Source of the DNA: Parabacteroides hominis
GTDB taxonomy: Bacteria; Bacteroidota; Bacteroidia; Bacteroidales; Tannerellaceae
Direction of reading: 5' to 3'
Assembly: GCF_014287585.1 (NCBI RefSeq)
Contig: NZ_JACOOJ010000020.1
Span: 30,977 to 94,976, forward strand
DNA: 64,000 nucleotides
Shown: positions 1-64,000 of the stretch, in pieces
How positions within the stretch are numbered: position 1 is the first letter of the stretch
How the letters are laid out: each line of letters starts with the position of its first letter
Made by a program: the position numbers and the translations under genes
Notes under the pieces: model-generated
Seen by the model: the letters and a program-made list of their open reading frames with translations, nothing else
Databases searched by the model: none
Told to the model about the DNA's origin: nothing

Positions 1-1
1 G

Positions 2-418
2 GTGAATGAGAATGTGAAACGGGTCAGCCTGATCCTGCTCACACTGGCCGTGATGCTGATGGCAATCTCGTTTGTGCTGATCAGTAACACGATCCGTCTG
101 CTGATTTATTCCAAACGTTTCCTGATCCATACGATGAAACTGGTGGGCGCTACGCCCGGCTTTATCAGAAGGCCGTTTGTGCGGTATAATGTGGTCAGCG
201 GTATTTTTGCGTCCATTCTTGCAATATTCATGCTGACGGGAGCGTTGTATTATTTGCAGAACGAATTATCCGGTTTTATTCAGTTGCTGGATATTAAAGC
301 GTTGATAATTGTTTATGCCGGTGTATTGATAATGGGAATCCTGCTTTCGGTTACGGCTACTGTTTTTGCGGTGAACAAGTATTTACGAATGGGTGTTGAT
401 AAACTATATTATATGTAA
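2..418 (+). CDS. ftsX: Cell division protein FtsX, C-terminal part (cut by window edge)
   Basis: This is the C-terminal 138 residues of an FtsX-type integral membrane protein; the N-terminus lies outside the window. Three hydrophobic segments are visible (about residues 8-32, 62-84 and 100-124). Between the first two sits the conserved FtsX core KLVGATPGFIRRPF (about residues 46-59). FtsX pairs with the ATPase FtsE in the inner membrane and couples the divisome to peptidoglycan hydrolases. The following genes (DUF3098, uppP, truB, queA, folK) are its usual Bacteroidetes neighbours, which supports the call. The GTG at position 2 is only an in-frame codon, not the true start. Confidence 0.88.
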   Translation: MNENVKRVSLILLTLAVMLMAISFVLISNTIRLLIYSKRFLIHTMKLVGATPGFIRRPFVRYNVVSGIFASILAIFMLTGALYYLQNELSGFIQLLDIKALIIVYAGVLIMGILLSVTATVFAVNKYLRMGVDKLYYM

Positions 419-422
419 ATGT

Positions 423-665
423 ATGGCTAAGAGAGATTTTGCTTTTGGAAAAGAAAATTTTATTTTGATCGCTGTTGCTGTTGCTGTTATCGCGATTGGT
501 TTTATGTTGATGAGTGGTGGCGGTTCACAGGATCCGACAGGTTTCAATCCTGAGATTTTCAGTTCCCGCCGTATTGTTGTGGCTCCGGCTGTGACGGTGA
601 TCGGTTTTGTATTGATGATTTTCGGTATTTTGAAAAATAGCAAAAATAAGGAAGTCGCAGAATGA
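423..665 (+). CDS. DUF3098 family small membrane protein
   Basis: The protein has 80 residues and two transmembrane segments (about residues 12-30 and 48-68) separated by a short loop containing [19 protein letters not shown]. It matches the DUF3098 family that sits between ftsX and uppP in Bacteroidetes. No biochemical role is known to me. I chose the ATG at 423 ([13 protein letters not shown]) because the upstream in-frame ATG at 393 lies inside ftsX. Its stop overlaps the start of uppP in an ATGA arrangement, so the two are probably translationally coupled. Confidence 0.85.
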
Positions 666-1462
666 GTTGGTTTGAGGCTTTAGTGCTGGGGATTGTTCAG
701 GGACTTACGGAGTACCTGCCGGTCAGCAGCAGCGGACATCTGGCTATCGGTTCTGCTTTGTTCGGGATTCAGGGAGAAGAAAACTTGGCATTTACGATCG
801 TTGTCCATGTGGCGACCGTGTTTAGTACGCTGGTTATTTTATGGAAAGAGATCGAATGGATATTCCGAGGTTTGTTCAAGTTCAAGATGAACGCAGAAAC
901 GCGTTACGTGATCAATATCCTGATTTCTATGATTCCTATCGGTATTGTAGGCGTGTTCTTCAAGGATACGGTGGAAGATATTTTTGGATCGGGGCTGTTG
1001 ATTGTCGGTTGTATGTTGTTGCTGACGGCTGCATTGCTCGCATTCTCCTATTATGCCAAACCCCGCCAGAAAGAGAATATCTCGATGAAGGATGCCTTTA
1101 TTATCGGTTTGGCTCAGGCGTGTGCCGTGATGCCGGGACTTTCCCGTTCCGGAACAACGATTGCGACCGGTTTGTTGTTAGGAAACAATAAGGCGAAACT
1201 GGCCCAGTTCTCATTCCTGATGGTTATTCCCCCGATTTTGGGTGAAGCGTTGCTGGATGTCATGAAAGCGGTAAAAGGCGAAGCGGTGGCAGGCGATATT
1301 CCGGCACAGTCATTGGTGGTCGGCTTTATTGCTGCATTCATATCGGGATGTATCGCCTGTAAATGGATGATCAATATCGTTAAGAAGGGGAAACTGATTT
1401 ATTTCGCCATCTATTGTGCAATTGCAGGGTTGGTTACAATTGCCTGTACGTTACTTAAATAA
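662..1462 (+). CDS. uppP: Undecaprenyl-diphosphatase (UppP/BacA)
   Basis: This integral membrane phosphatase of 266 residues removes a phosphate from undecaprenyl pyrophosphate, so that the lipid carrier for peptidoglycan and surface glycans can be reused; it also confers basal bacitracin tolerance. Both family signatures are present: [14 protein letters not shown] at residues 13-26, with the Glu-17, Ser and His of the active site, and [10 protein letters not shown] near residue 158. The length is normal for the family. It overlaps the upstream DUF3098 gene by 4 bases and truB follows after 2 bases, so it lies within one operon. Confidence 0.97.
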
Positions 1463-1464
1463 GA

Positions 1465-2175
1465 ATGGATTTTATAGCAGGAGAAGTATTATATTTCAAT
1501 AAGCCCTTAAAGTGGACTTCCTTTGACCTGGTGAACAAGTTCCGCTATAAGTTATCGCGGAAACTGAAGGTGAAAAAGATAAAAGTGGGACACGCCGGAA
1601 CATTGGATCCGCTGGCGACAGGGGTTATGATTGTTTGTACGGGCAAGGCCACCAAGAGAATCGATGAATTTCAGTATCAGACGAAAGAGTATGTCGCTAC
1701 CCTGAAGTTGGGGGAAACGACTCCTTCTTTTGATTTGGAAAAAGGGATAGACGGAGTATATCCGACAGAACATATTACCCGTGAGGAAGTAGAGAAGGTG
1801 TTGCAGTCGTTCGTAGGGACGATTCAGCAGATTCCGCCGGTTTTTTCGGCTTGTAAGGTGGATGGTAAGCGGGCGTATGAGTTGGCTCGCAAGGGTGAAG
1901 AAGTGGAATTGAAGTCCAAGACGCTTGTGATCGATGAAATGGAACTGTTGGAGTGTGATCTGCCGGTAATCAAGATACGGGTGGTTTGCAGCAAAGGGAC
2001 TTATATCCGCGCTTTGGCACGTGATATCGGTGTCGCCCTTCAGTCAGGCGCTCATCTGATTGCTCTCGAACGGACTCGTATCGGAGATATCACGCTGGAC
2101 AAATGTATGTCTCCTGATGATATCGATGTCTTTTTAGATGAAAATGTCGCAATCGGGAAGGATTGTGAGGACTAA
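1465..2175 (+). CDS. truB: tRNA pseudouridine(55) synthase TruB
   Basis: TruB isomerises uridine 55 of the T-loop of tRNAs to pseudouridine. The catalytic aspartate is Asp-48 in the motif [12 protein letters not shown], the same number as in E. coli. The second conserved block [12 protein letters not shown] and the substrate-binding block [15 protein letters not shown] are present. At 236 residues it lacks the long C-terminal PUA extension of the E. coli enzyme, which is normal in Bacteroidetes. It follows uppP after 2 bases and precedes queA, another tRNA modification gene. Confidence 0.97.
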
Positions 2176-2212
2176 TAATGATAAGAATAAAATAAAACAT
2201 AGAATTTATATT

Positions 2213-3262
2213 ATGAAGCTGTCGAAATTCAAATTTAACTTACCGCAGGAGCTGATCGCTCTCCATCCGGCAAAGAACAGGGACGAGTCCAGATTGATGG
2301 TTATCAATCGCAATACAGGAGAGATCGAACATAAAGTATTCAAAGACTTGCTGAGCTATTTCGGAGAAAAAGATGTGTTCATCTTCAATAACACAAAGGT
2401 TTTTCCTGCCCGTTTATACGGGAACAAGGAAAAGACTGGCGCTCGTATCGAGGTCTTTCTTTTGCGTGAGCTGAATGAGGAAAATCGTTTATGGGATGTT
2501 TTGGTCGATCCCGCTCGTAAAATCCGTATCGGTAATAAATTGTATTTTGGTGAAGATGATTCGATGGTGGCTGAAGTGATCGATAATACGACATCACGCG
2601 GCCGTACCTTGCGTTTCCTTTATGACGGGAACCATGATGAATTTAAAAAGGCATTGTATGCATTGGGCGAAACCCCGCTGCCTAAATATATCGACCGTCC
2701 TGTAGAAGCGGATGATGAAGATCGTTATCAGAATATTTTTGCTACGGAAGAAGGGGCTGTCGTGGCTCCCGCTGCTGGTCTTCATTTCAGCCGTGAGCTG
2801 ATGAAACGTTTGGAGATCAAGGATTGCCAGTTCGCTTATCTGACACTGCATTCAGGTCTGGGTAACTTCCGTGAAATCGATGTGGAAGACCTGACCAAGC
2901 ATAAGATGGATTCCGAACAGATGGTCGTGAACGGGGATGTGGTGAATATCGTGAATACGGCAAAGGATAGCGGACGCCAGATTTGTGCAGTCGGTACGTC
3001 CGTGATGCGCGCTATCGAAACGGCTGTCAGTACGGACGGTCACCTGAAAGAGTTTGAAGGGTGGACCAATAAGTTCATCTTTCCGCCGTATGATTTCAGT
3101 GTAGCGTCCAGCATGATCACAAACTTCCATATGCCGCTGTCCACCCTGTTGATGATGACGGCTTCTTTCGGTGGATACGACCTGATCATGGATGCTTATG
3201 AGGTTGCATTGAAAGAAAAATATAGTTTCGGTGCTTATGGCGATGCCATGTTGATCCTGTAA
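2213..3262 (+). CDS. queA: S-adenosylmethionine:tRNA ribosyltransferase-isomerase QueA
   Basis: QueA transfers and isomerises the ribosyl group of SAM onto 7-aminomethyl-7-deazaguanine in tRNA, making epoxyqueuosine at the wobble position. The protein has 349 residues. It shows the N-terminal [21 protein letters not shown], the [11 protein letters not shown] block, the family signature [11 protein letters not shown] near residue 183, and the C-terminal [18 protein letters not shown] chose ATG 2213 (MKLSKFKF) because a frame open upstream of it overlaps truB and adds residues foreign to the family. SAM use links it loosely to metK nearby. Confidence 0.97.
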
Positions 3263-3273
3263 AACGGGTACTT

Positions 3274-3732
3274 ATGGCGATTGCATACCTGGGCTTGGGA
3301 ACCAATATCGGGAACAAGCGACGGAACATGATAACAGCCGCAGCGTTGTTAGCTGAAAGGGTGGGAGATGTTCTCGCCCTTTCCGGTTTCTATGAAACGG
3401 AACCGTGGGGATTCGAGTCGGAGAACTTTTTCTTGAATGCGGCTGTTAAATTGAAGACTTCTTTTTCTCCGTTGGAATTATTGCAGATAACCCAGCAGAT
3501 CGAAAAAGAATTGGGCCGCGCGGAAAAAAGCAACGGGGTCTATCATGACCGCATTATCGATATCGATATCCTTCTGTATGATGATGAAGTTTTACAGACA
3601 CCGGAGCTTACCTTGCCGCACCCTCTTATGCTTGAACGGAAGTTTGTGATGGACCCTTTGGCCGAAATAGCTCCGTTTGTCGTGCATCCTGTGTTGAAAG
3701 AACGTATAATAGATTTAAAAGAACGATTATGA
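3274..3732 (+). CDS. folK: 2-amino-4-hydroxy-6-hydroxymethyldihydropteridine diphosphokinase FolK
   Basis: FolK transfers pyrophosphate from ATP to 6-hydroxymethyl-7,8-dihydropterin in folate synthesis. The 152-residue protein has the N-terminal AYLGLGTNIGNKRRNM, the ETEPWGFESENFFLNAAVKL block, and the hallmark HDRIIDIDILLYDDE that holds the two Mg-binding aspartates and the ATP-contacting arginine. It starts 11 bases after queA. Its stop overlaps the next small gene by 4 bases (ATGA), indicating coupled translation. Confidence 0.96.
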   Translation: MAIAYLGLGTNIGNKRRNMITAAALLAERVGDVLALSGFYETEPWGFESENFFLNAAVKLKTSFSPLELLQITQQIEKELGRAEKSNGVYHDRIIDIDILLYDDEVLQTPELTLPHPLMLERKFVMDPLAEIAPFVVHPVLKERIIDLKERL

Positions 3733-3920
3733 ATGACAATGAAAAGATATTAACAGAAGGTGGCATGGTCTTTAAGAAAAAAGGTAAAGATGAAAATGCC
3801 GGAGAGAAAAAGATCAAGTTCTCTGACTTCCTGCGTGGTACGCATAAATCAGGCTCGGCAAAGATGAGAGCCGAGTTTAAATATAAAAAAGCCTTGCGTA
3901 ACACTAAAAAGAAAAAATAA
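3729..3920 (+). CDS. Small basic hypothetical protein downstream of folK
   Basis: This is a 63-residue soluble protein with no membrane segment, rich in Lys and ending in a polybasic tail KNTKKKK-type run. Recognisable features are FKKKGKDENAGEKKIKFSDFLRGTH in the middle and an overall positive charge, so nucleic-acid or ribosome binding is possible but unproven. I do not recognise a family. The 4-base overlap with folK and the codon use resembling its neighbours argue that it is a real gene and the last of the uppP-folK operon. Confidence 0.6.
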   Translation: MNDNEKILTEGGMVFKKKGKDENAGEKKIKFSDFLRGTHKSGSAKMRAEFKYKKALRNTKKKK

Positions 3921-3950
3921 TTGTCGATTATCAATTGTCAATTGTCAATT
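3918..3950 (+). repeat. 33-bp direct repeat, copy 1 (ATTGTCAATT-rich)
   Basis: This copy matches 4138-4170 with a single mismatch (TTGTCG here, TTGTCA there). Each copy is internally repetitive, made of CAATTGT/ATTGTCA units, and CAATTG is itself a palindrome. A degenerate third piece, CGTCAATTGTAAATTG, lies at about 4094-4110. The copies bracket the metK leader. Confidence 0.85.
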
Positions 3951-3964
3951 GTTTTGTACTTTTG
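3935..3964 (+). promoter_or_regulatory. Probable metK promoter (TTG -33, TACTTTTG -7)
   Basis: The box TACTTTTG at 3957-3964 fits the Bacteroides TAnnTTTG consensus exactly, and a TTG at 3935-3937 lies 19 bases upstream. The TTG is part of the first copy of the ATTGTCA repeat. The predicted start of transcription is about 3970-3972, only a few bases before the riboswitch-like pseudoknot, leaving a leader of about 210 bases before metK. Confidence 0.6.
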
Positions 3965-3976
3965 TGTCCGAATTGA

Positions 3977-4029
3977 TGTGGATAGATTTGTATTGCTTGC
4001 AACCACAGGAAAAAATGCTAAAAACAAGC
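3977..4029 (+). promoter_or_regulatory. Candidate SAM-II-type riboswitch (H-type pseudoknot) in the metK leader
   Basis: P1 is formed by TGTGG (3977-3981) with CCACA (4003-4007). Inside its loop, GCTT (3995-3998) pairs with AAGC (4026-4029) and GCA (3999-4001) with TGC (4016-4018), giving a classic pseudoknot. The first loop contains GATTT and the last strand reads AAAAATGCTAAAAA, resembling the SAM-II consensus features GAUUU and AAAUGnnGCUAAAAA. The gene downstream is SAM synthetase, a natural target for SAM feedback, and the element sits at the predicted 5' end of the transcript. Unusual for SAM-II, about 150 bases separate it from the start codon. The related SAM-V class is an alternative. 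Confidence 0.55.
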
Positions 4030-4137
4030 CTTTATATTACTGCCGTCCGGCAAAGCAAATTTCCCTCGTCAATCCATTAATTTGATTTATTAACCGTCAA
4101 TTGTAAATTGCCTGTTGACTTTATCGGGTTTATCCTT

Positions 4138-4170
4138 TAATTGTCAATTATCAATTGTCAATTGTCAATT
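4138..4170 (+). repeat. 33-bp direct repeat, copy 2, abutting metK
   Basis: Identical to 3918-3950 except at one base. It ends 9 bases before the metK ATG, so it occupies the translation initiation region. It happens to be open in the metK frame, which extends the frame to a TTG at 4141 and could mislead start calling. Confidence 0.85.
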
Positions 4171-4179
4171 CAAAAAACG

Positions 4180-5466
4180 ATGAGTTATTTATTCACCTCC
4201 GAATCGGTGTCCGAAGGGCACCCCGATAAAGTAGCCGATCAGATATCGGATGCTTTGCTGGATGAGTTCCTGGCTTATGACAAGAACTCTAAAGTTGCTT
4301 GCGAAACCCTTGTAACAACCGGACAGGTTGTCTTGGCTGGAGAAGTAAAATCAAGTGCTTACGTGGATGTACAGGATGTAGCCCGTAACGTGATCGAAAA
4401 AATTGGTTATACGAAAAGCGAATACCAGTTTGAAGCGAAATCATGTGGCGTGTTCTCTTCTATCCATGAACAGAGTGGCGACATTAACCGTGGTGTTGAA
4501 CGCGAAGACCCTTATAACCAAGGTGCGGGCGACCAGGGTATGATGTTCGGTTATGCTACTAATGAAACAGAAAACTACATGCCTCTGGCATTAGATCTTT
4601 CACACAGCTTGTTGTGGGAGCTTGCCGAGATACGCAAGAATGAAAACGACCTGATGCCTTACCTCCGTCCGGATGCTAAGAGCCAGGTGACGATTGAATA
4701 TGATGACAACGGTAAACCGTTGCGCATCGATACGATTGTTGTTTCTACACAACATGATGAATTTATCACTGCAAAAGGTATCACACAGGAAGAAGCGGAT
4801 CTGGCTATGCAGAAAAAGATCGCTGAAGATGTGAAGAGCATACTGATCCCGCGTGTAAAGGCTCAGTATCCGGCTCATGTTCAGGCTTTGTTCAATGATG
4901 ATATCATCTATCACGTGAACCCGACCGGAAAGTTCGTGATCGGTGGTCCTCACGGCGATACTGGTCTGACGGGCCGTAAGATCATTGTTGATACATACGG
5001 AGGTAAAGGTGCTCACGGTGGTGGTGCATTCTCAGGAAAAGATCCTTCGAAGGTAGACCGTTCTGCTGCATATGCAGCTCGCCATATCGCGAAGAATCTG
5101 GTTGCTGCCGGTGTGGCTGATGAAATGCTGGTACAGGTATCTTATGCAATCGGTGTTGCTAAACCGATGAATATCTTCGTCAATACATTCGGCCGTGCTA
5201 ACGTGAAAATGACGGATGGAGAGATCGCAGAAAAGATCTGGAACCTGTTCGATATGCGTCCGAAAGCAATCGAGGAACGTCTGAAACTGCGTAACCCGAT
5301 CTATCTGGAAACAGCATCTTACGGCCATATGGGACGTAAGCCGCAGGTTGTGACGAAGACATTTACATCCCGTTACAATCCGGAGCCGACTATCTGTGAA
5401 GTGGAACTGTTTACCTGGGAAAAACTGGATTACGTCGATAAGGTAAAAGAAGCATTCGGTCTTTAA
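4180..5466 (+). CDS. metK: S-adenosylmethionine synthetase MetK
   Basis: MetK makes SAM from methionine and ATP in the cytoplasm. The 428-residue protein shows the N-terminal [17 protein letters not shown] with the ATP-binding histidine, the [12 protein letters not shown] hexapeptide motif near residue 113, and the glycine-rich phosphate loop [21 protein letters not shown] chose ATG 4180 (MSYLFTSES) because the family starts there and the upstream frame only translates the repeat. It stands alone between a leader with a SAM-II-like pseudoknot and a strong terminator. Confidence 0.97.
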
Positions 5467-5492
5467 TGTAACCCGTTTGTACGAACATATAT

Positions 5493-5555
5493 TAGCTCCC
5501 GTCTGAAAAAAATCGGTTCTTGTTCCGTTTTTTTTCGGACAGGAGCTATTTTTAT
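5493..5555 (+). terminator. Rho-independent terminator after metK
   Basis: A long inverted repeat runs from TAGCTCCCGTCTGAAAAAAA (5493) to a near-perfect complement ending in GGACAGGAGCTA (5548), with the loop TTCTTGTT, followed by a T-rich tract. It begins 26 bases after the metK stop. Confidence 0.8.
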
Positions 5556-5566
5556 TTTATATTTCA

Positions 5567-5574
5567 TATATTTG
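5567..5574 (+). promoter_or_regulatory. Possible -7 box (TATATTTG) for the M16 peptidase gene
   Basis: TATATTTG matches TAnnTTTG and lies 30 bases before the start codon, directly after the metK terminator. No clear TTG is found at the expected upstream distance, so the evidence is the -7 box and position only. Confidence 0.4.
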
Positions 5575-5603
5575 ACGCATGTAATTATCTAAATCTAAAA
5601 TTT

Positions 5604-8516
5604 ATGCGTAAAACGATTCAGTTTCTTCAGTTAGCCTTTATTCTCCTTTTGGCTACTGCATGTGCAGAGACTTCCCCGTTTAAATACGAGTCGGTCCCGA
5701 ACGATCCTCTGAAAGCCCGTATCTATACTCTTGATAACGGCTTGAAGGTGTATATGACTGTGAATAAAGAGACCCCGCGTATTCAAACGTATATCGCCGT
5801 TCGCGTGGGTGGTAAGAATGACCCGGCGGAAACTACCGGTCTGGCACACTATTTTGAACACTTGATGTTTAAAGGAACTCAGCAGTTCGGCACGCAGAAT
5901 TACGAACAGGAAAAACCGATGCTCGATAAGATCGAACAGCTTTTTGAAGTGTATCGTAAGACTACCGATGAGGAAGAACGCCAGGCTATTTATCATCAGA
6001 TCGACAGCGTTTCCTATGAAGCATCCAAGTTGGCAATTCCGAACGAATATGATAAACTGATGTCTGCTATCGGTGCAACCGGAACAAATGCGTATACTGG
6101 GTTTGACCAGACGGTTTATGTGGAAGATATCCCTTCCAATCAGATCGACAACTGGGCAAAGATACAGGCGGATCGTTTTGAAAACAACGTTATCCGTGGT
6201 TTCCATACGGAACTTGAGACTGTGTATGAAGAAAAGAATATGTCTCTTACCAGCGATGGACGTAAAGTGTATGAGGCTGTCCTGACTGCTCTTTTCCCCG
6301 ATCATCCTTATGGAACGCAGACTGTTCTCGGAACACAGGAAAATCTGAAGAACCCGTCTATAACGAATATCAAGAACTACCATAAAACTTGGTATGTTCC
6401 TAACAATATGGCAATCTGTCTGTCCGGAGATTTTGATCCGGACCAGATGATCGAGACGATCAATAAATATTTCGGTCATTTGAAACCGAACTCCAATCTG
6501 CCGAAGTTGCCGGTGACACATGAATCTCCGATTAAAGCTCCGGTTGTAAAAGAAGTGTTGGGTGTCGATGCCGAAAATGTGACATTGGGTTGGCGTTTTC
6601 CGGGTGCTGCTTCTCCTGACCAGGATTTGCTGAATTTGACAGGCGAAATTATCAATAATGGCAAAGCCGGTTTATTGGATGTCGATTTGGTTCAGCAACA
6701 GAAAGTATTAAGTTGCTATGCCGGAACATACGGAATGTCTGATTATAACGCTTTTGTTATTAACGGTCGCCCGAAACAAGGACAAACATTGGATGAAGTG
6801 AAAGACCTTTTCTTAGCTGAAATCGATAAGTTGAAGAAAGGTGAGTTTGACGAAGGTCTGCTGGAAGCTGCGATCAACAACTATAAACTGATGCAAATGT
6901 ACCGGATGGACCGTAACGACGGCCGTGCCGATATGTTCGTCTCTTCTTTTATCGACGGTGTCGATTGGAAAGACGAAGTCGCTTCGTTGGACCGCATGAG
7001 CAAAGTGACAAAACAGCAGATCGTTGATTTTGCCAACAAGTACTTCGGTGACAACTATGCGCTCATCTATAAGAAACAAGGTAAAGATCCGAATGAAAAG
7101 AAGATCGAAAAACCTAAAATCACTCCGATCGTGATGAACCGCGACAGCTCAAGTATGTTCCTGAAAGAAATCCAGGTTTCAAAAGTCGCACCGATCGAAC
7201 CGGTATTCCTGGACTATAGTAAGGATTTGCAAAAACTGACTGCCAAGTCCAATATTCCGGTATTGTATAAAGAGAATACCTCCAACGATCTCTTCTCTCT
7301 GATGTATGTATTCGATATGGGTACGAATAACGATAAGGCAATGGGGACTGCTTTCGAATATATGAAGTATTTGGGCACATCCAAAAAGAGCTTGAAGGAA
7401 ATCAATGAAGAATTCTACAAGTTGGCTTGTTACTTCAACGTATTCCCCGGTTCAGACCGTACATATGTGATGCTGGAAGGTTTGAAAGAGAATATGCCGA
7501 AAGCAATGGCTCTGTTTGAAGAAATCCTGGCCGACGCACAGGTTAATAAGGAGGCTTATGGAAACCTTGCCGGCGATATCTTGAAAAAACGGGCTGATGC
7601 TAAATTGAACCAGGGACAGAATTTCAACAAACTGATCCAGTATGCTATCTGGGGACCGAAGTCTCCTGCAACAAATGTACTGACAACTGCCGAGTTGCAG
7701 CAGATGGACCCGCAGGAACTTGTCGATCGCATTCATAAGATCAATTCATTCGATCATAAGATATTATATTATGGTCCGGAAAAACCGCAGGCTGTTCTGG
7801 ATATTATCAAACAATATCATAATGTTCCTGACCAGTTGCAACCGGTTCCGGCAGCTATCGAGTTCAGCCAGCAGGAAACTCCGGAAAATAAAGTTCTGCT
7901 TGCACAATACGATGCTAAACAGATTTATTTCTCTGCAGTCTCTAACCGGGGTGAAAAGTTCGATCCGGCTATCCAGCCTACATTGGATATGTATAATGAA
8001 TACTTCGGTGGCGGTATGAACGCGATCGTATTCCAGGAAATGCGTGAATCGCGTGGTCTGGCTTATTCCGCAGGAGCTTTCCTGATTACTCCGTCCAAAC
8101 TGAAATATCCGTATGTATACCGTACGTTTATTGCGACCCAGAATGATAAGATGATCGATGCGATGAAGGCATTCGATGAAATTATTAATAATATGCCGGA
8201 ATCAGAAAAAGCATTCAATTTGGCAAAAGACGCTCTTATCACTCGTTTGCGTACGGAGCGTATTACCAAATCAGACGTTCTCTGGTCTTATCTGAATGCT
8301 CAGGATTTAGGTCTGAACACGGATAGCCGTAAAGAACTGTTCGATAAAGCTCCAACAATGACATTGCCTGAAATCAAAGCATTCCAGGAAAAATGGGTAA
8401 AAGGACGTACTTATATCTATTGTGTATTAGGTGATGAAAAGGATCTCGATCTGAAAGGCTTGTCACAGTATGGCCCGATCCAGAAACTGACACAGGAAGA
8501 GTTGTTCGGATATTGA
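5604..8516 (+). CDS. M16 family zinc metallopeptidase, lipoprotein
   Basis: This 970-residue protein has the two-repeat, four-domain layout of pitrilysin-type M16 peptidases such as PqqL and insulysin. The first half carries the inverted zinc motif HYFEH at residues 82-86, and the third zinc ligand is expected in the downstream block HTELETVYEEKN. The second half (from about residue 530) lacks the motif, as is usual for the inactive partner domain. The N-terminus MRKTIQFLQLAFILLLATAC is a lipoprotein signal with Cys-20 as the lipidated residue, so it should be envelope anchored. ATG 5604 was chosen because it gives this signal; a longer frame to 5520 would run into the terminator. Substrate unknown. 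Confidence 0.93.
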   Translation: MRKTIQFLQLAFILLLATACAETSPFKYESVPNDPLKARIYTLDNGLKVYMTVNKETPRIQTYIAVRVGGKNDPAETTGLAHYFEHLMFKGTQQFGTQNYEQEKPMLDKIEQLFEVYRKTTDEEERQAIYHQIDSVSYEASKLAIPNEYDKLMSAIGATGTNAYTGFDQTVYVEDIPSNQIDNWAKIQADRFENNVIRGFHTELETVYEEKNMSLTSDGRKVYEAVLTALFPDHPYGTQTVLGTQENLKNPSITNIKNYHKTWYVPNNMAICLSGDFDPDQMIETINKYFGHLKPNSNLPKLPVTHESPIKAPVVKEVLGVDAENVTLGWRFPGAASPDQDLLNLTGEIINNGKAGLLDVDLVQQQKVLSCYAGTYGMSDYNAFVINGRPKQGQTLDEVKDLFLAEIDKLKKGEFDEGLLEAAINNYKLMQMYRMDRNDGRADMFVSSFIDGVDWKDEVASLDRMSKVTKQQIVDFANKYFGDNYALIYKKQGKDPNEKKIEKPKITPIVMNRDSSSMFLKEIQVSKVAPIEPVFLDYSKDLQKLTAKSNIPVLYKENTSNDLFSLMYVFDMGTNNDKAMGTAFEYMKYLGTSKKSLKEINEEFYKLACYFNVFPGSDRTYVMLEGLKENMPKAMALFEEILADAQVNKEAYGNLAGDILKKRADAKLNQGQNFNKLIQYAIWGPKSPATNVLTTAELQQMDPQELVDRIHKINSFDHKILYYGPEKPQAVLDIIKQYHNVPDQLQPVPAAIEFSQQETPENKVLLAQYDAKQIYFSAVSNRGEKFDPAIQPTLDMYNEYFGGGMNAIVFQEMRESRGLAYSAGAFLITPSKLKYPYVYRTFIATQNDKMIDAMKAFDEIINNMPESEKAFNLAKDALITRLRTERITKSDVLWSYLNAQDLGLNTDSRKELFDKAPTMTLPEIKAFQEKWVKGRTYIYCVLGDEKDLDLKGLSQYGPIQKLTQEELFGY

Positions 8517-8566
8517 TTGTCATAATTTCTTGTGGAGGAAATAGATAGTCTCCTCTAAATAATATT

Positions 8567-8600
8567 ACCCAAGTATATCGTTTATTGTATATACTTGGGT
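8567..8600. promoter_or_regulatory. Perfect 12-bp inverted repeat abutting the sigma-factor promoter
   Basis: ACCCAAGTATAT (8567-8578) is exactly complementary to ATATACTTGGGT (8589-8600) with a 10-base spacer. The last T is also the first base of a TAnnTTTG box, TAAATTTG at 8600-8607. No T-run follows on the plus strand, so an operator or an RNA hairpin is as likely as a terminator of the M16 gene. Confidence 0.6.
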
Positions 8601-8607
8601 AAATTTG
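8600..8607 (+). promoter_or_regulatory. -7 box TAAATTTG upstream of the ECF sigma gene
   Basis: An exact match to TAnnTTTG. Transcription would start near 8613-8615, so the ATG at 8612 would be outside the message and the ATG at 8639 becomes the likelier start of the sigma factor. The -33 element is weak. Confidence 0.5.
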
Positions 8608-8638
8608 TCTAATGCAAATTTATAAAAAACGACATAAG

Positions 8639-9214
8639 ATGAGAGTCAATGAAGATTTACTGAAACGTTTGAAAGCTGGTGAAGAAAAAGCTTTTGAGGA
8701 TTTGTATTGGATTTACAGCCCTCAGGTTTATAACTTCATCAACTCTTTATTGTTTGATAAATCTCTCGCAGAAGATTTGACACAGAATGTCTTTCTGAAA
8801 ATTTGGGAAAAGCACGAGCAGATAGAGCCGGAGTTAGGGATAACGGCTTACTTGTTTACGATTGCCCGGCATTTTGTTTTTAAGGAGACGGAATTCCGTC
8901 TGTCTCAACATGCAACGTTGCATGTTGAGAATATTGATCTAAGTGATAATTCAAGGGAAGAACAACAACATGAAACAAATTCCCTTCTTGAATATATTGA
9001 CCATTTAATTGAAAACCTGCCTCCCGCCCGAAGAGAAATATTCCGTTTAAGCCGCCTTGAACAACTGTCTAATAAAGAAATTGCCCGTAAATTATCCATC
9101 TCGGAAAAAACGGTAGAGACACAGCTTTATCGCTCTTTTCAATATTTACGTTCCAAACTGCCTTCAGATAAGAGGTGGATACTCCTTTTTTGCTATTTGG
9201 TTAATCAGTGTTAA
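8639..9214 (+). CDS. ECF RNA polymerase sigma factor (PUL-type)
   Basis: A 191-residue sigma-70 family protein of the extracytoplasmic-function group. Region 2 spans about residues 15-80, including EDLYWIYSPQVYNF and the -10-recognition helix DLTQNVFLKIWEK. Region 4 near the C-terminus is a helix-turn-helix, LSNKEIARKLSISEKTVETQ. There is no region 3. It should direct transcription of the following susCD genes when released by the FecR partner encoded next. ATG 8639 (MRVNEDLL) is preferred over ATG 8612, which would overlap the predicted promoter. Confidence 0.93.
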   Translation: MRVNEDLLKRLKAGEEKAFEDLYWIYSPQVYNFINSLLFDKSLAEDLTQNVFLKIWEKHEQIEPELGITAYLFTIARHFVFKETEFRLSQHATLHVENIDLSDNSREEQQHETNSLLEYIDHLIENLPPARREIFRLSRLEQLSNKEIARKLSISEKTVETQLYRSFQYLRSKLPSDKRWILLFCYLVNQC

Positions 9215-9268
9215 ATATAAATACCTTCGTAAGTGATTTTTCTTTATGAAGGATATACAATATAGAAG

Positions 9269-10282
9269 ATGGAAAGAAAAGATATATACATCGAGTTGCT
9301 GGATCGTTTTATGCGTGGTGAACTTCCGGCTGAGCAGGAACATGAGTTGTGGACGTGGTTCAAACAACCTGGAGTCCGTGAGTTATTGTTTCAACATTAT
9401 CGTCAATCTTGGACGGAGGCGGAGGGTAAGGAACTTCCGGTCGAAATTCAGAATCGGATGTTCCGGAATATTCAGAGCCGGATACATACAGAAACAGAGA
9501 AGAAGGAACAAAAATCAGTTCGAAAGCTAAAGTTTCACCAGTGGTTGCCATATGCTGCGGCTGTTGTGTTTCTTTTAGGTTTTACGACTTTTGTTCATCT
9601 TTATATGAATTTGGCTGATAAAACGGAAAATTATTCGTTGCAGACCTATAAGGTTTTAGTCGATAAAGGACAGCGGGCAAGTGTCATATTGCCGGATGGA
9701 ACAAAAGTCTGGCTGAATTCTCATACGGAATTGACCTATAATGGTGATTATGGGAAAGGGAATCGTCAGGTTGTTTTGTCAGGAGAAGGATATTTTGAAG
9801 TGGCAAAAGATTCCACTTCGCGATTTATAGTGAAGGCAGGAGAAATGGAGGTCGAGGCGTTAGGCACTACTTTCAATGTGAAAGCCTATCAGGAAGATAG
9901 AGAGTTGACAACAACTCTTTTTGAGGGGAAAGTCCGTACATCGATAGGAAAAGATGAAGTCATTTTGAAACCTGATGAGAGTTTGAGTTTTGATAAGTCT
10001 TCGCGCAGAATAATGGTCTCTGATGAACTTGCAACCTACGCTCGGATGTGGAAGGACAATGAGCTTGTTTTTAAAGGAGAAACGATGGAAGAAGTTGCCG
10101 TAATGTTGGATCGTTTATACAATGTGAAAGTACGGTTTGCTTCTGAAAAGGTAAAGCGTTATCGTTTTTCCGGAGTTATCAAAAATAATAGTCTGGAAAA
10201 CGTGATTGAATTAATCAGTCTTACGGCACCGATTGTATATAAAAAAGTTGGTGGCGAGATTATTATAGAGGAGAGAAAATAA
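9269..10282 (+). CDS. FecR-type anti-sigma factor
   Basis: This 337-residue inner-membrane protein holds the ECF sigma factor inactive until a signal arrives from the outer-membrane receptor. The cytoplasmic N-terminal part covers residues 1-90, a single transmembrane segment lies at about 92-114 (WLPYAAAVVFLLGFTTF), and the periplasmic FecR domain spans about 125-215 (DKGQRASVILPDGTKVWLNS, GEGYFEVAKD). A C-terminal DUF4974 domain follows at about 255-330. Its place between the sigma gene and a SusC with an STN domain is the standard arrangement for trans-envelope signalling. Confidence 0.95.
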   Translation: MERKDIYIELLDRFMRGELPAEQEHELWTWFKQPGVRELLFQHYRQSWTEAEGKELPVEIQNRMFRNIQSRIHTETEKKEQKSVRKLKFHQWLPYAAAVVFLLGFTTFVHLYMNLADKTENYSLQTYKVLVDKGQRASVILPDGTKVWLNSHTELTYNGDYGKGNRQVVLSGEGYFEVAKDSTSRFIVKAGEMEVEALGTTFNVKAYQEDRELTTTLFEGKVRTSIGKDEVILKPDESLSFDKSSRRIMVSDELATYARMWKDNELVFKGETMEEVAVMLDRLYNVKVRFASEKVKRYRFSGVIKNNSLENVIELISLTAPIVYKKVGGEIIIEERK

Positions 10283-10339
10283 TAAAATAGAGTATTAACG
10301 ATAAACAGAATGCCTATGGGAAAGGGAATGTAAAAAACA

Positions 10340-10370
10340 CAGGTGTATCTAATAAGAATAGACACACCTG
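10340..10370. terminator. Hairpin between fecR and susC
   Basis: CAGGTGTATCT (10340-10350) pairs with AGACACACCTG (10360-10370) with one mismatch and a 9-base loop. No T-run follows, so it may be a weak terminator, a processing site or an operator separating the regulator pair from the susCD genes. Confidence 0.4.
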
Positions 10371-10384
10371 AGATCTACGCAATG

Positions 10385-10392
10385 TAATTTTG
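10385..10392 (+). promoter_or_regulatory. Candidate -7 box TAATTTTG upstream of susC
   Basis: TAATTTTG fits TAnnTTTG and lies 92 bases before the susC start, just after a hairpin. If the gene is driven by the local ECF sigma factor the real promoter may look different, so this is tentative. Confidence 0.35.
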
Positions 10393-10483
10393 CTAATTTG
10401 AAATCATCGCTTCTCACCACTTGATTTCAGATACAAAGTTACCTGATTAATTTATTACTAATTAATGGAGAAATCTAAAAAAA

Positions 10484-13400
10484 ATGAATACCTTAAAGAA
10501 TTTATTACGGAAAGGAATCACAATTGGAAGTTTTTGCCTTGTTTCGGGTACAATACTTTCTGCACAGATATCCTTATCCATGCAAAACAAATCCACTCGC
10601 GAGGTGATTCGCGAAATTGAAAAAGTAAGTGATTATCGATTTTTCTATAATGACAATCTATCCGGTCTGAATACAAAGATTTCGGTTTCTGCCCAGGGAG
10701 AAAATATCCGAAATTTGCTGGAGCAGATCAAGCAACAGGCTCAAATCACTTATATTATTAAAGAAAATAATCAAATCGTACTTTCTGCACCTGGTTATGT
10801 TTCTTCGTCTACTCAACAAAATATCCGAAAAATAACCGGTATTATTAAGGATCAGAACGGTGAACCGATAATTGGTGCAAATATCGTTGAAAAAGGAACA
10901 ATGAATGGAACGATTACGGATATGAATGGACAATATTCACTTGAGGTAGGAGCTAATAGCATTCTGGTTGTTTCTTATATCGGATATGTAACACAGGAAA
11001 AGCCTGTTGGAAATACTAATACGTTGGATGTGTTATTAAAGGAAGATACGGAAACGTTGGATGAAGTAATCGTTATCGGCTATGGGACGACAAAGAGAAA
11101 AGACTTTACCGGTTCCGTCAGTTCCGTTAAATTGGAGAATTCTCCGATCGCCTTATCCCCGAATTTGAATGCATTGGAATCTTTGAAAGGCAATGTCTCA
11201 GGTTTGGATATCGGTGCTACCAATTCTGCCGGTGGAGAGCCGAGTATGCAGATGCGCGGGCAAAAGTCCATCTCCGGTTCGAATGATCCACTGATTGTGG
11301 TGGACGGAGTGATTTTTATGGGGAGTATCAATGATATAAATCCGAACGATATTGCTTCGTATGACATATTGAAGGATGCGACATCTGCTGCCGCTTACGG
11401 TTCTCGTTCGGCAAACGGCGTTATTATTATTACGACTAAAAAAGGTAAAACGGGAAAGCCGGTCATCACATTTAACGCAACGGGTAGTATGCAAACCTGG
11501 CAGAATAAACCTGAGTTGATGAAAGGAAAACAATGGCTTGAATCTGTTATGGCTCGAAATAACAGTACGGATTTAAGTTGGTTGAAGCCTCAGGAAGTTG
11601 CCAATATGGAAGCGGGGCGGGAAACCAATTGGCTGGATGCGTCGACCCGTACCGGTTGGGTACAGGATTACCAGGTGTCTGTTTCCGGAGCTGGTGAAAA
11701 AATGAACTACTATTTGTCTGCTGCTTATTCAGATAACCAAGGTGTAGTTATAGGTGATGATTACAACCGAATTACAGCTTTGGCAAAAATCAATACGGAT
11801 ATAACGAGTTGGTTGCAAATCGGTGTAGATGCTGCATTTACGAAGTCGGACTATTCCGGTGTAGGTGCTAACATCGGTGAGGCTACTCAAACATCTCCTT
11901 ATGGTGTGATGTATAGAAATGAATCGGAAAAATTATTGGAGAAATTCCCATATACGCAGTCAAGTGTGAATGCTTTGTGGGATACCGACAGAAGCGTTCG
12001 GGATAATAAGGATATCCGGAATAATTTCCGTGCGAATGCTTATGCCGTTGTTAAGCTTCCTTGGGTTGAAGGATTGAGTTATCGTTTTAATTATGCCGGT
12101 AACTTAAGTAAAAATCAGTCCGGAGATTTCTATTATGAAGGATATTTTGTCAAAGAAGGCGCTTATGATGATGAAAGTCGTTATTCTCCAGCCACACTCC
12201 AAAGTTTATTGACCAGTGCAAATGGAAAAATCAATAATAATACAACCGATAGTTGGGTGATCGATAATATCCTGAATTATAAAAATACATTCGGAAAACA
12301 TACAATTGACCTGACTGCTGTTGCAACGCGCGATAGAAAAAAATATGAGAAGATAGAAACTACCGGCTCAAACTTTGCAGCGAATGGTAATACGACTTTG
12401 GGTATAAATGGTTTGCATAAAGCGACGGTCCAGAAAGTAAATATGGATAATAATCAGCGTTCTAATATCGGATATTTGGGACGTGCATCTTATTCATACG
12501 CTGACCGTTATTTCTTTACCGGCTCTTATCGCCGTGATGGAGCTTCTGTTTTTGGAGCTAATCAGAAATGGGGAGATTTCTTTGCTTTTGGTGGAGCTTG
12601 GAGGCTGAGCGGTGAAAAATTCATGGAACCGATCTCTTACTTGGATGATTTGAAATTGAAGTTGTCTTGGGGTAAGAACGGTAACCAGGGATTGGATCCT
12701 TACGGAACATTGTCAACTATTAATAATGGGGCTTCAGGAGGCGTTCGTTATGAATTTGGAGGAAGCGATATTATTTATGGATTGAATCAGAAAGCTCTTG
12801 GTAATGCCAATTTAGGTTGGGAAACGACAGAATCCTGGAATACCGGTTTTGAATCTGCTTGGTTGGGTAATCGTTTGTTTGTGGATCTGGATCTTTATTT
12901 TTCTAAGACAACGGATCAGATCTTCACGAGAGATATTCCTGTTATGACCGGCTTTAAGAATATGAAGTCTTCTATGGGGCAGGTAAATAACAGAGGTGTG
13001 GAACTGACGATTCGTTCCGTGAATATCGATACGAAAGATTGGCATTGGATGACGAACTTAACATTCTGGTTGAACCGCAATAAATTAACTCATCTGTATG
13101 GCGATGATTTGGATGGGGATGGTAAAGAAGATGATGATATATCGAACTCTCGTTTTATCGGTAAACCTTTAGGGGCTATCTACGGATATCAACAAGATGG
13201 CATAGTCCAGGAATCAGATGTCGAATATATGGAAGCGAATGGAGCAACTCCGGGTATTCCTAAATATAAAGATATGGACGGTGATGGTGTGATCACATCA
13301 TCCGATCGTGTTATTTTGGGTTATTCTACTCCCAACTTTAAGTTGAATATGAGCAACACGATTACGTATAAGAATTGGGATTTGTATTTCATGTTAACCG

Positions 13401-13804
13401 GAACATTCGGTGGTGGCGGATATTATCAAAAATCCAATAGCGGAGCTTATTTGACCAATGGTTCGGGAAGATTCAATACCAATGGCATTTATATCCCTTG
13501 GTGGACTCCGGAAAATAAGAGCAACGAATATCCTTCTGCAACCTTTAATGGTGATGGCGGGCGTTTTTTAGGATTGCAGAATCGGGCGTTCGTACGTTTA
13601 CAGGATGTGACTTTGTCATATACGTTCCGCGAGCCTTGGGTGCAGAAAGTGAATATCCAGAACCTGAAAGTATTCTTTACGGCGAAGAATTTATTTACGA
13701 TAACTAATTGGCAGGGTGGAGATCCTGAAGTAGGCGTTACCGTTAGTGAAAACACCTATCCGGTATTGACTTCTTTCTCTTTGGGTGCTAATATCAGTTT
13801 CTAA
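10484..13804 (+). CDS. SusC/RagA-family TonB-dependent outer-membrane receptor with STN domain
   Basis: A 1106-residue outer-membrane glycan importer. In order: signal peptide (1-27), STN/secretin-N domain (about 30-100) that contacts the FecR anti-sigma factor, a carboxypeptidase-like regulatory domain (about 116-195, GEPIIGANIVEKGT), then the SusC motif IGYGTTKRKDFTGSVSSV, the plug with ANGVIIITTKKGK, and a beta-barrel to the C-terminus ending SLGANISF. The STN domain shows that it senses as well as transports. The susD partner begins 19 bases downstream. The substrate cannot be read from the sequence alone; the glycosidases that follow suggest a rhamnose-containing glycan. Confidence 0.97.
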   Translation: MNTLKNLLRKGITIGSFCLVSGTILSAQISLSMQNKSTREVIREIEKVSDYRFFYNDNLSGLNTKISVSAQGENIRNLLEQIKQQAQITYIIKENNQIVLSAPGYVSSSTQQNIRKITGIIKDQNGEPIIGANIVEKGTMNGTITDMNGQYSLEVGANSILVVSYIGYVTQEKPVGNTNTLDVLLKEDTETLDEVIVIGYGTTKRKDFTGSVSSVKLENSPIALSPNLNALESLKGNVSGLDIGATNSAGGEPSMQMRGQKSISGSNDPLIVVDGVIFMGSINDINPNDIASYDILKDATSAAAYGSRSANGVIIITTKKGKTGKPVITFNATGSMQTWQNKPELMKGKQWLESVMARNNSTDLSWLKPQEVANMEAGRETNWLDASTRTGWVQDYQVSVSGAGEKMNYYLSAAYSDNQGVVIGDDYNRITALAKINTDITSWLQIGVDAAFTKSDYSGVGANIGEATQTSPYGVMYRNESEKLLEKFPYTQSSVNALWDTDRSVRDNKDIRNNFRANAYAVVKLPWVEGLSYRFNYAGNLSKNQSGDFYYEGYFVKEGAYDDESRYSPATLQSLLTSANGKINNNTTDSWVIDNILNYKNTFGKHTIDLTAVATRDRKKYEKIETTGSNFAANGNTTLGINGLHKATVQKVNMDNNQRSNIGYLGRASYSYADRYFFTGSYRRDGASVFGANQKWGDFFAFGGAWRLSGEKFMEPISYLDDLKLKLSWGKNGNQGLDPYGTLSTINNGASGGVRYEFGGSDIIYGLNQKALGNANLGWETTESWNTGFESAWLGNRLFVDLDLYFSKTTDQIFTRDIPVMTGFKNMKSSMGQVNNRGVELTIRSVNIDTKDWHWMTNLTFWLNRNKLTHLYGDDLDGDGKEDDDISNSRFIGKPLGAIYGYQQDGIVQESDVEYMEANGATPGIPKYKDMDGDGVITSSDRVILGYSTPNFKLNMSNTITYKNWDLYFMLTGTFGGGGYYQKSNSGAYLTNGSGRFNTNGIYIPWWTPENKSNEYPSATFNGDGGRFLGLQNRAFVRLQDVTLSYTFREPWVQKVNIQNLKVFFTAKNLFTITNWQGGDPEVGVTVSENTYPVLTSFSLGANISF

Positions 13805-13823
13805 TGGATAAAATAATACAGAA

Positions 13824-15611
13824 ATGAAAAACTTATTAAAATATAGTGTTTATGGCCTGCTGAGTGTTAGTTTACTCAGTAGTTGTGATGATTCCGGTTT
13901 TTTGGAAGAAGACCCTGAGACATTTTATACGATAGATAATGTCTTCTCTACCTCTGAACAGGTAGACCAGGTTCTGGTTGGTTGCTATTCTCATATACGT
14001 GTCATGATGTGTATGGTTGAAGAGAGCAATACCGCCTTTGTCTTCCGTGGAGGAAACGGAACGGATATGTTTGACGTGGCTACTATCCGTCGTAGTAACC
14101 GTTTCAATGATTATAGTATATTGAATTCAACTACGGAAGTTTTTTATATTAATTATTCACATTGGTATCAATTGATATCGAAAGCGAATCTTGCTTTGTA
14201 TGCGGCAGAACTTCCCCAGATATCCTGGAGTTCGGATGCTGAAAAATCATATGTGATCGCCCAGGCACGTTTTTTCAGAGCTTTTGCTTTTCGGAATTTA
14301 GGGGAATTGTATGGAGGTGTTCCCCTTGTGACGGAAATTACAACGACACCGCGTTATGATTTTAAGCGTAGCAGCCGTGTTGAAACTTATCAGTTTGCAA
14401 TAGATGAGTTGGAAGCGGCCTTGAATGATTTGCCGGAGACGACTGGAACTCCGGGACGCCTGGTCAGGGGTGCTGCTCTGCATAATCTTTGCCAGCTGTA
14501 TCTCGATAAAGCTCTCGCTTTGGAAGAGGAAGGCAAGAGCGGTGAGGCTCCTGTTGCTTATCAGAAAGCGATTGCTTATGGTAATGATGTGATTGACGGT
14601 TCGGTTTATAGTTTAATGACGGAACGTTTCGGTTCCAGAGCGAATGAAGATCCGGTTTATTATTATGCAACGGCGGAAGACATGCAAACTCCTGATCATT
14701 TATATTCAGCTGCCGGTTATCCGGTAGAAGGGAATGTTTATTGGGATTTGTTCCAGGAAGGTAACCAGAATTACCAGGAAGGTAACAAAGAGGCTATTTG
14801 GGTAGCCCAGATTGATTATGATGCTTATAAGGCAGAAGATGGACAGTCTAAATTGCAGTATTCCCGTTCTTTTGGCCCTGTTTACAGAGATCCTATGTCT
14901 GCCCATTTGAACTCAACAATGGAGGATGTCGGAGGTCGTGGCATCGTACAAGTAACCCCGACGGAATATACGAGAGATCTTGTTTATGATGGCAAATGGG
15001 AAAAAGATCTTCGTAATTCGGAAGCCGTGCTCAGACGTACTTTGTTGGGAAATATGCCTTCATCTCCTTATTATGGTGTGCCTGTCCCTTGGAGCGTTAT
15101 TTATAAAGAAGGAGAAAGTCAGGACGCGAGAGATGGCGCTTGGACACAATGTTTCCCGATTTCCTGCAAAATATCCACGGATAGATATAGAGGGCTGAAT
15201 GCCGGAGAGAACAGAAGTAACCTGTTCCGTGACGAATACCTGATACGTCTTCCGGAAACTATCTTGTTACGTGCGGAAGCCAAGATGCGTTCCGGTGATA
15301 ATGCCGGTGCGGCAGATGATATTAATTTATTACGTAAGCGTGCGCAGTGTGACTATCTGGTAAAGGCATCGGATGTGAATGTCGACTTGATACTGGATGA
15401 ACGTGCCCGTGAACTGGTGTATGAAGAATGTCGTTGGAATACTCTGTTGCGTATGGGTGGAACCGTTGCTGTAGACCGGATTAAGAAATACGCTTACTGG
15501 GATGATCCGAGAGCGACATTGACCAAGAATTTCAATTTATGGCCGATTCCCCAGGTTGTAATCGATACGAATAAGGATATTGTGATGGAACAAAATCCGG
15601 GTTGGAATTAA
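13824..15611 (+). CDS. SusD/RagB-family glycan-binding lipoprotein
   Basis: A 595-residue surface lipoprotein that caps the SusC barrel and delivers oligosaccharide. The signal ends in the lipobox LLSSC with Cys-21, followed by the acidic DDSG typical of surface-exported Bacteroidetes lipoproteins. SusD hallmarks are FLEEDPETFYTIDNVFSTSE near the N-terminus, AQARFFRAFAFRNLGELYGGVPL in the TPR-like core, and the C-terminal block LLRKRAQCDY with LDERARELVYEECRWNTLLRMG. It ends at a strong terminator. Confidence 0.97.
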   Translation: MKNLLKYSVYGLLSVSLLSSCDDSGFLEEDPETFYTIDNVFSTSEQVDQVLVGCYSHIRVMMCMVEESNTAFVFRGGNGTDMFDVATIRRSNRFNDYSILNSTTEVFYINYSHWYQLISKANLALYAAELPQISWSSDAEKSYVIAQARFFRAFAFRNLGELYGGVPLVTEITTTPRYDFKRSSRVETYQFAIDELEAALNDLPETTGTPGRLVRGAALHNLCQLYLDKALALEEEGKSGEAPVAYQKAIAYGNDVIDGSVYSLMTERFGSRANEDPVYYYATAEDMQTPDHLYSAAGYPVEGNVYWDLFQEGNQNYQEGNKEAIWVAQIDYDAYKAEDGQSKLQYSRSFGPVYRDPMSAHLNSTMEDVGGRGIVQVTPTEYTRDLVYDGKWEKDLRNSEAVLRRTLLGNMPSSPYYGVPVPWSVIYKEGESQDARDGAWTQCFPISCKISTDRYRGLNAGENRSNLFRDEYLIRLPETILLRAEAKMRSGDNAGAADDINLLRKRAQCDYLVKASDVNVDLILDERARELVYEECRWNTLLRMGGTVAVDRIKKYAYWDDPRATLTKNFNLWPIPQVVIDTNKDIVMEQNPGWN

Positions 15612-15639
15612 TCGGTTAGCATAGTGATTTTTACTAAGA

Positions 15640-15690
15640 CCCGCTAAAATTTTATGAATCAGATCATGAATAAAATTTTAGCGGGTTTGA
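15640..15690 (+). terminator. Strong intrinsic terminator after susD
   Basis: CCCGCTAAAATTTTAT (15640-15655) and ATAAAATTTTAGCGGG (15670-15685) form a perfect 16-bp stem with a 14-base loop, followed by TTTGATTATT. It may allow partial read-through into the glycosidase genes, since no clear promoter is seen between it and 15719. Confidence 0.8.
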
Positions 15691-15718
15691 TTATTAAGAT
15701 AGATAATAGATGTGAGTG

Positions 15719-18676
15719 ATGAGTTGGAAAACGATATGTTGGGAAGCTGTGTTACTTGGCTTTCTCTTTAGCTGTACGGGGTCGGATAAGGATCTTGCAG
15801 ATAGGAAATTACAAATTGACTATGACTATTTGAAAAGCAATTTTCAGCAACCGGATAGAACCTATGGTGTCAATTGCTGGTGGTGGTGGTTGAATGGAAA
15901 CGTGACAAAAGAAGCTATCACGAAAGATTTGGAAGCGATGAAATCCCAGAATTTCCAGGGAGCGATGATCTTTGATGCCGGTGGACATAATCAGCGGGGG
16001 AATAAGGATATTCCTGCCGGACCGCTTTTCGGAAGTGAGGAATGGACGGATCTTTTTGTCTTTGCTTTGGATGAGGCCAAGCGTTTAGGATTGGAAATCG
16101 GTTTCAATATCCAGAGTGGATGGAACCTGGGTGGGCCGTGTGTCACTCCGCAGTATGCAGCCAAGCAACTGACTTATTCCGAGCAAAAGGCGGCAGGAGG
16201 AAAAACGCTCCGTTTGCAATTGGCGGAACCTGAAGTCCATAAAGGATTTTACAAGGATATTGTCGTCCTTGCTTTTCCATCGAATAAAGAAAACAAAACA
16301 GACGAACCGGTCGGTAATCTGGATCTGAAGTTAGGTTTTCACGAACTGGGAGGCTCTGCTCCCGACTGCCGTTTTTTATTGGAGAACAATTCGCGTGGCA
16401 GAGAAAAGAAATTAGATAAAACGATATATCTTGTTGATATGGCCCGGATAGTCGACCTTACAGGGCAGATGGATGAAAAAGGCTTGCTTAGCTGGGACGC
16501 TCCTGAAGGCGACTGGAATATTATGCGTATCGGTTATACTTGTACCCGGTCCGAAGTTTCGACCTCCAGCAGGGATTGGCAAGGCAATGTCTTGGATTAC
16601 ATGGATCGGAAAGCATTCGATTATTATTGGAATACGATCGTAGACCCGATCCTTCAGGCTGCGGGTGAAAAGCATGTAGGCTCGACATTGAAGTTTATGG
16701 AGACGGATAGCTGGGAATGCGGAGGAATGAACTGGACAGATGCTTTTGCCGATGAGTTCCGTTCATATTGCGGATACGACTTGAAACTATATTTGCCTCT
16801 TATTGCCGGGCATGTCGTGGATAATATCGACACTTCAAATGCTTTTCTGGCTGACTTCCGCAAGACGATAGCACATCTGGTCGCCACGAATCATTACGCT
16901 CGTTTTGCCGAACATGCCCATCAGCATAACATGGGAATTCAACCGGAGTCGGCAGGACCCCATGCCGGACCGTTGGATGGCATTAAGAATTATGGCTTCA
17001 GTGATATTGTGATGAGCGAGTTCTGGTCGCCATCCCCGCACCGTCCGCGACCGCAAGACCGTTTCTTTATCAAGCAGGCCTCTTCCGCTGCTCATATTTA
17101 TGGAAAGAAGATTGTGGGAGCCGAGTCTTTCACGACGATCGGCCCGCATTGGAACGATGAACTGTGGCACGACCAGAAATCGGCATTCGACCATGAAATA
17201 TGTGCTGGTCTGAATCGGGTGTATTTCCATACTTTTACTTGTTCCCCTGCGGAACAGGGAATACCGGGACAGGAATATTTTGCCGGTACACATGTGAACC
17301 CGCGTGTTACCTGGTGGAGTAAATCGGCTCCTTTCATCGATTACATGCACCGTGTACAGATGTTGGCGCAAGAAGGAACATTCGTTGCTGATATCCTTTA
17401 TTATTATGGCGATCACGTCCCGAATGTCTATCCGTTTAAACATTCGGATATGCCCGGCGCGATGTTCGGTTTTGATTATGATGTGACGGATGAAAACATT
17501 TTGATGAAATTAAATGTCGAAAATGGTGATATCGTTGTTCCGGGTGGCAGGAAATATAAAGTGCTGGTTTTACCGGATCATCGGATCTTGTCGTTACCTG
17601 TATTGAAGAAGCTGGAAATGTTGGTAAAAGAAGGAGCTTCTGTTCTCGGCCCGAAACCACAGAAAGCCGTATCACTGTCCGGAGGAGAGAAGGGTGTTGC
17701 TGAATTCAAACAATTGGCAGACATGCTTTGGGGAACGGCAACCGGGACAACTGGACAGAATAAATATGGCAAGGGGTTTGTCTCTTGGGGGATAAGTGCC
17801 AGGGAATACCTTCTTTCCCGAAACCAACCGGTTGATTTCGCTGTCGAAGGAAACGATAGTAAGACGGATTTTGATTACATCCATTATGTGATCGATAATA
17901 CTCATGTTTATTTTGTTAGTAATCAGACTGCGGAACGCCAAAAGATCAACGCATGTTTCCGGGTATCGGGACTACAGCCGGAATTATGGGATGCCCTTGC
18001 CGGAGAGATACGTGAGGCCGGAGCTTTCACCCAGAAAGATGAAAAGACGATCGTCCCCTTGACGTTGGAACCTTACGGTTCTATGTTCGTGGTGTTCCAT
18101 AAGGAGATTAATCGAAGCAAACAAGGTGCGAAAACCAGCAATGATCCTGATTATGAGATTTTGCAAACGTTGGATGGCGCCTGGACTGTCAATTTCGATC
18201 CGAAATGGGGAGGTCCGTCATCTGTTGTCTTCCCGGAATTAATAGATTGGACGACACATCCGGATAAAGGAATCAAATATTATTCGGGAACAGCAGTCTA
18301 TAATAAAAAATTTACTGCTAATTTTGAAAAGAATCCTGCAAATCGGTATTACCTGCAACTCGAAAATGTAAAGGATGTCGGGATTGCCTCTGTCCGTATC
18401 AACGGGAAAGACAAGGGAGTTGTCTGGACAAAGCCTTTCCGTGTGGATATAACAGACGGTTTGAAGGAAGGAGAAAACGATGTGATTGTGGAAGTGACCA
18501 ATTCCTGGTTTAACCGGGTTGCAGGTGATGAGATGGCGGTGGCTCCAACTAAGTATACGCAGACGAATATCGTTTTGGGAAATGACTTTAGGGGAAACGC
18601 CGTATCCGAGATTACGTTGGAACCTTCCGGTTTATTGGGGCCAGTGACGATACAGGTTGCGGTGGAACAGAAGTAG
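15719..18676 (+). CDS. GH106-like alpha-L-rhamnosidase, lipoprotein
   Basis: This 985-residue protein has a lipoprotein signal (LFSC, Cys-19), so it should sit on the envelope. It carries family-typical blocks: CWWWWLNGNVTKEAITKDL near residues 53-71, GFNIQSGWNLGGP, FMETDSWECGGMNWTDAF, and the long central QPESAGPHAGPLDGIKNYG followed by IVMSEFW, which contain the conserved Glu/His residues of the presumed active site. The C-terminal 160 residues (LENVKDVGIASVRINGKDKG) form a beta-sandwich galactose-binding-like domain. I compared motifs from memory, so the GH106 assignment is likely but a related rhamnosidase subfamily is possible. ATG 15719 was chosen over the GTG just before it. Confidence 0.82.
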   Translation: MSWKTICWEAVLLGFLFSCTGSDKDLADRKLQIDYDYLKSNFQQPDRTYGVNCWWWWLNGNVTKEAITKDLEAMKSQNFQGAMIFDAGGHNQRGNKDIPAGPLFGSEEWTDLFVFALDEAKRLGLEIGFNIQSGWNLGGPCVTPQYAAKQLTYSEQKAAGGKTLRLQLAEPEVHKGFYKDIVVLAFPSNKENKTDEPVGNLDLKLGFHELGGSAPDCRFLLENNSRGREKKLDKTIYLVDMARIVDLTGQMDEKGLLSWDAPEGDWNIMRIGYTCTRSEVSTSSRDWQGNVLDYMDRKAFDYYWNTIVDPILQAAGEKHVGSTLKFMETDSWECGGMNWTDAFADEFRSYCGYDLKLYLPLIAGHVVDNIDTSNAFLADFRKTIAHLVATNHYARFAEHAHQHNMGIQPESAGPHAGPLDGIKNYGFSDIVMSEFWSPSPHRPRPQDRFFIKQASSAAHIYGKKIVGAESFTTIGPHWNDELWHDQKSAFDHEICAGLNRVYFHTFTCSPAEQGIPGQEYFAGTHVNPRVTWWSKSAPFIDYMHRVQMLAQEGTFVADILYYYGDHVPNVYPFKHSDMPGAMFGFDYDVTDENILMKLNVENGDIVVPGGRKYKVLVLPDHRILSLPVLKKLEMLVKEGASVLGPKPQKAVSLSGGEKGVAEFKQLADMLWGTATGTTGQNKYGKGFVSWGISAREYLLSRNQPVDFAVEGNDSKTDFDYIHYVIDNTHVYFVSNQTAERQKINACFRVSGLQPELWDALAGEIREAGAFTQKDEKTIVPLTLEPYGSMFVVFHKEINRSKQGAKTSNDPDYEILQTLDGAWTVNFDPKWGGPSSVVFPELIDWTTHPDKGIKYYSGTAVYNKKFTANFEKNPANRYYLQLENVKDVGIASVRINGKDKGVVWTKPFRVDITDGLKEGENDVIVEVTNSWFNRVAGDEMAVAPTKYTQTNIVLGNDFRGNAVSEITLEPSGLLGPVTIQVAVEQK

Positions 18677-18711
18677 GAAGATTGAATACCAATGATATAA
18701 TACCTTCAAAA

Positions 18712-20832
18712 ATGAAGCGGAATATGAATATAAAAAGACTGATTATGATTACTTTCCTGTTTGCCTGCTATGGTGCGGGAATGGCAGGAAGTAACAAGAT
18801 AGACCGGAAAGCGCTTGTCATGCGCCATAATGTGACACAGACGCATATTGACAAATTTTCCCCTCTTTCCGTCGGGAACGGACGCTTCTGCTATACAGCC
18901 GACGTAACGGGGATGCAAACCTTCCCGGAATTGTACAGGGAAGGGATTCCTTTATCGACAATGTCGGAATGGGGCTGGCATCGTTTTCCGAATACGGAAA
19001 ACTATCAGTTGTCTGATGTCTTCAAATATGTGGATGCTTACGGCAAGAAAGTCCCTTATCCGATCGGCTCTTCTCCCGGTCATGAATATCTTCGCGCCAA
19101 TCCCCATCAAACGGGATTGGCTTTGATCGGTTTGCAGAAGACGGAAGGAAAGACGCTTTCGGAGAGGGAACTGAGTGAATCTTGTCAGCAGTTGAATGTT
19201 TGGGAAGGAACGTTGGAAAGCCGTTTTAAGCTGTCCGGCTCTCCTGTAGAAGTCACGACACTTTGTCATCCGGATAAGGATGAGTTGGCCTATCGTTTGA
19301 AATCTCCTCTCTTTTCCGAAAAGAGGCTGGGAGTACGGATATGTTTCCCTTTTCCCAGTGTTGCATTTGGCAAGGAACCGGCTGTCTGGGATATAGAAGA
19401 CGGCCATCGGTCCTGGATTGTCCGAAGTGGTGACAACGATTGGCTCATTAAACATCAGACGGATGATTTTGTCTATTATTGCCGTATACGGACATCCGTG
19501 AAGGCTGCATTGAGAGAAACATCCTGTCATAACTATTTCCTGGAATTACTTTCCGGTAAAGATGAGTTTACGCTGTTAGTCGATTTTTCTACAGATGAAA
19601 ACACGTTGAATACTTCCGATGATTATGCCTCTGCTGTCCGGGCAAACGGACAGGCATGGGAAACTTTCTGGATGAGCGGCGGTGCTGTCGATCTGTCGGG
19701 CAGTAAAGACCGTCGTTGGAAGGAACTGGAACGCCGGATCGTTCTGTCGCAGTATTTGACCGCTATCCAGTCCCGGCAACAGTATCCGCCTCAGGAGACG
19801 GGTTTGACCTGCAATAGCTGGTATGGGAAATTCCATCTGGAGATGCATTGGTGGCATTCTGTTCATTTCGCTCTGTGGAACCGGTCCGACTACTTGTCGA
19901 ATACCTTAGGCTGGTATGATGAGATTTTTGAAGTGGCAAAATCGTATGCTGCCACGCAAGGATATAAAGGAGTCCGTTGGCCGAAGATGATCGGTCCGGA
20001 CGGTATGGAGGCTCCTTCCGGTGTCGGCCCCTTATTGGTCTGGCAGCAGCCGCATCCGATTTTTTATGCGGAATTGCTTTATCGGGAAAATCCGACACAG
20101 GAGACATTGAACCGGTTCGGCGACCTGATAGATGCGACAGCAGAGTTTATGTTCGATTATGCTCATTGGGATGCCTCCCGGAAATGCTATGTTCTGGGAC
20201 CTCCGATAATCTCCGCTCGTGAAGGAAACAATGGAACATTCCGGGAAAATATCAATCCTGCTTTCGAACTGGCATATTGGAGTTGGGGCTTGAAAAAGGC
20301 TAATGATTGGAGAGAACGGATGGGGCGGAAACGGAATGCCGGTTGGGACCGGATGGCAGATCAGATGGCTCCCTGGCCTATTGTCAATGGCGTTTATGTC
20401 GAGGCTGAATCAGTATTGGAGAAAGACGGAGGGCATCCGACTCAATTGGCTGCTTATGGTTTCCTTCCGGCATCGGCTTACTTGGACAAGGTGGTTATGC
20501 ATAAAACGTTGCGCCATGTTCTGGACAATTGGGACTGGGCTGAAACCTGGGGATGGGATTTCCCTTTGATCGCCATGACTGCAATCCGCTTGAATGAGCC
20601 GGAGTGGGCTTTGGAAGCCTTGTTGAAGAATGTTCAGAAAAATACTTATCTGCCTAATGGACACAATTTCCAGAATGAAGGACTTCCGCTTTACTTACCG
20701 GGAAATGGTGGCCTGCTAACCGTTGTCGCAATGATGTGTGCCGGTTGGGACGGTTGCCTGGAAGAAAATCCCGGATTCCCTAAAAACGGACAGTGGAGTG
20801 TGAAATGGGAGGGCTTGAAACCGGCCTTTTAA
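18712..20832 (+). CDS. Putative (alpha/alpha)6-barrel glycosidase-like lipoprotein, family unassigned
   Basis: A 706-residue protein with a signal containing LFAC (possible lipidated Cys-19). The N-terminal half (about residues 30-300) looks like a beta-sandwich (FSPLSVGNGRFCYTADVTGMQTFPE). The C-terminal half resembles six-hairpin glycosidases of the GH65/GH15 type: WYGKFHLEMHWWHSVHFALW, a GVRWPKMIGPDGMEAPSG block, NINPAFELAYW and NWDWAETWGWDFP, with acidic residues as possible catalysts. I cannot assign a CAZy family or substrate. It follows the rhamnosidase after 35 bases, so it probably acts on the same glycan. The start could also be ATG 18724. Confidence 0.65.
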   Translation: MKRNMNIKRLIMITFLFACYGAGMAGSNKIDRKALVMRHNVTQTHIDKFSPLSVGNGRFCYTADVTGMQTFPELYREGIPLSTMSEWGWHRFPNTENYQLSDVFKYVDAYGKKVPYPIGSSPGHEYLRANPHQTGLALIGLQKTEGKTLSERELSESCQQLNVWEGTLESRFKLSGSPVEVTTLCHPDKDELAYRLKSPLFSEKRLGVRICFPFPSVAFGKEPAVWDIEDGHRSWIVRSGDNDWLIKHQTDDFVYYCRIRTSVKAALRETSCHNYFLELLSGKDEFTLLVDFSTDENTLNTSDDYASAVRANGQAWETFWMSGGAVDLSGSKDRRWKELERRIVLSQYLTAIQSRQQYPPQETGLTCNSWYGKFHLEMHWWHSVHFALWNRSDYLSNTLGWYDEIFEVAKSYAATQGYKGVRWPKMIGPDGMEAPSGVGPLLVWQQPHPIFYAELLYRENPTQETLNRFGDLIDATAEFMFDYAHWDASRKCYVLGPPIISAREGNNGTFRENINPAFELAYWSWGLKKANDWRERMGRKRNAGWDRMADQMAPWPIVNGVYVEAESVLEKDGGHPTQLAAYGFLPASAYLDKVVMHKTLRHVLDNWDWAETWGWDFPLIAMTAIRLNEPEWALEALLKNVQKNTYLPNGHNFQNEGLPLYLPGNGGLLTVVAMMCAGWDGCLEENPGFPKNGQWSVKWEGLKPAF

Positions 20833-20847
20833 GGATATAGATAAAAA

Positions 20848-20924
20848 ATAGGCATCAGAAAATAATCCGATGCCTATCCCTTTCCAACCCGATGCCCATA
20901 GGTTTTTCATCCGATGGGCATCGG
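20848..20924. repeat. Palindromic GATAGGCATC/CCGATGGGCATCGG repeat cluster and likely bidirectional terminator
   Basis: ATAGGCATC (20848-20856) pairs with GATGCCTAT (20868-20876), and further related units follow: CCGATGCCCATAGG and CCGATGGGCATCGG (20911-20924). It lies between two convergent genes. Closely related units recur at 42916-42976 and 63522-63590. Confidence 0.7.
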
Positions 20925-20932
20925 ATATTTTA

Positions 20933-21721
20933 TTATTTTGCTTTCTGTCCTTCTTCCTTCAGTTCGAATTCCTCGACCTCTTTAACCTTGCGGAACAGAT
21001 CTGAAGCGAAGATAAAGTCGTTCAATGCTTTGTTTTTGGAAGTAATGACCTCTTTGCTGTTGCCCTGCCACTCTTTCACGCCTTCTTTGATAAAGATAAT
21101 GTTTTCACCGATGTTCATAACAGAGTTCATATCATGCGTGTTGATGATAGTTGTCATTTTGTATTCGGCAGTGATATCGTGGATCAGATCGTCGATAATC
21201 AGCGAAGTCTTGGGGTCCAGGCCGGAGTTCGGTTCGTCACAGAACAGGTATTTCGGGTTCAGGGCGATCGCACGGGCAATAGCGGCGCGTTTCATCATAC
21301 CGCCGCTGATTTCGGACGGATAGAGGTGGCCGGCTTCCGACAGGTTGACACGATCCAGGCAGAACTGGGCACGTTTCAGGCGGTCTTTATAAGTGTCGTT
21401 TGAGAACATATCCAGCGGGAACATGACGTTTTCCAACACCGTCATGCTGTCGAACAGGGCCGATCCCTGAAACAGCATACCCATTTCACGGCGCAACATG
21501 TTCAGTTCATGCTTGCCCATCGAAGTCAGGTCACGTCCGTCGTACAGGATTTCTCCTGAGTCCGGGCGCATCAATCCGATAATGTTTTTAATAAGAACCG
21601 TTTTACCGGAACCGCTTCGCCCGATAATCAGGTTTGTTTTTCCCGTTTCGAAGACAGCACTGATGTCATTCAGGACAACCCGTCCTTCAAAGGACTTAGT
21701 AATATGTTTTACTTCTACCAT
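20933..21721 (-). CDS. Mla-type (MlaF/Ttg2A) ABC transporter ATP-binding protein
   Basis: The cytoplasmic ATPase (262 residues) of a lipid-trafficking ABC system that maintains outer-membrane lipid asymmetry. It shows Walker A IIGRSGSGKT (about residues 32-41), the ABC signature ISGGMMKRAAIARA, and Walker B YLFCDEPNSGLD. The unusual ISGGM...KRA signature and the GLDP-like D-loop are typical of the MlaF family. It is encoded 3 bases after its permease partner. The expected MCE-domain MlaD gene is not in this window. Confidence 0.92.
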   Translation of the reverse strand: MVEVKHITKSFEGRVVLNDISAVFETGKTNLIIGRSGSGKTVLIKNIIGLMRPDSGEILYDGRDLTSMGKHELNMLRREMGMLFQGSALFDSMTVLENVMFPLDMFSNDTYKDRLKRAQFCLDRVNLSEAGHLYPSEISGGMMKRAAIARAIALNPKYLFCDEPNSGLDPKTSLIIDDLIHDITAEYKMTTIINTHDMNSVMNIGENIIFIKEGVKEWQGNSKEVITSKNKALNDFIFASDLFRKVKEVEEFELKEEGQKAK

Positions 21722-21724
21722 TCC

Positions 21725-22471
21725 TTATGTCAACATTATATTGGTTAATAGCACGTCGGCGAGCAGAATCATGATGCTGCTCATAACGACTGCGTTCGTA
21801 CTGGCTTTGCCTACTTCCAGTGCACCGCCTTTTACATTATAACCGAAATAAGCGGCTATGGATGAAATAATAAACGCATACACAACGGATTTAATGATGG
21901 AGTACCAGATGTAGAACTCATTGAAATAGAACTGCAAACCATATTCGAAAGAGGCGGGTGTCATACCCGTTCCCGTGGAATGGCTGGCTGCGATACCTCC
22001 CAAAATGCCGGTGAACATACTGAAGATAACCAGTACCGGAATGAAAGTCATCATACCGACCATCTTCGGCAGGATCAGGAAGTTGGCGGAGTTAACCCCC
22101 ATGATTTCCATTGCGTCGATCTGCTCCGTCACGCGCATGGTCCCGATCTCGGAGGCAATGTTACTACCGACTTTACCCGCCAGGATCAATGACATGATGG
22201 AAGAAGAAAATTCGAGCAGGATAATTTCACGTGTCGTGTATCCGATCGTGAATTTAGGGATAAGCGGCGAACTGATGTTCAGTGAAATCTGGATAGCGAT
22301 AACCGTACCGATAAAAATGGAAATGATAATGACAATCCAAAGAGAATCGACTCCTAATTTGTATATTTCCTTTATCAGCTGCTTGAAGAACATGCTCCAC
22401 CGGTTTGGAACGGAGATGCATTTCCCCATCAACATGACATATTCACCTACTTGATGTAATGCTTTATTCAT
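21725..22471 (-). CDS. Mla-type (MlaE) ABC transporter permease
   Basis: A 248-residue inner-membrane permease with five or so hydrophobic segments. The MlaE/Ttg2B family blocks are present: TREIILLEFSSSIMSLILAGKVGSNIASEIGTMRVTEQIDAMEIMGVN across the centre, followed by LILPKMVGMMTFIPVL. It forms the membrane part of the lipid transporter with the ATPase encoded directly downstream. The start ATG at 22471 gives MNKALHQVGEYVML, normal for the family. Confidence 0.92.
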   Translation of the reverse strand: MNKALHQVGEYVMLMGKCISVPNRWSMFFKQLIKEIYKLGVDSLWIVIIISIFIGTVIAIQISLNISSPLIPKFTIGYTTREIILLEFSSSIMSLILAGKVGSNIASEIGTMRVTEQIDAMEIMGVNSANFLILPKMVGMMTFIPVLVIFSMFTGILGGIAASHSTGTGMTPASFEYGLQFYFNEFYIWYSIIKSVVYAFIISSIAAYFGYNVKGGALEVGKASTNAVVMSSIMILLADVLLTNIMLT

Positions 22472-22505
22472 TATTATTTATATGTTACTATTCAATTACA
22501 GTCTG

Positions 22506-22513
22506 CAAATATA
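22506..22513 (-). promoter_or_regulatory. Possible -7 box for the Mla operon
   Basis: The minus strand reads TATATTTG, an exact TAnnTTTG match, 35 bases upstream of the permease start. The upstream TTG is at a non-ideal distance, so support comes from the -7 box and position. Confidence 0.4.
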
Positions 22514-22661
22514 ACGCAAATCTGGGAACAACTGTTCATTATCCCCCAAACAAAATCATTGGCCAGGCAGCCGGTTGCATAAAGTTCCCTTCATACCGCA
22601 CAAAAGTAGTCCGATGTCCGGTTGTTTTTATCTGTTTGCATACTTATTCTTTAATCTGTGA

Positions 22662-22732
22662 CGGCGATTTTATAATCAGCGCCGGCGATTATAAAATCAG
22701 CGCCGGTGATTATATAATTGCCGGCGCCGATT
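22662..22732 (+). repeat. 21-bp tandem repeat with palindromic GCGCCGGCG cores
   Basis: Two full 21-base units start at 22662 and 22683 (CGGCGATTTTATAATCAGCG and CGGCGATTATAAAATCAGCG, each plus a final C), followed by a diverged unit CGGTGATTATATAATTGC and the end CGGCGCCGATTA. GC-rich blocks alternate with AT-rich, partly palindromic blocks (GATTATATAATTG). There is no spacer diversity, so it is not CRISPR. Confidence 0.85.
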
Positions 22733-22901
22733 AAAGAAAGATAGAGCATATCGGGAAGAATAACAAGCGGGTCCGGACGGTTTTGATGCCCAGTGGCGAA
22801 AGAATGGGGCGGATGGTTGGAAGGAAGGGGGCGTTAATCTCTGTTTTTTGTGTTGTATGGAAAGAATTAATTCCGTTTCTTTGTGGCAAAGATTTTTGGA
22901 T

Positions 22902-23654
22902 ATGGCAGACGAACAACAAATGGTGCTCCGTACGGAGGACCTCGTTAAGAAATATAAGACGCGTACCGTTGTGAATCATGTTTCGATCAATGTGAAACAG
23001 GGGGAGATCGTGGGATTGCTCGGACCTAACGGAGCCGGGAAAACGACAACTTTCTATATGACGGTGGGTTTGGTGACTCCCAATGAGGGAAAGATATTTT
23101 TGAACGATATGGAAATCACGAAGTTTCCGGTGTATAAACGCGCTCGTAACGGTATCGGTTATTTGGCTCAGGAGGCATCTATTTTCCGTAAAATGACGGT
23201 GGAGGATAACATCCGTTCCGTACTGGAAATGACAGAGACGACTCCCGAATACCAGAAAGAGAAACTGGAAAGCCTGATTGCCGAATTCGGGTTGAACAAG
23301 GTGCGGAGGAATTTAGGCGACCAGTTGTCCGGAGGTGAACGCCGGCGTGCCGAGATCGCCCGTTGTCTGGCTATCGATCCGAAATTTATCATGCTTGATG
23401 AACCGTTTGCCGGAGTAGACCCGATTGCGGTGCAAGATATCCAGAGTATTGTCGCGAAGCTGAAACATAAGAATATCGGGATTCTGATCACGGACCACAA
23501 TGTGTATGAGACATTGAGTATTTGTGACCGTGCCTACTTGTTGTTCGAAGGAAAAGTGCTTTTCCAGGGAACAGCCGAGCAGTTGGCCGAAAATGAAATT
23601 GTGCGTGAGAAATATTTAGGCAAGGATTTTGTTCTCCGCAAAAAAGACTTTTAA
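22902..23654 (+). CDS. lptB: Lipopolysaccharide export ABC transporter ATP-binding protein LptB
   Basis: LptB powers extraction of LPS from the inner membrane with LptF and LptG. The 250-residue protein has Walker [11 protein letters not shown] near residue 42, the signature [13 protein letters not shown], Walker [14 protein letters not shown], and the LptB-specific [20 protein letters not shown] and [22 protein letters not shown] 22902 ([14 protein letters not shown]) is chosen because further upstream codons translate into unrelated sequence. Its stop overlaps that of the convergent CPBP gene in TTAA. Confidence 0.95.
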
Positions 23655-24568
23655 GAATTAAGAATAGGCGATCCGCTAATTTTCAATTTCTTGCAACAAC
23701 GGACAAAGAAGAACAGCGCAACGATTGCCACGATTGTGTAAGGCAACAGATTTTGTGTGGAGATATCTCCGGTAATGAATTCGTTGTCTTTTAATTTGGC
23801 ATCCGACATGCTGATGACGGCAAATGCATTATTAACGAAGTGGGCAAATACCGGTATCCAGATATTCCGGGTCCAATAAAGTAAATATCCGAAATAAGCT
23901 CCTAATAGCATACGTGGCAGGAAGCCGAAGAACTGCATGTGGAAAGCACTGAAAATGATGGCTGCACTCCAGATAATGATATGATGGTTTTGCGTCCATT
24001 TCCCGATTATCCGTTGCAAAGCGCCCCTGAAAAGGAATTCTTCCGTAACGCCGGCAGCCACCGCGATGACGATCAGGTTAAAAAACAAGGTTATGATCCC
24101 TCCTCCGGCCAGCAATTTCAGGGTCAACTGTTCGGCCGTTTCCTCTTGCGACCGCATCCAGTTTTCTACCGGTTCCATAAAAGAAGGCAGCTCCATCTGC
24201 TTATTCAGTATTCCGGTCAGGCTGATGGAAGGGGAGAGCAAAAAAACGCTGAGAAACGTGAGAAGCAATATCTGTCCTTTCGGCATTTTCCCGATCGATA
24301 GATATTCTTTTGGATTGCTGCTGCAAAGCCACGCAAGTGCCAATGCCGGAAAAAGAAATGTCCCGATGGCTGAAATAAGTTGCAACAAACGCATCATGTC
24401 CGGATACAGCGTAATATCGGCATGCAAACCATAGATCATATAGAATAATCCCATTGCAATCAGCGAGGAGAAAACTGCGCCCGCCAAAACCAACAGGAGC
24501 AGGACGGTCAATTGAAAGATGGCCGGTTTTCCGGCATATATACCTTTTAAGAACATATTTTTGAGCAT
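23651..24568 (-). CDS. CPBP family intramembrane metalloprotease (Abi/Rce1-like)
   Basis: A 305-residue membrane protein with about eight hydrophobic segments. It carries the CPBP motifs [12 protein letters not shown] (two adjacent Glu plus Arg) and HFVNNAFAV, with the zinc or acid-base histidines, so it is a predicted active intramembrane protease; the substrate is unknown. I take ATG 24568 ([13 protein letters not shown]) as start because the frame upstream has only a TTG lying within a terminator hairpin; ATG 24556 is an alternative. The start lies immediately after the U-tract of the terminator of the upstream RRM gene. Confidence 0.85.
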
Positions 24569-24604
24569 AAAAAAACTTCTGCTCAAAGATAAGCAGAAGT
24601 TTCT
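24569..24604 (-). terminator. Intrinsic terminator of the RRM gene, abutting the CPBP start
   Basis: On the minus strand AAACTTCTGCT and AGCAGAAGTTT (plus coordinates 24592-24602 and 24573-24583) form an 11-bp stem with an 8-base loop followed by TTTTTTTA. The T-run ends at the ATG of the CPBP gene (24568). Confidence 0.75.
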
Positions 24605-24625
24605 TATTTCTTTCCGGAAAAGTAA

Positions 24626-24868
24626 TTATTTAGGACGAGCCTCTTTTACTACCATCTGACGGCCTTCGTATTCAGCTTCGTTCAACTCGGCGATCGCTTT
24701 CTTGGCTGCTTCATCGTCCGGCATTTCAACGAAACCAAAACCTTTTGATTTGCCTGTTTCACGGTCTTTGATGATCTTTACGGATTCAACCGTACCGTAT
24801 TCTTCCATTACTTGTTTTAAATCATCTTCCCGAACACGATAGTTCAGGTTACCTACATAAATATTCAT
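24626..24868 (-). CDS. RRM-domain RNA-binding protein
   Basis: An 80-residue single RNA-recognition-motif protein. RNP2 is IYVGNL (residues 3-8) and RNP1 is KGFGFVEM (about residues 42-49), with the beta-alpha-beta fold filling the protein; the tail is EGRQMVVKEARPK. Such small RRM proteins are common in Bacteroidetes and bind single-stranded RNA, acting as global post-transcriptional regulators in Bacteroides. It is monocistronic, with a long upstream region and a terminator just after it. Confidence 0.93.
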   Translation of the reverse strand: MNIYVGNLNYRVREDDLKQVMEEYGTVESVKIIKDRETGKSKGFGFVEMPDDEAAKKAIAELNEAEYEGRQMVVKEARPK

Positions 24869-25194
24869 AAAAATAGAAAATTAAAAAAATAAAATTGTTA
24901 CTTAATGAAAGTACTAAACCGGAATTTCGTAACAGTGAGAGATATTCAACAAGTAACGAGTAAATGAAGAAATAAAAAACAATGTTAGGTACGTTCAACG
25001 TTAATGTCCTTTCACATCGCAAAGAAATGCATTTATTTTAGATAAACAACATATTAGCTTGGAAAAAATAATATTGCTCCTAAATTTATCCCGGTTATAA
25101 CAAATTAAGCAAACAATTTGCGAGATTAAAAGAATAAGTCTAATTTTGCACCCTAAAATTCGAACAAGACTATTAATTAAATAAATCATTCAGA
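24869..25194. other. Divergent intergenic region between RRM gene and tig
   Basis: 326 bases, strongly AT-rich, with no gene-like frame. It holds the tig promoter at 25117-25148. On the minus strand a near-consensus TTTCTTTG (about 25017-25024) might serve the RRM gene, which would give it a leader of about 140 bases. Confidence 0.6.
25117..25148 (+). promoter_or_regulatory. tig promoter (TTTG -33, TAATTTTG -7)
   Basis: TTTG at 25117-25120 and TAATTTTG at 25141-25148 are separated by 20 bases and both match the Bacteroides consensus. Transcription should begin near 25155, about 40 bases before the ATG. Confidence 0.65.
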
Positions 25195-26550
25195 ATGAAC
25201 GTTTCGCTTAAAAACATTGATGCCACAAAAGGCATTGTGAAATTAGAAATAGTGAAGGCTGACTATGCTGACAAGGTTGAAAAGAGCCTTCGCAGCTTCC
25301 GTCAGAAAGCAGATGTACCGGGTTTCCGTAAAGGGATGGTCCCGATGGGTATGGTAAAGAAAATGTATGGTAAGCATGTATTGGTTGAAGAAATCAACAA
25401 ATTGGTTTCTGAAAACCTGTACGACTATATCCGTGAAAACAAACTGAACATTTTGGGCGAACCGCTGCCTAACGAAACTGAACAGAAAGAAATCAACTTC
25501 GATACTCAGGAAGACTTCGAATTTTGTTTTGATGTGGCTTTGGCTCCGGAAATCAAGATCGAACTGTCCAAAAATGACAAAGTTCCTTATTACCAGGTGA
25601 ATATCGACAATGAAATGATCGACAAACAAGTTGAGGCTTATCAGGCTAACTTCGGAGCGTACGACCAGGTTGAGGATGTAGAAGAAAAAGACTTGGTGAA
25701 AGGCACGGTTGCCGAACAGGAAAACGGTTCTCCGAAAGAAGGCGGTATCGTTGTCGAAGATGCTGTTTTGATGCCGATGTATATTAAGGATGAAGCTGAA
25801 AAAGCCAAATTCATCGGTGCAAAGAAGAACTCCGTAATAGTATTCAATCCGAACAAGGCATACGAAGGCGCAGAAGCAGAAATCGCTTCTTTCCTGAAAG
25901 TGGATAAAGAAGCCGTCAGCGGTATCACTGGCGATTTCAGCTTTGAAATCGCAGAAGTGACTCGTCATAAGAATGCGGAACTGAACCAAGAATTGTTCGA
26001 CAAAGTGTTTGGCGACGGTGTTGTCACCAGCGAAGAAGAATTCAAGAACAAGATCCGCGAAGCTCTGGCTGAACAGTTCACTCCGCAGAGCGACTTCAAG
26101 TTCCTGGTCGACGCCCGCGACCTGCTGGTCCAGAAAGCCGGTGAACTGGCATTTGCTGAAGACCTGCTGAAACGTTGGTTGCTGATTGCAAATGAAAAGA
26201 ACACGAAAGAAAAGATCGACGAAGAATATCCTCGGATTATAGAAGACTTGAAATTCCAGCTGATCAAAGAAAATATAGTGAAAGAAAACGGATTGAAAGT
26301 TGAAGATGCTGACATCGAAGACTTCGCCAAACGTGTAGCTAAAGCCCAGTTCGCTCAGTATGGAATGCTTTCCGTTCCGGAAGACGTATTGGCCAACTAT
26401 GCCAAAGACATTCTGAAAAACAAGCAGACATTGCAGAACATCATCGACCGTGCGGTTGAAGAAAAACTGGCAGGCTGGTTGAAAGGACAGGTCGAGCTGG
26501 ATACAAAAGAAGTAACACCCGACGAGTTTAACAAACTTTTTGAAGAATAA
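25195..26550 (+). CDS. tig: Trigger factor (ribosome-associated chaperone)
   Basis: Trigger factor binds nascent chains at the ribosome exit tunnel. The 451-residue protein has the N-terminal ribosome-binding domain (residues 1-115) with the signature GFRKGMVPMGMVKKMYG near residue 42, a central domain in the FKBP position (about 150-245) and a helical C-terminal chaperone domain. It precedes clpP-clpX, a classic association (tig-clpP-clpX), though here separated by a terminator and a new promoter. Start ATG 25195 (MNVSLKNIDATKG) is the usual one. Confidence 0.95.
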   Translation: MNVSLKNIDATKGIVKLEIVKADYADKVEKSLRSFRQKADVPGFRKGMVPMGMVKKMYGKHVLVEEINKLVSENLYDYIRENKLNILGEPLPNETEQKEINFDTQEDFEFCFDVALAPEIKIELSKNDKVPYYQVNIDNEMIDKQVEAYQANFGAYDQVEDVEEKDLVKGTVAEQENGSPKEGGIVVEDAVLMPMYIKDEAEKAKFIGAKKNSVIVFNPNKAYEGAEAEIASFLKVDKEAVSGITGDFSFEIAEVTRHKNAELNQELFDKVFGDGVVTSEEEFKNKIREALAEQFTPQSDFKFLVDARDLLVQKAGELAFAEDLLKRWLLIANEKNTKEKIDEEYPRIIEDLKFQLIKENIVKENGLKVEDADIEDFAKRVAKAQFAQYGMLSVPEDVLANYAKDILKNKQTLQNIIDRAVEEKLAGWLKGQVELDTKEVTPDEFNKLFEE

Positions 26551-26559
26551 GACTACCTG

Positions 26560-26583
26560 AAAAAGCAGCTAAGGCTGCTTTTT
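26560..26583 (+). terminator. Intrinsic terminator after tig
   Basis: AAAAAGCAGC (26560-26569), loop TAAG, GCTGCTTTTT (26574-26583): a perfect 10-bp stem ending in a T-run, 10 bases after the tig stop. Confidence 0.85.
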
Positions 26584-26636
26584 CTGTCTAAAAAGGGCTT
26601 TCTCTCGAAAAAATATCTTACCGGACAGCAAATAAG

Positions 26637-26668
26637 TTGTTTCTTTCAGAAATTTATTTATAACTTTG
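26637..26668 (+). promoter_or_regulatory. clpP promoter (TTG -33, TAACTTTG -7)
   Basis: TTG at 26637-26639 and TAACTTTG at 26661-26668, about 21 bases apart, match the Bacteroides consensus. The leader is about 65 bases. Confidence 0.6.
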
Positions 26669-26737
26669 TTATTCCGATAAGTAAGAGGGGAATCCCTTTT
26701 TTTATGACTTTTCGGTAACACAATAAGACTATAGATT

Positions 26738-27403
26738 ATGGAAGATTTTAGAAAGTATGCAACGAAGCATTTAGGGATGAACAGTAACGCACTGGACAGT
26801 TATATGAATATAACCAGCAGTTACATATCTCCGACGATTATCGAAGAGCGCCAATTGAACGTTGCTCAGATGGACGTTTTTTCACGGTTGATGATGGACC
26901 GTATCATTTTTTTAGGTACGCAGGTTGACGATTATACGGCAAATGTAATCCAGGCGCAGTTGTTATATCTGGATTCAAGCGATCCGGGCAAGGATATTTC
27001 GATTTATATCAATTCGCCGGGCGGCTCTGTTTATGCAGGATATGGCATTTATGACACGATGCAGTTTATCAGTAGCGACGTGTCGACTATCTGCACCGGT
27101 ATGGCTGCATCTTTTGCTGCGGTATTGCTGGTAGCCGGAACGAAAGGCAAGCGTATGGCGTTGCCTCATTCCCGCGTGATGATTCACCAGCCGTTAGGCG
27201 GCGCGCAGGGACAGGCTTCGGATATCGAGATTACAGCCCGTGAAATCCTGAAAGTAAAGAAGGAACTCTACACAATCATATCGACTCATTCCGGTCAGCC
27301 CTATGAAAAGGTTGAACACGATAGTGACCGTGACTACTGGATGACGGCAGAGGAGGCTTTGGCTTACGGTATGGTCGATAAGGTTCTGGTTCGTAACAAA
27401 TAA
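26738..27403 (+). CDS. clpP: ATP-dependent Clp protease proteolytic subunit ClpP
   Basis: ClpP forms the tetradecameric serine peptidase chamber that works with ClpX. The 221-residue protein keeps the catalytic triad: Ser-125 in [11 protein letters not shown], His-150 in [10 protein letters not shown], and Asp-199 in DSDRDYWM, with spacings equal to E. coli. The N-terminal 25 residues are a probable propeptide. It has its own promoter and precedes clpX by 50 bases, so the pair is probably co-transcribed. Confidence 0.97.
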
Positions 27404-27453
27404 TATTAATGTAAGGGGCAGTGTCAAAAGCCCCTTAAAAAAACAAATACGGA

Positions 27454-28683
27454 ATGGCCAAAACAGGCGATAGCTGTACGTTTTGCGGGCGCAGTAGCCG
27501 GGACGTTAATATGTTGATTAACGGAATCTCCGGCGCTATCTGTGATGAATGTGCACAGCAAGCGTACGAAATAGTAAAAGAACAAATGCCTGGCAAGGGG
27601 AGTTCTTTCGGGTTGAACCAGAAAGATCTGCCGAAGCCTGAGGATATTAAGGCCTTTCTGGATCAATATGTGATAGGGCAGGACGACGCGAAACGGTATC
27701 TGTCGGTTGCGGTGTATAATCACTACAAGCGTTTGATCCAGAAAGTGACATCGGATGATGTCGAAATCGAGAAATCGAATATTATTATGGTGGGAGCTAC
27801 GGGTACAGGAAAAACGCTGCTTGCCCGTACGATCGCCAAATTGCTTCATGTCCCGTTCGCCATCGTAGATGCGACGGTCCTGACAGAAGCCGGTTATGTA
27901 GGGGAGGATATAGAAAGCATTTTGACCCGCCTGCTGCAGGCTGCCGATTATGATGTCGAAGCGGCACAGCGCGGTATCGTCTTTATCGATGAAATAGATA
28001 AGATCGCCCGTAAGAGCGATAATCCTTCCATTACCCGTGATGTAAGCGGTGAAGGTGTGCAGCAGGGTTTGCTGAAACTCTTGGAAGGTTCCATTGTCAA
28101 CGTGCCCCCGCAGGGAGGACGCAAGCATCCGGAACAGAAAATGATTGCTGTGGATACGAAGAATATCCTGTTTGTATGTGGTGGCGCTTTCGACGGAATA
28201 GAGAAGAAAATCGCCCAGCGTTTGAATACCCGCGTAGTAGGATACGCCGCAAACGAAAACACAGCGCAGGTGGATCGCAACAATCTGCTGAAATATATCA
28301 CGCCAACCGATCTGAAATCATTCGGCCTGATTCCGGAAATCATCGGGCGTCTCCCTATCCTGACCTATTTGAACCCGTTGGATAGGAGCACGCTTCGTAA
28401 TATCCTGACGGAACCGAAGAACTCGATCATCAAGCAATACATCAAATTGTTTGCGATGGATGATATTAAACTGACATTTGACGAGGACGTGTTCGAATTC
28501 ATAGTCGACAAGGCACTTGAATTTAAGTTGGGAGCACGCGGCTTACGTTCCATTGTGGAGGCTGTGATGATGGATGCCATGTACAGCATGCCGTCCGCAA
28601 ATAAAAAGAAGCTCCATGTCACGCTGGAGTATGCGAAGGAAAAGTTTGAAAAATCGGACGTAAACCGTCTGCAGATGGCCTGA
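27454..28683 (+). CDS. clpX: ATP-dependent Clp protease ATP-binding subunit ClpX
   Basis: ClpX unfolds tagged proteins and feeds them to ClpP. The 409-residue protein has the N-terminal zinc-binding domain (Cys-8, Cys-11, Cys-30, Cys-33), Walker A GATGTGKT near residue 113, Walker [11 protein letters not shown], the sensor and arginine-finger region, and the pore loop GYVGEDIES. Length is normal. It follows clpP and precedes recQ by 26 bases on the same strand. Confidence 0.97.
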
Positions 28684-28709
28684 CCGGCGGTTTTTAAAAT
28701 ATAAATAGT

Positions 28710-30890
28710 ATGGCGAAGAAGGATAATTTAACAGAAGAGCTCAAAAAACATTTTGGTTTTGATACCTTTAAAGGTAATCAAAGAGCGATCATCGAAAATG
28801 TGCTGGCAGGAAATGATACCTTTGTGTTGATGCCGACCGGAGGAGGAAAATCTTTGTGTTATCAACTGCCTTCTCTTATGATGCCGGGGACGGCCATTGT
28901 GATTTCTCCCTTGATAGCCCTGATGAAAAACCAGGTGGATGCCATGCGCAATTTCAGCGAAGAGGACGGGGTTGCCCATTTCATAAACTCATCCTTGAAT
29001 AAATCGGCTATCGACCAGGTAAAAGACGATATCCGTAAAGGCCGGACGAAGTTGCTCTACGTGGCTCCGGAGTCATTGACCAAAGATGAAAATGTGGAGT
29101 TCCTGCGTCAAGTCAATATTTCGTTTTATGCTGTCGACGAAGCGCACTGTATTTCCGAATGGGGACATGATTTCCGCCCGGAATACCGTCGTATCCGCCC
29201 GATCATAAACGAAATCGGGAAACGTCCGTTGATAGCCCTGACAGCGACAGCCACTCCGAAAGTGCAGCACGATATCCAGAAAAACTTGGGAATGATCGAC
29301 GCCTCTGTTTTTAAATCCTCCTTCAACCGTTCTAATTTATATTATGAGATTCGTCCGAAAACGGCGAATATCGACCGCGAGATCATTAAATACATTAAGT
29401 CCAAAGAGGGGAAATCCGGTATTATCTATTGCTTGAGCCGCAAGAAAGTGGAAGAGTTTGCCGATATCCTGAAAGCAAACGGCATCAAGGCGCTCCCTTA
29501 TCATGCCGGCATGGATTCGCAGCAGCGTTCGAACAATCAGGATGCGTTCCTGATGGAAAAAGCAGACGTGATCGTTGCTACCATCGCTTTCGGTATGGGG
29601 ATCGACAAACCCGACGTGCGGTATGTCATCCATTATGATATTCCCAAAAGCCTCGAAGGATATTACCAGGAAACCGGACGATCCGGCCGTGATGGCGGTG
29701 AAGGCCAGTGCATCGCTTTTTATGCCTACAAGGACTTGCAGAAGTTGGAAAAATTCATGCAGGGGAAACCGGTGGCGGAGCAGGAGATCGGCAAGCAGTT
29801 GCTTTTAGAGACTGCCGCTTATGCCGAAACGTCCGTATGCCGGCGGAAAGTCTTGTTGCACTATTTCGGTGAAGAATACCTGGAAGAAAATTGTGGAAAT
29901 TGTGATAATTGTTTGAACCCAAAAAAGAAAGTGGAAGCAAAGGAATTATTAAGCGCCGTACTTGAAGTAATTAGTACGTTAAAGGAAAAATTCAAGGCAG
30001 AATATATTGTCAATATGTTGGTCGGCAACGAGACCTCCGAAATACAATCTTACAAACACAATGAACTGGAAGTTTTCGGTTCCGGTTCGGATGAAGAGGA
30101 AAAGACATGGAATGCCGTTATCCGTCAGGCTTTGATTGCCGGATATCTGGCCAAGGACATCGAAAACTACGGCCTGTTGAAGATTACGGATAAAGGGAAA
30201 GAGTTTATAAAGAAACCTGTCTCTTTCAAGATTACCGAAGATAACGAATTCGACGAAGAGGAAGAAGAAGTACCAGTACGCGGCGGAGCAACCTGTGCCG
30301 TCGACCCGATCCTCTATTCGATGATGAAGGATTTGCGCAAGAAGCTGTCCAAACGTCTGGAAGTGCCTCCATTCGTTATTTTCCAGGACCCGTCCCTGGA
30401 AGCGATGGCCACCACCTATCCGGTGACATTGGATGAATTGCAGAATATTCCCGGTGTCGGAGCCGGCAAGGCAAAAAGATATGGCAAGGAGTTTGTCGAA
30501 CTGATCAAGAAACACGTGGAAGAAAACGAAATCGAACGTCCCGAAGACCTTCGCGTCCGTACGGTTGCCAACAAATCCAAACTGAAAGTTTCGATCATCC
30601 AGCGTATCGACCGTAAGGTGGCGTTAGACGAGATTGCCTTGACGAACGGATTGGAATTTAACGAACTGCTCGATGAAATAGAAGCGATCGTCTATTCCGG
30701 AACCCGTATCAATATCGACTACTTCCTGAACGACGTGATGGACGAAGATCATATCGATGACATTTATGAATACTTCAAGGATTCGGAAACAGACGATCTG
30801 GAAGATGCCATCGAAGAATTAGGCGGCGACTATACGGAAGAAGAGATTCGCCTCGTCCGTATTAAGTTCCTGTCGGAAATGGCAAACTAA
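28710..30890 (+). CDS. recQ: ATP-dependent DNA helicase RecQ
   Basis: RecQ is a 3'-5' DNA helicase for recombination and fork repair. Motif I is MPTGGGKSLCYQLP, motif II VDEAHCISEWGHDFRPEY, motif VI QETGRSGRDGG. The zinc cluster appears as CRRKVLLHYFGE followed by CGNCDNC. A winged-helix region and an HRDC domain (DLRKKLSKRLEVPPFVIFQD to GKEFVELIKKH, about 535-610) follow. At 726 residues it is about 115 residues longer than E. coli RecQ; the extra C-terminal part is acidic (EDHIDDIYEYFKD) and ends after a helical region. Confidence 0.96.
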   Translation: MAKKDNLTEELKKHFGFDTFKGNQRAIIENVLAGNDTFVLMPTGGGKSLCYQLPSLMMPGTAIVISPLIALMKNQVDAMRNFSEEDGVAHFINSSLNKSAIDQVKDDIRKGRTKLLYVAPESLTKDENVEFLRQVNISFYAVDEAHCISEWGHDFRPEYRRIRPIINEIGKRPLIALTATATPKVQHDIQKNLGMIDASVFKSSFNRSNLYYEIRPKTANIDREIIKYIKSKEGKSGIIYCLSRKKVEEFADILKANGIKALPYHAGMDSQQRSNNQDAFLMEKADVIVATIAFGMGIDKPDVRYVIHYDIPKSLEGYYQETGRSGRDGGEGQCIAFYAYKDLQKLEKFMQGKPVAEQEIGKQLLLETAAYAETSVCRRKVLLHYFGEEYLEENCGNCDNCLNPKKKVEAKELLSAVLEVISTLKEKFKAEYIVNMLVGNETSEIQSYKHNELEVFGSGSDEEEKTWNAVIRQALIAGYLAKDIENYGLLKITDKGKEFIKKPVSFKITEDNEFDEEEEEVPVRGGATCAVDPILYSMMKDLRKKLSKRLEVPPFVIFQDPSLEAMATTYPVTLDELQNIPGVGAGKAKRYGKEFVELIKKHVEENEIERPEDLRVRTVANKSKLKVSIIQRIDRKVALDEIALTNGLEFNELLDEIEAIVYSGTRINIDYFLNDVMDEDHIDDIYEYFKDSETDDLEDAIEELGGDYTEEEIRLVRIKFLSEMAN

Positions 30891-30904
30891 ATAATAATTA
30901 TTAA

Positions 30905-32392
<1,488 letters not shown>

Positions 32393-32456
32393 GTTTTGAC
32401 TATCTTGTCTTTAACTAACACGAGTCCGGGATAAGGAATATCCGGATATAAACAAA

Positions 32457-32515
32457 AAAAGGTCGCCCGCATCCCGGCAATGAAGCCGGTTGATACGGAG
32501 CAACCTTTTGACAGC
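32457..32515 (+). terminator. Branched hairpin downstream of guaB
   Basis: AAAAGGTCGC (32457-32466) pairs with GCAACCTTTT (32500-32509) with one mismatch, enclosing a second stem CCGGC/GCCGG. It lies 65 bases after the guaB stop. It is probably a terminator, although the 3' T-run is short. Confidence 0.5.
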
Positions 32516-32706
32516 AGGTTTTCGGAGGGGGTTATCATCACAAAAAACAAGCTGTTTAAAAACGACTGTCAGATTCTCACGAACGGACAGTTGCACAAAG
32601 AAAAACGTATAGTCGTACATGCGTTGCGTTACGACCTTTTGTTTTGATAAATAATATGAATTTATTTTAAAAGAACGCGTCAGGACGCAAAAAAGCGTGA
32701 GACTGC

Positions 32707-32780
32707 CGCGAATTACGCGAATAATGCGGATAAGAAAATAGGTTTCAGGTGTTTAATCCGCGTTATTCGCATAATCCGCG
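32707..32780. repeat. Long imperfect inverted repeat (GCGGAT/ATCCGC family)
   Basis: The arm 32707-32732 begins CGCGAATTACGCGAATAATG and ends GCGGATA. It is complementary to 32754-32780 at about 23 of 26 positions, around a 21-base loop. The same vocabulary (GCGGAT, ATCCGC, ATCCGTT) recurs at 34312-34364, suggesting a dispersed palindromic element family. Confidence 0.75.
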
Positions 32781-32829
32781 TCAAAATTATATTTGCGTCT
32801 ATCAGACTCATATTCTCTTAGTTGAGCAT

Positions 32830-33324
32830 TTACGGGTATGAAACCCTGACTAATGATTGATACTGTAAATAGCTATTATCCCCATAATACAATTTCAAGT
32901 CATTGTCCAAATCTGTATATACATAGGATGTGATTTTATGGAACAACTTCATATACATCTCCTCGAATTCCATAACATTAGGTTCCAAACTCGCTACCTG
33001 AGTAATGGAGTATTCCATAGAGATTTTGCCAGTTGTAGGATTTGTCTTGAATGTACCCCTTATTTGATTTGCGCCGACACGACCTTCAAATTTTTCATTA
33101 TCTTCAAAAATCAAATATGCATACATGTAATTTCCAGGCGTTGCCAGTTTTTCTCCATTTTCAATGATTGCGCCCAGTTGCCATTGCAGTTCCGCCTCAA
33201 TCGGAATCTCTTCTTGCGGAGTCTCTTTTTGCGGAGTCTCCGAATCACTGTCACAAGCCATGCAGAGAGCCAGGCAAAATAACAGAGATATTTTTATCAG
33301 TAGCTTCAAACTTAGATTTGCCAT
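32830..33324 (-). CDS. Hypothetical lipoprotein
   Basis: A 164-residue predicted lipoprotein: signal MANLSLKLLIKISLLFCLALCMAC with Cys-24 followed by acidic DSDSE, suggesting surface export. A small repeat TPQKETPQEE follows. The rest is one beta-rich domain (WQLGAIIENGEKLATPGNY, FEDNEKFEGRVGANQIRGTFK, KISMEYSITQVAS) reminiscent of META/HslJ-like domains, but I cannot confirm the family. It is AT-richer than neighbouring housekeeping genes and may be accessory. Confidence 0.72.
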   Translation of the reverse strand: MANLSLKLLIKISLLFCLALCMACDSDSETPQKETPQEEIPIEAELQWQLGAIIENGEKLATPGNYMYAYLIFEDNEKFEGRVGANQIRGTFKTNPTTGKISMEYSITQVASLEPNVMEFEEMYMKLFHKITSYVYTDLDNDLKLYYGDNSYLQYQSLVRVSYP

Positions 33325-33531
33325 AGTCCTATTATAATTACAAGTTAAAATATTTCCAACTCCGATTTAGCTTCAAGGCTAACGATTCTCAAAATTAATT
33401 AATTATCATGGCAAAACAAAAAGATAACGTCAAAACCGATAAAATTAATCCGTCACAGGCATGCAAAAAATCCGCTTTCCGCATAAACCATCCTTCCGGC
33501 AGCATCCGCTTTCTTTTCCCATGCCAGCCCA

Positions 33532-34167
33532 TCATTTGAAAATCGGGACAAAAATCGATAATTGCAGGTCTCTTGTCTCCGTATTGCCAACTACATGATT
33601 CCAGTAAATCCGTTTAAATCCATTTTTGTAAGACAGGTCGACTTGGAACCAGTTGAAATCATAACCTACTTTCACAACAAGAGGAATGTCGAATTTATTA
33701 TCTTCCAAATTAGCTTTGGCTTTCGTATTAAAATAAATTGTCGGTTCCACTCCAATTCCAGCCTTTAACCCTTTCCAAAGTTTATAACCGGCGACAAAAT
33801 TCAACGATAATCCGTTAAATAATTTTGTATTATCGTAAATAGCGCCCTCCGGTTGCTGTTCACCATTATTAGTGTTATGATAAATTCTTTGCTCTTGGAA
33901 AGCTATGTTCACTCTCCTTGCTTGATACAATAGAGCAGCATCAATTAAAAAATGATTTTTAAATTCATACTGGAATTGATATCCGACATTAAAACTAAAA
34001 CGATGGTCCCATTTCAAATCTCTTTCTCCTGATGATAACAGAGAATTGATTTTCGATTTATGCATCCAACTATCACCTCCACCGGCTACAATCCCCGATT
34101 TTAGCTGTGATTGTGATAACATAGGAAACAATAATAAACATGCAAGTAAAATAAATGTCTTTTTCAT
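33532..34167 (-). CDS. Outer-membrane beta-barrel protein (PorT-like fold)
   Basis: A 211-residue protein with a cleavable signal MKKTFILLACLLLFPMLSQSQ and alternating amphipathic strands throughout (FNVGYQFQYEFKNHFLIDAALLY, GLSLNFVAGYKLWKGLKAGIGVEP, LVVKVGYDFNWFQVDLSYKNG), ending with the aromatic-terminated strand LSIFVPIFK. This pattern is typical of small outer-membrane barrels of the PorT/OMP_b-brl_2 kind in Bacteroidetes. The function is unknown. It is 207 bases from the lipoprotein gene on the same strand. Confidence 0.75.
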   Translation of the reverse strand: MKKTFILLACLLLFPMLSQSQLKSGIVAGGGDSWMHKSKINSLLSSGERDLKWDHRFSFNVGYQFQYEFKNHFLIDAALLYQARRVNIAFQEQRIYHNTNNGEQQPEGAIYDNTKLFNGLSLNFVAGYKLWKGLKAGIGVEPTIYFNTKAKANLEDNKFDIPLVVKVGYDFNWFQVDLSYKNGFKRIYWNHVVGNTETRDLQLSIFVPIFK

Positions 34168-34191
34168 ATCACTCTCTTTTTATGGTTGTTC

Positions 34192-34199
34192 CAAATGTA
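34192..34199 (-). promoter_or_regulatory. Possible -7 box for the beta-barrel gene
   Basis: The minus strand reads TACATTTG, a TAnnTTTG match, 25 bases upstream of the ATG at 34167. No TTG at the ideal distance. Confidence 0.4.
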
Positions 34200-34311
34200 A
34201 TGAAATTATTAACGCTACGTGCTTGTTTTTACAAATTTTGATGAAAAATAAATGAAAATATTGCAGATGTGAAACTAAATGTCCCGCTTAAGAACCAGGC
34301 TCGCAGATGGC

Positions 34312-34364
34312 GCGGATGAAACGGATTAAAGCGGATTTAAATTATTTTATCCGTTAAGATCCGC
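34312..34364. repeat. Palindromic GCGGAT/ATCCGC repeat at the edge of the M15 relic
   Basis: GCGGATGAAACGGAT (34312-34326) is complementary, with one base inserted, to ATCCGTTAAGATCCGC (34349-34364); an inner GCGGAT sits at 34331-34336. The right arm runs into the first codons of the M15 peptidase remnant, so the element marks the breakpoint that removed the start of that gene. Confidence 0.65.
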
Positions 34365-34671
34365 CCGATCCATGTCATCGGCGAACTGACGCGCAGTTAT
34401 GCGGCTACAGAAAACGGCCTCGACAATTCGCCGGGCGAAACCGAACTGGCGGCTTTGAAACGGCTGGCGGTGGATGTGCTTGAACCGCTGCGCGAATGCC
34501 TCGGTGCGCCGATCATCGTCACCAGCGGTTTCCGCAATCCCGCCGTAAACCGCCTGGTCGGTGGCGTCGCCGCTTCGCAGCACACCAAAGGCGAAGCGGC
34601 CGACTGTTATACGCCTCTCGGCGCACGGCATCTGTTGGATGTTTTGCTCGAAAACAAGCTGTCTTTCCCTC
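34359..34671 (+). pseudogene. Remnant of an M15 D-Ala-D-Ala carboxypeptidase/endolysin
   Basis: The frame open from 34341 translates as IHVIGELTRSYAATENGLDN, then SPGETELAALKRLAVDVL, GAPIIVTSGFRNPAVNRLVG and GVAASQHTKGEAADCYT. This is the N-terminal two thirds of a Peptidase_M15_3 domain, including the zinc-ligand region SQHxxGEAAD with its His and Asp. There is no start codon, because a palindromic repeat replaces the 5' end. The last third, with the remaining zinc-binding residues, is missing and the frame runs into the next gene. Such peptidases serve as phage-type endolysins in Bacteroidales. Confidence 0.7.
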
Positions 34672-35094
34672 ATTCTTTTTTCCTCCTGTGCATCGCGGAA
34701 AATGTCGGACAGGAGCGTCGCCAGTTCGGACAGCTTGCGCCGGACCACCCGCCTGTCGATCCGGCAAATGGCCGTCCCCGAAAGCCGTGCCGACTTGCAA
34801 ATTCCGGCTGCCGGACTGCGTGGACTGCCGCCTGCCGCCGTTTACACCGCCAGGAGCGGACAGGCGACGGCGACCGTCCGGTTCCTCCACGACACGCTGT
34901 TCGTTTCCGCTTCGTGCGACAGTTTGCAACAATTGGTCTACGACTATCAACAACAGGTCGAACGATTGTCCGTCAGCTCCGAACACGAAGAGAAGACAAA
35001 AGAAAGGAGTGGGGGACGGCGTTTTTTATGGGGGATTCTTTTGGCCGTTGCCGCTTATTTGGCAGGGCGGTCACGGTATGAGATGTTTAAATGA
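34639..35094 (+). CDS. Lipoprotein with C-terminal membrane anchor, unimolecular-spanin-like (possibly decayed)
   Basis: This frame encodes 151 residues. The N-terminus has a short lipoprotein-type signal (SCLSLILFSSC, Cys-17). A soluble central region of about 100 residues follows (SDSLRRTTRLSIRQM, ARSGQATATVRFLHDTLFV, SCDSLQQLVYDYQQQVERLS), and a C-terminal hydrophobic segment RRFLWGILLAVAAYLAGR ends in a short basic tail. An N-terminal lipid plus a C-terminal transmembrane anchor is the topology of phage u-spanins, which fuse inner and outer membranes during lysis. It overlaps the M15 endolysin remnant. The true N-terminus may have been altered by the deletion that joined the two genes, so it may be a pseudogene. 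Confidence 0.5.
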   Translation: MFCSKTSCLSLILFSSCASRKMSDRSVASSDSLRRTTRLSIRQMAVPESRADLQIPAAGLRGLPPAAVYTARSGQATATVRFLHDTLFVSASCDSLQQLVYDYQQQVERLSVSSEHEEKTKERSGGRRFLWGILLAVAAYLAGRSRYEMFK

Positions 35095-35112
35095 AGGCTA
35101 TATTTGATAAAA

Positions 35113-35170
35113 AACACTAATTTAACGGGCCTGCGTACTTTTTAGGCTGCATCTCCGTTAGATTAGTGTT
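35113..35170. terminator. Long inverted repeat before the PpiC gene cluster
   Basis: AACACTAATTTAACGG (35113-35128) is complementary to CCGTTAGATTAGTGTT (35155-35170) with one mismatch; inside, GCCT (35129-35132) pairs with AGGC (35144-35147). It is followed by ATTTTTG. It probably ends transcription from the upstream relic and shares its last T with the -7 box at 35170. Confidence 0.6.
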
Positions 35171-35177
35171 ATTTTTG
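35170..35177 (+). promoter_or_regulatory. Candidate -7 box TATTTTTG upstream of the PpiC/SurA/ostA/mutL operon
   Basis: TATTTTTG matches TAnnTTTG and lies 35 bases before ATG 35212. A second match, TATATTTG, is at 35099-35106, before the hairpin. Confidence 0.45.
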
Positions 35178-35211
35178 TAAACGATATCGTGATATGGTAA
35201 AAGAAGGATTA

Positions 35212-36756
35212 ATGAAGAAGTTGCTTGTATTATCTTTGGTATTCGCTTGTATGACAGGAAATGCGCAGATTCCGGCCGACTCGGTCGTGATGACGGTTGC
35301 CGGAAAGCAGATCCCGTTGGATGAATTTATTTTTATTGCACAAAAGAATAGCGAAGTGAACCTGTCCGACCGTAAATCCGTGGACGCATACGTGGAGTTG
35401 TTCAAAAATTTCAAACTGAAAGTGGCGGAAGCGGAGGATTTGGGGCTGGATAAGACGAAAGCGTTCAAAGATGAATTGGATGGCTATCGGGCCCAATTGA
35501 CTTCAAGTTATCTGTCGGATAAGGATGGAGAGGAAGCGGCCGTGCGTGCCGTATATGACCGGTATGGCGAAGTGCTGGAACTGAGCCATATTTTGTTCCG
35601 CTTGCCGCAGCGTACGTTGTCGAAAGATACGGTTCCCGTGTATCGGAAAGCGATCGAGGCCTATAAGCGTATTCAGGCGGGAGAGGATTTTGCCGCTGTA
35701 GGCGAAGAACTGAAAGACGCCGATAAGGAAAATGTCGGCTATGAATATGTACACAGCCTGCTGCCGATGCAAACGGTTAAGGCCTTTGAAAATGTCGCTT
35801 ATTCGATGCCCGTCGGCTCCGTCTCTCTACCGGTTCGGACGACTATGGGCTTCCATATCATAAAAATACACAGCCGGAAACGGAATCCGGGGTTGGTGCG
35901 TGTAGCGCATGTCCTCACAGACTCGTTGGCGCGTGCGGAAGAAGTTTACCGGAAAGCGAAAGACGGAGCTGACTTTGCCGGGTTGGCAAAAGAATATTCG
36001 TCTGATGCAGGGTCTGCCAAGCGGGGCGGCGAGCTGCCTGCTTTTGGTGTCGGCGAGATGGTCGAACCCTTCGAGGCGGCTGCTTTCGCCTTGGACACTC
36101 CGGGGGAATTGTCCCGTCCGGTGAAAACCCGTTTCGGCTATCACGTCATAAAGTTGATCGAGAAGAAAGGTCTTCCTTCTTTCGATGATAAGAAAAAAGG
36201 TTGGTCCCGCCAGATGGCGCAGGGAGAACGGAACTTCGAATATTACGGTGCGTTCGATGAACGGATGAAAAAAGAATACGGCTATCGCTTCTATCCCGAA
36301 GCCTATGCCGAACTGCAAGCCTTGTGCAACGACTATTTCCCGTCCGATCCTGCTTTTTACGAGAAGGCGAAAGAGATGGACAAGACCTTGTTCCATCTGA
36401 ATGGCACGGACTTCCCCCAGAGCGAGTTCGCCTATTATATCCAGCGATGCCCGTTCTCTACAAAATCGTATGCGGGAGATTTCATGCAGGAAGTTTACGA
36501 CCTTTTTATCCGCGACATCGTGACCACTGCCGAACGTAAGAATCTGACGGCAAAACATCCGGAGTTCGAACTTCTTATGCAAGAATACCGGGATGGCATC
36601 CTGTTGTTCGACATCAGCAATAAGGAAGTCTGGAACAAGCCGATGGACCAGCAAGCCCAGGCGGAAGCCGAATGGATCGAGCAGCTCAACCGGAAATACC
36701 CGGTGACAATAAACCGGAAGCTGGTGAAGAAAGTGAGTAAAATGGCAAAGAAATAA
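35212..36756 (+). CDS. PpiC/SurA-type peptidylprolyl isomerase with two parvulin domains
   Basis: A 514-residue periplasmic protein with signal MKKLLVLSLVFACMTGNAQ. Two parvulin rotamase domains are visible: one around residues 120-225 (ELSHILFRLPQ ... VRTTMGFHIIKIHS) and one around 225-325 (RVAHVLTD ... YSSDAGSAKRGGELPAFG ... KTRFGYHVIKLIEKKG). The flanking helices resemble the SurA chaperone core. It likely helps outer-membrane proteins fold. It is the first of three SurA-related genes in a row, 15 bases before the next. ATG 35212 gives the signal peptide directly; an upstream start at 35194 is less likely. Confidence 0.9.
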   Translation: MKKLLVLSLVFACMTGNAQIPADSVVMTVAGKQIPLDEFIFIAQKNSEVNLSDRKSVDAYVELFKNFKLKVAEAEDLGLDKTKAFKDELDGYRAQLTSSYLSDKDGEEAAVRAVYDRYGEVLELSHILFRLPQRTLSKDTVPVYRKAIEAYKRIQAGEDFAAVGEELKDADKENVGYEYVHSLLPMQTVKAFENVAYSMPVGSVSLPVRTTMGFHIIKIHSRKRNPGLVRVAHVLTDSLARAEEVYRKAKDGADFAGLAKEYSSDAGSAKRGGELPAFGVGEMVEPFEAAAFALDTPGELSRPVKTRFGYHVIKLIEKKGLPSFDDKKKGWSRQMAQGERNFEYYGAFDERMKKEYGYRFYPEAYAELQALCNDYFPSDPAFYEKAKEMDKTLFHLNGTDFPQSEFAYYIQRCPFSTKSYAGDFMQEVYDLFIRDIVTTAERKNLTAKHPEFELLMQEYRDGILLFDISNKEVWNKPMDQQAQAEAEWIEQLNRKYPVTINRKLVKKVSKMAKK

Positions 36757-36771
36757 TAAAGGGAAAGTTAT

Positions 36772-37629
36772 ATGAGATATTGCTTCATTTTTATAGCATT
36801 CGTATCTTTGCTGTGTTCTTGTAAAGGAGCGCAGCCCACGGATGATGCGGATGTGTTGGTAAAAGTGAAGGACCGGACGCTCGGACGTTCGGAGATAAAG
36901 CAGTTGATCCCGCGCGGATTATCCTCGGCCGACAGCTTGTTGCTTGCCGAAAGCCTGGAAAAGAAGTGGGTGAAAGATGCCTTGGTCTACGATGTGGCAC
37001 TGCGCAACTTGGAGGGGGAAGACAAGGCGGAAGTGGATAAGCTGGTGGAGGAATACCGTCATTCGCTGATCCGCTACCGGTATCAGGAACAGTTGATAAG
37101 AGAAAGGCTTTCTTCTGAATTTCAGGAAAGCGACAAGCTGAGTTATTACGAAGAAAACCAGAAAAAGTTTGTATTGGACAAGGCTTTGGTGAAAGGCCTC
37201 TTCCTGAAGATCCCGGTGGATGCCCCCGGGCTTTCTGATGTAAAGGGATGGTATAGATCGACTTCTGAGGCTTCTTTAGAAAAAATTGAGAAGTATAGTG
37301 TGCAGAATGCCAGTATTTATGACTACTTTTACGACAAATGGGTGGACTTTGACCAGGTGATGGATAATATTCCGGTGCATGTGTCGAATGCGAATGACTT
37401 CCTGAAGGCAAACAAGTTTGTCGAAGTCTCGGATAGTACATATTGCTATCTGTTGAATATTAAGGAATATCTGCCTGTCGGAGGTGTGGCGCCATACGAC
37501 TATGCCAGTGCGCAGATCGTGGAGATGCTGACGAATCTGCGTAAGGTGGAATTTTTGAAGAAATTTGAAGAAGAATTATATAATGACGCGGTCAGGAGCG
37601 GTGACGTTGAGTTTTACACGGAACCGTGA
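36772..37629 (+). CDS. SurA-like lipoprotein lacking a PPIase domain
   Basis: A 285-residue lipoprotein (signal with LCSC, Cys-17). Residues 25-130 look like a SurA N-terminal chaperone domain: DDADVLVKVKDRTLGRSEIKQLIPRG with a helical segment, then ERLSSEFQESDKLSYYEENQKKF, where a parvulin domain would normally start. The parvulin fold is absent or unrecognisable. It probably forms a chaperone set with its two neighbours. Spacing to the next gene is 22 bases. Confidence 0.78.
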   Translation: MRYCFIFIAFVSLLCSCKGAQPTDDADVLVKVKDRTLGRSEIKQLIPRGLSSADSLLLAESLEKKWVKDALVYDVALRNLEGEDKAEVDKLVEEYRHSLIRYRYQEQLIRERLSSEFQESDKLSYYEENQKKFVLDKALVKGLFLKIPVDAPGLSDVKGWYRSTSEASLEKIEKYSVQNASIYDYFYDKWVDFDQVMDNIPVHVSNANDFLKANKFVEVSDSTYCYLLNIKEYLPVGGVAPYDYASAQIVEMLTNLRKVEFLKKFEEELYNDAVRSGDVEFYTEP

Positions 37630-37651
37630 TTGGCAGCTTATAGAGAAGTAC

Positions 37652-39016
37652 ATGATGAAAAAGATTTTAACAGTATTCATTCTTGCCTGTTTATCTTGTG
37701 TGGTTTATGCACAGGATAATGTGATTGATGAGATAGTGTGGGTGGTAGGAGATGATGCGATTTTGCGTTCGGACATCGAGAGCCAGCGTTTATATCTGCA
37801 AAACGAGGGACAACGTTTTGACGGTGACCCTTATTGCGTGCTCCCCGAACAGATTGCCGTTCAGAAACTGTTCCTGAACCAGGCGAAGATCGATAGTGTG
37901 GAAGTGAGCGAAAGCCAGGTGATCCAGGAAACGGACCGTTGGATCAATTTCGTGATCAACCAATTGGGTTCCAAGGAAAAAGTGGAGGAATATTTCAGCA
38001 AGAAGATTTCCCAGATCAAGGACGAGCGCAAGGAAATGATCATGGAGCAACAGACCGTGGAACAGATGAAACGCCAATTGATCGGGGAGATCAAGCTGAC
38101 GCCTGCCGAAGTGCGTAAATATTACAGCCAGTTGTCCAAAGACAGTCTGCCTAATATCCCGACAACGGTCGAAGTGCAGATCATCACGATGGAACCGAAG
38201 ATCCCGTTTGAAGAGACGGATGCCATCAAGGCGCGCCTCCGCCAGTTTACCGATGATATCAACAGTGGGAAATATGAATTCTCGACATTGGCCCGCCTGT
38301 ATTCGGAAGACCCGGAGTCGGCCAAAAGGGGCGGCGAACTGGGATTTTTGGGGAAAGGGAGCTTGTTGCCTGAGTTTGCCAACGTCGCTTTCAACTTGAA
38401 AGACTCGAAACGGATTTCCCAGATCGTGCAGACGGAATACGGCTTCCATATCATCCAGTTGATCGAAAAACGAGGCGACCGTATCAACTGCCGCCATATC
38501 CTGTTGAAACCGAAAGTTTCGGACAAGGAATTGAACGACTGTATGACGCGTATGGACTCGTTGTATAACGACTTGACGGCAAAGAAGTTTACATTCGAAG
38601 AGGCGGCGACATTCATCTCGGCCGACAAGGACACGAGAAATAACAAAGGTTTGATGGTGAACCAGAAATTTGAAAGCGACAACCACAGCACTCCGAAATT
38701 CGAAATGTCCGAGCTTCCGCAGGAAATCGGCAAGATGGTTTATACGATGCAGGTGGGCGACATCTCCAAGCCGTTCACCATGATTAACGACAAGCAGAAA
38801 GAAATAGTTGCTATTGTAAAACTGAAAGCCAGAGTGGACCAGCATAAGGCAAATATATCGGATGACTATCAGGCTTTGAAGTCGATCGTCGAATCGCGGA
38901 AACGCGAAGAGCTGCTGCATGACTGGATCATTAAGAAGCAGAAAAGCACATACGTGCGTATCAGCGACGGCTGGCGTAATTGTGACTTCCAGTATCCTGG
39001 CTGGGTTAAAGAATGA
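37652..39016 (+). CDS. SurA-type periplasmic chaperone/peptidylprolyl isomerase
   Basis: A 454-residue protein with signal MMKKILTVFILACLSCVVYA. The SurA N-domain runs from DEIVWVVGDDAILRSDIESQ to about residue 165 (LTPAEVRKYYSQL). Parvulin domain 1 spans about 170-275 (EVQIITMEPKIPF ... YSEDPESAKRGGELGFLGKG ... TEYGFHIIQLIEKRGD) and parvulin domain 2 about 280-385 (INCRHILLKPK). This is the closest of the three to E. coli SurA. ATG 37652 or 37655 are equally possible; a longer frame to 37565 overlaps the preceding gene. Its stop overlaps the next start (ATGA). Confidence 0.92.
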   Translation: MMKKILTVFILACLSCVVYAQDNVIDEIVWVVGDDAILRSDIESQRLYLQNEGQRFDGDPYCVLPEQIAVQKLFLNQAKIDSVEVSESQVIQETDRWINFVINQLGSKEKVEEYFSKKISQIKDERKEMIMEQQTVEQMKRQLIGEIKLTPAEVRKYYSQLSKDSLPNIPTTVEVQIITMEPKIPFEETDAIKARLRQFTDDINSGKYEFSTLARLYSEDPESAKRGGELGFLGKGSLLPEFANVAFNLKDSKRISQIVQTEYGFHIIQLIEKRGDRINCRHILLKPKVSDKELNDCMTRMDSLYNDLTAKKFTFEEAATFISADKDTRNNKGLMVNQKFESDNHSTPKFEMSELPQEIGKMVYTMQVGDISKPFTMINDKQKEIVAIVKLKARVDQHKANISDDYQALKSIVESRKREELLHDWIIKKQKSTYVRISDGWRNCDFQYPGWVKE

Positions 39017-40692
39017 GGACTGTAAATAAATTTATTTTCACAGGTCTGTTTTTACTGTTGGCGGTCTGTGCTTTTGCACAGGCTCAGGATAGCATTGCCC
39101 GCGCAGATACGACTGTCATTACCGCACAAGACGTAACGCTTGCCCCTGTGGACAGCCTGGTGGCTGCCGATAGCTTGCAGGTCGCGACGGATACGGTCCC
39201 GGCCAAAAAGACGAAGGTCTACCTGATCCATTCCAATACGTTGTCTTTTGACAAGGCGGTCATGCCGGATGCGCAAATCCTGAACGGCGATGTCTGTTTC
39301 CGGCATGACAGTTCATATATGTATTGCGACAGCGCGTACTTCTTCGAGCAGACCAATTCGCTCGAAGCGTTCAGCAATGTCAGGATGGAGCAGGGAGACA
39401 CCCTGTTTGTCTACGGGGATTATCTTTTTTATGACGGAAACACGCAGGTCGCTTATCTGCGCGAGAATGTCAGGATGGAGAACGGGCAGGTGACGCTCTT
39501 CACGGACAGCCTCAATTATGAGCGTATTCCGAATATCGGATACTATTTTGATGGTGGTTTGATTGTGGACTCCCTGAATCAACTTTCCTCTTTCTACGGA
39601 CAATATTCTCCGGGGACGAAGCTGGCAGTGTTCAACGACAGCGTGCAGCTTGAGAACCCCGACTTCACTTTATATTCCGATACTTTGCATTATGATACGG
39701 AATCCAAGATCGCTACCATCTTGGGACCCTCTGTCATTGTTTCGGACAGCGGCACGATCCATACTTCAAGAGGATGGTATGATACGGTGAACAACACCTC
39801 CCTTTTGCTGGACCGCTCGCAGGTTGAATCGGGAGAGAAGATCCTGATCGGCGACTCCATCTTCTATAACCGGGATACGGGCATGGGAGAGGTCTATGGG
39901 AATATGAGCCTGATCGATACGGCCCAGCATGTGACGCTGCAAGGCGAATATGGGTATTATAATGAACAGACCGGATATGCTTTTGCAACCGACAGCGCGC
40001 GCTTCCTTGAATATTCGCAGGGCGACACTTTGTTCCTGCATGCCGATACGTTGCAGATGGTGACCATCGACTCTACTTACCGGGAGATCAAGGCCTACTA
40101 CGGCGTGCGTTTCTACCGGACCGATATGCAAGGCGTTTGCGACTCCATGCAGTTCAACACGCGCGATTCCGTATTATATATGTACACGGAGCCGGTTCTC
40201 TGGAACGAACAATATCAACTGTATGGCGATACGATCGCCATTTATATGAATGACAGTACGATCGACTACGCCCATGTGATCCAGTTCGCTTTTGCGGCAC
40301 AACATGTCGATTCGAGCTACTATAACCAGTTGAAGGGGAACGACCTGAAAGCCTATTTCGAGGGACAGGCTGTTCATCAGATCGATGTGGCGGGAAATGC
40401 CGAATCTATTTTCTATCCGTTGGAAAAGGACGGAGCGAAGGTCGGGTTGAATGAGACCAAGAGCGGATTCCTGACGATCTGGGTGAAAGACAATAAACTG
40501 GATAAACTGAAAATCTGGCCGAGTCCGGTCGGCAGCATGACCCCGATCCCGGACCTGAAGCCCGACCAAAAGATGTTGAAAGATTTTTATTGGTTCGACT
40601 ATCTGCGTCCGAAGAATAAGGATGACATTTACGAGGTAGTGAAAAGAAAAGCGACGGAATCACCCAAGAGAAGCAATAAATTCGTACATTAG
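39013..40692 (+). CDS. OstA-like protein (LptA/OstA domain)
   Basis: A 559-residue secreted protein (signal ends near AFAQAQ). It carries repeated OstA/LptA-type beta-jelly-roll blocks: SNTLSFDKAVMPDAQILNGDVCFRHDSSYMYCDSA, FSNVRMEQGDTLFVYGDYLFYDG and RENVRMENGQVTLFTDSLNY. These are related to the domain that binds LPS on its way to the outer membrane, so an LPS-transport or LPS-bridge role is likely. The overlapping start with the SurA-type gene suggests coupled production of envelope assembly factors. Confidence 0.85.
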   Translation: MRTVNKFIFTGLFLLLAVCAFAQAQDSIARADTTVITAQDVTLAPVDSLVAADSLQVATDTVPAKKTKVYLIHSNTLSFDKAVMPDAQILNGDVCFRHDSSYMYCDSAYFFEQTNSLEAFSNVRMEQGDTLFVYGDYLFYDGNTQVAYLRENVRMENGQVTLFTDSLNYERIPNIGYYFDGGLIVDSLNQLSSFYGQYSPGTKLAVFNDSVQLENPDFTLYSDTLHYDTESKIATILGPSVIVSDSGTIHTSRGWYDTVNNTSLLLDRSQVESGEKILIGDSIFYNRDTGMGEVYGNMSLIDTAQHVTLQGEYGYYNEQTGYAFATDSARFLEYSQGDTLFLHADTLQMVTIDSTYREIKAYYGVRFYRTDMQGVCDSMQFNTRDSVLYMYTEPVLWNEQYQLYGDTIAIYMNDSTIDYAHVIQFAFAAQHVDSSYYNQLKGNDLKAYFEGQAVHQIDVAGNAESIFYPLEKDGAKVGLNETKSGFLTIWVKDNKLDKLKIWPSPVGSMTPIPDLKPDQKMLKDFYWFDYLRPKNKDDIYEVVKRKATESPKRSNKFVH

Positions 40693-40719
40693 CAAAGAAT
40701 TTTCAAACAATAAAAGACT

Positions 40720-41031
40720 ATGGCATTATTCTCATTTTATAATGTGCGGAAACCTCGCCAGTATGCTCACAAGCCGATCTACTGGGACCCTCACAAGGAG
40801 GCTATGGAAGATCGCATCCGTAAGGTGAAACGTGAGATTGGCATGGATGACCAGTTAAGCGCAGAAGATTATAAAGCTGAGATCAAAGGTAGCTTTATAG
40901 AAGGTACTTCGCATTTGAAGAAAAGCCGCGACAAAGGCGACGATAGCCGGAGTCGTACTTATAAGAATGTGAAACTGCTGGTTGCAGCTGCTGTATTGGC
41001 TGCCTTATTCTGGGTTTTGTTTATGCAATGA
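40720..41031 (+). CDS. Tail-anchored small membrane protein between ostA and mutL
   Basis: A 103-residue protein: a basic, aromatic N-terminal half (FYNVRKPRQYAHKPIYWDP), a charged middle (KKSRDKGDDSRSRTYKN) and one C-terminal transmembrane helix (VKLLVAAAVLAALFWVLFM), giving an N-in, tail-anchored topology. Homologues occupy this position next to mutL in Bacteroidetes, but I know of no function. It overlaps mutL by 4 bases (ATGA). Confidence 0.8.
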   Translation: MALFSFYNVRKPRQYAHKPIYWDPHKEAMEDRIRKVKREIGMDDQLSAEDYKAEIKGSFIEGTSHLKKSRDKGDDSRSRTYKNVKLLVAAAVLAALFWVLFMQ

Positions 41032-42893
41032 GCGATATAATTCATTTACTTCCTGACAGTATCGCCAATCAGATAGCGGCGGGCGAGGTTATCCAGCGTC
41101 CTGCCTCTGTCGTGAAAGAGCTGGTGGAAAACGCGGTGGATGCCGGAGCCGGACATATTCAGGTGAATATAAAGGATGCCGGTCGTACATTGGTCCAGGT
41201 GATCGATGATGGAAAGGGTATGTCCGAGACGGATGCCCGTATGGCTTTCGAACGGCATGCAACTTCGAAGATTTCATCCGCCGACGATCTTTTTTCCCTC
41301 CATACGATGGGATTCCGCGGCGAGGCGCTTGCTTCGATAGTGGCGGTCTCGCAAGTGGAACTCCGTACACGCCTGAAAGGAGCCGAGTTGGGTACTCATC
41401 TTGTTTTTTCGGGTTCCGAATTAGAGAGCGTCGAACCGGATGCCTGCACTGAAGGGAGTATTTTTTCGGTTAAGAACCTTTTCTTCAATGTCCCGGCCCG
41501 TCGGAAGTTCCTGAAGTCGAATGAGACGGAGTTCCGGAATATCATCAATGAGTTCGAACGGATTGCACTGGTCAATCCGCAGGTCGCTTTGTCTCTTTAT
41601 CATAACGATACGGAGATATTCAACCTGCCTGAGTCCGGCTTGAGGCAACGTATTATTAATGTATATGGAAAAACGCTGAACCAGAAACTCCTTTCTGTGG
41701 ATGCGCAAAGTTCGCTGGTGACGGTTTCCGGCTTTGTGGGGCGGCCCGATTCGGCAAAGAAGAGGGGAGCTTTGCAGTATTTCTTTGTAAACGGACGTTT
41801 CATGAAGCATCCGTATTTTCACAAAGCGATCATGCAGGCTTACGAGCAACTCGTCCCGGCAGGCGAACAACCGAACTACTTTATCTACTTCACGCTCGAC
41901 CCGGCGGCGATAGATGTCAATATCCATCCGACCAAGACGGAGATCAAGTTTGAAAACGAACAGCCGATCTGGCAAATCCTGATGGCTGCGACCCGTGAAG
42001 CATTGGCCAAGTCCAGCGCGATCCCGACCATCGATTTCGATGTGGAAGACGCTATCGATATCCCGGTGTATAATCCCGTGAAGGAAACGGCTTCTCATAA
42101 AGCTCCCCGCGTGCAGGTGGATTCCGGATATAATCCTTTTGAAACCTCTTCCTATAAGAAGCCGGAGTTCGACTGGTCCAAGCTTTATAATGATTTCGAG
42201 GAAGACCGCGCCGCTGTAGGGCAGGATCCGGCATTAGCCGAAACCCTCTTGGCATCGGATGTTTCCGAACCGGCCATCGAGGCGGACGAAGTGGCTGTCC
42301 AGGATGCTTCGGGCAGTTTGTTCAATGATGTGTCCAACCCCTGTTACCAATATAAAGGAAAATATATCCTAACCTCTTTGAAGTCGGGCTTGGCCTTGAT
42401 CGACCAGCACCGTGCCCATGTCCGTATCCTGTTCGACCAGTACATCGCGAACATCAGGCAGCAGCGGGGCGCTTCCCAGCAAGTCCTTTTCCCTGAGATT
42501 GTCGAGTTTACCGCCGGCGAAGCCGCTGTCCTGCCTGCTTTGCTCGAAGACATGCGTTTTATCGGTTTTGATCTGACGAACCTGGGGAATAACAGCTATG
42601 CCATCAACGGTCTTCCCGCCGGTGTGGAGAATCTTGATCCGGTGTCTTTGATCCGGAATATGGTGGATCGCGCGATCGAGACCGGTTGTGAAGTGCATGA
42701 GGAAATCTGTGATTCGCTGGCGCTTTCTCTTGCTAAAGCGGCTGCTATCCGTCCGGGGAAAATCCTTTCCGGCCAAGAAATGGACAACTTGCTCGCCTCT
42801 CTTTTTTCCTGCCAGGAATCGAACCTGACTCCCGATGGAAAGACCATTATCTCGAAATTGACGGACGAAGAATTGGAGAAACGTTTCAGGTGA
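41028..42893 (+). CDS. mutL: DNA mismatch repair protein MutL
   Basis: MutL couples mismatch recognition by MutS to strand incision. The 621-residue protein has the GHKL ATPase domain with NQIAAGEVIQRPASVVKELVENAVDAG, DDGKGM and GFRGEALASI, then the transducer block FFVNGRFMKHP with VDVNIHPTKTEIKF. A linker (about 335-430) leads to the C-terminal dimerisation domain. I did not see the DQHAxxERxxYE endonuclease motif in standard form; the corresponding sequence reads LIDQHRAHVRILFDQY. It is the last gene before the ribosomal cluster. Confidence 0.96.
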   Translation: MSDIIHLLPDSIANQIAAGEVIQRPASVVKELVENAVDAGAGHIQVNIKDAGRTLVQVIDDGKGMSETDARMAFERHATSKISSADDLFSLHTMGFRGEALASIVAVSQVELRTRLKGAELGTHLVFSGSELESVEPDACTEGSIFSVKNLFFNVPARRKFLKSNETEFRNIINEFERIALVNPQVALSLYHNDTEIFNLPESGLRQRIINVYGKTLNQKLLSVDAQSSLVTVSGFVGRPDSAKKRGALQYFFVNGRFMKHPYFHKAIMQAYEQLVPAGEQPNYFIYFTLDPAAIDVNIHPTKTEIKFENEQPIWQILMAATREALAKSSAIPTIDFDVEDAIDIPVYNPVKETASHKAPRVQVDSGYNPFETSSYKKPEFDWSKLYNDFEEDRAAVGQDPALAETLLASDVSEPAIEADEVAVQDASGSLFNDVSNPCYQYKGKYILTSLKSGLALIDQHRAHVRILFDQYIANIRQQRGASQQVLFPEIVEFTAGEAAVLPALLEDMRFIGFDLTNLGNNSYAINGLPAGVENLDPVSLIRNMVDRAIETGCEVHEEICDSLALSLAKAAAIRPGKILSGQEMDNLLASLFSCQESNLTPDGKTIISKLTDEELEKRFR

Positions 42894-42915
42894 CTTTGCC
42901 CCCGCATCGATATAG

Positions 42916-42976
42916 GAACCGATAGGCATCCGTTGTCGGGTCGATAGGCATGGAATTGGCATCCGATGGGCATCGG
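42916..42976. repeat. GATAGGCATC/CCGATGGGCATCGG repeat cluster, second locus
   Basis: CGATAGGCATC at about 42916-42926, CGATAGGCATG at about 42940-42950 and ATCCGATGGGCATCGG ending at 42976. The 17-base string CATCCGATGGGCATCGG is identical to the copy ending at 20924. Confidence 0.75.
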
Positions 42977-43045
42977 TTTCTCGGCTTGCGGGACTCCGAT
43001 GGAAAATTAATTGTTAATTATTTGTAAATGGATAAAAGGTGCGTC

Positions 43046-43075
43046 TTGTGAAACGGGAACAAATGCGTACCTTTG
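43046..43075 (+). promoter_or_regulatory. rpsL promoter P1 (TTG -33, TACCTTTG -7)
   Basis: TTG at 43046-43048, a 19-base spacer and TACCTTTG at 43068-43075: a consensus Bacteroides promoter in front of the ribosomal cluster. The sequence TGYGTACCTTTGCAGC is shared with P2. Confidence 0.7.
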
Positions 43076-43118
43076 CAGCGTTTTAGCGTGAAGTGTGCGA
43101 AAAAGAAGGCGCAACTTG

Positions 43119-43148
43119 TTGATAGTCCGAAAATAATGTGTACCTTTG
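43119..43148 (+). promoter_or_regulatory. rpsL promoter P2 (TTG -33, TACCTTTG -7)
   Basis: TTG at 43119-43121, a 19-base spacer and TACCTTTG at 43141-43148. It lies 73 bases downstream of P1, a tandem arrangement typical of strongly expressed genes. Confidence 0.7.
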
Positions 43149-43213
43149 CAGCTCAAAATAAAGAAATAGATAATTATAATAATAACACATTCAAAGTTTA
43201 AAAAAGAAAAGAA

Positions 43214-43624
43214 ATGCCTACAATTCAGCAATTAGTTAGAAAAGGAAGGGAAACTTTGGTGGAAAAGGGTAAATCACCCGCATTGGATTCATGTCCGCAG
43301 AGACGTGGCGTTTGCGTACGTGTTTACACTACAACTCCGAAGAAGCCTAACTCTGCAATGCGTAAAGTAGCGAGAGTTCGTTTGACAAATGGAAAAGAAG
43401 TAAACTCTTACATTCCGGGAGAAGGACACAACCTGCAGGAACACTCGATCGTATTGGTTCGCGGTGGCCGTGTGAAGGACCTTCCTGGTGTACGTTATCA
43501 CATTGTACGTGGAACCTTGGATACAGCTGGCGTAAACGGACGTACTCAGAGACGTTCCAAATACGGCGCTAAACGTCCGAAACCGGGACAGGCAGCTGCT
43601 GCAGCTAAAGGAAAGAAGAAGTAA
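43214..43624 (+). CDS. rpsL: 30S ribosomal protein S12
   Basis: S12 sits at the decoding centre of the small subunit. The 136-residue protein has [19 protein letters not shown] and [13 protein letters not shown]; the lysines equivalent to E. coli K42 and K87, whose changes give streptomycin resistance, are both the wild-type Lys. The C-terminal tail ([13 protein letters not shown]) is about 12 residues longer than in E. coli. It is the first gene of the cluster, behind tandem promoters, and is separated from rpsG by an unusually long 156-base gap. Confidence 0.98.
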
Positions 43625-43780
43625 TTAGTTACATCCCTTCAAACTGAGAATTTAAATTTAAGTATTAAAGCTGGTTTGAGTTATTTGGATAGGCTATAAG
43701 GTTGAGTAAATGGTTCAGCGGAACCGTTGAAGACGTATTAAAGGCAACCAAGAAACAAGAACGAAATTTTTGAAAACAAA
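43625..43780 (+). promoter_or_regulatory. rpsL-rpsG intercistronic region, candidate S7 regulatory site
   Basis: 156 non-coding bases in a cluster whose other gaps are mostly under 30. It holds a small hairpin GGTTCAGCGGAACC (43711-43724) in a purine-rich context. In E. coli the rpsL-rpsG spacer is the S7 autoregulation site; an equivalent role here is inference. Confidence 0.35.
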
Positions 43781-44257
43781 ATGAGAAAAGCAAAACCAAA
43801 GAAAAGACAGATCCTCCCGGATCCTGTTTTCGGTGATGTTAAGGTTACGAGATTCGTTAACCATTTGATGTATGATGGCAAGAAAAATACTGCCTTCGAA
43901 ATTTTCTATTCCGCTTTGGAAACAGTTAAGGCCAAATTGCCTAACGAAGAAAAGTCCGCTCTCGAAATTTGGAAAGCTGCACTCGACAATATTACTCCTC
44001 AAGTCGAAGTGAAATCCCGCCGTGTCGGTGGCGCTACTTTCCAGGTCCCTACTGAAATCCGCCCCGATCGTAAAGAATCAATTTCAATGAAGAACCTGAT
44101 CATCTTCTCACGTAAGAGAGGTGGTAAGACTATGGCTGACAAGCTGTCTGCAGAGATTGTAGATGCTTTCAACAACCAGGGTGGAGCATTCAAAAGAAAA
44201 GAAGATATGCACCGTATGGCCGAAGCTAACCGTGCATTCGCTCACTTCAGATTTTAA
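43781..44257 (+). CDS. rpsG: 30S ribosomal protein S7
   Basis: S7 nucleates assembly of the 30S head and contacts E-site tRNA. The 158-residue protein has the N-terminal [21 protein letters not shown], the central [19 protein letters not shown] and the C-terminal [20 protein letters not shown]. Its own start follows the long spacer after rpsL and fusA begins 21 bases after its stop. Confidence 0.98.
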
Positions 44258-44278
44258 TTATAAAGGCTAAGAAAGAAT

Positions 44279-46402
44279 ATGGCAAACGATAAACAATTAA
44301 TGTTTACAAGAAACATCGGTATCATGGCTCACATCGATGCTGGTAAAACAACTACTTCTGAACGTATCTTGTTTTACACAGGTCTGACCCATAAGATCGG
44401 TGAAACGCATGATGGCACTGCTACGATGGACTGGATGGCCCAGGAGCAGGAACGCGGTATTACAATTACATCTGCTGCAACGACTACTTTCTGGAACTAT
44501 TTGGGCAACAAATATAAGATCAACTTGATTGACACTCCGGGACACGTTGACTTTACAGTGGAAGTTGAGCGTTCTCTTCGCGTACTGGACGGTGCTGTTG
44601 CTACTTTCTGTGCCGTAGGTGGTGTGGAACCGCAGTCTGAAACCGTATGGCGCCAGGCTGACAAATATAATGTGCCTCGTATCGGTTATGTAAACAAAAT
44701 GGACCGTTCAGGTGCAAACTACTACGAAGTTATCCGCCAGATGAAGGAAATCCTGGGCGCTCATCCGTGTCCTATCCAGATCCCTATCGGCGCTGAAGAA
44801 ACTTTCAAAGGTGTAGTAGACCTGATTAAGATGAAAGCTATTTTCTGGCACGACGAATCAATGGGTGCTGAGTATAGCGTGGAAGAAATTCCGGCAGATT
44901 TGCAGGCTGAAGCTGAAGAATGGCGCGATAAGATGCTTGAAGCTCTGGCTGAATGCGATGACGCTATCATGGAAAAATACTTCGACGATCCTTCTACTAT
45001 CACAGAAGAAGAAATCAACGCTGCTATCCGTAAGGGGACTTTGGCAATGCAGATCAACCCGATGACTTGTGGTTCTTCTTTCAAGAACAAGGGTGTCCAG
45101 ACGTTGCTGGATGCAGTTTGTGCATTCCTGCCTTCTCCTGAAGATACTCCGGCAATCGAAGGTACTGATCCGAGCGATCCTGAAAAGGTTATCATCCGTA
45201 AGCCTGTTTTCGAAGAACCGTTGACTGCTTTGGCGTTTAAGATCGCTACAGACCCGTATGTAGGCCGTCTGTGCTTCTTCCGCGTATATGCTGGTTCTTT
45301 AACGGCTGGCTCTTACGTTTACAACACACGCTCTGGCAAGAAAGAACGTATCTCTCGCTTGTTCCAGATGCACTCGAACAAACAGAACCCGATGGAAGCT
45401 ATCGGTTGTGGTGATATTGGTGCTGGTGTTGGTTTCAAGGATATCCGTACAGGTGATACATTGTGTGACGAAAACCATCCGATCACATTGGAATCAATGG
45501 ACTTCCCCGATCCGGTTATCGGTATCGCAGTAGAGCCTAAGACTCAGAAAGACCTGGATAAACTGGGTATGGGATTGGCTAAGCTGGCTGAAGAAGACCC
45601 GACGTTCCGTGTACAGACTAACGAAGAAACAGGTCAGACTGTCATTAGCGGTATGGGTGAGCTTCACTTGGATATCATCGTTGACCGTCTGCGTCGCGAA
45701 TTCAAGGTTGAATGTAATCAGGGTAAACCTCAGGTTACTTACAAGGAAGCTATCACAAAATCGGTTGAACTTCGTGAAGTTTACAAGAAACAGTCCGGTG
45801 GTCGTGGTAAGTTTGCTGATATCATCGTTCGTATCGAACCGGCTGACGAAAGTTTCGAAGGAACTCTGCAGTTCGTCGATGAAGTGAAGGGCGGTAACAT
45901 TCCGAAGGAATTCATCCCGTCTGTCCAGAAAGGTTTCGAAAAAGCAATGAAGAACGGTATCCTTGCCGGCTATCCGTTGGATAAATTGAAAGTAACATTG
46001 ATCGATGGTTCATTCCACCCGGTCGACTCTGACCAGTTGTCTTTCGAAATTTGTGCAATCCAGGCATTCAAGAGCGCTTCCGAAAAGGCAGGTCCTGCTT
46101 TGATGGAACCGATCATGCAGATGGAAGTCGTTACTCCGGAAGAAAGCATGGGTGATGTAATCGGCGACTTGAACAAACGTCGTGGACAGGTTGAAGGTAT
46201 GGAAACAAGCCGTACAGGTGCTCGTATCGTAAAAGCTAAAGTTCCTCTGGCTGAAACATTCGGCTATGTAACAGCTTTGCGTACTATCACTTCTGGCCGT
46301 GCAACTTCTTCAATGCAGTTCTCGCACTATGCTCAGGTATCTTCTTCTATCGCTAAGCAGGTATTGACAGAAGTACAGGGTCGTGCTGATTTGATCAAAT
46401 AA
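44279..46402 (+). CDS. fusA: Elongation factor G
   Basis: EF-G is the GTPase that drives translocation. The 707-residue protein has G1 AHIDAGKTT (residues 17-25), the switch region with [12 protein letters not shown]3 DTPGHVDF and G4 NKMD, then domain II, and domain IV containing the [12 protein letters not shown] region. It is followed after 21 bases by rpsJ; no tuf gene intervenes, unlike in E. coli and Bacillus. Confidence 0.98.
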
Positions 46403-46423
46403 TTTAGAAACATATATATAGAT

Positions 46424-46729
46424 ATGAGCCAAAAGATCAGAATTAAATTAAAGTCTTACGATTATTCTCTGGTAGACAAGTCTGCCGAGAAGATCGTAAA
46501 GACGGTTAAGGCTACCGGTGCAGTTGTTAGCGGCCCGATACCTCTGCCTACGCATAAGCGTATCTTTACTGTGAACCGCTCGACTTTCGTTAACAAAAAG
46601 TCTCGTGAGCAGTTCGAACTCTCTTCTTATAAGAGATTAATCGACATCTACAGCTCGACTGCAAAAACAGTTGACGCATTGATGAAGCTGGAATTGCCCA
46701 GTGGTGTTGAAGTAGAAATTAAAGTGTAA
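46424..46729 (+). CDS. rpsJ: 30S ribosomal protein S10
   Basis: S10 is a head protein of the 30S subunit and, as NusE, part of antitermination complexes. The 101-residue protein has [20 protein letters not shown], the loop sequence [30 protein letters not shown], and the end SGVEVEIKV. It opens the S10 block of the cluster, 21 bases after fusA and 21 bases before rplC. Confidence 0.98.
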
Positions 46730-46750
46730 GTTTATTAACAAATTAGTGAA

Positions 46751-47368
46751 ATGCCAGGATTATTAGGAAAAAAAATCGGAATGACATCCGTTTTCAGTGC
46801 CGAGGGAAAAAATCTTCCATGCACTGTTATCGAAGTGGGTCCTTGTGTAGTTACACAGATTAAGACTTTGGAAAATGATGGCTATGAAGCTGTACAGTTG
46901 GGTTTCGAAGAGAAAAAAGAGAAACACACGACACAGCCGGAAATGGGCCACTTTAAAAAGGCAGGTGTAACTCCCAAGAGATACTTGGCCGAGTTCAAGA
47001 ATTTTGAAACCGAATATAAGCTCGGTGATGTAATCACTGTAGATTATCTGGAAGATGCAGGTTTCGTTGATGTAGTCGGTACATCAAAAGGTAAAGGTTT
47101 CCAGGGTGTAGTAAAGCGTCATGGTTTCGGTGGTGTAGGTCAGACTACTCACGGTCAGCATAACCGTCTGCGTGCTCCCGGTGGTATCGGTGCCTGTTCT
47201 TACCCTGCAAAGGTATTCAAAGGTATGCGTATGGCCGGCCAAATGGGTAATGAACGTGTAACCGTTCAGAACCTGCAAGTGATCAAGGTGATGCCGGAAC
47301 ACAATCTTTTATTGGTTAAAGGATCTGTTCCAGGAGCAAAAGGTTCAATCTTATTAATTGAAAAGTAA
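46751..47368 (+). CDS. rplC: 50S ribosomal protein L3
   Basis: L3 lies near the peptidyl-transferase centre through its long loop. The 205-residue protein begins [15 protein letters not shown] and shows the loop [21 protein letters not shown] with the conserved Gln methylated in E. coli (Gln in [12 protein letters not shown] context). The stop and the rplD start share one base at 47368, so translation is coupled. Confidence 0.98.
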
Positions 47369-47997
47369 TGGAACTGAGCGTATTAAATATTAAAGGTGAA
47401 GATACCGGAAGAAAGGTAACATTGAACGATGCTATCTTTGGCATTGAACCCAATGATCATGCTATTTACTTGGATGTAAAACAGTATTTGGCTAATCAGC
47501 GTCAGGGAACTCACAAGTCTAAAGAAAGAAGTGAAGTTTCCGGTAGTACTCGTAAATTGATCCGCCAGAAGGGTGGTGGTGGAGCTCGTCGTGGTGACAT
47601 CAACTCTCCGGTATTGGTAGGTGGTGGCCGTGTATTCGGTCCGAAACCGAGAGATTATGAGTTCAAATTGAACAAGAAAGTAAAAGGCTTGGCTCGTAAG
47701 TCTGCCTTGACTTATAAAGCAAAGAATAACGCAATCGTAGTGGTAGAAGATTTCGCTCTGGAAGCTCCTAAAACTAAAGAATTCGTAACAATTGCTAAGA
47801 ATCTGAAAGTGGCTGACGGAAAGTTACTTTTGGTTTTATCAGAGAAAAATAATTTCGTATATTTGTCGGCCAGAAATTTAGAGAAGGCAAATGTCATAAC
47901 GGCTTCAGAGCTAAATACATACGGTGTGTTAAACGCTGTTAATTTGGTATTGACTGAGAGTTCTGTAGCTGTTATTGAAAAACTGTTTAACGCATAA
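47368..47997 (+). CDS. rplD: 50S ribosomal protein L4
   Basis: L4 lines the exit tunnel with its extended loop; in E. coli it also represses the S10 operon, which is not known to apply in Bacteroidetes. The 209-residue protein contains the loop [20 protein letters not shown] followed by [10 protein letters not shown], and the C-terminal domain ([20 protein letters not shown]). Its start overlaps the rplC stop by one base. Confidence 0.98.
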
Positions 47998-48008
47998 GGA
48001 GTAGAAAA

Positions 48009-48302
48009 ATGGGAATTATTATTAAACCTATAGTAACTGAGAAGCAAACAGCGATTACGGAAAAAATGGATAATCGCTATGGTTTTCGTGTTTCTCCTGA
48101 TGCCAACAAGTTAGAGATTAAAAAAGCCATTGAAGACATGTATAATGTTACAGTAGTTGATGTTAACACCATCAACTACTCAGGAAAGCAGAAAAGTCGT
48201 TATACCAAATCCGGTATTATCAATGGCAAACAATCAGCTTTTAAGAAGGCTATCGTAACGTTGAAAGAAGGAGAAACAATTGATTTCTTTAGTAATATCT
48301 AA
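48009..48302 (+). CDS. rplW: 50S ribosomal protein L23
   Basis: L23 lies at the tunnel exit and is the docking site for trigger factor (encoded at 25195) and SRP. The 97-residue protein reads [20 protein letters not shown] at the start and has the conserved basic loop [14 protein letters not shown]. An AAGGAG sequence 6-8 bases before the ATG is an unusually good Shine-Dalgarno site for this phylum. Confidence 0.97.
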
Positions 48303-48310
48303 AAAAAGAA

Positions 48311-49135
48311 ATGGGAATACGTAAATTAAAGCCCACAACACCGGGGCAGAGACACAAAGTTATTGGTGCATTTGATAAAATCACTGCAAGTACACCAGAA
48401 AAGTCTCTTGTAGTAGGTAAGAAGAGTACAGGTGGTCGTAACAACACTGGTAAGATGACAATGCGTTATCTTGGTGGCGGTCACAAACAGAAGTACAGAT
48501 TTATCGATTTCAAGAGAAACAAAGATGGCATTCCTGCAACAGTTAAGTCTATCGAGTATGATCCTAACCGTACATCTCGTATCGCACTGTTGTATTACGC
48601 AGACGGAGCAAAGAGCTATATCATCGCTCCGAACGGATTGGAAGTTGGCCAGACAGTGGTTTCAGGAAGCGAAGCAGCTCCTGAGATAGGTAATACTTTG
48701 CCTATGGCAAATATTCCCGTTGGTACTATTATTCACAACATTGAGCTTCGTCCGGGACAGGGTGCTAAGTTAGTACGTTCTGCCGGTGCTTTTGCTCAGT
48801 TGACTTCGAAAGAAGGCGATTATGCAATTATTAAGATGCCTTCTGGCGAAACCAGAAAGATTCTTGCTGCTTGTAAGGCTACAATTGGTAGTGTAGGTAA
48901 TTCAGACCATGGTCTTGAAAAATCAGGTAAAGCCGGTCGCTCTAGATGGTTAGGTCGTCGTCCTCGTAACCGTGGTGTCGTAATGAACCCGGTTGATCAC
49001 CCGATGGGTGGTGGTGAAGGTCGTGCTTCCGGAGGTCATCCAAGATCTCGCAATGGCTTATATGCTAAGGGCTTGAAGACAAGAGCTCCGAAGAAGCATT
49101 CTTCAAAATATATTATTGAAAGAAGAAAGAAATAA
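48311..49135 (+). CDS. rplB: 50S ribosomal protein L2
   Basis: L2 is required for subunit association and peptidyl-transferase activity. The 274-residue protein has [21 protein letters not shown] (domain 1) and the strictly conserved C-terminal [16 protein letters not shown], containing the His equivalent to E. coli His-229. rplW ends 8 bases upstream and rpsS begins 20 bases downstream. Confidence 0.98.
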
Positions 49136-49155
49136 TCTGATTAATTAAGTAAACT

Positions 49156-49425
49156 ATGAGTCGTTCGCTAAAAAAAGGCCCGTATATTAATGTAAAGCTT
49201 GAAAAGAAAGTCTTGGCAATGAATGAGTCAGGAAAGAAAGCTGTCGTTAAGACATGGGCAAGAGCTTCAATGATTTCGCCTGACTTTGTAGGCCATACTA
49301 TTGCAGTTCACAATGGAAATAAATTTATTCCTGTTTTTGTAACCGAGAACATGGTAGGTCATAAACTGGGAGAGTTTTCTCCTACTCGTACGTTCCGTGG
49401 TCACGCCGGTAACAAGAAAAAATAA
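49156..49425 (+). CDS. rpsS: 30S ribosomal protein S19
   Basis: S19 binds the 30S head with S13. The 89-residue protein has [18 protein letters not shown] at the start and the conserved [18 protein letters not shown] near the end. A 49-base gap before rplV contains no obvious structure. Confidence 0.98.
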
Positions 49426-49474
49426 TCGGTAGTAACAGGAATTCAGGAATCTGAAAATAAAAAGAATCAATAAA

Positions 49475-49885
49475 ATGGGTGCTAGAAAAAGAATATCAGC
49501 TGAAGCAAGAAAAGAAGCTCAGAAGACCATGTACTTCGCAAAATTGCGGAACGTGCCGACTTCTCCCCGCAAGATGCGTCTCGTTGTAGACATGATCCGC
49601 GGTATGGAAGTATTCCGTGCACTTGGTGTTTTGAAGTTTTCTAACAAGGAAGCTGCAGCAAGAGTAGAAAAATTGCTTCGTTCAGCTATTGCCAATTGGG
49701 AACAGAAAAATGAACGTAAAGCAGAAGCTGGAGAGTTGTGCGTATCTTCAATCAGCGTAGATTGCGCTACTACATTGAAGAGAATGCGTCCGGCTCCTCA
49801 GGGAAGAGGATACAGAATTCGTAAACGTTCGAACCATGTAACTCTGTTTGTTGATACACTTAGTAAAAACGATAGTCAAAATTAA
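49475..49885 (+). CDS. rplV: 50S ribosomal protein L22
   Basis: L22 extends a beta-hairpin into the exit tunnel, near the macrolide site. The 136-residue protein has the N-terminal [18 protein letters not shown] and the hairpin [26 protein letters not shown] region (split here as [19 protein letters not shown]). It is longer than E. coli L22 (110 residues) at both ends. It precedes rpsC by 7 bases. Confidence 0.97.
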
Positions 49886-49892
49886 TTTGTAG

Positions 49893-50627
49893 ATGGGACA
49901 AAAAGTTAATCCGATTAGTAATCGTTTGGGAATTATCCGTGGTTGGGATTCCAATTGGTATGGCGGCAAGAAATACGGAGACACTTTGCTGGAAGATAGC
50001 AAAATCCGTAAATATCTGAATGCTCGTCTTGCTAAAGCTAGTGTATCTCGCGTCGTTATTGAACGTACGCTGAAGTTGATTACAATTACAGTTTGCACAT
50101 CACGTCCGGGTATCATCATCGGAAAAGGTGGTCAGGAAGTTGATAAGTTGAAAGAAGAGTTGAAGAAAATTACCGACAAAGAAGTTCAGATCAACATCTT
50201 TGAGGTAAAAAGACCCGAATTGGACGCTGTTATCGTTGCAAACAATATTGCTCGTCAGCTTGAAGGAAAAATTGCTTACCGTCGTGCTATCAAGATGGCT
50301 ATCGCCTCTACCATGAGAATGGGCGCCGAAGGTATTAAAGTGCAAGTCTCTGGTCGTTTGAATGGTGCTGAAATGGCTCGTTCAGAAATGTATAAAGAAG
50401 GAAGAACTCCGTTACACACATTCAGAGCAGATATTGATTATGCTTTGGCTGAAGCGTTGACGAAGGTTGGTTTGATCGGCGTTAAGGTTTGGATCTGCCG
50501 TGGTGAAGTTTATGGTAAGAGAGATCTTGCTCCTTCATTCGCTGCTTCTAAAGATTCAGGTCGCAGAAATGACAATGCCGGCGGCAGCAGAGAAAAGAAC
50601 TTCAAGAGAAAGAAAGCTAATCGTTAA
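49893..50627 (+). CDS. rpsC: 30S ribosomal protein S3
   Basis: S3 forms part of the mRNA entry helicase. The 244-residue protein has [19 protein letters not shown], a KH domain with [18 protein letters not shown], and the C-terminal domain [20 protein letters not shown] with [10 protein letters not shown]. The last 25 residues ([21 protein letters not shown]) form a basic disordered tail. Confidence 0.98.
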
Positions 50628-50647
50628 ACGTTAGAATTTAAGAAGAG

Positions 50648-51082
50648 ATGTTACAACCAAAGAAAACCAAGTTCAGAAGACAGCAGAAAGGCCGCATGAA
50701 GGGCGAAGCTCAACGTGGCAACCAGCTGGCATTCGGTTCGTTTGGTATAAAAGCGTTAGAAAATAAATGGATTACCGGTCGTCAGATCGAAGCTGCTCGT
50801 ATCGCGGTAACTCGTTATATGCAACGTCAGGGTCAGGTTTGGGTTCGTATTTTCCCGGACAAACCAATCACAAAGAAGCCTGCTGAAGTACGTATGGGTA
50901 AAGGTAAAGGTAATCCCGAAGGATTTGTTGCGCCTGTTACTCCAGGTCGTTTGATTTTCGAAATCGAAGGGGTTCCTTTTGATATTGCTAAAGAAGCTTT
51001 GCGCTTAGCTGCACAGAAGCTTCCGGTAACAACGAAGTTTGTTGTGAGACGTGATTATGATATGGCTAATCAAAATGCGTAA
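50648..51082 (+). CDS. rplP: 50S ribosomal protein L16
   Basis: L16 organises the A-site tRNA region of the large subunit. The 144-residue protein begins [19 protein letters not shown] and contains [19 protein letters not shown] and the conserved [15 protein letters not shown]. It lies 20 bases after rpsC and 6 bases before rpmC. Confidence 0.98.
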
Positions 51083-51088
51083 TTTGTT

Positions 51089-51286
51089 ATGAAGATTGCA
51101 GAAATTAGAGAATTAAGCACGAAGGAGTTAGTAGAAAGAATTGATGCTGAAGTGGCTGCTTACGATCAGAAAGTGATCAACCACAGCATTTCTCCGAGTG
51201 AAAACCCTGCTCAGATTAAACAACAACGCAGGATGATTGCGCGCATGAAAACAGAATTGCGCCAGAGAGAAGTTAACAACAAATAA
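51089..51286 (+). CDS. rpmC: 50S ribosomal protein L29
   Basis: A 65-residue two-helix protein at the tunnel exit beside L23. It has KIAEIRELSTKELVERIDAE and the C-terminal helix QIKQQRRMIARMKTELRQRE. Position between rplP and rpsQ is the universal one. Confidence 0.96.
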   Translation: MKIAEIRELSTKELVERIDAEVAAYDQKVINHSISPSENPAQIKQQRRMIARMKTELRQREVNNK

Positions 51287-51295
51287 TTGAGCCTG

Positions 51296-51553
51296 ATGGA
51301 AACTAGAAATTTAAGAAAAGAAAGAACGGGCGTGGTTACTAGCAACAAGATGGATAAGAGCATCACAGTTGCTATTAAATGGAAGGAAAAACACCCCATT
51401 TATGGAAAGTTCGTTAGCAAGACGAAGAAATATCATGCTCATGACGAAAAGAATGAATGCGGTATCGGTGATACTGTAAAGATTATGGAAACTCGTCCTT
51501 TGAGCAAAACAAAAAGATGGAGATTAGTTCAAATAATCGAAAGGGCTAAGTAA
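51296..51553 (+). CDS. rpsQ: 30S ribosomal protein S17
   Basis: A primary 16S rRNA-binding OB-fold protein of 85 residues: [21 protein letters not shown] and the S17 signature region [24 protein letters not shown] 51296 ([12 protein letters not shown]) is preferred over the in-frame TTG at 51287 because the family starts here. Confidence 0.97.
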
Positions 51554-51554
51554 C

Positions 51555-51920
51555 ATGATACAACAAGAATCAAGACTAGTAGTAGCAGATAACAGTGGTG
51601 CAAAAGAAGCGTTGTGTATTCGCGTTTTGGGTGGTACAAGAAAACGTTATGCCTCTGTAGGGGATGTAATTGTAGTAGCAATTAAAAGTGTAATCCCGGC
51701 AAGTGATGTGAAGAAGGGTGCTGTTTCTAAGGCTATCATTGTTCGCACTAAAAAAGAAATCCGCCGCCCGGATGGTTCATACATCCGTTTCGATGATAAC
51801 GCTTGCGTATTGTTGAATGCCGGTGGTGATATTCGTGGAAGCCGTATCTTTGGTCCGGTTGCCAGAGAACTTCGTGCAACAAACATGAAAATTGTTTCAC
51901 TTGCACCTGAAGTGCTTTAA
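51555..51920 (+). CDS. rplN: 50S ribosomal protein L14
   Basis: L14 forms an inter-subunit bridge with 16S rRNA. The 121-residue protein begins [20 protein letters not shown] and carries [20 protein letters not shown] and [13 protein letters not shown]. It starts one base after the rpsQ stop codon. Confidence 0.98.
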
Positions 51921-51939
51921 TTTTGTAAAACTTAAAGTA

Positions 51940-52260
51940 ATGAGCAAATTACATATCAAAAAAGGCGATATAGTTTTTGTTAATGCCGGCGAAGACAAAG
52001 GTAAGACAGGTCGTGTTTTAGAAGTTCTTGTAAAAGACAACCGTGCCATTGTAGAAGGTATTAATATGGTATCAAAGCATACCAAGCCTAATGCAAAGAA
52101 TCCTCAAGGAGGTATTGAAAAGAAGGAAGCTCCTATTCATATTTCTAACCTGAACGTTGTTGACCCGAAATCCGGTAAGCCGACACGTATCGGTCGTAAG
52201 TTAGACGAAAAAGGTGCTTTAGTGCGTTATTCTAAAAAATCAGGGGAGGAAATTAAGTAA
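51940..52260 (+). CDS. rplX: 50S ribosomal protein L24
   Basis: An assembly initiator of the 50S subunit, 106 residues with a KOW motif: [20 protein letters not shown], and [20 protein letters not shown] downstream. ATG 51940 ([10 protein letters not shown]) is the family start; a longer frame would overlap rplN. Its last base is the first base of the rplE ATG. Confidence 0.97.
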
Positions 52261-52817
52261 TGAGCAATACTGCCAGTCTTAAGAAAGAATATCAGGACAG
52301 AATTGTTCCTGCTTTGACGAAAGAGTTCGGTTATAAAACCGTAATGCAGGTTCCCGTACTGAAGAAGATTGTTATCAATCAGGGTTTGGGTATGGCTGCT
52401 GCAGATAAGAAGATTATCGATATCGCCATCAGCGAATTGTCTACAATCACAGGCCAGAAGGCTGTTGCGACAGTTTCAAAGAAGGATATCTCTAACTTCA
52501 AGTTGCGTAAGAAAATGCCGATCGGTGTAATGGTGACATTACGTCGTGAACAGATGTACGAATTCCTGGAAAGACTCGTTCGCGTAGCTCTTCCTCGTAT
52601 TCGTGACTTCAAGGGAATCGAGAGCAAATTGGACGGAAGAGGCAATTATACCCTCGGAATTCAGGAACAAATCATTTTCCCTGAAATAAATATCGATAAT
52701 ATTACCAAAATATTGGGAATGAATATTACCTTTGTGACCTCTGCGAAAACAGACGAAGAAGGGTATGCTCTCTTGAGAGAATTTGGGTTGCCTTTTAAAA
52801 ATGCAAAAAAAGACTAA
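52260..52817 (+). CDS. rplE: 50S ribosomal protein L5
   Basis: L5 binds 5S rRNA and contacts P-site tRNA. The 185-residue protein contains [35 protein letters not shown] and [12 protein letters not shown], all family hallmarks. It overlaps the rplX stop by one base and is followed 6 bases later by rpsN. Confidence 0.98.
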
Positions 52818-52823
52818 GTAGTT

Positions 52824-53093
52824 ATGGCAAAGGAATCAATGAAAGCCCGTGAGGTGAAAAGAGCAAAGCTCGTAGCTAAATACGCTGCTAAAAGAGCAGA
52901 ACTGAAAGCAGCTGGAGACTATGAAGCTTTACAGGCTTTACCTAAAAATGCTTCTCCTGTACGTTTGCACAATCGTTGCAAAATTACAGGTCGTCCGAAA
53001 GGCTATGTACGCCAGTTCGGTATTTCTCGTATTCAACTGCGTGAAATGGCATCTCATGGTTTAATCCCGGGTGTAAAGAAAGCAAGTTGGTAA
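52824..53093 (+). CDS. rpsN: 30S ribosomal protein S14 (zinc-free type)
   Basis: An 89-residue S14 of the long C-minus class: the four zinc cysteines of the short form are absent, leaving only Cys-52 in [20 protein letters not shown]. This class is independent of zinc supply. It ends with [11 protein letters not shown]. Together with the zinc-free L36 in the same cluster it suggests a zinc-sparing ribosome. Confidence 0.97.
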
Positions 53094-53150
53094 GAGTTTT
53101 TTTAATTTAAATATTGTCCGGGTGGCCGGATCAATTTAATTCATTTATAT

Positions 53151-53546
53151 ATGACAGATCCTATTGCAGATTATTTGACAAGATTGCGTAACGCAATCAA
53201 AGCGAAGCACAGAGTTGTTGAAGTGCCGGCGTCAAATTTAAAGAAAGAGATCACTAAGATCCTTTTCGACAAGGGTTACATTCTTAATTTTAAGTTTGTA
53301 GAAGATGGTCCTCAGGGTACAATTAAGATTGCCTTGAAGTATGACCTGGTAAACAAAGTAAATGCAATCAAGAAACTTGAGAGAGTTTCTACCCCTGGTT
53401 TGCGTAAGTACACTGGTTACAAGGAAATGCCGAGAGTATTGAATGGTTTAGGTATTGCCGTTCTTTCTACTTCTAAAGGTGTGATGACAGACAAAGAAGC
53501 CCGTGATCTGAAGATCGGTGGTGAAGTATTATGTTATGTTTATTAA
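53151..53546 (+). CDS. rpsH: 30S ribosomal protein S8
   Basis: S8 binds helix 21 of 16S rRNA and, in E. coli, represses the spc operon. The 131-residue protein begins MTDPIADYLTRLRNAIKAKH and contains RVLNGLGIAVLSTSKGVMTD. The 57-base gap before it is the largest between L24 and S5 but shows no strong structure. Confidence 0.98.
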   Translation: MTDPIADYLTRLRNAIKAKHRVVEVPASNLKKEITKILFDKGYILNFKFVEDGPQGTIKIALKYDLVNKVNAIKKLERVSTPGLRKYTGYKEMPRVLNGLGIAVLSTSKGVMTDKEARDLKIGGEVLCYVY

Positions 53547-53562
53547 TTAGGAGGGAAGAAGA

Positions 53563-54114
53563 ATGTCAAGAATAGGAAAATTACCAATTCATGTACCGGC
53601 CGGTGTTACGGTTACCATTAAGGATAATGTTGTGACTGTTAAAGGTCCCAAAGGCGAAATGACTCAGGCTGTGAATCCTGATATTAATGTGACTTTGGAA
53701 GATGGAATCATTCATCTGACACGTCCGACAGACGAAAAGAACCATCGTGCGCTGCACGGTTTGTATCGTTCGCTGATCAACAACATGGTGATCGGTTGTT
53801 CAGAAGGATACAAAAAAGAACTGGAACTTGTCGGTGTTGGTTACCGTGTGACAAATACAGGTCAGCTGTTAGATCTTTCTTTAGGTTATACTCACAACAT
53901 CTACATGCAGTTGCCTAAAGAAGTGAAAGTTGAAACAAAGGCAGAGAGAAATAAAAATCCTCTTATTATCCTTGAATCGGCTGATAAACAATTACTGGGA
54001 CAGATTTGTGCTAAGATTCGTTCATTCAGAATGCCGGAGCCGTATAAAGGTAAAGGTATTAAGTTCGTGGGTGAAGAAATTCGCAGAAAGTCTGGTAAAT
54101 CAGCAGGTAAGTAA
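53563..54114 (+). CDS. rplF: 50S ribosomal protein L6
   Basis: L6 lies near the factor-binding centre. The 183-residue protein has two homologous domains; the second contains the family signature PEPYKGKGIKF. A strong Shine-Dalgarno-like GGAGGG lies 9-14 bases before the ATG, unusual in Bacteroidetes. Confidence 0.98.
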   Translation: MSRIGKLPIHVPAGVTVTIKDNVVTVKGPKGEMTQAVNPDINVTLEDGIIHLTRPTDEKNHRALHGLYRSLINNMVIGCSEGYKKELELVGVGYRVTNTGQLLDLSLGYTHNIYMQLPKEVKVETKAERNKNPLIILESADKQLLGQICAKIRSFRMPEPYKGKGIKFVGEEIRRKSGKSAGK

Positions 54115-54135
54115 TCTACGTAAACTGAAATTATC

Positions 54136-54480
54136 ATGACAACGAAGGAAGAAAGAAGATTAAAGATAAAAGCAGGTGTACGCGGTAAGATCTCAGGAAC
54201 TCCTGAACGTCCGCGCCTGACTGTGTTTAGAAGCAACAAGCAGATCTATGCACAGGTTATAGATGATACTACAGGTAAGACTCTGGCTGCAGCATCCTCT
54301 TTGAAGATGGATGTTAAGGCTCCGAAAAAAGAGATTGCTGCCAAGGTTGGAGAACAGATCGCTAAAGTTGCCCAGGAAGCTGGTGTACAGGCTGTAGTTT
54401 TCGACCGTAACGGTTACCTGTATCACGGGAGAATTAAAGAATTAGCTGATGCTGCACGTAACGGCGGCCTTAAATTTTAA
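54136..54480 (+). CDS. rplR: 50S ribosomal protein L18
   Basis: L18 binds 5S rRNA together with L5. The 114-residue protein has the basic N-terminus [19 protein letters not shown], then [20 protein letters not shown], and ends in the family-typical [20 protein letters not shown] region. It abuts rpsE. Confidence 0.98.
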
Positions 54481-54485
54481 TGAAG

Positions 54486-55004
54486 ATGGCAGGAGTTAAT
54501 AATAGAGTTAAGTCGACCAACGACATAGAGTTGAAGGACCGTTTGGTTGCAATCAACCGCGTAACTAAAGTAACCAAAGGTGGACGTACATTCAGTTTTG
54601 CTGCTATTGTTGTAGTAGGAAACGAAGACGGCATCGTTGGCTGGGGCTTGGGTAAAGCCGGTGAAGTAACGACAGCTATCGCAAAAGGTGTTGAAGCTGC
54701 AAAGAAAAATCTGATCAAAGTTCCTGTTCACAAAGGTACTATTCCTCACGAACAGTTGGCTAAGTTCGGTGGCGCTCAGGTGCTGATCAAACCGGCTTCT
54801 CACGGTACCGGTGTTAAAGCTGGTGGTGCTATGCGTGCTGTATTGGAAAGTGTAGGTATCACAGACGTTTTGGCTAAGTCAAAAGGTTCTTCTAACCCTC
54901 ACAACTTGGTAAAGGCAACTATTGCCGCTTTGAGTGAGTTAAGAAGCCCGTTGATGGTTGCTCAGAACAGAGGTGTTGCAGTAGAAAAAGTATTCAGAGG
55001 TTAA
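54486..55004 (+). CDS. rpsE: 30S ribosomal protein S5
   Basis: S5 takes part in decoding fidelity and the mRNA entry site. The 172-residue protein begins [19 protein letters not shown] and contains [18 protein letters not shown], then [17 protein letters not shown], and the second-domain sequence [23 protein letters not shown] 54480, two codons upstream and overlapping the rplR stop, is an alternative start. Confidence 0.97.
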
Positions 55005-55023
55005 TTAGGGAGGATAATAAGTT

Positions 55024-55200
55024 ATGGCAACTATCAAAGTTAAGCAGACAAAAAGTAGAATTAAATGCCCGAAAGACCAAAAGAGAACTCTTGATGCACT
55101 GGGTCTGAAGAAAATGAACCAGGTAGTAGAACATGAAGCTACTCCGGCTATTCTGGGTATGGTTGAGAAAGTGAAACATTTGGTTTCAGTAGTAAAGTAA
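55024..55200 (+). CDS. rpmD: 50S ribosomal protein L30
   Basis: A 58-residue L30: MATIKVKQTKSRIKCPKDQK at the start and LGLKKMNQVVEHEATPAILG in the middle, ending KHLVSVVK, which matches the bacterial L30 fold. A good Shine-Dalgarno sequence (GGGAGGA) lies about 10 bases before the ATG. It sits in the standard place between rpsE and rplO. Confidence 0.95.
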   Translation: MATIKVKQTKSRIKCPKDQKRTLDALGLKKMNQVVEHEATPAILGMVEKVKHLVSVVK

Positions 55201-55227
55201 TAACGGTTGAAAAATAAATTATAGGAT

Positions 55228-55674
55228 ATGAATTTATCAAATTTAAAACCTGCTGAAGGATCTACCAAGACCAGAAAAAGAATCGGCCGTGGTCCGGGTT
55301 CAGGATTAGGAGGAACTTCAACAAGAGGTCATAAAGGTGCGAAATCAAGATCCGGTTACAAGCAGAAAATCGGTTTCGAAGGTGGTCAGATGCCTATACA
55401 GAGACGCTTACCTAAATTTGGTTTCAAGAATATTAACCGCGTTGAATATAAAGCTATCAATCTTTCTACATTACAGGGCATGGCTGAAGCTCAGCAGCTC
55501 TCTAAGATTGGTATCAACGAACTGATCGAAGCAGGTTTCATTTCCTCTTCCCAGTTGGTTAAAATTCTTGCTAACGGCAACTTGACAGCTAAACTTGAAG
55601 TGGAAGCTCACGCTTTCTCTAAGAGTGCTGAAGCTGCTATCCAGGCAGTAGGTGGAACTGTTGTTAAACTCTAA
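55228..55674 (+). CDS. rplO: 50S ribosomal protein L15
   Basis: A late-assembling 50S protein of 148 residues: MNLSNLKPAEGSTKTRKRIG, the glycine-rich GRGPGSGLGGTSTRGHKG, and GFEGGQMPIQRRLPKFGF in the N-terminal tail. It is followed by secY after 3 bases, so ribosome and translocon synthesis are coupled. Confidence 0.98.
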   Translation: MNLSNLKPAEGSTKTRKRIGRGPGSGLGGTSTRGHKGAKSRSGYKQKIGFEGGQMPIQRRLPKFGFKNINRVEYKAINLSTLQGMAEAQQLSKIGINELIEAGFISSSQLVKILANGNLTAKLEVEAHAFSKSAEAAIQAVGGTVVKL

Positions 55675-55677
55675 GTT

Positions 55678-57018
55678 ATGAGAGCAGTTGAAACAATAAA
55701 AAATATCTGGAAGATAGAGGATCTGAGAAATCGGATCCTCACCACTCTTTTATTGGTGGCTATATACCGTTTCGGTACATACGTTGTTCTTCCGGGTATT
55801 GATCCTAAAGCGTTGACCGCTTTGCAGGAACAGACAAGAGGCGGATTGTTGGCGTTGTTGGATATGTTCTCTGGTGGTGCTTTCTCTAATGCATCTATCT
55901 TTGCATTAGGGATTATGCCGTATATCTCCGCTTCCATTGTAATGCAGTTGATGGCAATTGCAGTTCCTTCTTTCCAGAAATTACAGAGAGAAGGTGAAAG
56001 TGGTCGTCGTAAGATCAACCAGTGGACTCGTTATCTGACAGTCATGATCCTTCTGTTCCAAGGTCCGACGTATCTTGTTAACTTAAGTGTACAGCTGAAA
56101 GCCGCCGGTGCAGCTTTGCCTGCAGGTATATGGTTTACAATTTCCTCTACAGTTATCTTAGCTGCTGGAAGTATGTTTATCTTATGGCTTGGTGAAAGAA
56201 TTACAGATAAAGGTGTTGGAAATGGTATTTCATTTATCATTTTAGTTGGTATTATAGCCCGTCTGCCGCACTCTTTGTTCGAAGAATTTATTTCGAGAAC
56301 AAGTGAGAAAACCGGTGGTCTGGTTATGTTCTTGTTTGAAATGTTGTTCCTTTTGCTGGTTATTGCAGGTGCGATCCTGTTGGTACAAGGTACTCGCAAG
56401 GTTCCCGTACAGTATGCAAAGCGGATCATTGGAAATAAACAATATGGTGGCGCACGCCAGTACATCCCTCTTAAGGTGAATGCAGCAAACGTGATGCCTA
56501 TCATCTTTGCCCAGGCAATCATGTTTATTCCTATTTCAATTGTTGGTTTCTCAAGCACAGGCGAACAGTCTGGTTTCGTAGCTGCGTTTATGGACAATAC
56601 CGGATTTTGGTACAACTTCGTATTTGCTGTACTGATTATCTTGTTTACATATTTCTATACAGCTATCACGATCAATCCTACTCAGATGTCGGATGATCTG
56701 AAGAGAAACAACGGGTTCATTCCAGGTGTTAAGCCGGGAAAGAGTACCAAAGATTATTTGGATACCATCATGGACCGTATTACTTTGCCGGGAGCATTCT
56801 TCCTCGCATTAGTGGCTATCATGCCTGCTTTTGCCCGGATCGCCGGTGTAAGTATGGCGTTCTCCCAGTTCTTTGGCGGAACATCTTTGTTGATCCTGGT
56901 TGGTGTGGTGTTGGATACACTGCAGCAAGTAGAAAGTCATTTGCTGATGCGTCATTATGACGGTTTGTTGAAGTCAGGAAGAATTAAAGGTCGCTCAGGC
57001 GCGGTTGGTGCTTATTAA
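55678..57018 (+). CDS. secY: Preprotein translocase subunit SecY
   Basis: SecY forms the protein-conducting channel in the inner membrane. The 446-residue protein has ten hydrophobic segments; hallmarks are LALLDMFSGGAFSNASIFAL and GIMPYISASIVMQL near the plug, the FTYFYTAITINPTQMSDDL block, and the C-terminal EVSHLLMRHYDG-type region. The gene follows rplO by 3 bases and precedes map by 5 bases; adk does not intervene as it does in E. coli relatives and Bacillus. Confidence 0.98.
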   Translation: MRAVETIKNIWKIEDLRNRILTTLLLVAIYRFGTYVVLPGIDPKALTALQEQTRGGLLALLDMFSGGAFSNASIFALGIMPYISASIVMQLMAIAVPSFQKLQREGESGRRKINQWTRYLTVMILLFQGPTYLVNLSVQLKAAGAALPAGIWFTISSTVILAAGSMFILWLGERITDKGVGNGISFIILVGIIARLPHSLFEEFISRTSEKTGGLVMFLFEMLFLLLVIAGAILLVQGTRKVPVQYAKRIIGNKQYGGARQYIPLKVNAANVMPIIFAQAIMFIPISIVGFSSTGEQSGFVAAFMDNTGFWYNFVFAVLIILFTYFYTAITINPTQMSDDLKRNNGFIPGVKPGKSTKDYLDTIMDRITLPGAFFLALVAIMPAFARIAGVSMAFSQFFGGTSLLILVGVVLDTLQQVESHLLMRHYDGLLKSGRIKGRSGAVGAY

Positions 57019-57023
57019 TTAGA

Positions 57024-57809
57024 ATGATCTATTTAAAAACAGATGAAGAAATTGAGTTGATGCGTGCGGCGAATCAACTGGTGGGCAAGACGCTTGGCGA
57101 ATTGGCCAAACATATCGCTCCCGGTGTCAATACGCTTCAACTCGATAAGATTGCCGAGGAATTCATTAGAGATAATGGTGCGGTTCCGGCGTTTTTGGGA
57201 TACGGAGGTTTTCCTAATTCCATATGTGCTTCCGTGAATGAACAGGTTGTACATGGTATTCCCTCTTCGAAGATAATACTGAAAGAGGGAGATGTCATAT
57301 CTGTCGACTGCGGTACGGTGTTGAATGGTTTTGTCGGCGACTCGGCTTATACGTTTTGTGTGGGCGAAGTCGATCCTAAAGTGAAAGCCTTGTTGAAGAC
57401 AACAAAAGAATCGCTTTACCTGGGAATCCAGCATGCCATCGAAGGCAAACGCCTCGGAGACATCAGTCATGCCGTACAGTCCTATTGTGAATCGAAAGGC
57501 TACTCTGTTGTCAGGGAGCTGGTCGGCCACGGTATCGGACGTAAGATGCACGAAGAGCCGGAAGTCCCCAATTACGGACGCCCCGGTTGCGGTCCCTTGT
57601 TACGCAGCGGTATGTGTATCTGCATAGAACCGATGATCAATATGGGAAGCAAGAATGTCGCTTTTGAAAAAGACGGTTGGACAGTCCGTACGAAAGACAG
57701 AAAGTGTTCGGCTCATTTCGAGCATTGTATCGCGATCCGTCCCGAAGGACCCCAGATCTTGTCTTCATTCGAGTTTTTAGAAGAAGTTTTAGGTAATAAC
57801 GCAATTTAA
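57024..57809 (+). CDS. map: Methionine aminopeptidase type I
   Basis: It removes the N-terminal Met from nascent proteins. The 261-residue enzyme has the five metal ligands in the usual order: Asp in SVDCGTVLNGF, Asp in VGDSAYTF, His in VGHGIGRKMHEEP, Glu in CIEPMINMG, and Glu in RPEGPQILSSFE (EHCIA region upstream). Codon use changes a little toward GC-rich codons relative to the ribosomal genes around it. Confidence 0.97.
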   Translation: MIYLKTDEEIELMRAANQLVGKTLGELAKHIAPGVNTLQLDKIAEEFIRDNGAVPAFLGYGGFPNSICASVNEQVVHGIPSSKIILKEGDVISVDCGTVLNGFVGDSAYTFCVGEVDPKVKALLKTTKESLYLGIQHAIEGKRLGDISHAVQSYCESKGYSVVRELVGHGIGRKMHEEPEVPNYGRPGCGPLLRSGMCICIEPMINMGSKNVAFEKDGWTVRTKDRKCSAHFEHCIAIRPEGPQILSSFEFLEEVLGNNAI

Positions 57810-57825
57810 TTTGATTTAATTTTAT

Positions 57826-58044
57826 ATGGCTAAACAGTCAGCAATTGAACAAGATGGAGTTATAGTAGAAGCATTGTCGAACGCAATGTTTCGTGTAGAA
57901 TTAGAGAACGGACATGAAATCACTGCTCATATCTCAGGGAAGATGCGGATGCACTACATCAAGATCCTTCCCGGTGATAAAGTAAGAGTTGAGATGTCTC
58001 CGTATGATCTATCGAAAGGTAGAATTGCTTTTAGATATAAATAA
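57826..58044 (+). CDS. infA: Translation initiation factor IF-1
   Basis: A 72-residue OB-fold factor that occupies the A site during initiation: [20 protein letters not shown], then the conserved [20 protein letters not shown] and [15 protein letters not shown]. It starts the alpha-type block infA-rpmJ-rpsM-rpsK-rpsD-rpoA-rplQ. Confidence 0.98.
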
Positions 58045-58059
58045 AAAAAACAACAAGAT

Positions 58060-58176
58060 ATGAAAGTAAGAGCATCTTTAAAGAAGCGCACTCCCGAATG
58101 CAAAATCGTTAGAAGAAAGGGACGCTTATACGTAATTAACAAGAAAAATCCTAAGTATAAACAACGTCAAGGATAA
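58060..58176 (+). CDS. rpmJ: 50S ribosomal protein L36 (zinc-free type)
   Basis: A 38-residue L36: [20 protein letters not shown] followed by [18 protein letters not shown]. Of the zinc ligands of the C-plus form (three Cys and one His) only one Cys remains, so it should not bind zinc. It lies between infA and rpsM, as expected. Confidence 0.96.
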
Positions 58177-58211
58177 TTTATTATTTTTGCAAAATAATTT
58201 AAGTAAGTAAT

Positions 58212-58592
58212 ATGGCTATAAGAATAGTTGGTGTAGACTTGCCACAAAATAAAAGAGGAGAAATTGCCTTGACCTATATTTACGGTATTGGTCGTAGCGC
58301 TTCAAAATCCATTTTAGACAAAGCAGGGATCGATCGTGATATCAAAGTGAAAGACTGGACAGACGATCAGGCTGCAAAAGTACGTGAAGTCATTGGCGAA
58401 GATTATAAGGTAGAAGGTGATCTTCGTTCCGAAGTTCAGCTGAACATCAAGCGTCTGATGGATATCGGATGTTACAGGGGTGTTCGTCACCGTATTGGTT
58501 TGCCTTTGAGAGGCCAGAGCACAAAGAACAACGCTCGTACTCGCAAGGGTAAGAAGAAAACTGTTGCAAATAAGAAAAAAGCTACTAAATAA
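58212..58592 (+). CDS. rpsM: 30S ribosomal protein S13
   Basis: S13 forms the inter-subunit bridges B1a and B1b. The 126-residue protein begins [20 protein letters not shown] and contains [14 protein letters not shown] and [20 protein letters not shown], and ends in a basic tail ([13 protein letters not shown]). Confidence 0.98.
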
Positions 58593-58603
58593 TAAGAATT
58601 GAT

Positions 58604-58993
58604 ATGGCAAAGAAAACAGTCGCAGCAAAGAAGAGAAACGTAAAAGTTGACGCTTACGGTCAAGCTCATATTCATTCTTCTTTTAACAACATTATTGTAT
58701 CTCTTGCTAATAGCGAAGGTCAGGTAATCAGTTGGTCTTCTGCTGGTAAGATGGGATTCAGAAGTTCTAAAAAGAACACTCCGTATGCAGCTCAGATGGC
58801 AGCTCAGGATTGTGCAAAAGTAGCTTACGATCTTGGTTTGAGAAAAGTAAAAGTATTCGTAAAGGGACCGGGTAACGGACGTGAGTCTGCTATCAGAACT
58901 ATCCACGGTGCAGGCATTGAAGTAACGGAAATCGTTGACGTTACTCCGCTTCCTCACAATGGTTGTCGTCCTCCGAAAAAGAGAAGAGTATAA
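58604..58993 (+). CDS. rpsK: 30S ribosomal protein S11
   Basis: S11 lines the mRNA exit channel on the platform. The 129-residue protein has [24 protein letters not shown] sequence ([19 protein letters not shown]), [19 protein letters not shown] and the universal C-terminus [12 protein letters not shown]. The 123-base spacer after it carries a probable rpsD leader structure. Confidence 0.98.
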
Positions 58994-59014
58994 TTAACTA
59001 TAGTTTCTTGAACA

Positions 59015-59091
59015 TTGAATCCGGAATTGTGAATAGATTACACAAAGACCTTATCCTCTCTGTAGTCGCGGCTGCACGGTTCCAGATTCAG
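59015..59091 (+). ncRNA. Candidate ribosomal-protein leader in front of rpsD
   Basis: A long-range stem is formed by GAATCCGGAATTGTG (59017-59031) and CACGGTTCCAGATTC (59075-59089): 5, 4 and 3 paired bases interrupted by C-A and TT-GG mismatches. The enclosed 43 bases include a pyrimidine-rich stretch and GTCGCGGCTGC. The position directly before rpsD fits a leader bound by S4; a S4-Bacteroidia leader motif has been proposed from comparative work, and this may be an example of it. Confidence 0.5.
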
Positions 59092-59116
59092 AACAGAACA
59101 TTAAAACAATAAAAAA

Positions 59117-59722
59117 ATGGCAAGATATACTGGACCTAAAACAAGAATTGCCCGTAAGTTTGGCGAGGCAATATTCGGACCGGATAAAGTTCTTTCAAAG
59201 AAGAACTATCCTCCCGGACAGCACGGAAACGCCCGCAAAAGAAAAACTTCTGAGTACGGAATCCAGCTTCGTGAGAAGCAGAAAGCTAAATACACATACG
59301 GTGTATTGGAAAAACAGTTTAGAAACCTGTTTGAAAAGGCATCACGTTCAAAAGGTATTACCGGTGAAGTGCTGTTGCAGTTACTGGAAGGCCGTCTGGA
59401 CAATTTAGTATTCCGTTTGGGTATCGCTCCGACGCGTGCTGCTGCTCGTCAGTTGGTTTCTCATCGTCACATTACAGTAGACGGTAAGGTTGTAAACATT
59501 CCTTCTTACTCTGTAAAAGCCGGTCAGGTTATTGGTGTTAGAGAAAGATCCAAGTCTCTGGAAGTGATTGCCGACGCACTGTCAGGCTTCAACCACAGCA
59601 AGTATCCTTGGATCGAATGGGATCAGTCTTCTTTAAGCGGAAAATTACTGCATCTGCCGGAAAGAACTGACATTCCTGAAAACATTAAAGAGCAGTTGAT
59701 CGTAGAATTGTATTCTAAATAA
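59117..59722 (+). CDS. rpsD: 30S ribosomal protein S4
   Basis: S4 initiates 30S assembly and controls decoding fidelity. The 201-residue protein begins [20 protein letters not shown] and carries the S4 RNA-binding domain [20 protein letters not shown] followed by [20 protein letters not shown]. The N-terminal zinc cysteines found in some S4 proteins are absent. rpoA begins 12 bases after it. Confidence 0.98.
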
Positions 59723-59734
59723 TAATTGATTTCC

Positions 59735-60727
59735 ATGGCGATATTAGCATTTCAAAAACCCGATAAAGTATTAATGTTGGAAGCGGACAATTTCTTCGGA
59801 AAGTTTGAATTTCGTCCGTTGGAACCCGGCTATGGTATTACGATAGGTAATGCTCTGCGCCGTATTCTCCTGTCGTCGCTTGAAGGTTTTGCTATTACAT
59901 CCATTAAGATCGAAGGGGTTGACCATGAATTTGGTACAATCCCCGGAGTCATCGAGGATGTGACAAACATTATCTTGAATCTGAAACAAGTACGGTTCAA
60001 GCATATTGTAGACGACATAGAGAATGAAAAAGTAAGTATTACTGTTTCGGGTTCGGAAGTGTTCAAAGCCGGTGATATAGGTAAACAGCTGACCGGATTC
60101 GAAGTATTGAATCCTGAGTTGGTTATTTGTCGTTTGGATCCGAACGCAGGTTTCCAGATCGAGCTGACGATTAACAAAGGTCGCGGATATGTTCCCGCTG
60201 ATGAAAACAGAGACCCGAATGCAGACATGCACGTGATTGCAATCGACTCTATTTACACACCTATTCGTAACGTCAAGTATTCGATCGAAAACTTCCGTGT
60301 TGAGCAAAAGACGGACTACGAAAAGTTGGTTCTTGAAATAGCCACTGATGGTTCTATTCATCCGAAGGAAGCGTTAAAAGAAGCAGCTAAGATTCTGATT
60401 CACCATTTCATGTTGTTCTCAGATGAAAAGATTGCTATCGAGACAGTAGATACTGACGGTAATGAGGAATTCGATGAAGAAGTGCTTCACATGCGTCAGT
60501 TGCTGAAGAGCAAGCTCTCGGATATGGATCTTTCCGTTCGCGCATTGAATTGCTTGAAGGCCGCAGATGTTGAAACATTAGGTGAACTGGTTAAATTCAA
60601 CAAGAATGACCTGTTGAAATTCCGTAACTTCGGTAAGAAGTCACTTACAGAACTTGATGAACTGCTTGAGAGTCTGAACCTTTCATTCGGTATGGATATC
60701 ACTAAATATAAATTAGATAAAGAGTAA
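59735..60727 (+). CDS. rpoA: DNA-directed RNA polymerase subunit alpha
   Basis: Alpha forms the assembly platform of RNA polymerase. The 330-residue protein has the N-terminal domain ([37 protein letters not shown]) and the C-terminal domain starting near residue 250 ([36 protein letters not shown]), which contacts UP elements and activators. ATG 59735 ([12 protein letters not shown]) is chosen over the in-frame TTG at 59726. Confidence 0.98.
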
Positions 60728-60735
60728 GTATAGCG

Positions 60736-61224
60736 ATGAGACACAATAAAAAAATAAATCATTTAGGTCGTACAAATACTCACCGTAACGCAATGCTTTC
60801 AAACATGGCATGTTCTCTTATCAAACATAAGAGAATCTTCACCACTGTTGCTAAAGCGAAAGCGCTTCGTAAATTTGTAGAACCGCTTATCACTAAGTCT
60901 AAAGAGGATACAACTCACTCAAGACGTGTGGTATTCAGCAATTTGCAAGACAAATATGCTGTAACAGAATTGTTCAAGGAAGTATCTCAGAAGATCGGTG
61001 ACCGTCCGGGTGGTTACACTCGTATCCTGAAGACTGGCAACCGTCTGGGTGACAACGCAGCCATGTGCTTCATTGAACTGGTTGATTACAACGAAAACAT
61101 GTTGAAGACAGCTACAGCCAAGAAAGCAACTAAGACAAGACGTTCTCGTAAAAAGTCTACAACTGCTGAAACAGAAGCTCCTGTTGCAGAAGCACCGGTT
61201 GCTGAAGAAAAAGCTGCTGAATAA
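60736..61224 (+). CDS. rplQ: 50S ribosomal protein L17
   Basis: L17 surrounds the tunnel exit. The 162-residue protein has the core [20 protein letters not shown], then [21 protein letters not shown] tail of about 45 residues follows, first Lys/Arg-rich and then Ala/Glu-rich ([19 protein letters not shown]), which E. coli L17 lacks. It closes the ribosomal cluster and is followed by a terminator. Confidence 0.98.
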
Positions 61225-61250
61225 TTACGGCTTATTTCAACAAACAAATA

Positions 61251-61288
61251 AAAAAAGCCTGTCTGCCTTTCGCAGACGGGCTTTTTTG
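61251..61288 (+). terminator. Intrinsic terminator of the ribosomal cluster
   Basis: AAAAAAGCCTGTCTGC (61251-61266) and GCAGACGGGCTTTTTT (61272-61287) form a 15-bp stem with one mismatch and a five-base loop, ending in six T. It can work in both directions and so also closes the minus-strand cassette that ends at 61309. Confidence 0.9.
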
Positions 61289-61308
61289 CGTTTTACCAGA
61301 GCCTGATC

Positions 61309-61479
61309 CTAACGGACAGTCTCAAATAGAGGTTCATCCCTTTCCGTAGGATCCTGAGGAGCAGGGCGAGGAAAAGTTTCAGGGTCGATGGGAGATGTTT
61401 CATCCGGTACAGGTTTAAAGTGGAACAAAAAATTCAACAAAGCCAGGATAAATTCAAGAATCTTTCTGATTTTCTGCAT
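61309..61479 (-). CDS. Small membrane protein, 56 residues
   Basis: A minus-strand frame from ATG 61479 to TAG 61309: MQKIRKILEFILALLNFLFH and then a proline- and acid-rich tail (PVPDETSPIDPETFPRPAP). One transmembrane helix (about residues 8-21) follows a basic start. It lies downstream of the glucosaminidase gene, where holin-like or other small accessory proteins are often found, but I recognise no family. Confidence 0.5.
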   Translation of the reverse strand: MQKIRKILEFILALLNFLFHFKPVPDETSPIDPETFPRPAPQDPTERDEPLFETVR

Positions 61480-61520
61480 GATAAGGGCTTTTAAAAGGTT
61501 GTATGTTTATTTTTCTTTCT

Positions 61521-61658
61521 CCGTCCCCTGAAGGGGACGGCAAGGGACGGCAAGGGAAGAGGAGTGTCTGAACCGCCTGTCCGCACCCTTGCCGCAAGGC
61601 CTCAAAAGAACCGGCTTTATCATCAACCATCTCTTTTGCCGTCCCCTTCAGGGGACGG
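61521..61658. repeat. Inverted pair of 20-bp palindromes CCGTCCCCTGAAGGGGACGG
   Basis: Copy 1 at 61521-61540 reads CCGTCCCCTGAAGGGGACGG; copy 2 at 61639-61658 is its reverse complement. Each is a near-perfect palindrome, and flanking bases (TTTCTTT before, GGCAA after) are shared, making an inverted repeat of about 30 bases. Extra half-units GGGACGG follow copy 1. Copy 2 lies inside the 3' end of the glucosaminidase gene. Confidence 0.85.
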
Positions 61659-62135
61659 TAAAGAAAGAGGAGCAATCAAAGCCATGACAGCCTGTATCGT
61701 CTGTGCGATCTGGATGATGCTGTGCCGGTAGGTTTCCCGGTTATCGCCGTTCAGCTCGCTGATATAGGGGCTGTAGGCGATCTCCTTTGCGTAGGCCTGC
61801 GGGTCGTTGCTTACCTGCCAGGCGGAGCGGTAGTTGTTTCGGATCAGGCGGGCGAAATCCAGGAAGGAGTTCTCTCGCGTGTCGTAACGGCGGAAATCCA
61901 GCGAATAGGCGGAAGCCTTTACGGTCGTCTTCCCGCCGTGCCAATAGGCGTTGCTGCAACCGTAGGCGGTCAGTCCGAAATAGTTCCGGAAGCCCTTTGC
62001 CAGGTCGCTCGTGCCCCAACCGCTTTCAAACGCCGCCTGTGCCAGAATGACCAGCGGATTCATGTTGAAAGCAGTCCCTGCCGACAATGCTGCCGGCAGA
62101 CACTCTTTTACGAAGCTGATTTGTGCTGGTTTCAT
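61623..62135 (-). CDS. Glucosaminidase (GH73/FlgJ-type muramidase)
   Basis: A 170-residue protein without a signal peptide. It resembles glucosaminidase domains: SFVKECLPAALSAGTAFNMNPLVILAQAAFESGWG (split: FNMNPLVILAQAAFESGWG), with the catalytic Glu in QAAFESGWG, NYFGLTAYG, and YDTRENSFLDFARLI with SPYISELNGDNRETY. It should cut peptidoglycan and, lacking a signal, may need a holin-like route. The last 14 residues (SLPSPEGDGKRDG) are encoded by a dispersed palindrome that has replaced the original C-terminus. The ATG overlaps the HU-like stop by 4 bases. Confidence 0.82.
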   Translation of the reverse strand: MKPAQISFVKECLPAALSAGTAFNMNPLVILAQAAFESGWGTSDLAKGFRNYFGLTAYGCSNAYWHGGKTTVKASAYSLDFRRYDTRENSFLDFARLIRNNYRSAWQVSNDPQAYAKEIAYSPYISELNGDNRETYRHSIIQIAQTIQAVMALIAPLSLPSPEGDGKRDG

Positions 62136-62575
62136 AATTCTCCAGGTCTTTCTTCTTCACCACCTGTATTGGATTTATCTGTCTCTTGTCCAATACGTTC
62201 AAGGCTCACTTTGGCTATCATTTCGCGTAGTTTAACTCCCGGAGAGAAGATTATTCGCGGCTTTCTGACCATTGATGCCTGAAAATCGTCCGCATTTACC
62301 ACTCCAGAGCTTCCGAGCGAGATCCGGAAGTTGCCCAATGCACCCAACTGGACCACTTCGCCACGCAGCAACGCTTCCTGCATGCAACGGATCAGTCCCA
62401 ACAAGACGAGAGCCACATCGCCGTCGCTGGCTGTCGAACGGTCTGCCACCACATCGCAGATCGTGTCGAAATCCATCATACCGGTGACATTGGCCGAGGC
62501 ATAATACCGTTTGGCATCTGCTGCCGCATCTTTGGTCAAGTCTTTTTTCAAAACAAGTTTGTACTTTACTGACAT
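62132..62575 (-). CDS. HU-like (viral histone-like) DNA-binding protein
   Basis: A 147-residue protein of the HU/IHF superfamily in the diverged Bacteroidales form: VKYKLVLKKDLTKDAAADAK at the start, the dimerisation helices (DFDTICDVVADRSTASDGDV), then the GALGNFRISLGSSGV saddle and the KPRIIFSPGVKLREMI end. Such proteins lie next to peptidoglycan hydrolase genes in many Bacteroidales. It overlaps the glucosaminidase start by 4 bases. Confidence 0.8.
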   Translation of the reverse strand: MSVKYKLVLKKDLTKDAAADAKRYYASANVTGMMDFDTICDVVADRSTASDGDVALVLLGLIRCMQEALLRGEVVQLGALGNFRISLGSSGVVNADDFQASMVRKPRIIFSPGVKLREMIAKVSLERIGQETDKSNTGGEEERPGEL

Positions 62576-63186
62576 ACGATTAATAGATTAAGGGTTAGTG
62601 AATTATTACATTACAAAGATACGACGCCCGGCAGCCTCGCGGGAAAGGTATATACGGCTATCGGAAGTTTCGACAGCATTCGTTTATTTCGCGGATTGTA
62701 CCCCTGCGATCGCCTGCCTGCACGGGTTTACCGGAGCCGGTGAAGCAGACGAAGCCGATGCATATAAGAAAAAAACTGCCCCTCTATATTGCCGGGGGCG
62801 TGGTGGTGGAGAGGCGTATTCCGCCCCGAAATCTGCCAAATCTGCCAAATTTGCCCCCCCCTCCTTTTAAAATGGTACAAAAGGGTGTGTGGTGTGGGTA
62901 ATGTGTTGATATATAGCTGAATAATGGTCTATTTCCATGCTTTTACGGAGCTGTGTACGATCACTTTATCCTCTTCTCACGGACGTTTGTCTGTTACTTT
63001 TGGCTTGATCCAAAAGTAACCAAAAGATCAAGGCCGAACCTGCTTCGCTACTCCGTTCCCTTCGTTCGCTGTCGCGTCTGAAACTCGCTTCGCTCAGACA
63101 GCAGACGCTCCGGACGCTCACTTCGGTCTCTGCGCTTAACGCTCACCAGCTTAGGCCGGAGATAGAGCCTGACGGCTCTTTAAGGA
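62576..63186. other. Non-coding, repeat-rich region with a MITE-like element
   Basis: About 610 bases with no supported gene. The left half shows GC-rich, low-complexity stretches (runs of TCTGCCAAATTTGCC). The right half holds a perfect hairpin at 62993-63020 and a 16-bp inverted repeat whose other arm is at 63251-63266. Between them is a dense GC-rich segment of CGCTTCG/CTTCG repeats (63040-63150). Confidence 0.6.
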
Positions 63187-63266
63187 TTGCCGATACTGCC
63201 TGCTTCTTGCGATCCCGTGCTTTGGCACAGGGCCGCAGAAGAACGGTTAAGCCTTGATCTTTTGGT
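62993..63266. mobile_element. Small non-autonomous element or repeat with 16-bp inverted arms
   Basis: GTTACTTTTGG (62993-63003) and CCAAAAGTAAC (63010-63020) form a perfect 11-bp hairpin. ACCAAAAGATCAAGGC (63019-63034) is exactly complementary to GCCTTGATCTTTTGGT (63251-63266), 216 bases further on. No transposase gene is present and no target duplication is obvious. A MITE-like element or a large hairpin-forming repeat both fit. Confidence 0.5.
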
Positions 63267-63489
63267 GCGGTTGCCTTGTCCTGTCTCATTCAAACGTGCC
63301 GATGTGGTGAAGGAGGCAAATGTCCGTGAAATCTCTGAATCGACTGTCGGTAAGTTTCTTCGGGAACTACTCGAAAATGGTCTAATGTTCTCTGAAAGAA
63401 TGGGTTATTGCGAGAGGACGGGGCGAGGAAAGCATGTTGTCGAATTTAAAATGCCCCCGGCAAATTTGGCAAATTTGGCAGGTTTTTAG
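63187..63489 (+). pseudogene. C-terminal fragment with winged-helix-like sequence (possibly DUF3987/primase-type protein)
   Basis: The frame translates as SLDLLVRLPCPVSFKRADVV, then KEANVREISESTVGKFLREL and LENGLMFSERMGYCERTGRG, ending LANLAGF. The helical block EISESTVGKFLRELLENGLM looks like a winged-helix end domain such as closes DUF3987/VapE-like proteins, which are often divergent from HU/lysis cassettes in Bacteroidales. It has only a TTG start and the left part overlaps the 16-bp repeat arm, so it is most likely the remains of a larger gene. Confidence 0.35.
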
Positions 63490-63521
63490 GGCTAAATTCG
63501 AGAAAACCCGAAAAACGAACG

Positions 63522-63590
63522 TATAGGCATCGGATCAAAAACGAATAAGCACCCCTCTGAAACGCAGTAAGCATCGGAGGTTTCCCTAAA
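63522..63590. repeat. GTATAGGCATCGG/TAAGCATCGG repeat units, third locus
   Basis: TATAGGCATCGG at about 63522-63533 and AAGCATCGGAGG at about 63570-63581 resemble the units at 20848-20924 and 42916-42976. No gene overlaps them. Confidence 0.5.
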
Positions 63591-63683
63591 AAGCACCGAT
63601 TTTTGAACGGAAGCGGCGTTGATGAATTTTTAGAATGTCGTTTTTGGAAATAAATAACTGGGGATCAAGTGTTTAGGTGGAGG

Positions 63684-63727
63684 AAAAATGACTAAAAAAA
63701 GGATCGTTTTTTTTAGTCATTTTTTTC
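63684..63727. terminator. Perfect 17-bp AT-rich hairpin, probable bidirectional terminator
   Basis: AAAAATGACTAAAAAAA (63684-63700) and TTTTTTTAGTCATTTTT (63708-63724) are fully complementary around a 7-base loop and are bordered by A- and T-runs on both sides, so it should terminate transcription in both directions. Confidence 0.75.
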
Positions 63728-63831
63728 GCCTATATTTGGAGTTCGTGTTGAAAAGGCGGTTTTTCGTCCTTAAATTGCTATCTGATTGATAAGAAAGGAT
63801 ATAGAGGTGAGATTTTTTTTCAAGAAAAGAG

Positions 63832-63861
63832 TTGTGGTTTTAAAAAGTATGTGTATTTTTG
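63832..63861 (+). promoter_or_regulatory. Consensus promoter reading toward the right edge
   Basis: TTG at 63832-63834, a 19-base spacer, and TATTTTTG at 63854-63861 match the Bacteroides consensus. The gene it serves begins beyond or just inside the window edge. A weaker -7 box (TATATTTG) is at 63731-63738, after the hairpin. Confidence 0.6.
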
Positions 63862-63920
63862 TGCTGTAAAAATGACGAATTAAAACGATGGTTTTTGCTA
63901 TCAAGATACAAATGTTAACA

Positions 63921-63946
63921 CGTGTACATTATTAATGCGTGTACAT
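63921..63946 (+). repeat. CGTGTACAT direct repeat near the right edge
   Basis: CGTGTACAT occurs at 63921-63929 and again at 63938-63946, 17 bases apart, within the leader downstream of the promoter at 63832. It could be a tandem regulator-binding site, but a random match is possible. Confidence 0.35.
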
Positions 63947-64000
63947 ATATATGGAACGGACATTTCAATTATTGTATTATTAATATTAAATTTTAGATTA
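63935..64000 (+). CDS. Possible start of a gene running off the window
   Basis: From ATG 63935 the frame stays open for 22 codons to the window edge: MRVHIYGTDISIIVLLILNF. The hydrophobic run after residue 11 could be a signal or membrane segment. It follows the promoter at 63832 by a normal leader length. Too short to identify. Confidence 0.2.
   Translation, partial: MRVHIYGTDISIIVLLILNFRL

Follow-up and report, generated by a model that had tools for sequence, protein, structure and literature searches.

The leader of metK in the window (the whole 64-kb stretch of DNA analyzed here) carries a SAM-II aptamer of the long-loop family, RF01726, followed by a strand, the anti-aptamer, that can pair with the 5′ half of the aptamer. 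By computation, the leader has two mutually exclusive folds, and the anti-aptamer recurs in Bacteroidales and Flavobacteriales. The RF01726 aptamer is already known; the addition made here is the anti-aptamer platform. On balance, we favor the view that the leader is a SAM-II riboswitch whose two-state expression platform lowers metK when SAM is plentiful and that, across the order, it does so by masking the start codon. We infer the OFF polarity from the fact that metK makes SAM. The features of the leader are collected in Table 1.

Table 1. Features of the metK leader and their positions in the window
Feature	Position	Strand	Basis
Promoter-like box TACTTTTG	3958-3965	+	Sequence; ends 6 bases before the aptamer
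SAM-II long-loop aptamer	3972-4031	+	RF01726, 56.0 bits, full model 1-60
Aptamer 5′ half, 5′ strand of the alternative hairpin	3972-3997	+	22 predicted pairs with 4049-4073, minimum-energy fold
P1, outer strands 3977-3981 (UGUGG) and 4003-4007 (CCACA)	3977-4007	+	96.3% of cells paired, 32 leaders
Likely P2, UUG 3993-3995 and CAA 4025-4027	3993-4027	+	70.5% of cells paired, 32 leaders; third pair covaries, 148 loci
Pseudoknot pairs, GCA 3999-4001 and UGC 4016-4018	3999-4018	+	100% of cells paired, invariant, 32 leaders
Small hairpin TGCC-GTCC-GGCA, 3′ arm overlapping the anti-aptamer	4041-4052	+	85.5% of cells paired, 32 leaders, nearly invariant
Anti-aptamer, 3′ strand of the alternative hairpin	4049-4073	+	Minimum-energy fold; 78.6% of cells paired, 32 leaders
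AATTGTC 7-base repeat array, between anti-aptamer and metK	4139-4170	+	Sequence
metK, SAM synthetase	4180-5466	+	TIGR01034, 503.5 bits versus 309.4; ATG at 4180

A SAM-II long-loop aptamer in front of metK

Analyses of the window with Rfam covariance models yielded two matches above cut-off, one of them being RF01726 in the metK leader (gathering score of 44, E = 4.8e-8). The model of classic SAM-II, RF00521, reached 12.2 bits there for a gathering score of 36, and SAM-V was absent from the 8 matches returned up to E = 5 when the 3900-4250 region was searched with covariance models. Other sub-threshold Rfam matches near the leader were discarded, their scores being far under their own cut-offs. 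The gene downstream belongs to methionine/SAM metabolism, as is expected for RF01726. Because the match is to a curated covariance model, and because 151 of the 152 aptamers examined precede metK, the identification of the leader as a SAM-II aptamer is supported, SAM binding itself being predicted. The SAM-II-like riboswitch proposed for this leader in the earlier note is thus upheld, by the RF01726 model rather than by those of RF00521 or SAM-V.

Eighty metK loci were taken from named genomes, the closest being L001 at 93% identity. RF01726 scored above cut-off in 18 of the 20 loci L001 to L020; L009 was matched only by an aptamer model built for the purpose, and L018 was matched by neither. 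In the order to which the genome of L001 belongs, 197 of 295 genomes had an RF01726 match at E = 0.001, 195 of them above cut-off, and in its genus 36 of 38 genomes had a match. The 36 matches of the genus search provided 29 new loci (L195-L223), which together with the window, L001, and L002 make up the alignment of 32 leaders. A larger set of 152 aptamers was placed with a model for which 18 of them had served as input; it comprises the window, the 41 best-scoring of the 80 metK loci (lowest score, 47.4 bits), and 110 matches from the order out of about 200, i.e., ranks 1 to 90 by score and 20 lower ones that were picked by hand and not at random. Of these 152 leaders, 149 are distinct, and 5 are near-duplicates.

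The tests described below used subsets of these leaders. The own-foreign and variable-strand swap tests covered 148 loci after removal of L078 (no strand), L019 (24-base strand), L139 (metH), and L187 (gap of 8); L138, L126, L171, and L184, with gaps over 200, were also dropped from the RNAfold-pair and start-opening tests, leaving 144. The terminator and platform-start pair tests covered 139 leaders with gaps of 60 to 200 bases, and the C-over-G test 115 leaders with gaps of at least 70. A flavobacterial and sphingobacterial set of 21 loci, 14 of which lie outside the 152, includes L045, which is under the RF01726 cut-off.

Three SAM-II metK leaders, L077, L065, and L067, share their contigs with a SAM-I element (RF00162); a 2007 survey (PMC2258182), by contrast, encountered no species having both classes. 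One genome, G087, has two RF01726 copies, L148 before metK and L139 before metH. Leaders L076 and L029 each gave two adjacent matches to our model, but RF01726 spans each as a single aptamer with a long loop, and tandem aptamers were rejected.

The earlier note had remarked on a promoter shortly before the pseudoknot. A promoter-like box is found there in the window, and a TANNTTTG or TANNTTTT box, of the type that we take to be the Bacteroides −7 box, lies at most about 80 bases upstream at 140 of the 152 loci (raw count). Transcription would start just before the aptamer. The single aptamer that does not precede metK lies before metH (L139). The distance to the metK ATG, which had seemed odd, turned out to be ordinary: in the window, the ATG lies 158 bases from the aptamer core (GCUAA), and across the leaders this gap ranges from 8 to 293 bases (median, 82), the value of 8 being a single case, L187, and the next shortest 51.

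The alignment of 32 leaders bore out two of the three stems drawn in the earlier note, TGTGG/CCACA (P1) and GCA/TGC. The outermost P1 pair is UA in 13 leaders and CG in 12, and the P1 and GCA/UGC pairs are mostly invariant in the genus, i.e., conserved and not covarying. The remaining stem, GCTT/AAGC (3995-3998/4026-4029), was rejected as P2, as it is paired in 57.8% of cells, with its C-G pair present in 9 of 32 leaders. Because the complementarity of the near tail, taken at its best energy in any register, was uninformative (p = 0.10 and 0.56; nearest-relative swap, 34:31), P2 was examined pair by pair. When P2 was placed after UGCUAAA in 148 loci, its third pair varied between UA (46) and CG (40) and was paired in 99 loci versus 75 expected (p = 2e-4), and pairs 1, 2, 4, and 5 were not above shuffles. 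P2 is more likely to be UUG/CAA than GCTT/AAGC. An H-type pseudoknot made of P1 and of a P2 formed with the tail after UGCUAAA is found, P2 being weak in the genus. The absence of a model match and of conserved stems, which would have spoken against the proposal, was not observed, except that one stem, GCTT/AAGC, is poorly kept; as for the covariation sought among related leaders, the stems are conserved but mostly invariant, and one P2 pair covaries order-wide.

A downstream strand complementary to the aptamer 5′ half

The suggestion that a second structure may be involved was supported. The region 3972-4074 is predicted to fold at −23.1 kcal/mol into a hairpin of the anti-aptamer with the aptamer 5′ half, versus −7.9 kcal/mol for the nested fold of the aptamer, with pseudoknot and ligand not counted. 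Because the hairpin is far more stable, the choice between the two folds would fall during transcription. The hairpin is paired well beyond the 34 to 56% of cells obtained when its strands were slid, and its covariation score was reached by 0 of 500 shuffles of the 32 leaders; two-sided changes in 5 of its pairs were no excess over the slid versions (4 to 7). In L002, the predicted hairpin is absent. The aptamer 5′ strand can pair with either of two partners but not with both, an arrangement that a switch would be expected to show.

Most leaders of the genus (L195-L223) have a GCC-NNNN-GGC hairpin after the aptamer, found at 4041-4052 in the window. As it is nearly invariant, it was set aside as a switching element; it may be part of the SAM-bound state or a pause hairpin.

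Reading of leaders revealed that a complement of the variable strand, located between GATTT and TTGCAACC, often lies about 10 to 50 bases past the aptamer. The anti-aptamer hypothesis arose from reading part of the same data, and the later tests covered all loci, including those read. Among 40 strand types, strands matched their own complement better than foreign ones (p = 5e-5 by energy and 0.0012 by run length), with p values by run length of 0.49 for coding sequence (CDS), 0.45 for upstream, and 0.15 for reversed controls. We also compared own with swapped combinations in 70 disjoint pairs of nearest relatives, defined by MetK. For the 5′ half, the own combination was favored 57:13 (p = 1.3e-8), with null controls (35:35 and 32:37); without the 5 near-duplicates, the ratio was 55:13 (controls, 31:37 and 32:36). 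For the variable strand, it was favored 53:16 (50:17 deduplicated); the CDS control leaned the same way (42:27, p = 0.035; deduplicated, 40:27, p = 0.08), and the upstream control gave 37:32. Swaps of the 3′ half gave 36:26 (p = 0.14).

RNAfold predicted 12.5 pairs between the 5′ half and downstream sequence versus 7.1 after shuffling, and 124 of 144 leaders were above their own shuffle mean. Many single leaders are only mildly beyond their own shuffles; in the median, a fraction of 0.1 of the shuffles does as well or better. Shared ancestry of the leaders makes Wilcoxon values too small in this test as well as in the platform-start pair and start-opening tests below. In the set of 21 loci, 20 of them flavobacterial and the other sphingobacterial, the duplex averaged −15.0 versus −10.0 for shuffled sequences, with p < 0.05 at 14 of 21 loci (11 of the 14 outside the 152 and 3 of the 7 inside). 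Where P1 is GAGG, UUUCCUC or UUCCUC occurs in the platform of 5 of 6 Flavobacterium leaders (L076, L029, L072, L049, L067, and L065).

Candidate outputs of the platform

In the mechanism that we propose, SAM would bind the nascent aptamer, and P1 and P2 would lock its 5′ half. When SAM is lacking, RNA polymerase would go on to make the anti-aptamer, which would join the 5′ half in an extended hairpin that cannot coexist with P1 and P2. Binding of SAM would leave the anti-aptamer unpaired, and across the order this strand would then cover the metK start codon by pairing and impede an initiation that proceeds without a Shine-Dalgarno (SD) sequence; in the genus of the window, Rho-dependent termination or mRNA decay would be the alternative outputs.

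Masking of a ribosome-binding site, considered in the earlier note, found no backing. SD-like motifs are found ahead of 4 of 151 starts and, in 5 of 151 cases, at the 3′ end of the aptamer, with none in the leader of the window, and SD masking is unlikely to be the output here. Bacteroidetes have been reported to lack SD use (PMC3155529, PMC6847099).

Start-codon masking was evaluated by modeling. Opening the start region costs 6.61 kcal/mol with the aptamer locked versus 4.74 with it free, compared with 5.88 versus 5.32 for shuffled platforms, and this difference was above that of the leader's own shuffle in 108 of 144 leaders. A UCCC in the platform is associated with AUGGG starts (44 of 67 versus 31 of 83; discordant relatives, 18:7). 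The start-platform swap gave 42:29 (p = 0.003; deduplicated, 39:29, p = 0.011), and among its CDS control windows 1 of 7 gave p = 0.02 and the others 0.10 or more. Total start-region pairing was not raised (16.3 versus 16.0), and platform-start pairs surpassed the shuffle mean in just 74 of the 139 leaders. In Prevotella bryantii, weakly structured start regions reportedly depress expression to a much greater degree than they do in E. coli (PMC3155529). Pairing of the freed anti-aptamer over the start codon is, according to these models, the likely output across the order; it is unsupported in the genus of the window, as 36 genus and family leaders showed masking of 0.46 versus 0.19 kcal/mol (p = 0.086), with a change from 3.7 to 4.1 in the window. 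In three leaders, L120, L125, and L129, a strong hairpin rich in G and C (−12.2 to −14.9 kcal/mol) is situated between the aptamer and metK, and their platforms may work differently.

A Rho-dependent mechanism would require no start masking, which fails in the genus. The freed anti-aptamer with its C-rich, G-poor flanks would then form a loading site for Rho that SAM exposes and the SAM-free hairpin hides, and transcription would end upstream of metK or within its early part. In E. coli, Rho is known to be subject to control by a riboswitch (Hollands et al. 2012, cited in PMC10907184). Over the 60 bases that follow the aptamer, C exceeds G in 109 of 115 leaders, as compared with 30 of 74 control regions preceding other ORFs. 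However, such a bias is also predicted by complementarity to the G-rich 5′ half, and the C-rich stretch spans only about 40 bases. Judged from composition, Rho termination is a possible but less probable output. The platform might instead act on mRNA stability: the SAM-free fold in the genus pairs the 5′ end of the message (3972-3978/4067-4073) and would protect it, and SAM would free this end and let the message decay. The terminal helix is paired in 81.3% of cells of the 32 leaders, with two-sided changes in 4 of its 7 pairs, and a SAM-II element is reported to alter mRNA half-life in Sinorhizobium meliloti, although SAM stabilizes the message there (PMC9373788). We hold this reading to be quite improbable, as it assumes a predicted transcription start site and a helix that was rejected as an order-wide feature (swap, 29:39) and whose 5′ end gave p = 0.09 in the own-foreign test within the genus (15 types).

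The outputs described for SAM-II elsewhere (PMC10907184, PMC2258182, PMC9373788), in which either an SD sequence located in the aptamer tail becomes inaccessible or the RNA folds into an intrinsic terminator, are disfavored to the point of being very improbable, given the scarcity of SD-like motifs and the presence of terminator-like hairpins between aptamer and gene in 7 of 139 leaders, the window not included. The lone case fitting a translational output is L187, in which the metK ATG lies so close to the core that there is no room for an anti-aptamer and that the start itself could be occluded. It is likewise hard to believe that composition alone accounts for the pairing, with a leader poor in G and rich in pyrimidines matching the purine-rich strand of the aptamer by chance, and that nothing past the aptamer matters. 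The mild excess of single leaders over their shuffles would agree with this, but swaps between nearest relatives, which preserve composition, still favor the own combination (57:13; 55:13 deduplicated), and the platforms are enriched in CAATC (65 of 148 versus 16.6 shuffled) and TTTCCC (33 versus 9.8). Across the order, start masking by the freed anti-aptamer is, of the outputs considered, the one that we propose.

Relation to known SAM-II riboswitches and neighboring elements

The RF01726 family, SAM-II with long loops (Weinberg et al. 2010, PMC2864571), has the same aptamer sequence and P1 and is likewise found in Bacteroidetes; the passages of that article on the family give no expression platform, the details being in its supplement, and the anti-aptamer is added here. 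The classic SAM-II or metA element, RF00521 (Corbino et al. 2005, PMC1273637), shares the H-type pseudoknot, the promoter just before P1, and the association with methionine/SAM genes. It is described as including a Bacteroides member, whereas the leader studied here falls short of its model, as noted above. The metX riboswitch, which acts by direct occlusion (PDB 2QWY, PMC10907184), belongs to the same aptamer class; its ribosome-binding site is embedded in P2, in contrast to the leader studied here, which has no SD. Related in layout are the SAM-II elements of S. meliloti metA and metZ (Scheuer et al. 2022, PMC9373788), for which a long leader and predicted alternative folds with and without SAM are likewise described; in metA, the start codon acted upon lies 74 bases past the SD. 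The reported output relies on an SD within the riboswitch for metA and on an intrinsic terminator for metZ, whereas in the leaders studied here terminators are rare and hardly any SD-like motifs occur. In the passages of the open literature covered by our search, we found no description of an anti-aptamer platform for Bacteroidota SAM-II; subscription papers and supplements, including the SAM-II details of Weinberg et al., were outside the scope of that search.

Direct occlusion of the ribosome-binding site is typically illustrated with SAM-II, yet this class often precedes metK in a phylum that reportedly does without SD. We tentatively suggest that Bacteroidota SAM-II elements swapped SD occlusion for a conserved anti-aptamer that unfolds the aptamer 5′ half and that, once released by SAM, masks an SD-less start, which would make for one SD-independent platform common to Bacteroidales and Flavobacteriales. 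If true, such an anti-aptamer would account for the functioning of this aptamer in these bacteria, indicate which strands to mutate, and provide a sensor-platform pair for gut Bacteroidales.

A second AATTGTC array lies at 3919-3952, so that two arrays flank the riboswitch, with 33-base copies that are 97% alike. In the window, CAATTGTCAATTGTCAATT is found at these two arrays only; in relatives, the arrays are degenerate or absent. Recombination between the two would delete the promoter and the aptamer together. Elsewhere in the window, we found an S4-Bacteroidia ribosomal protein leader (RF03139) at 59036-59074, with 43.3 bits versus 34.7.
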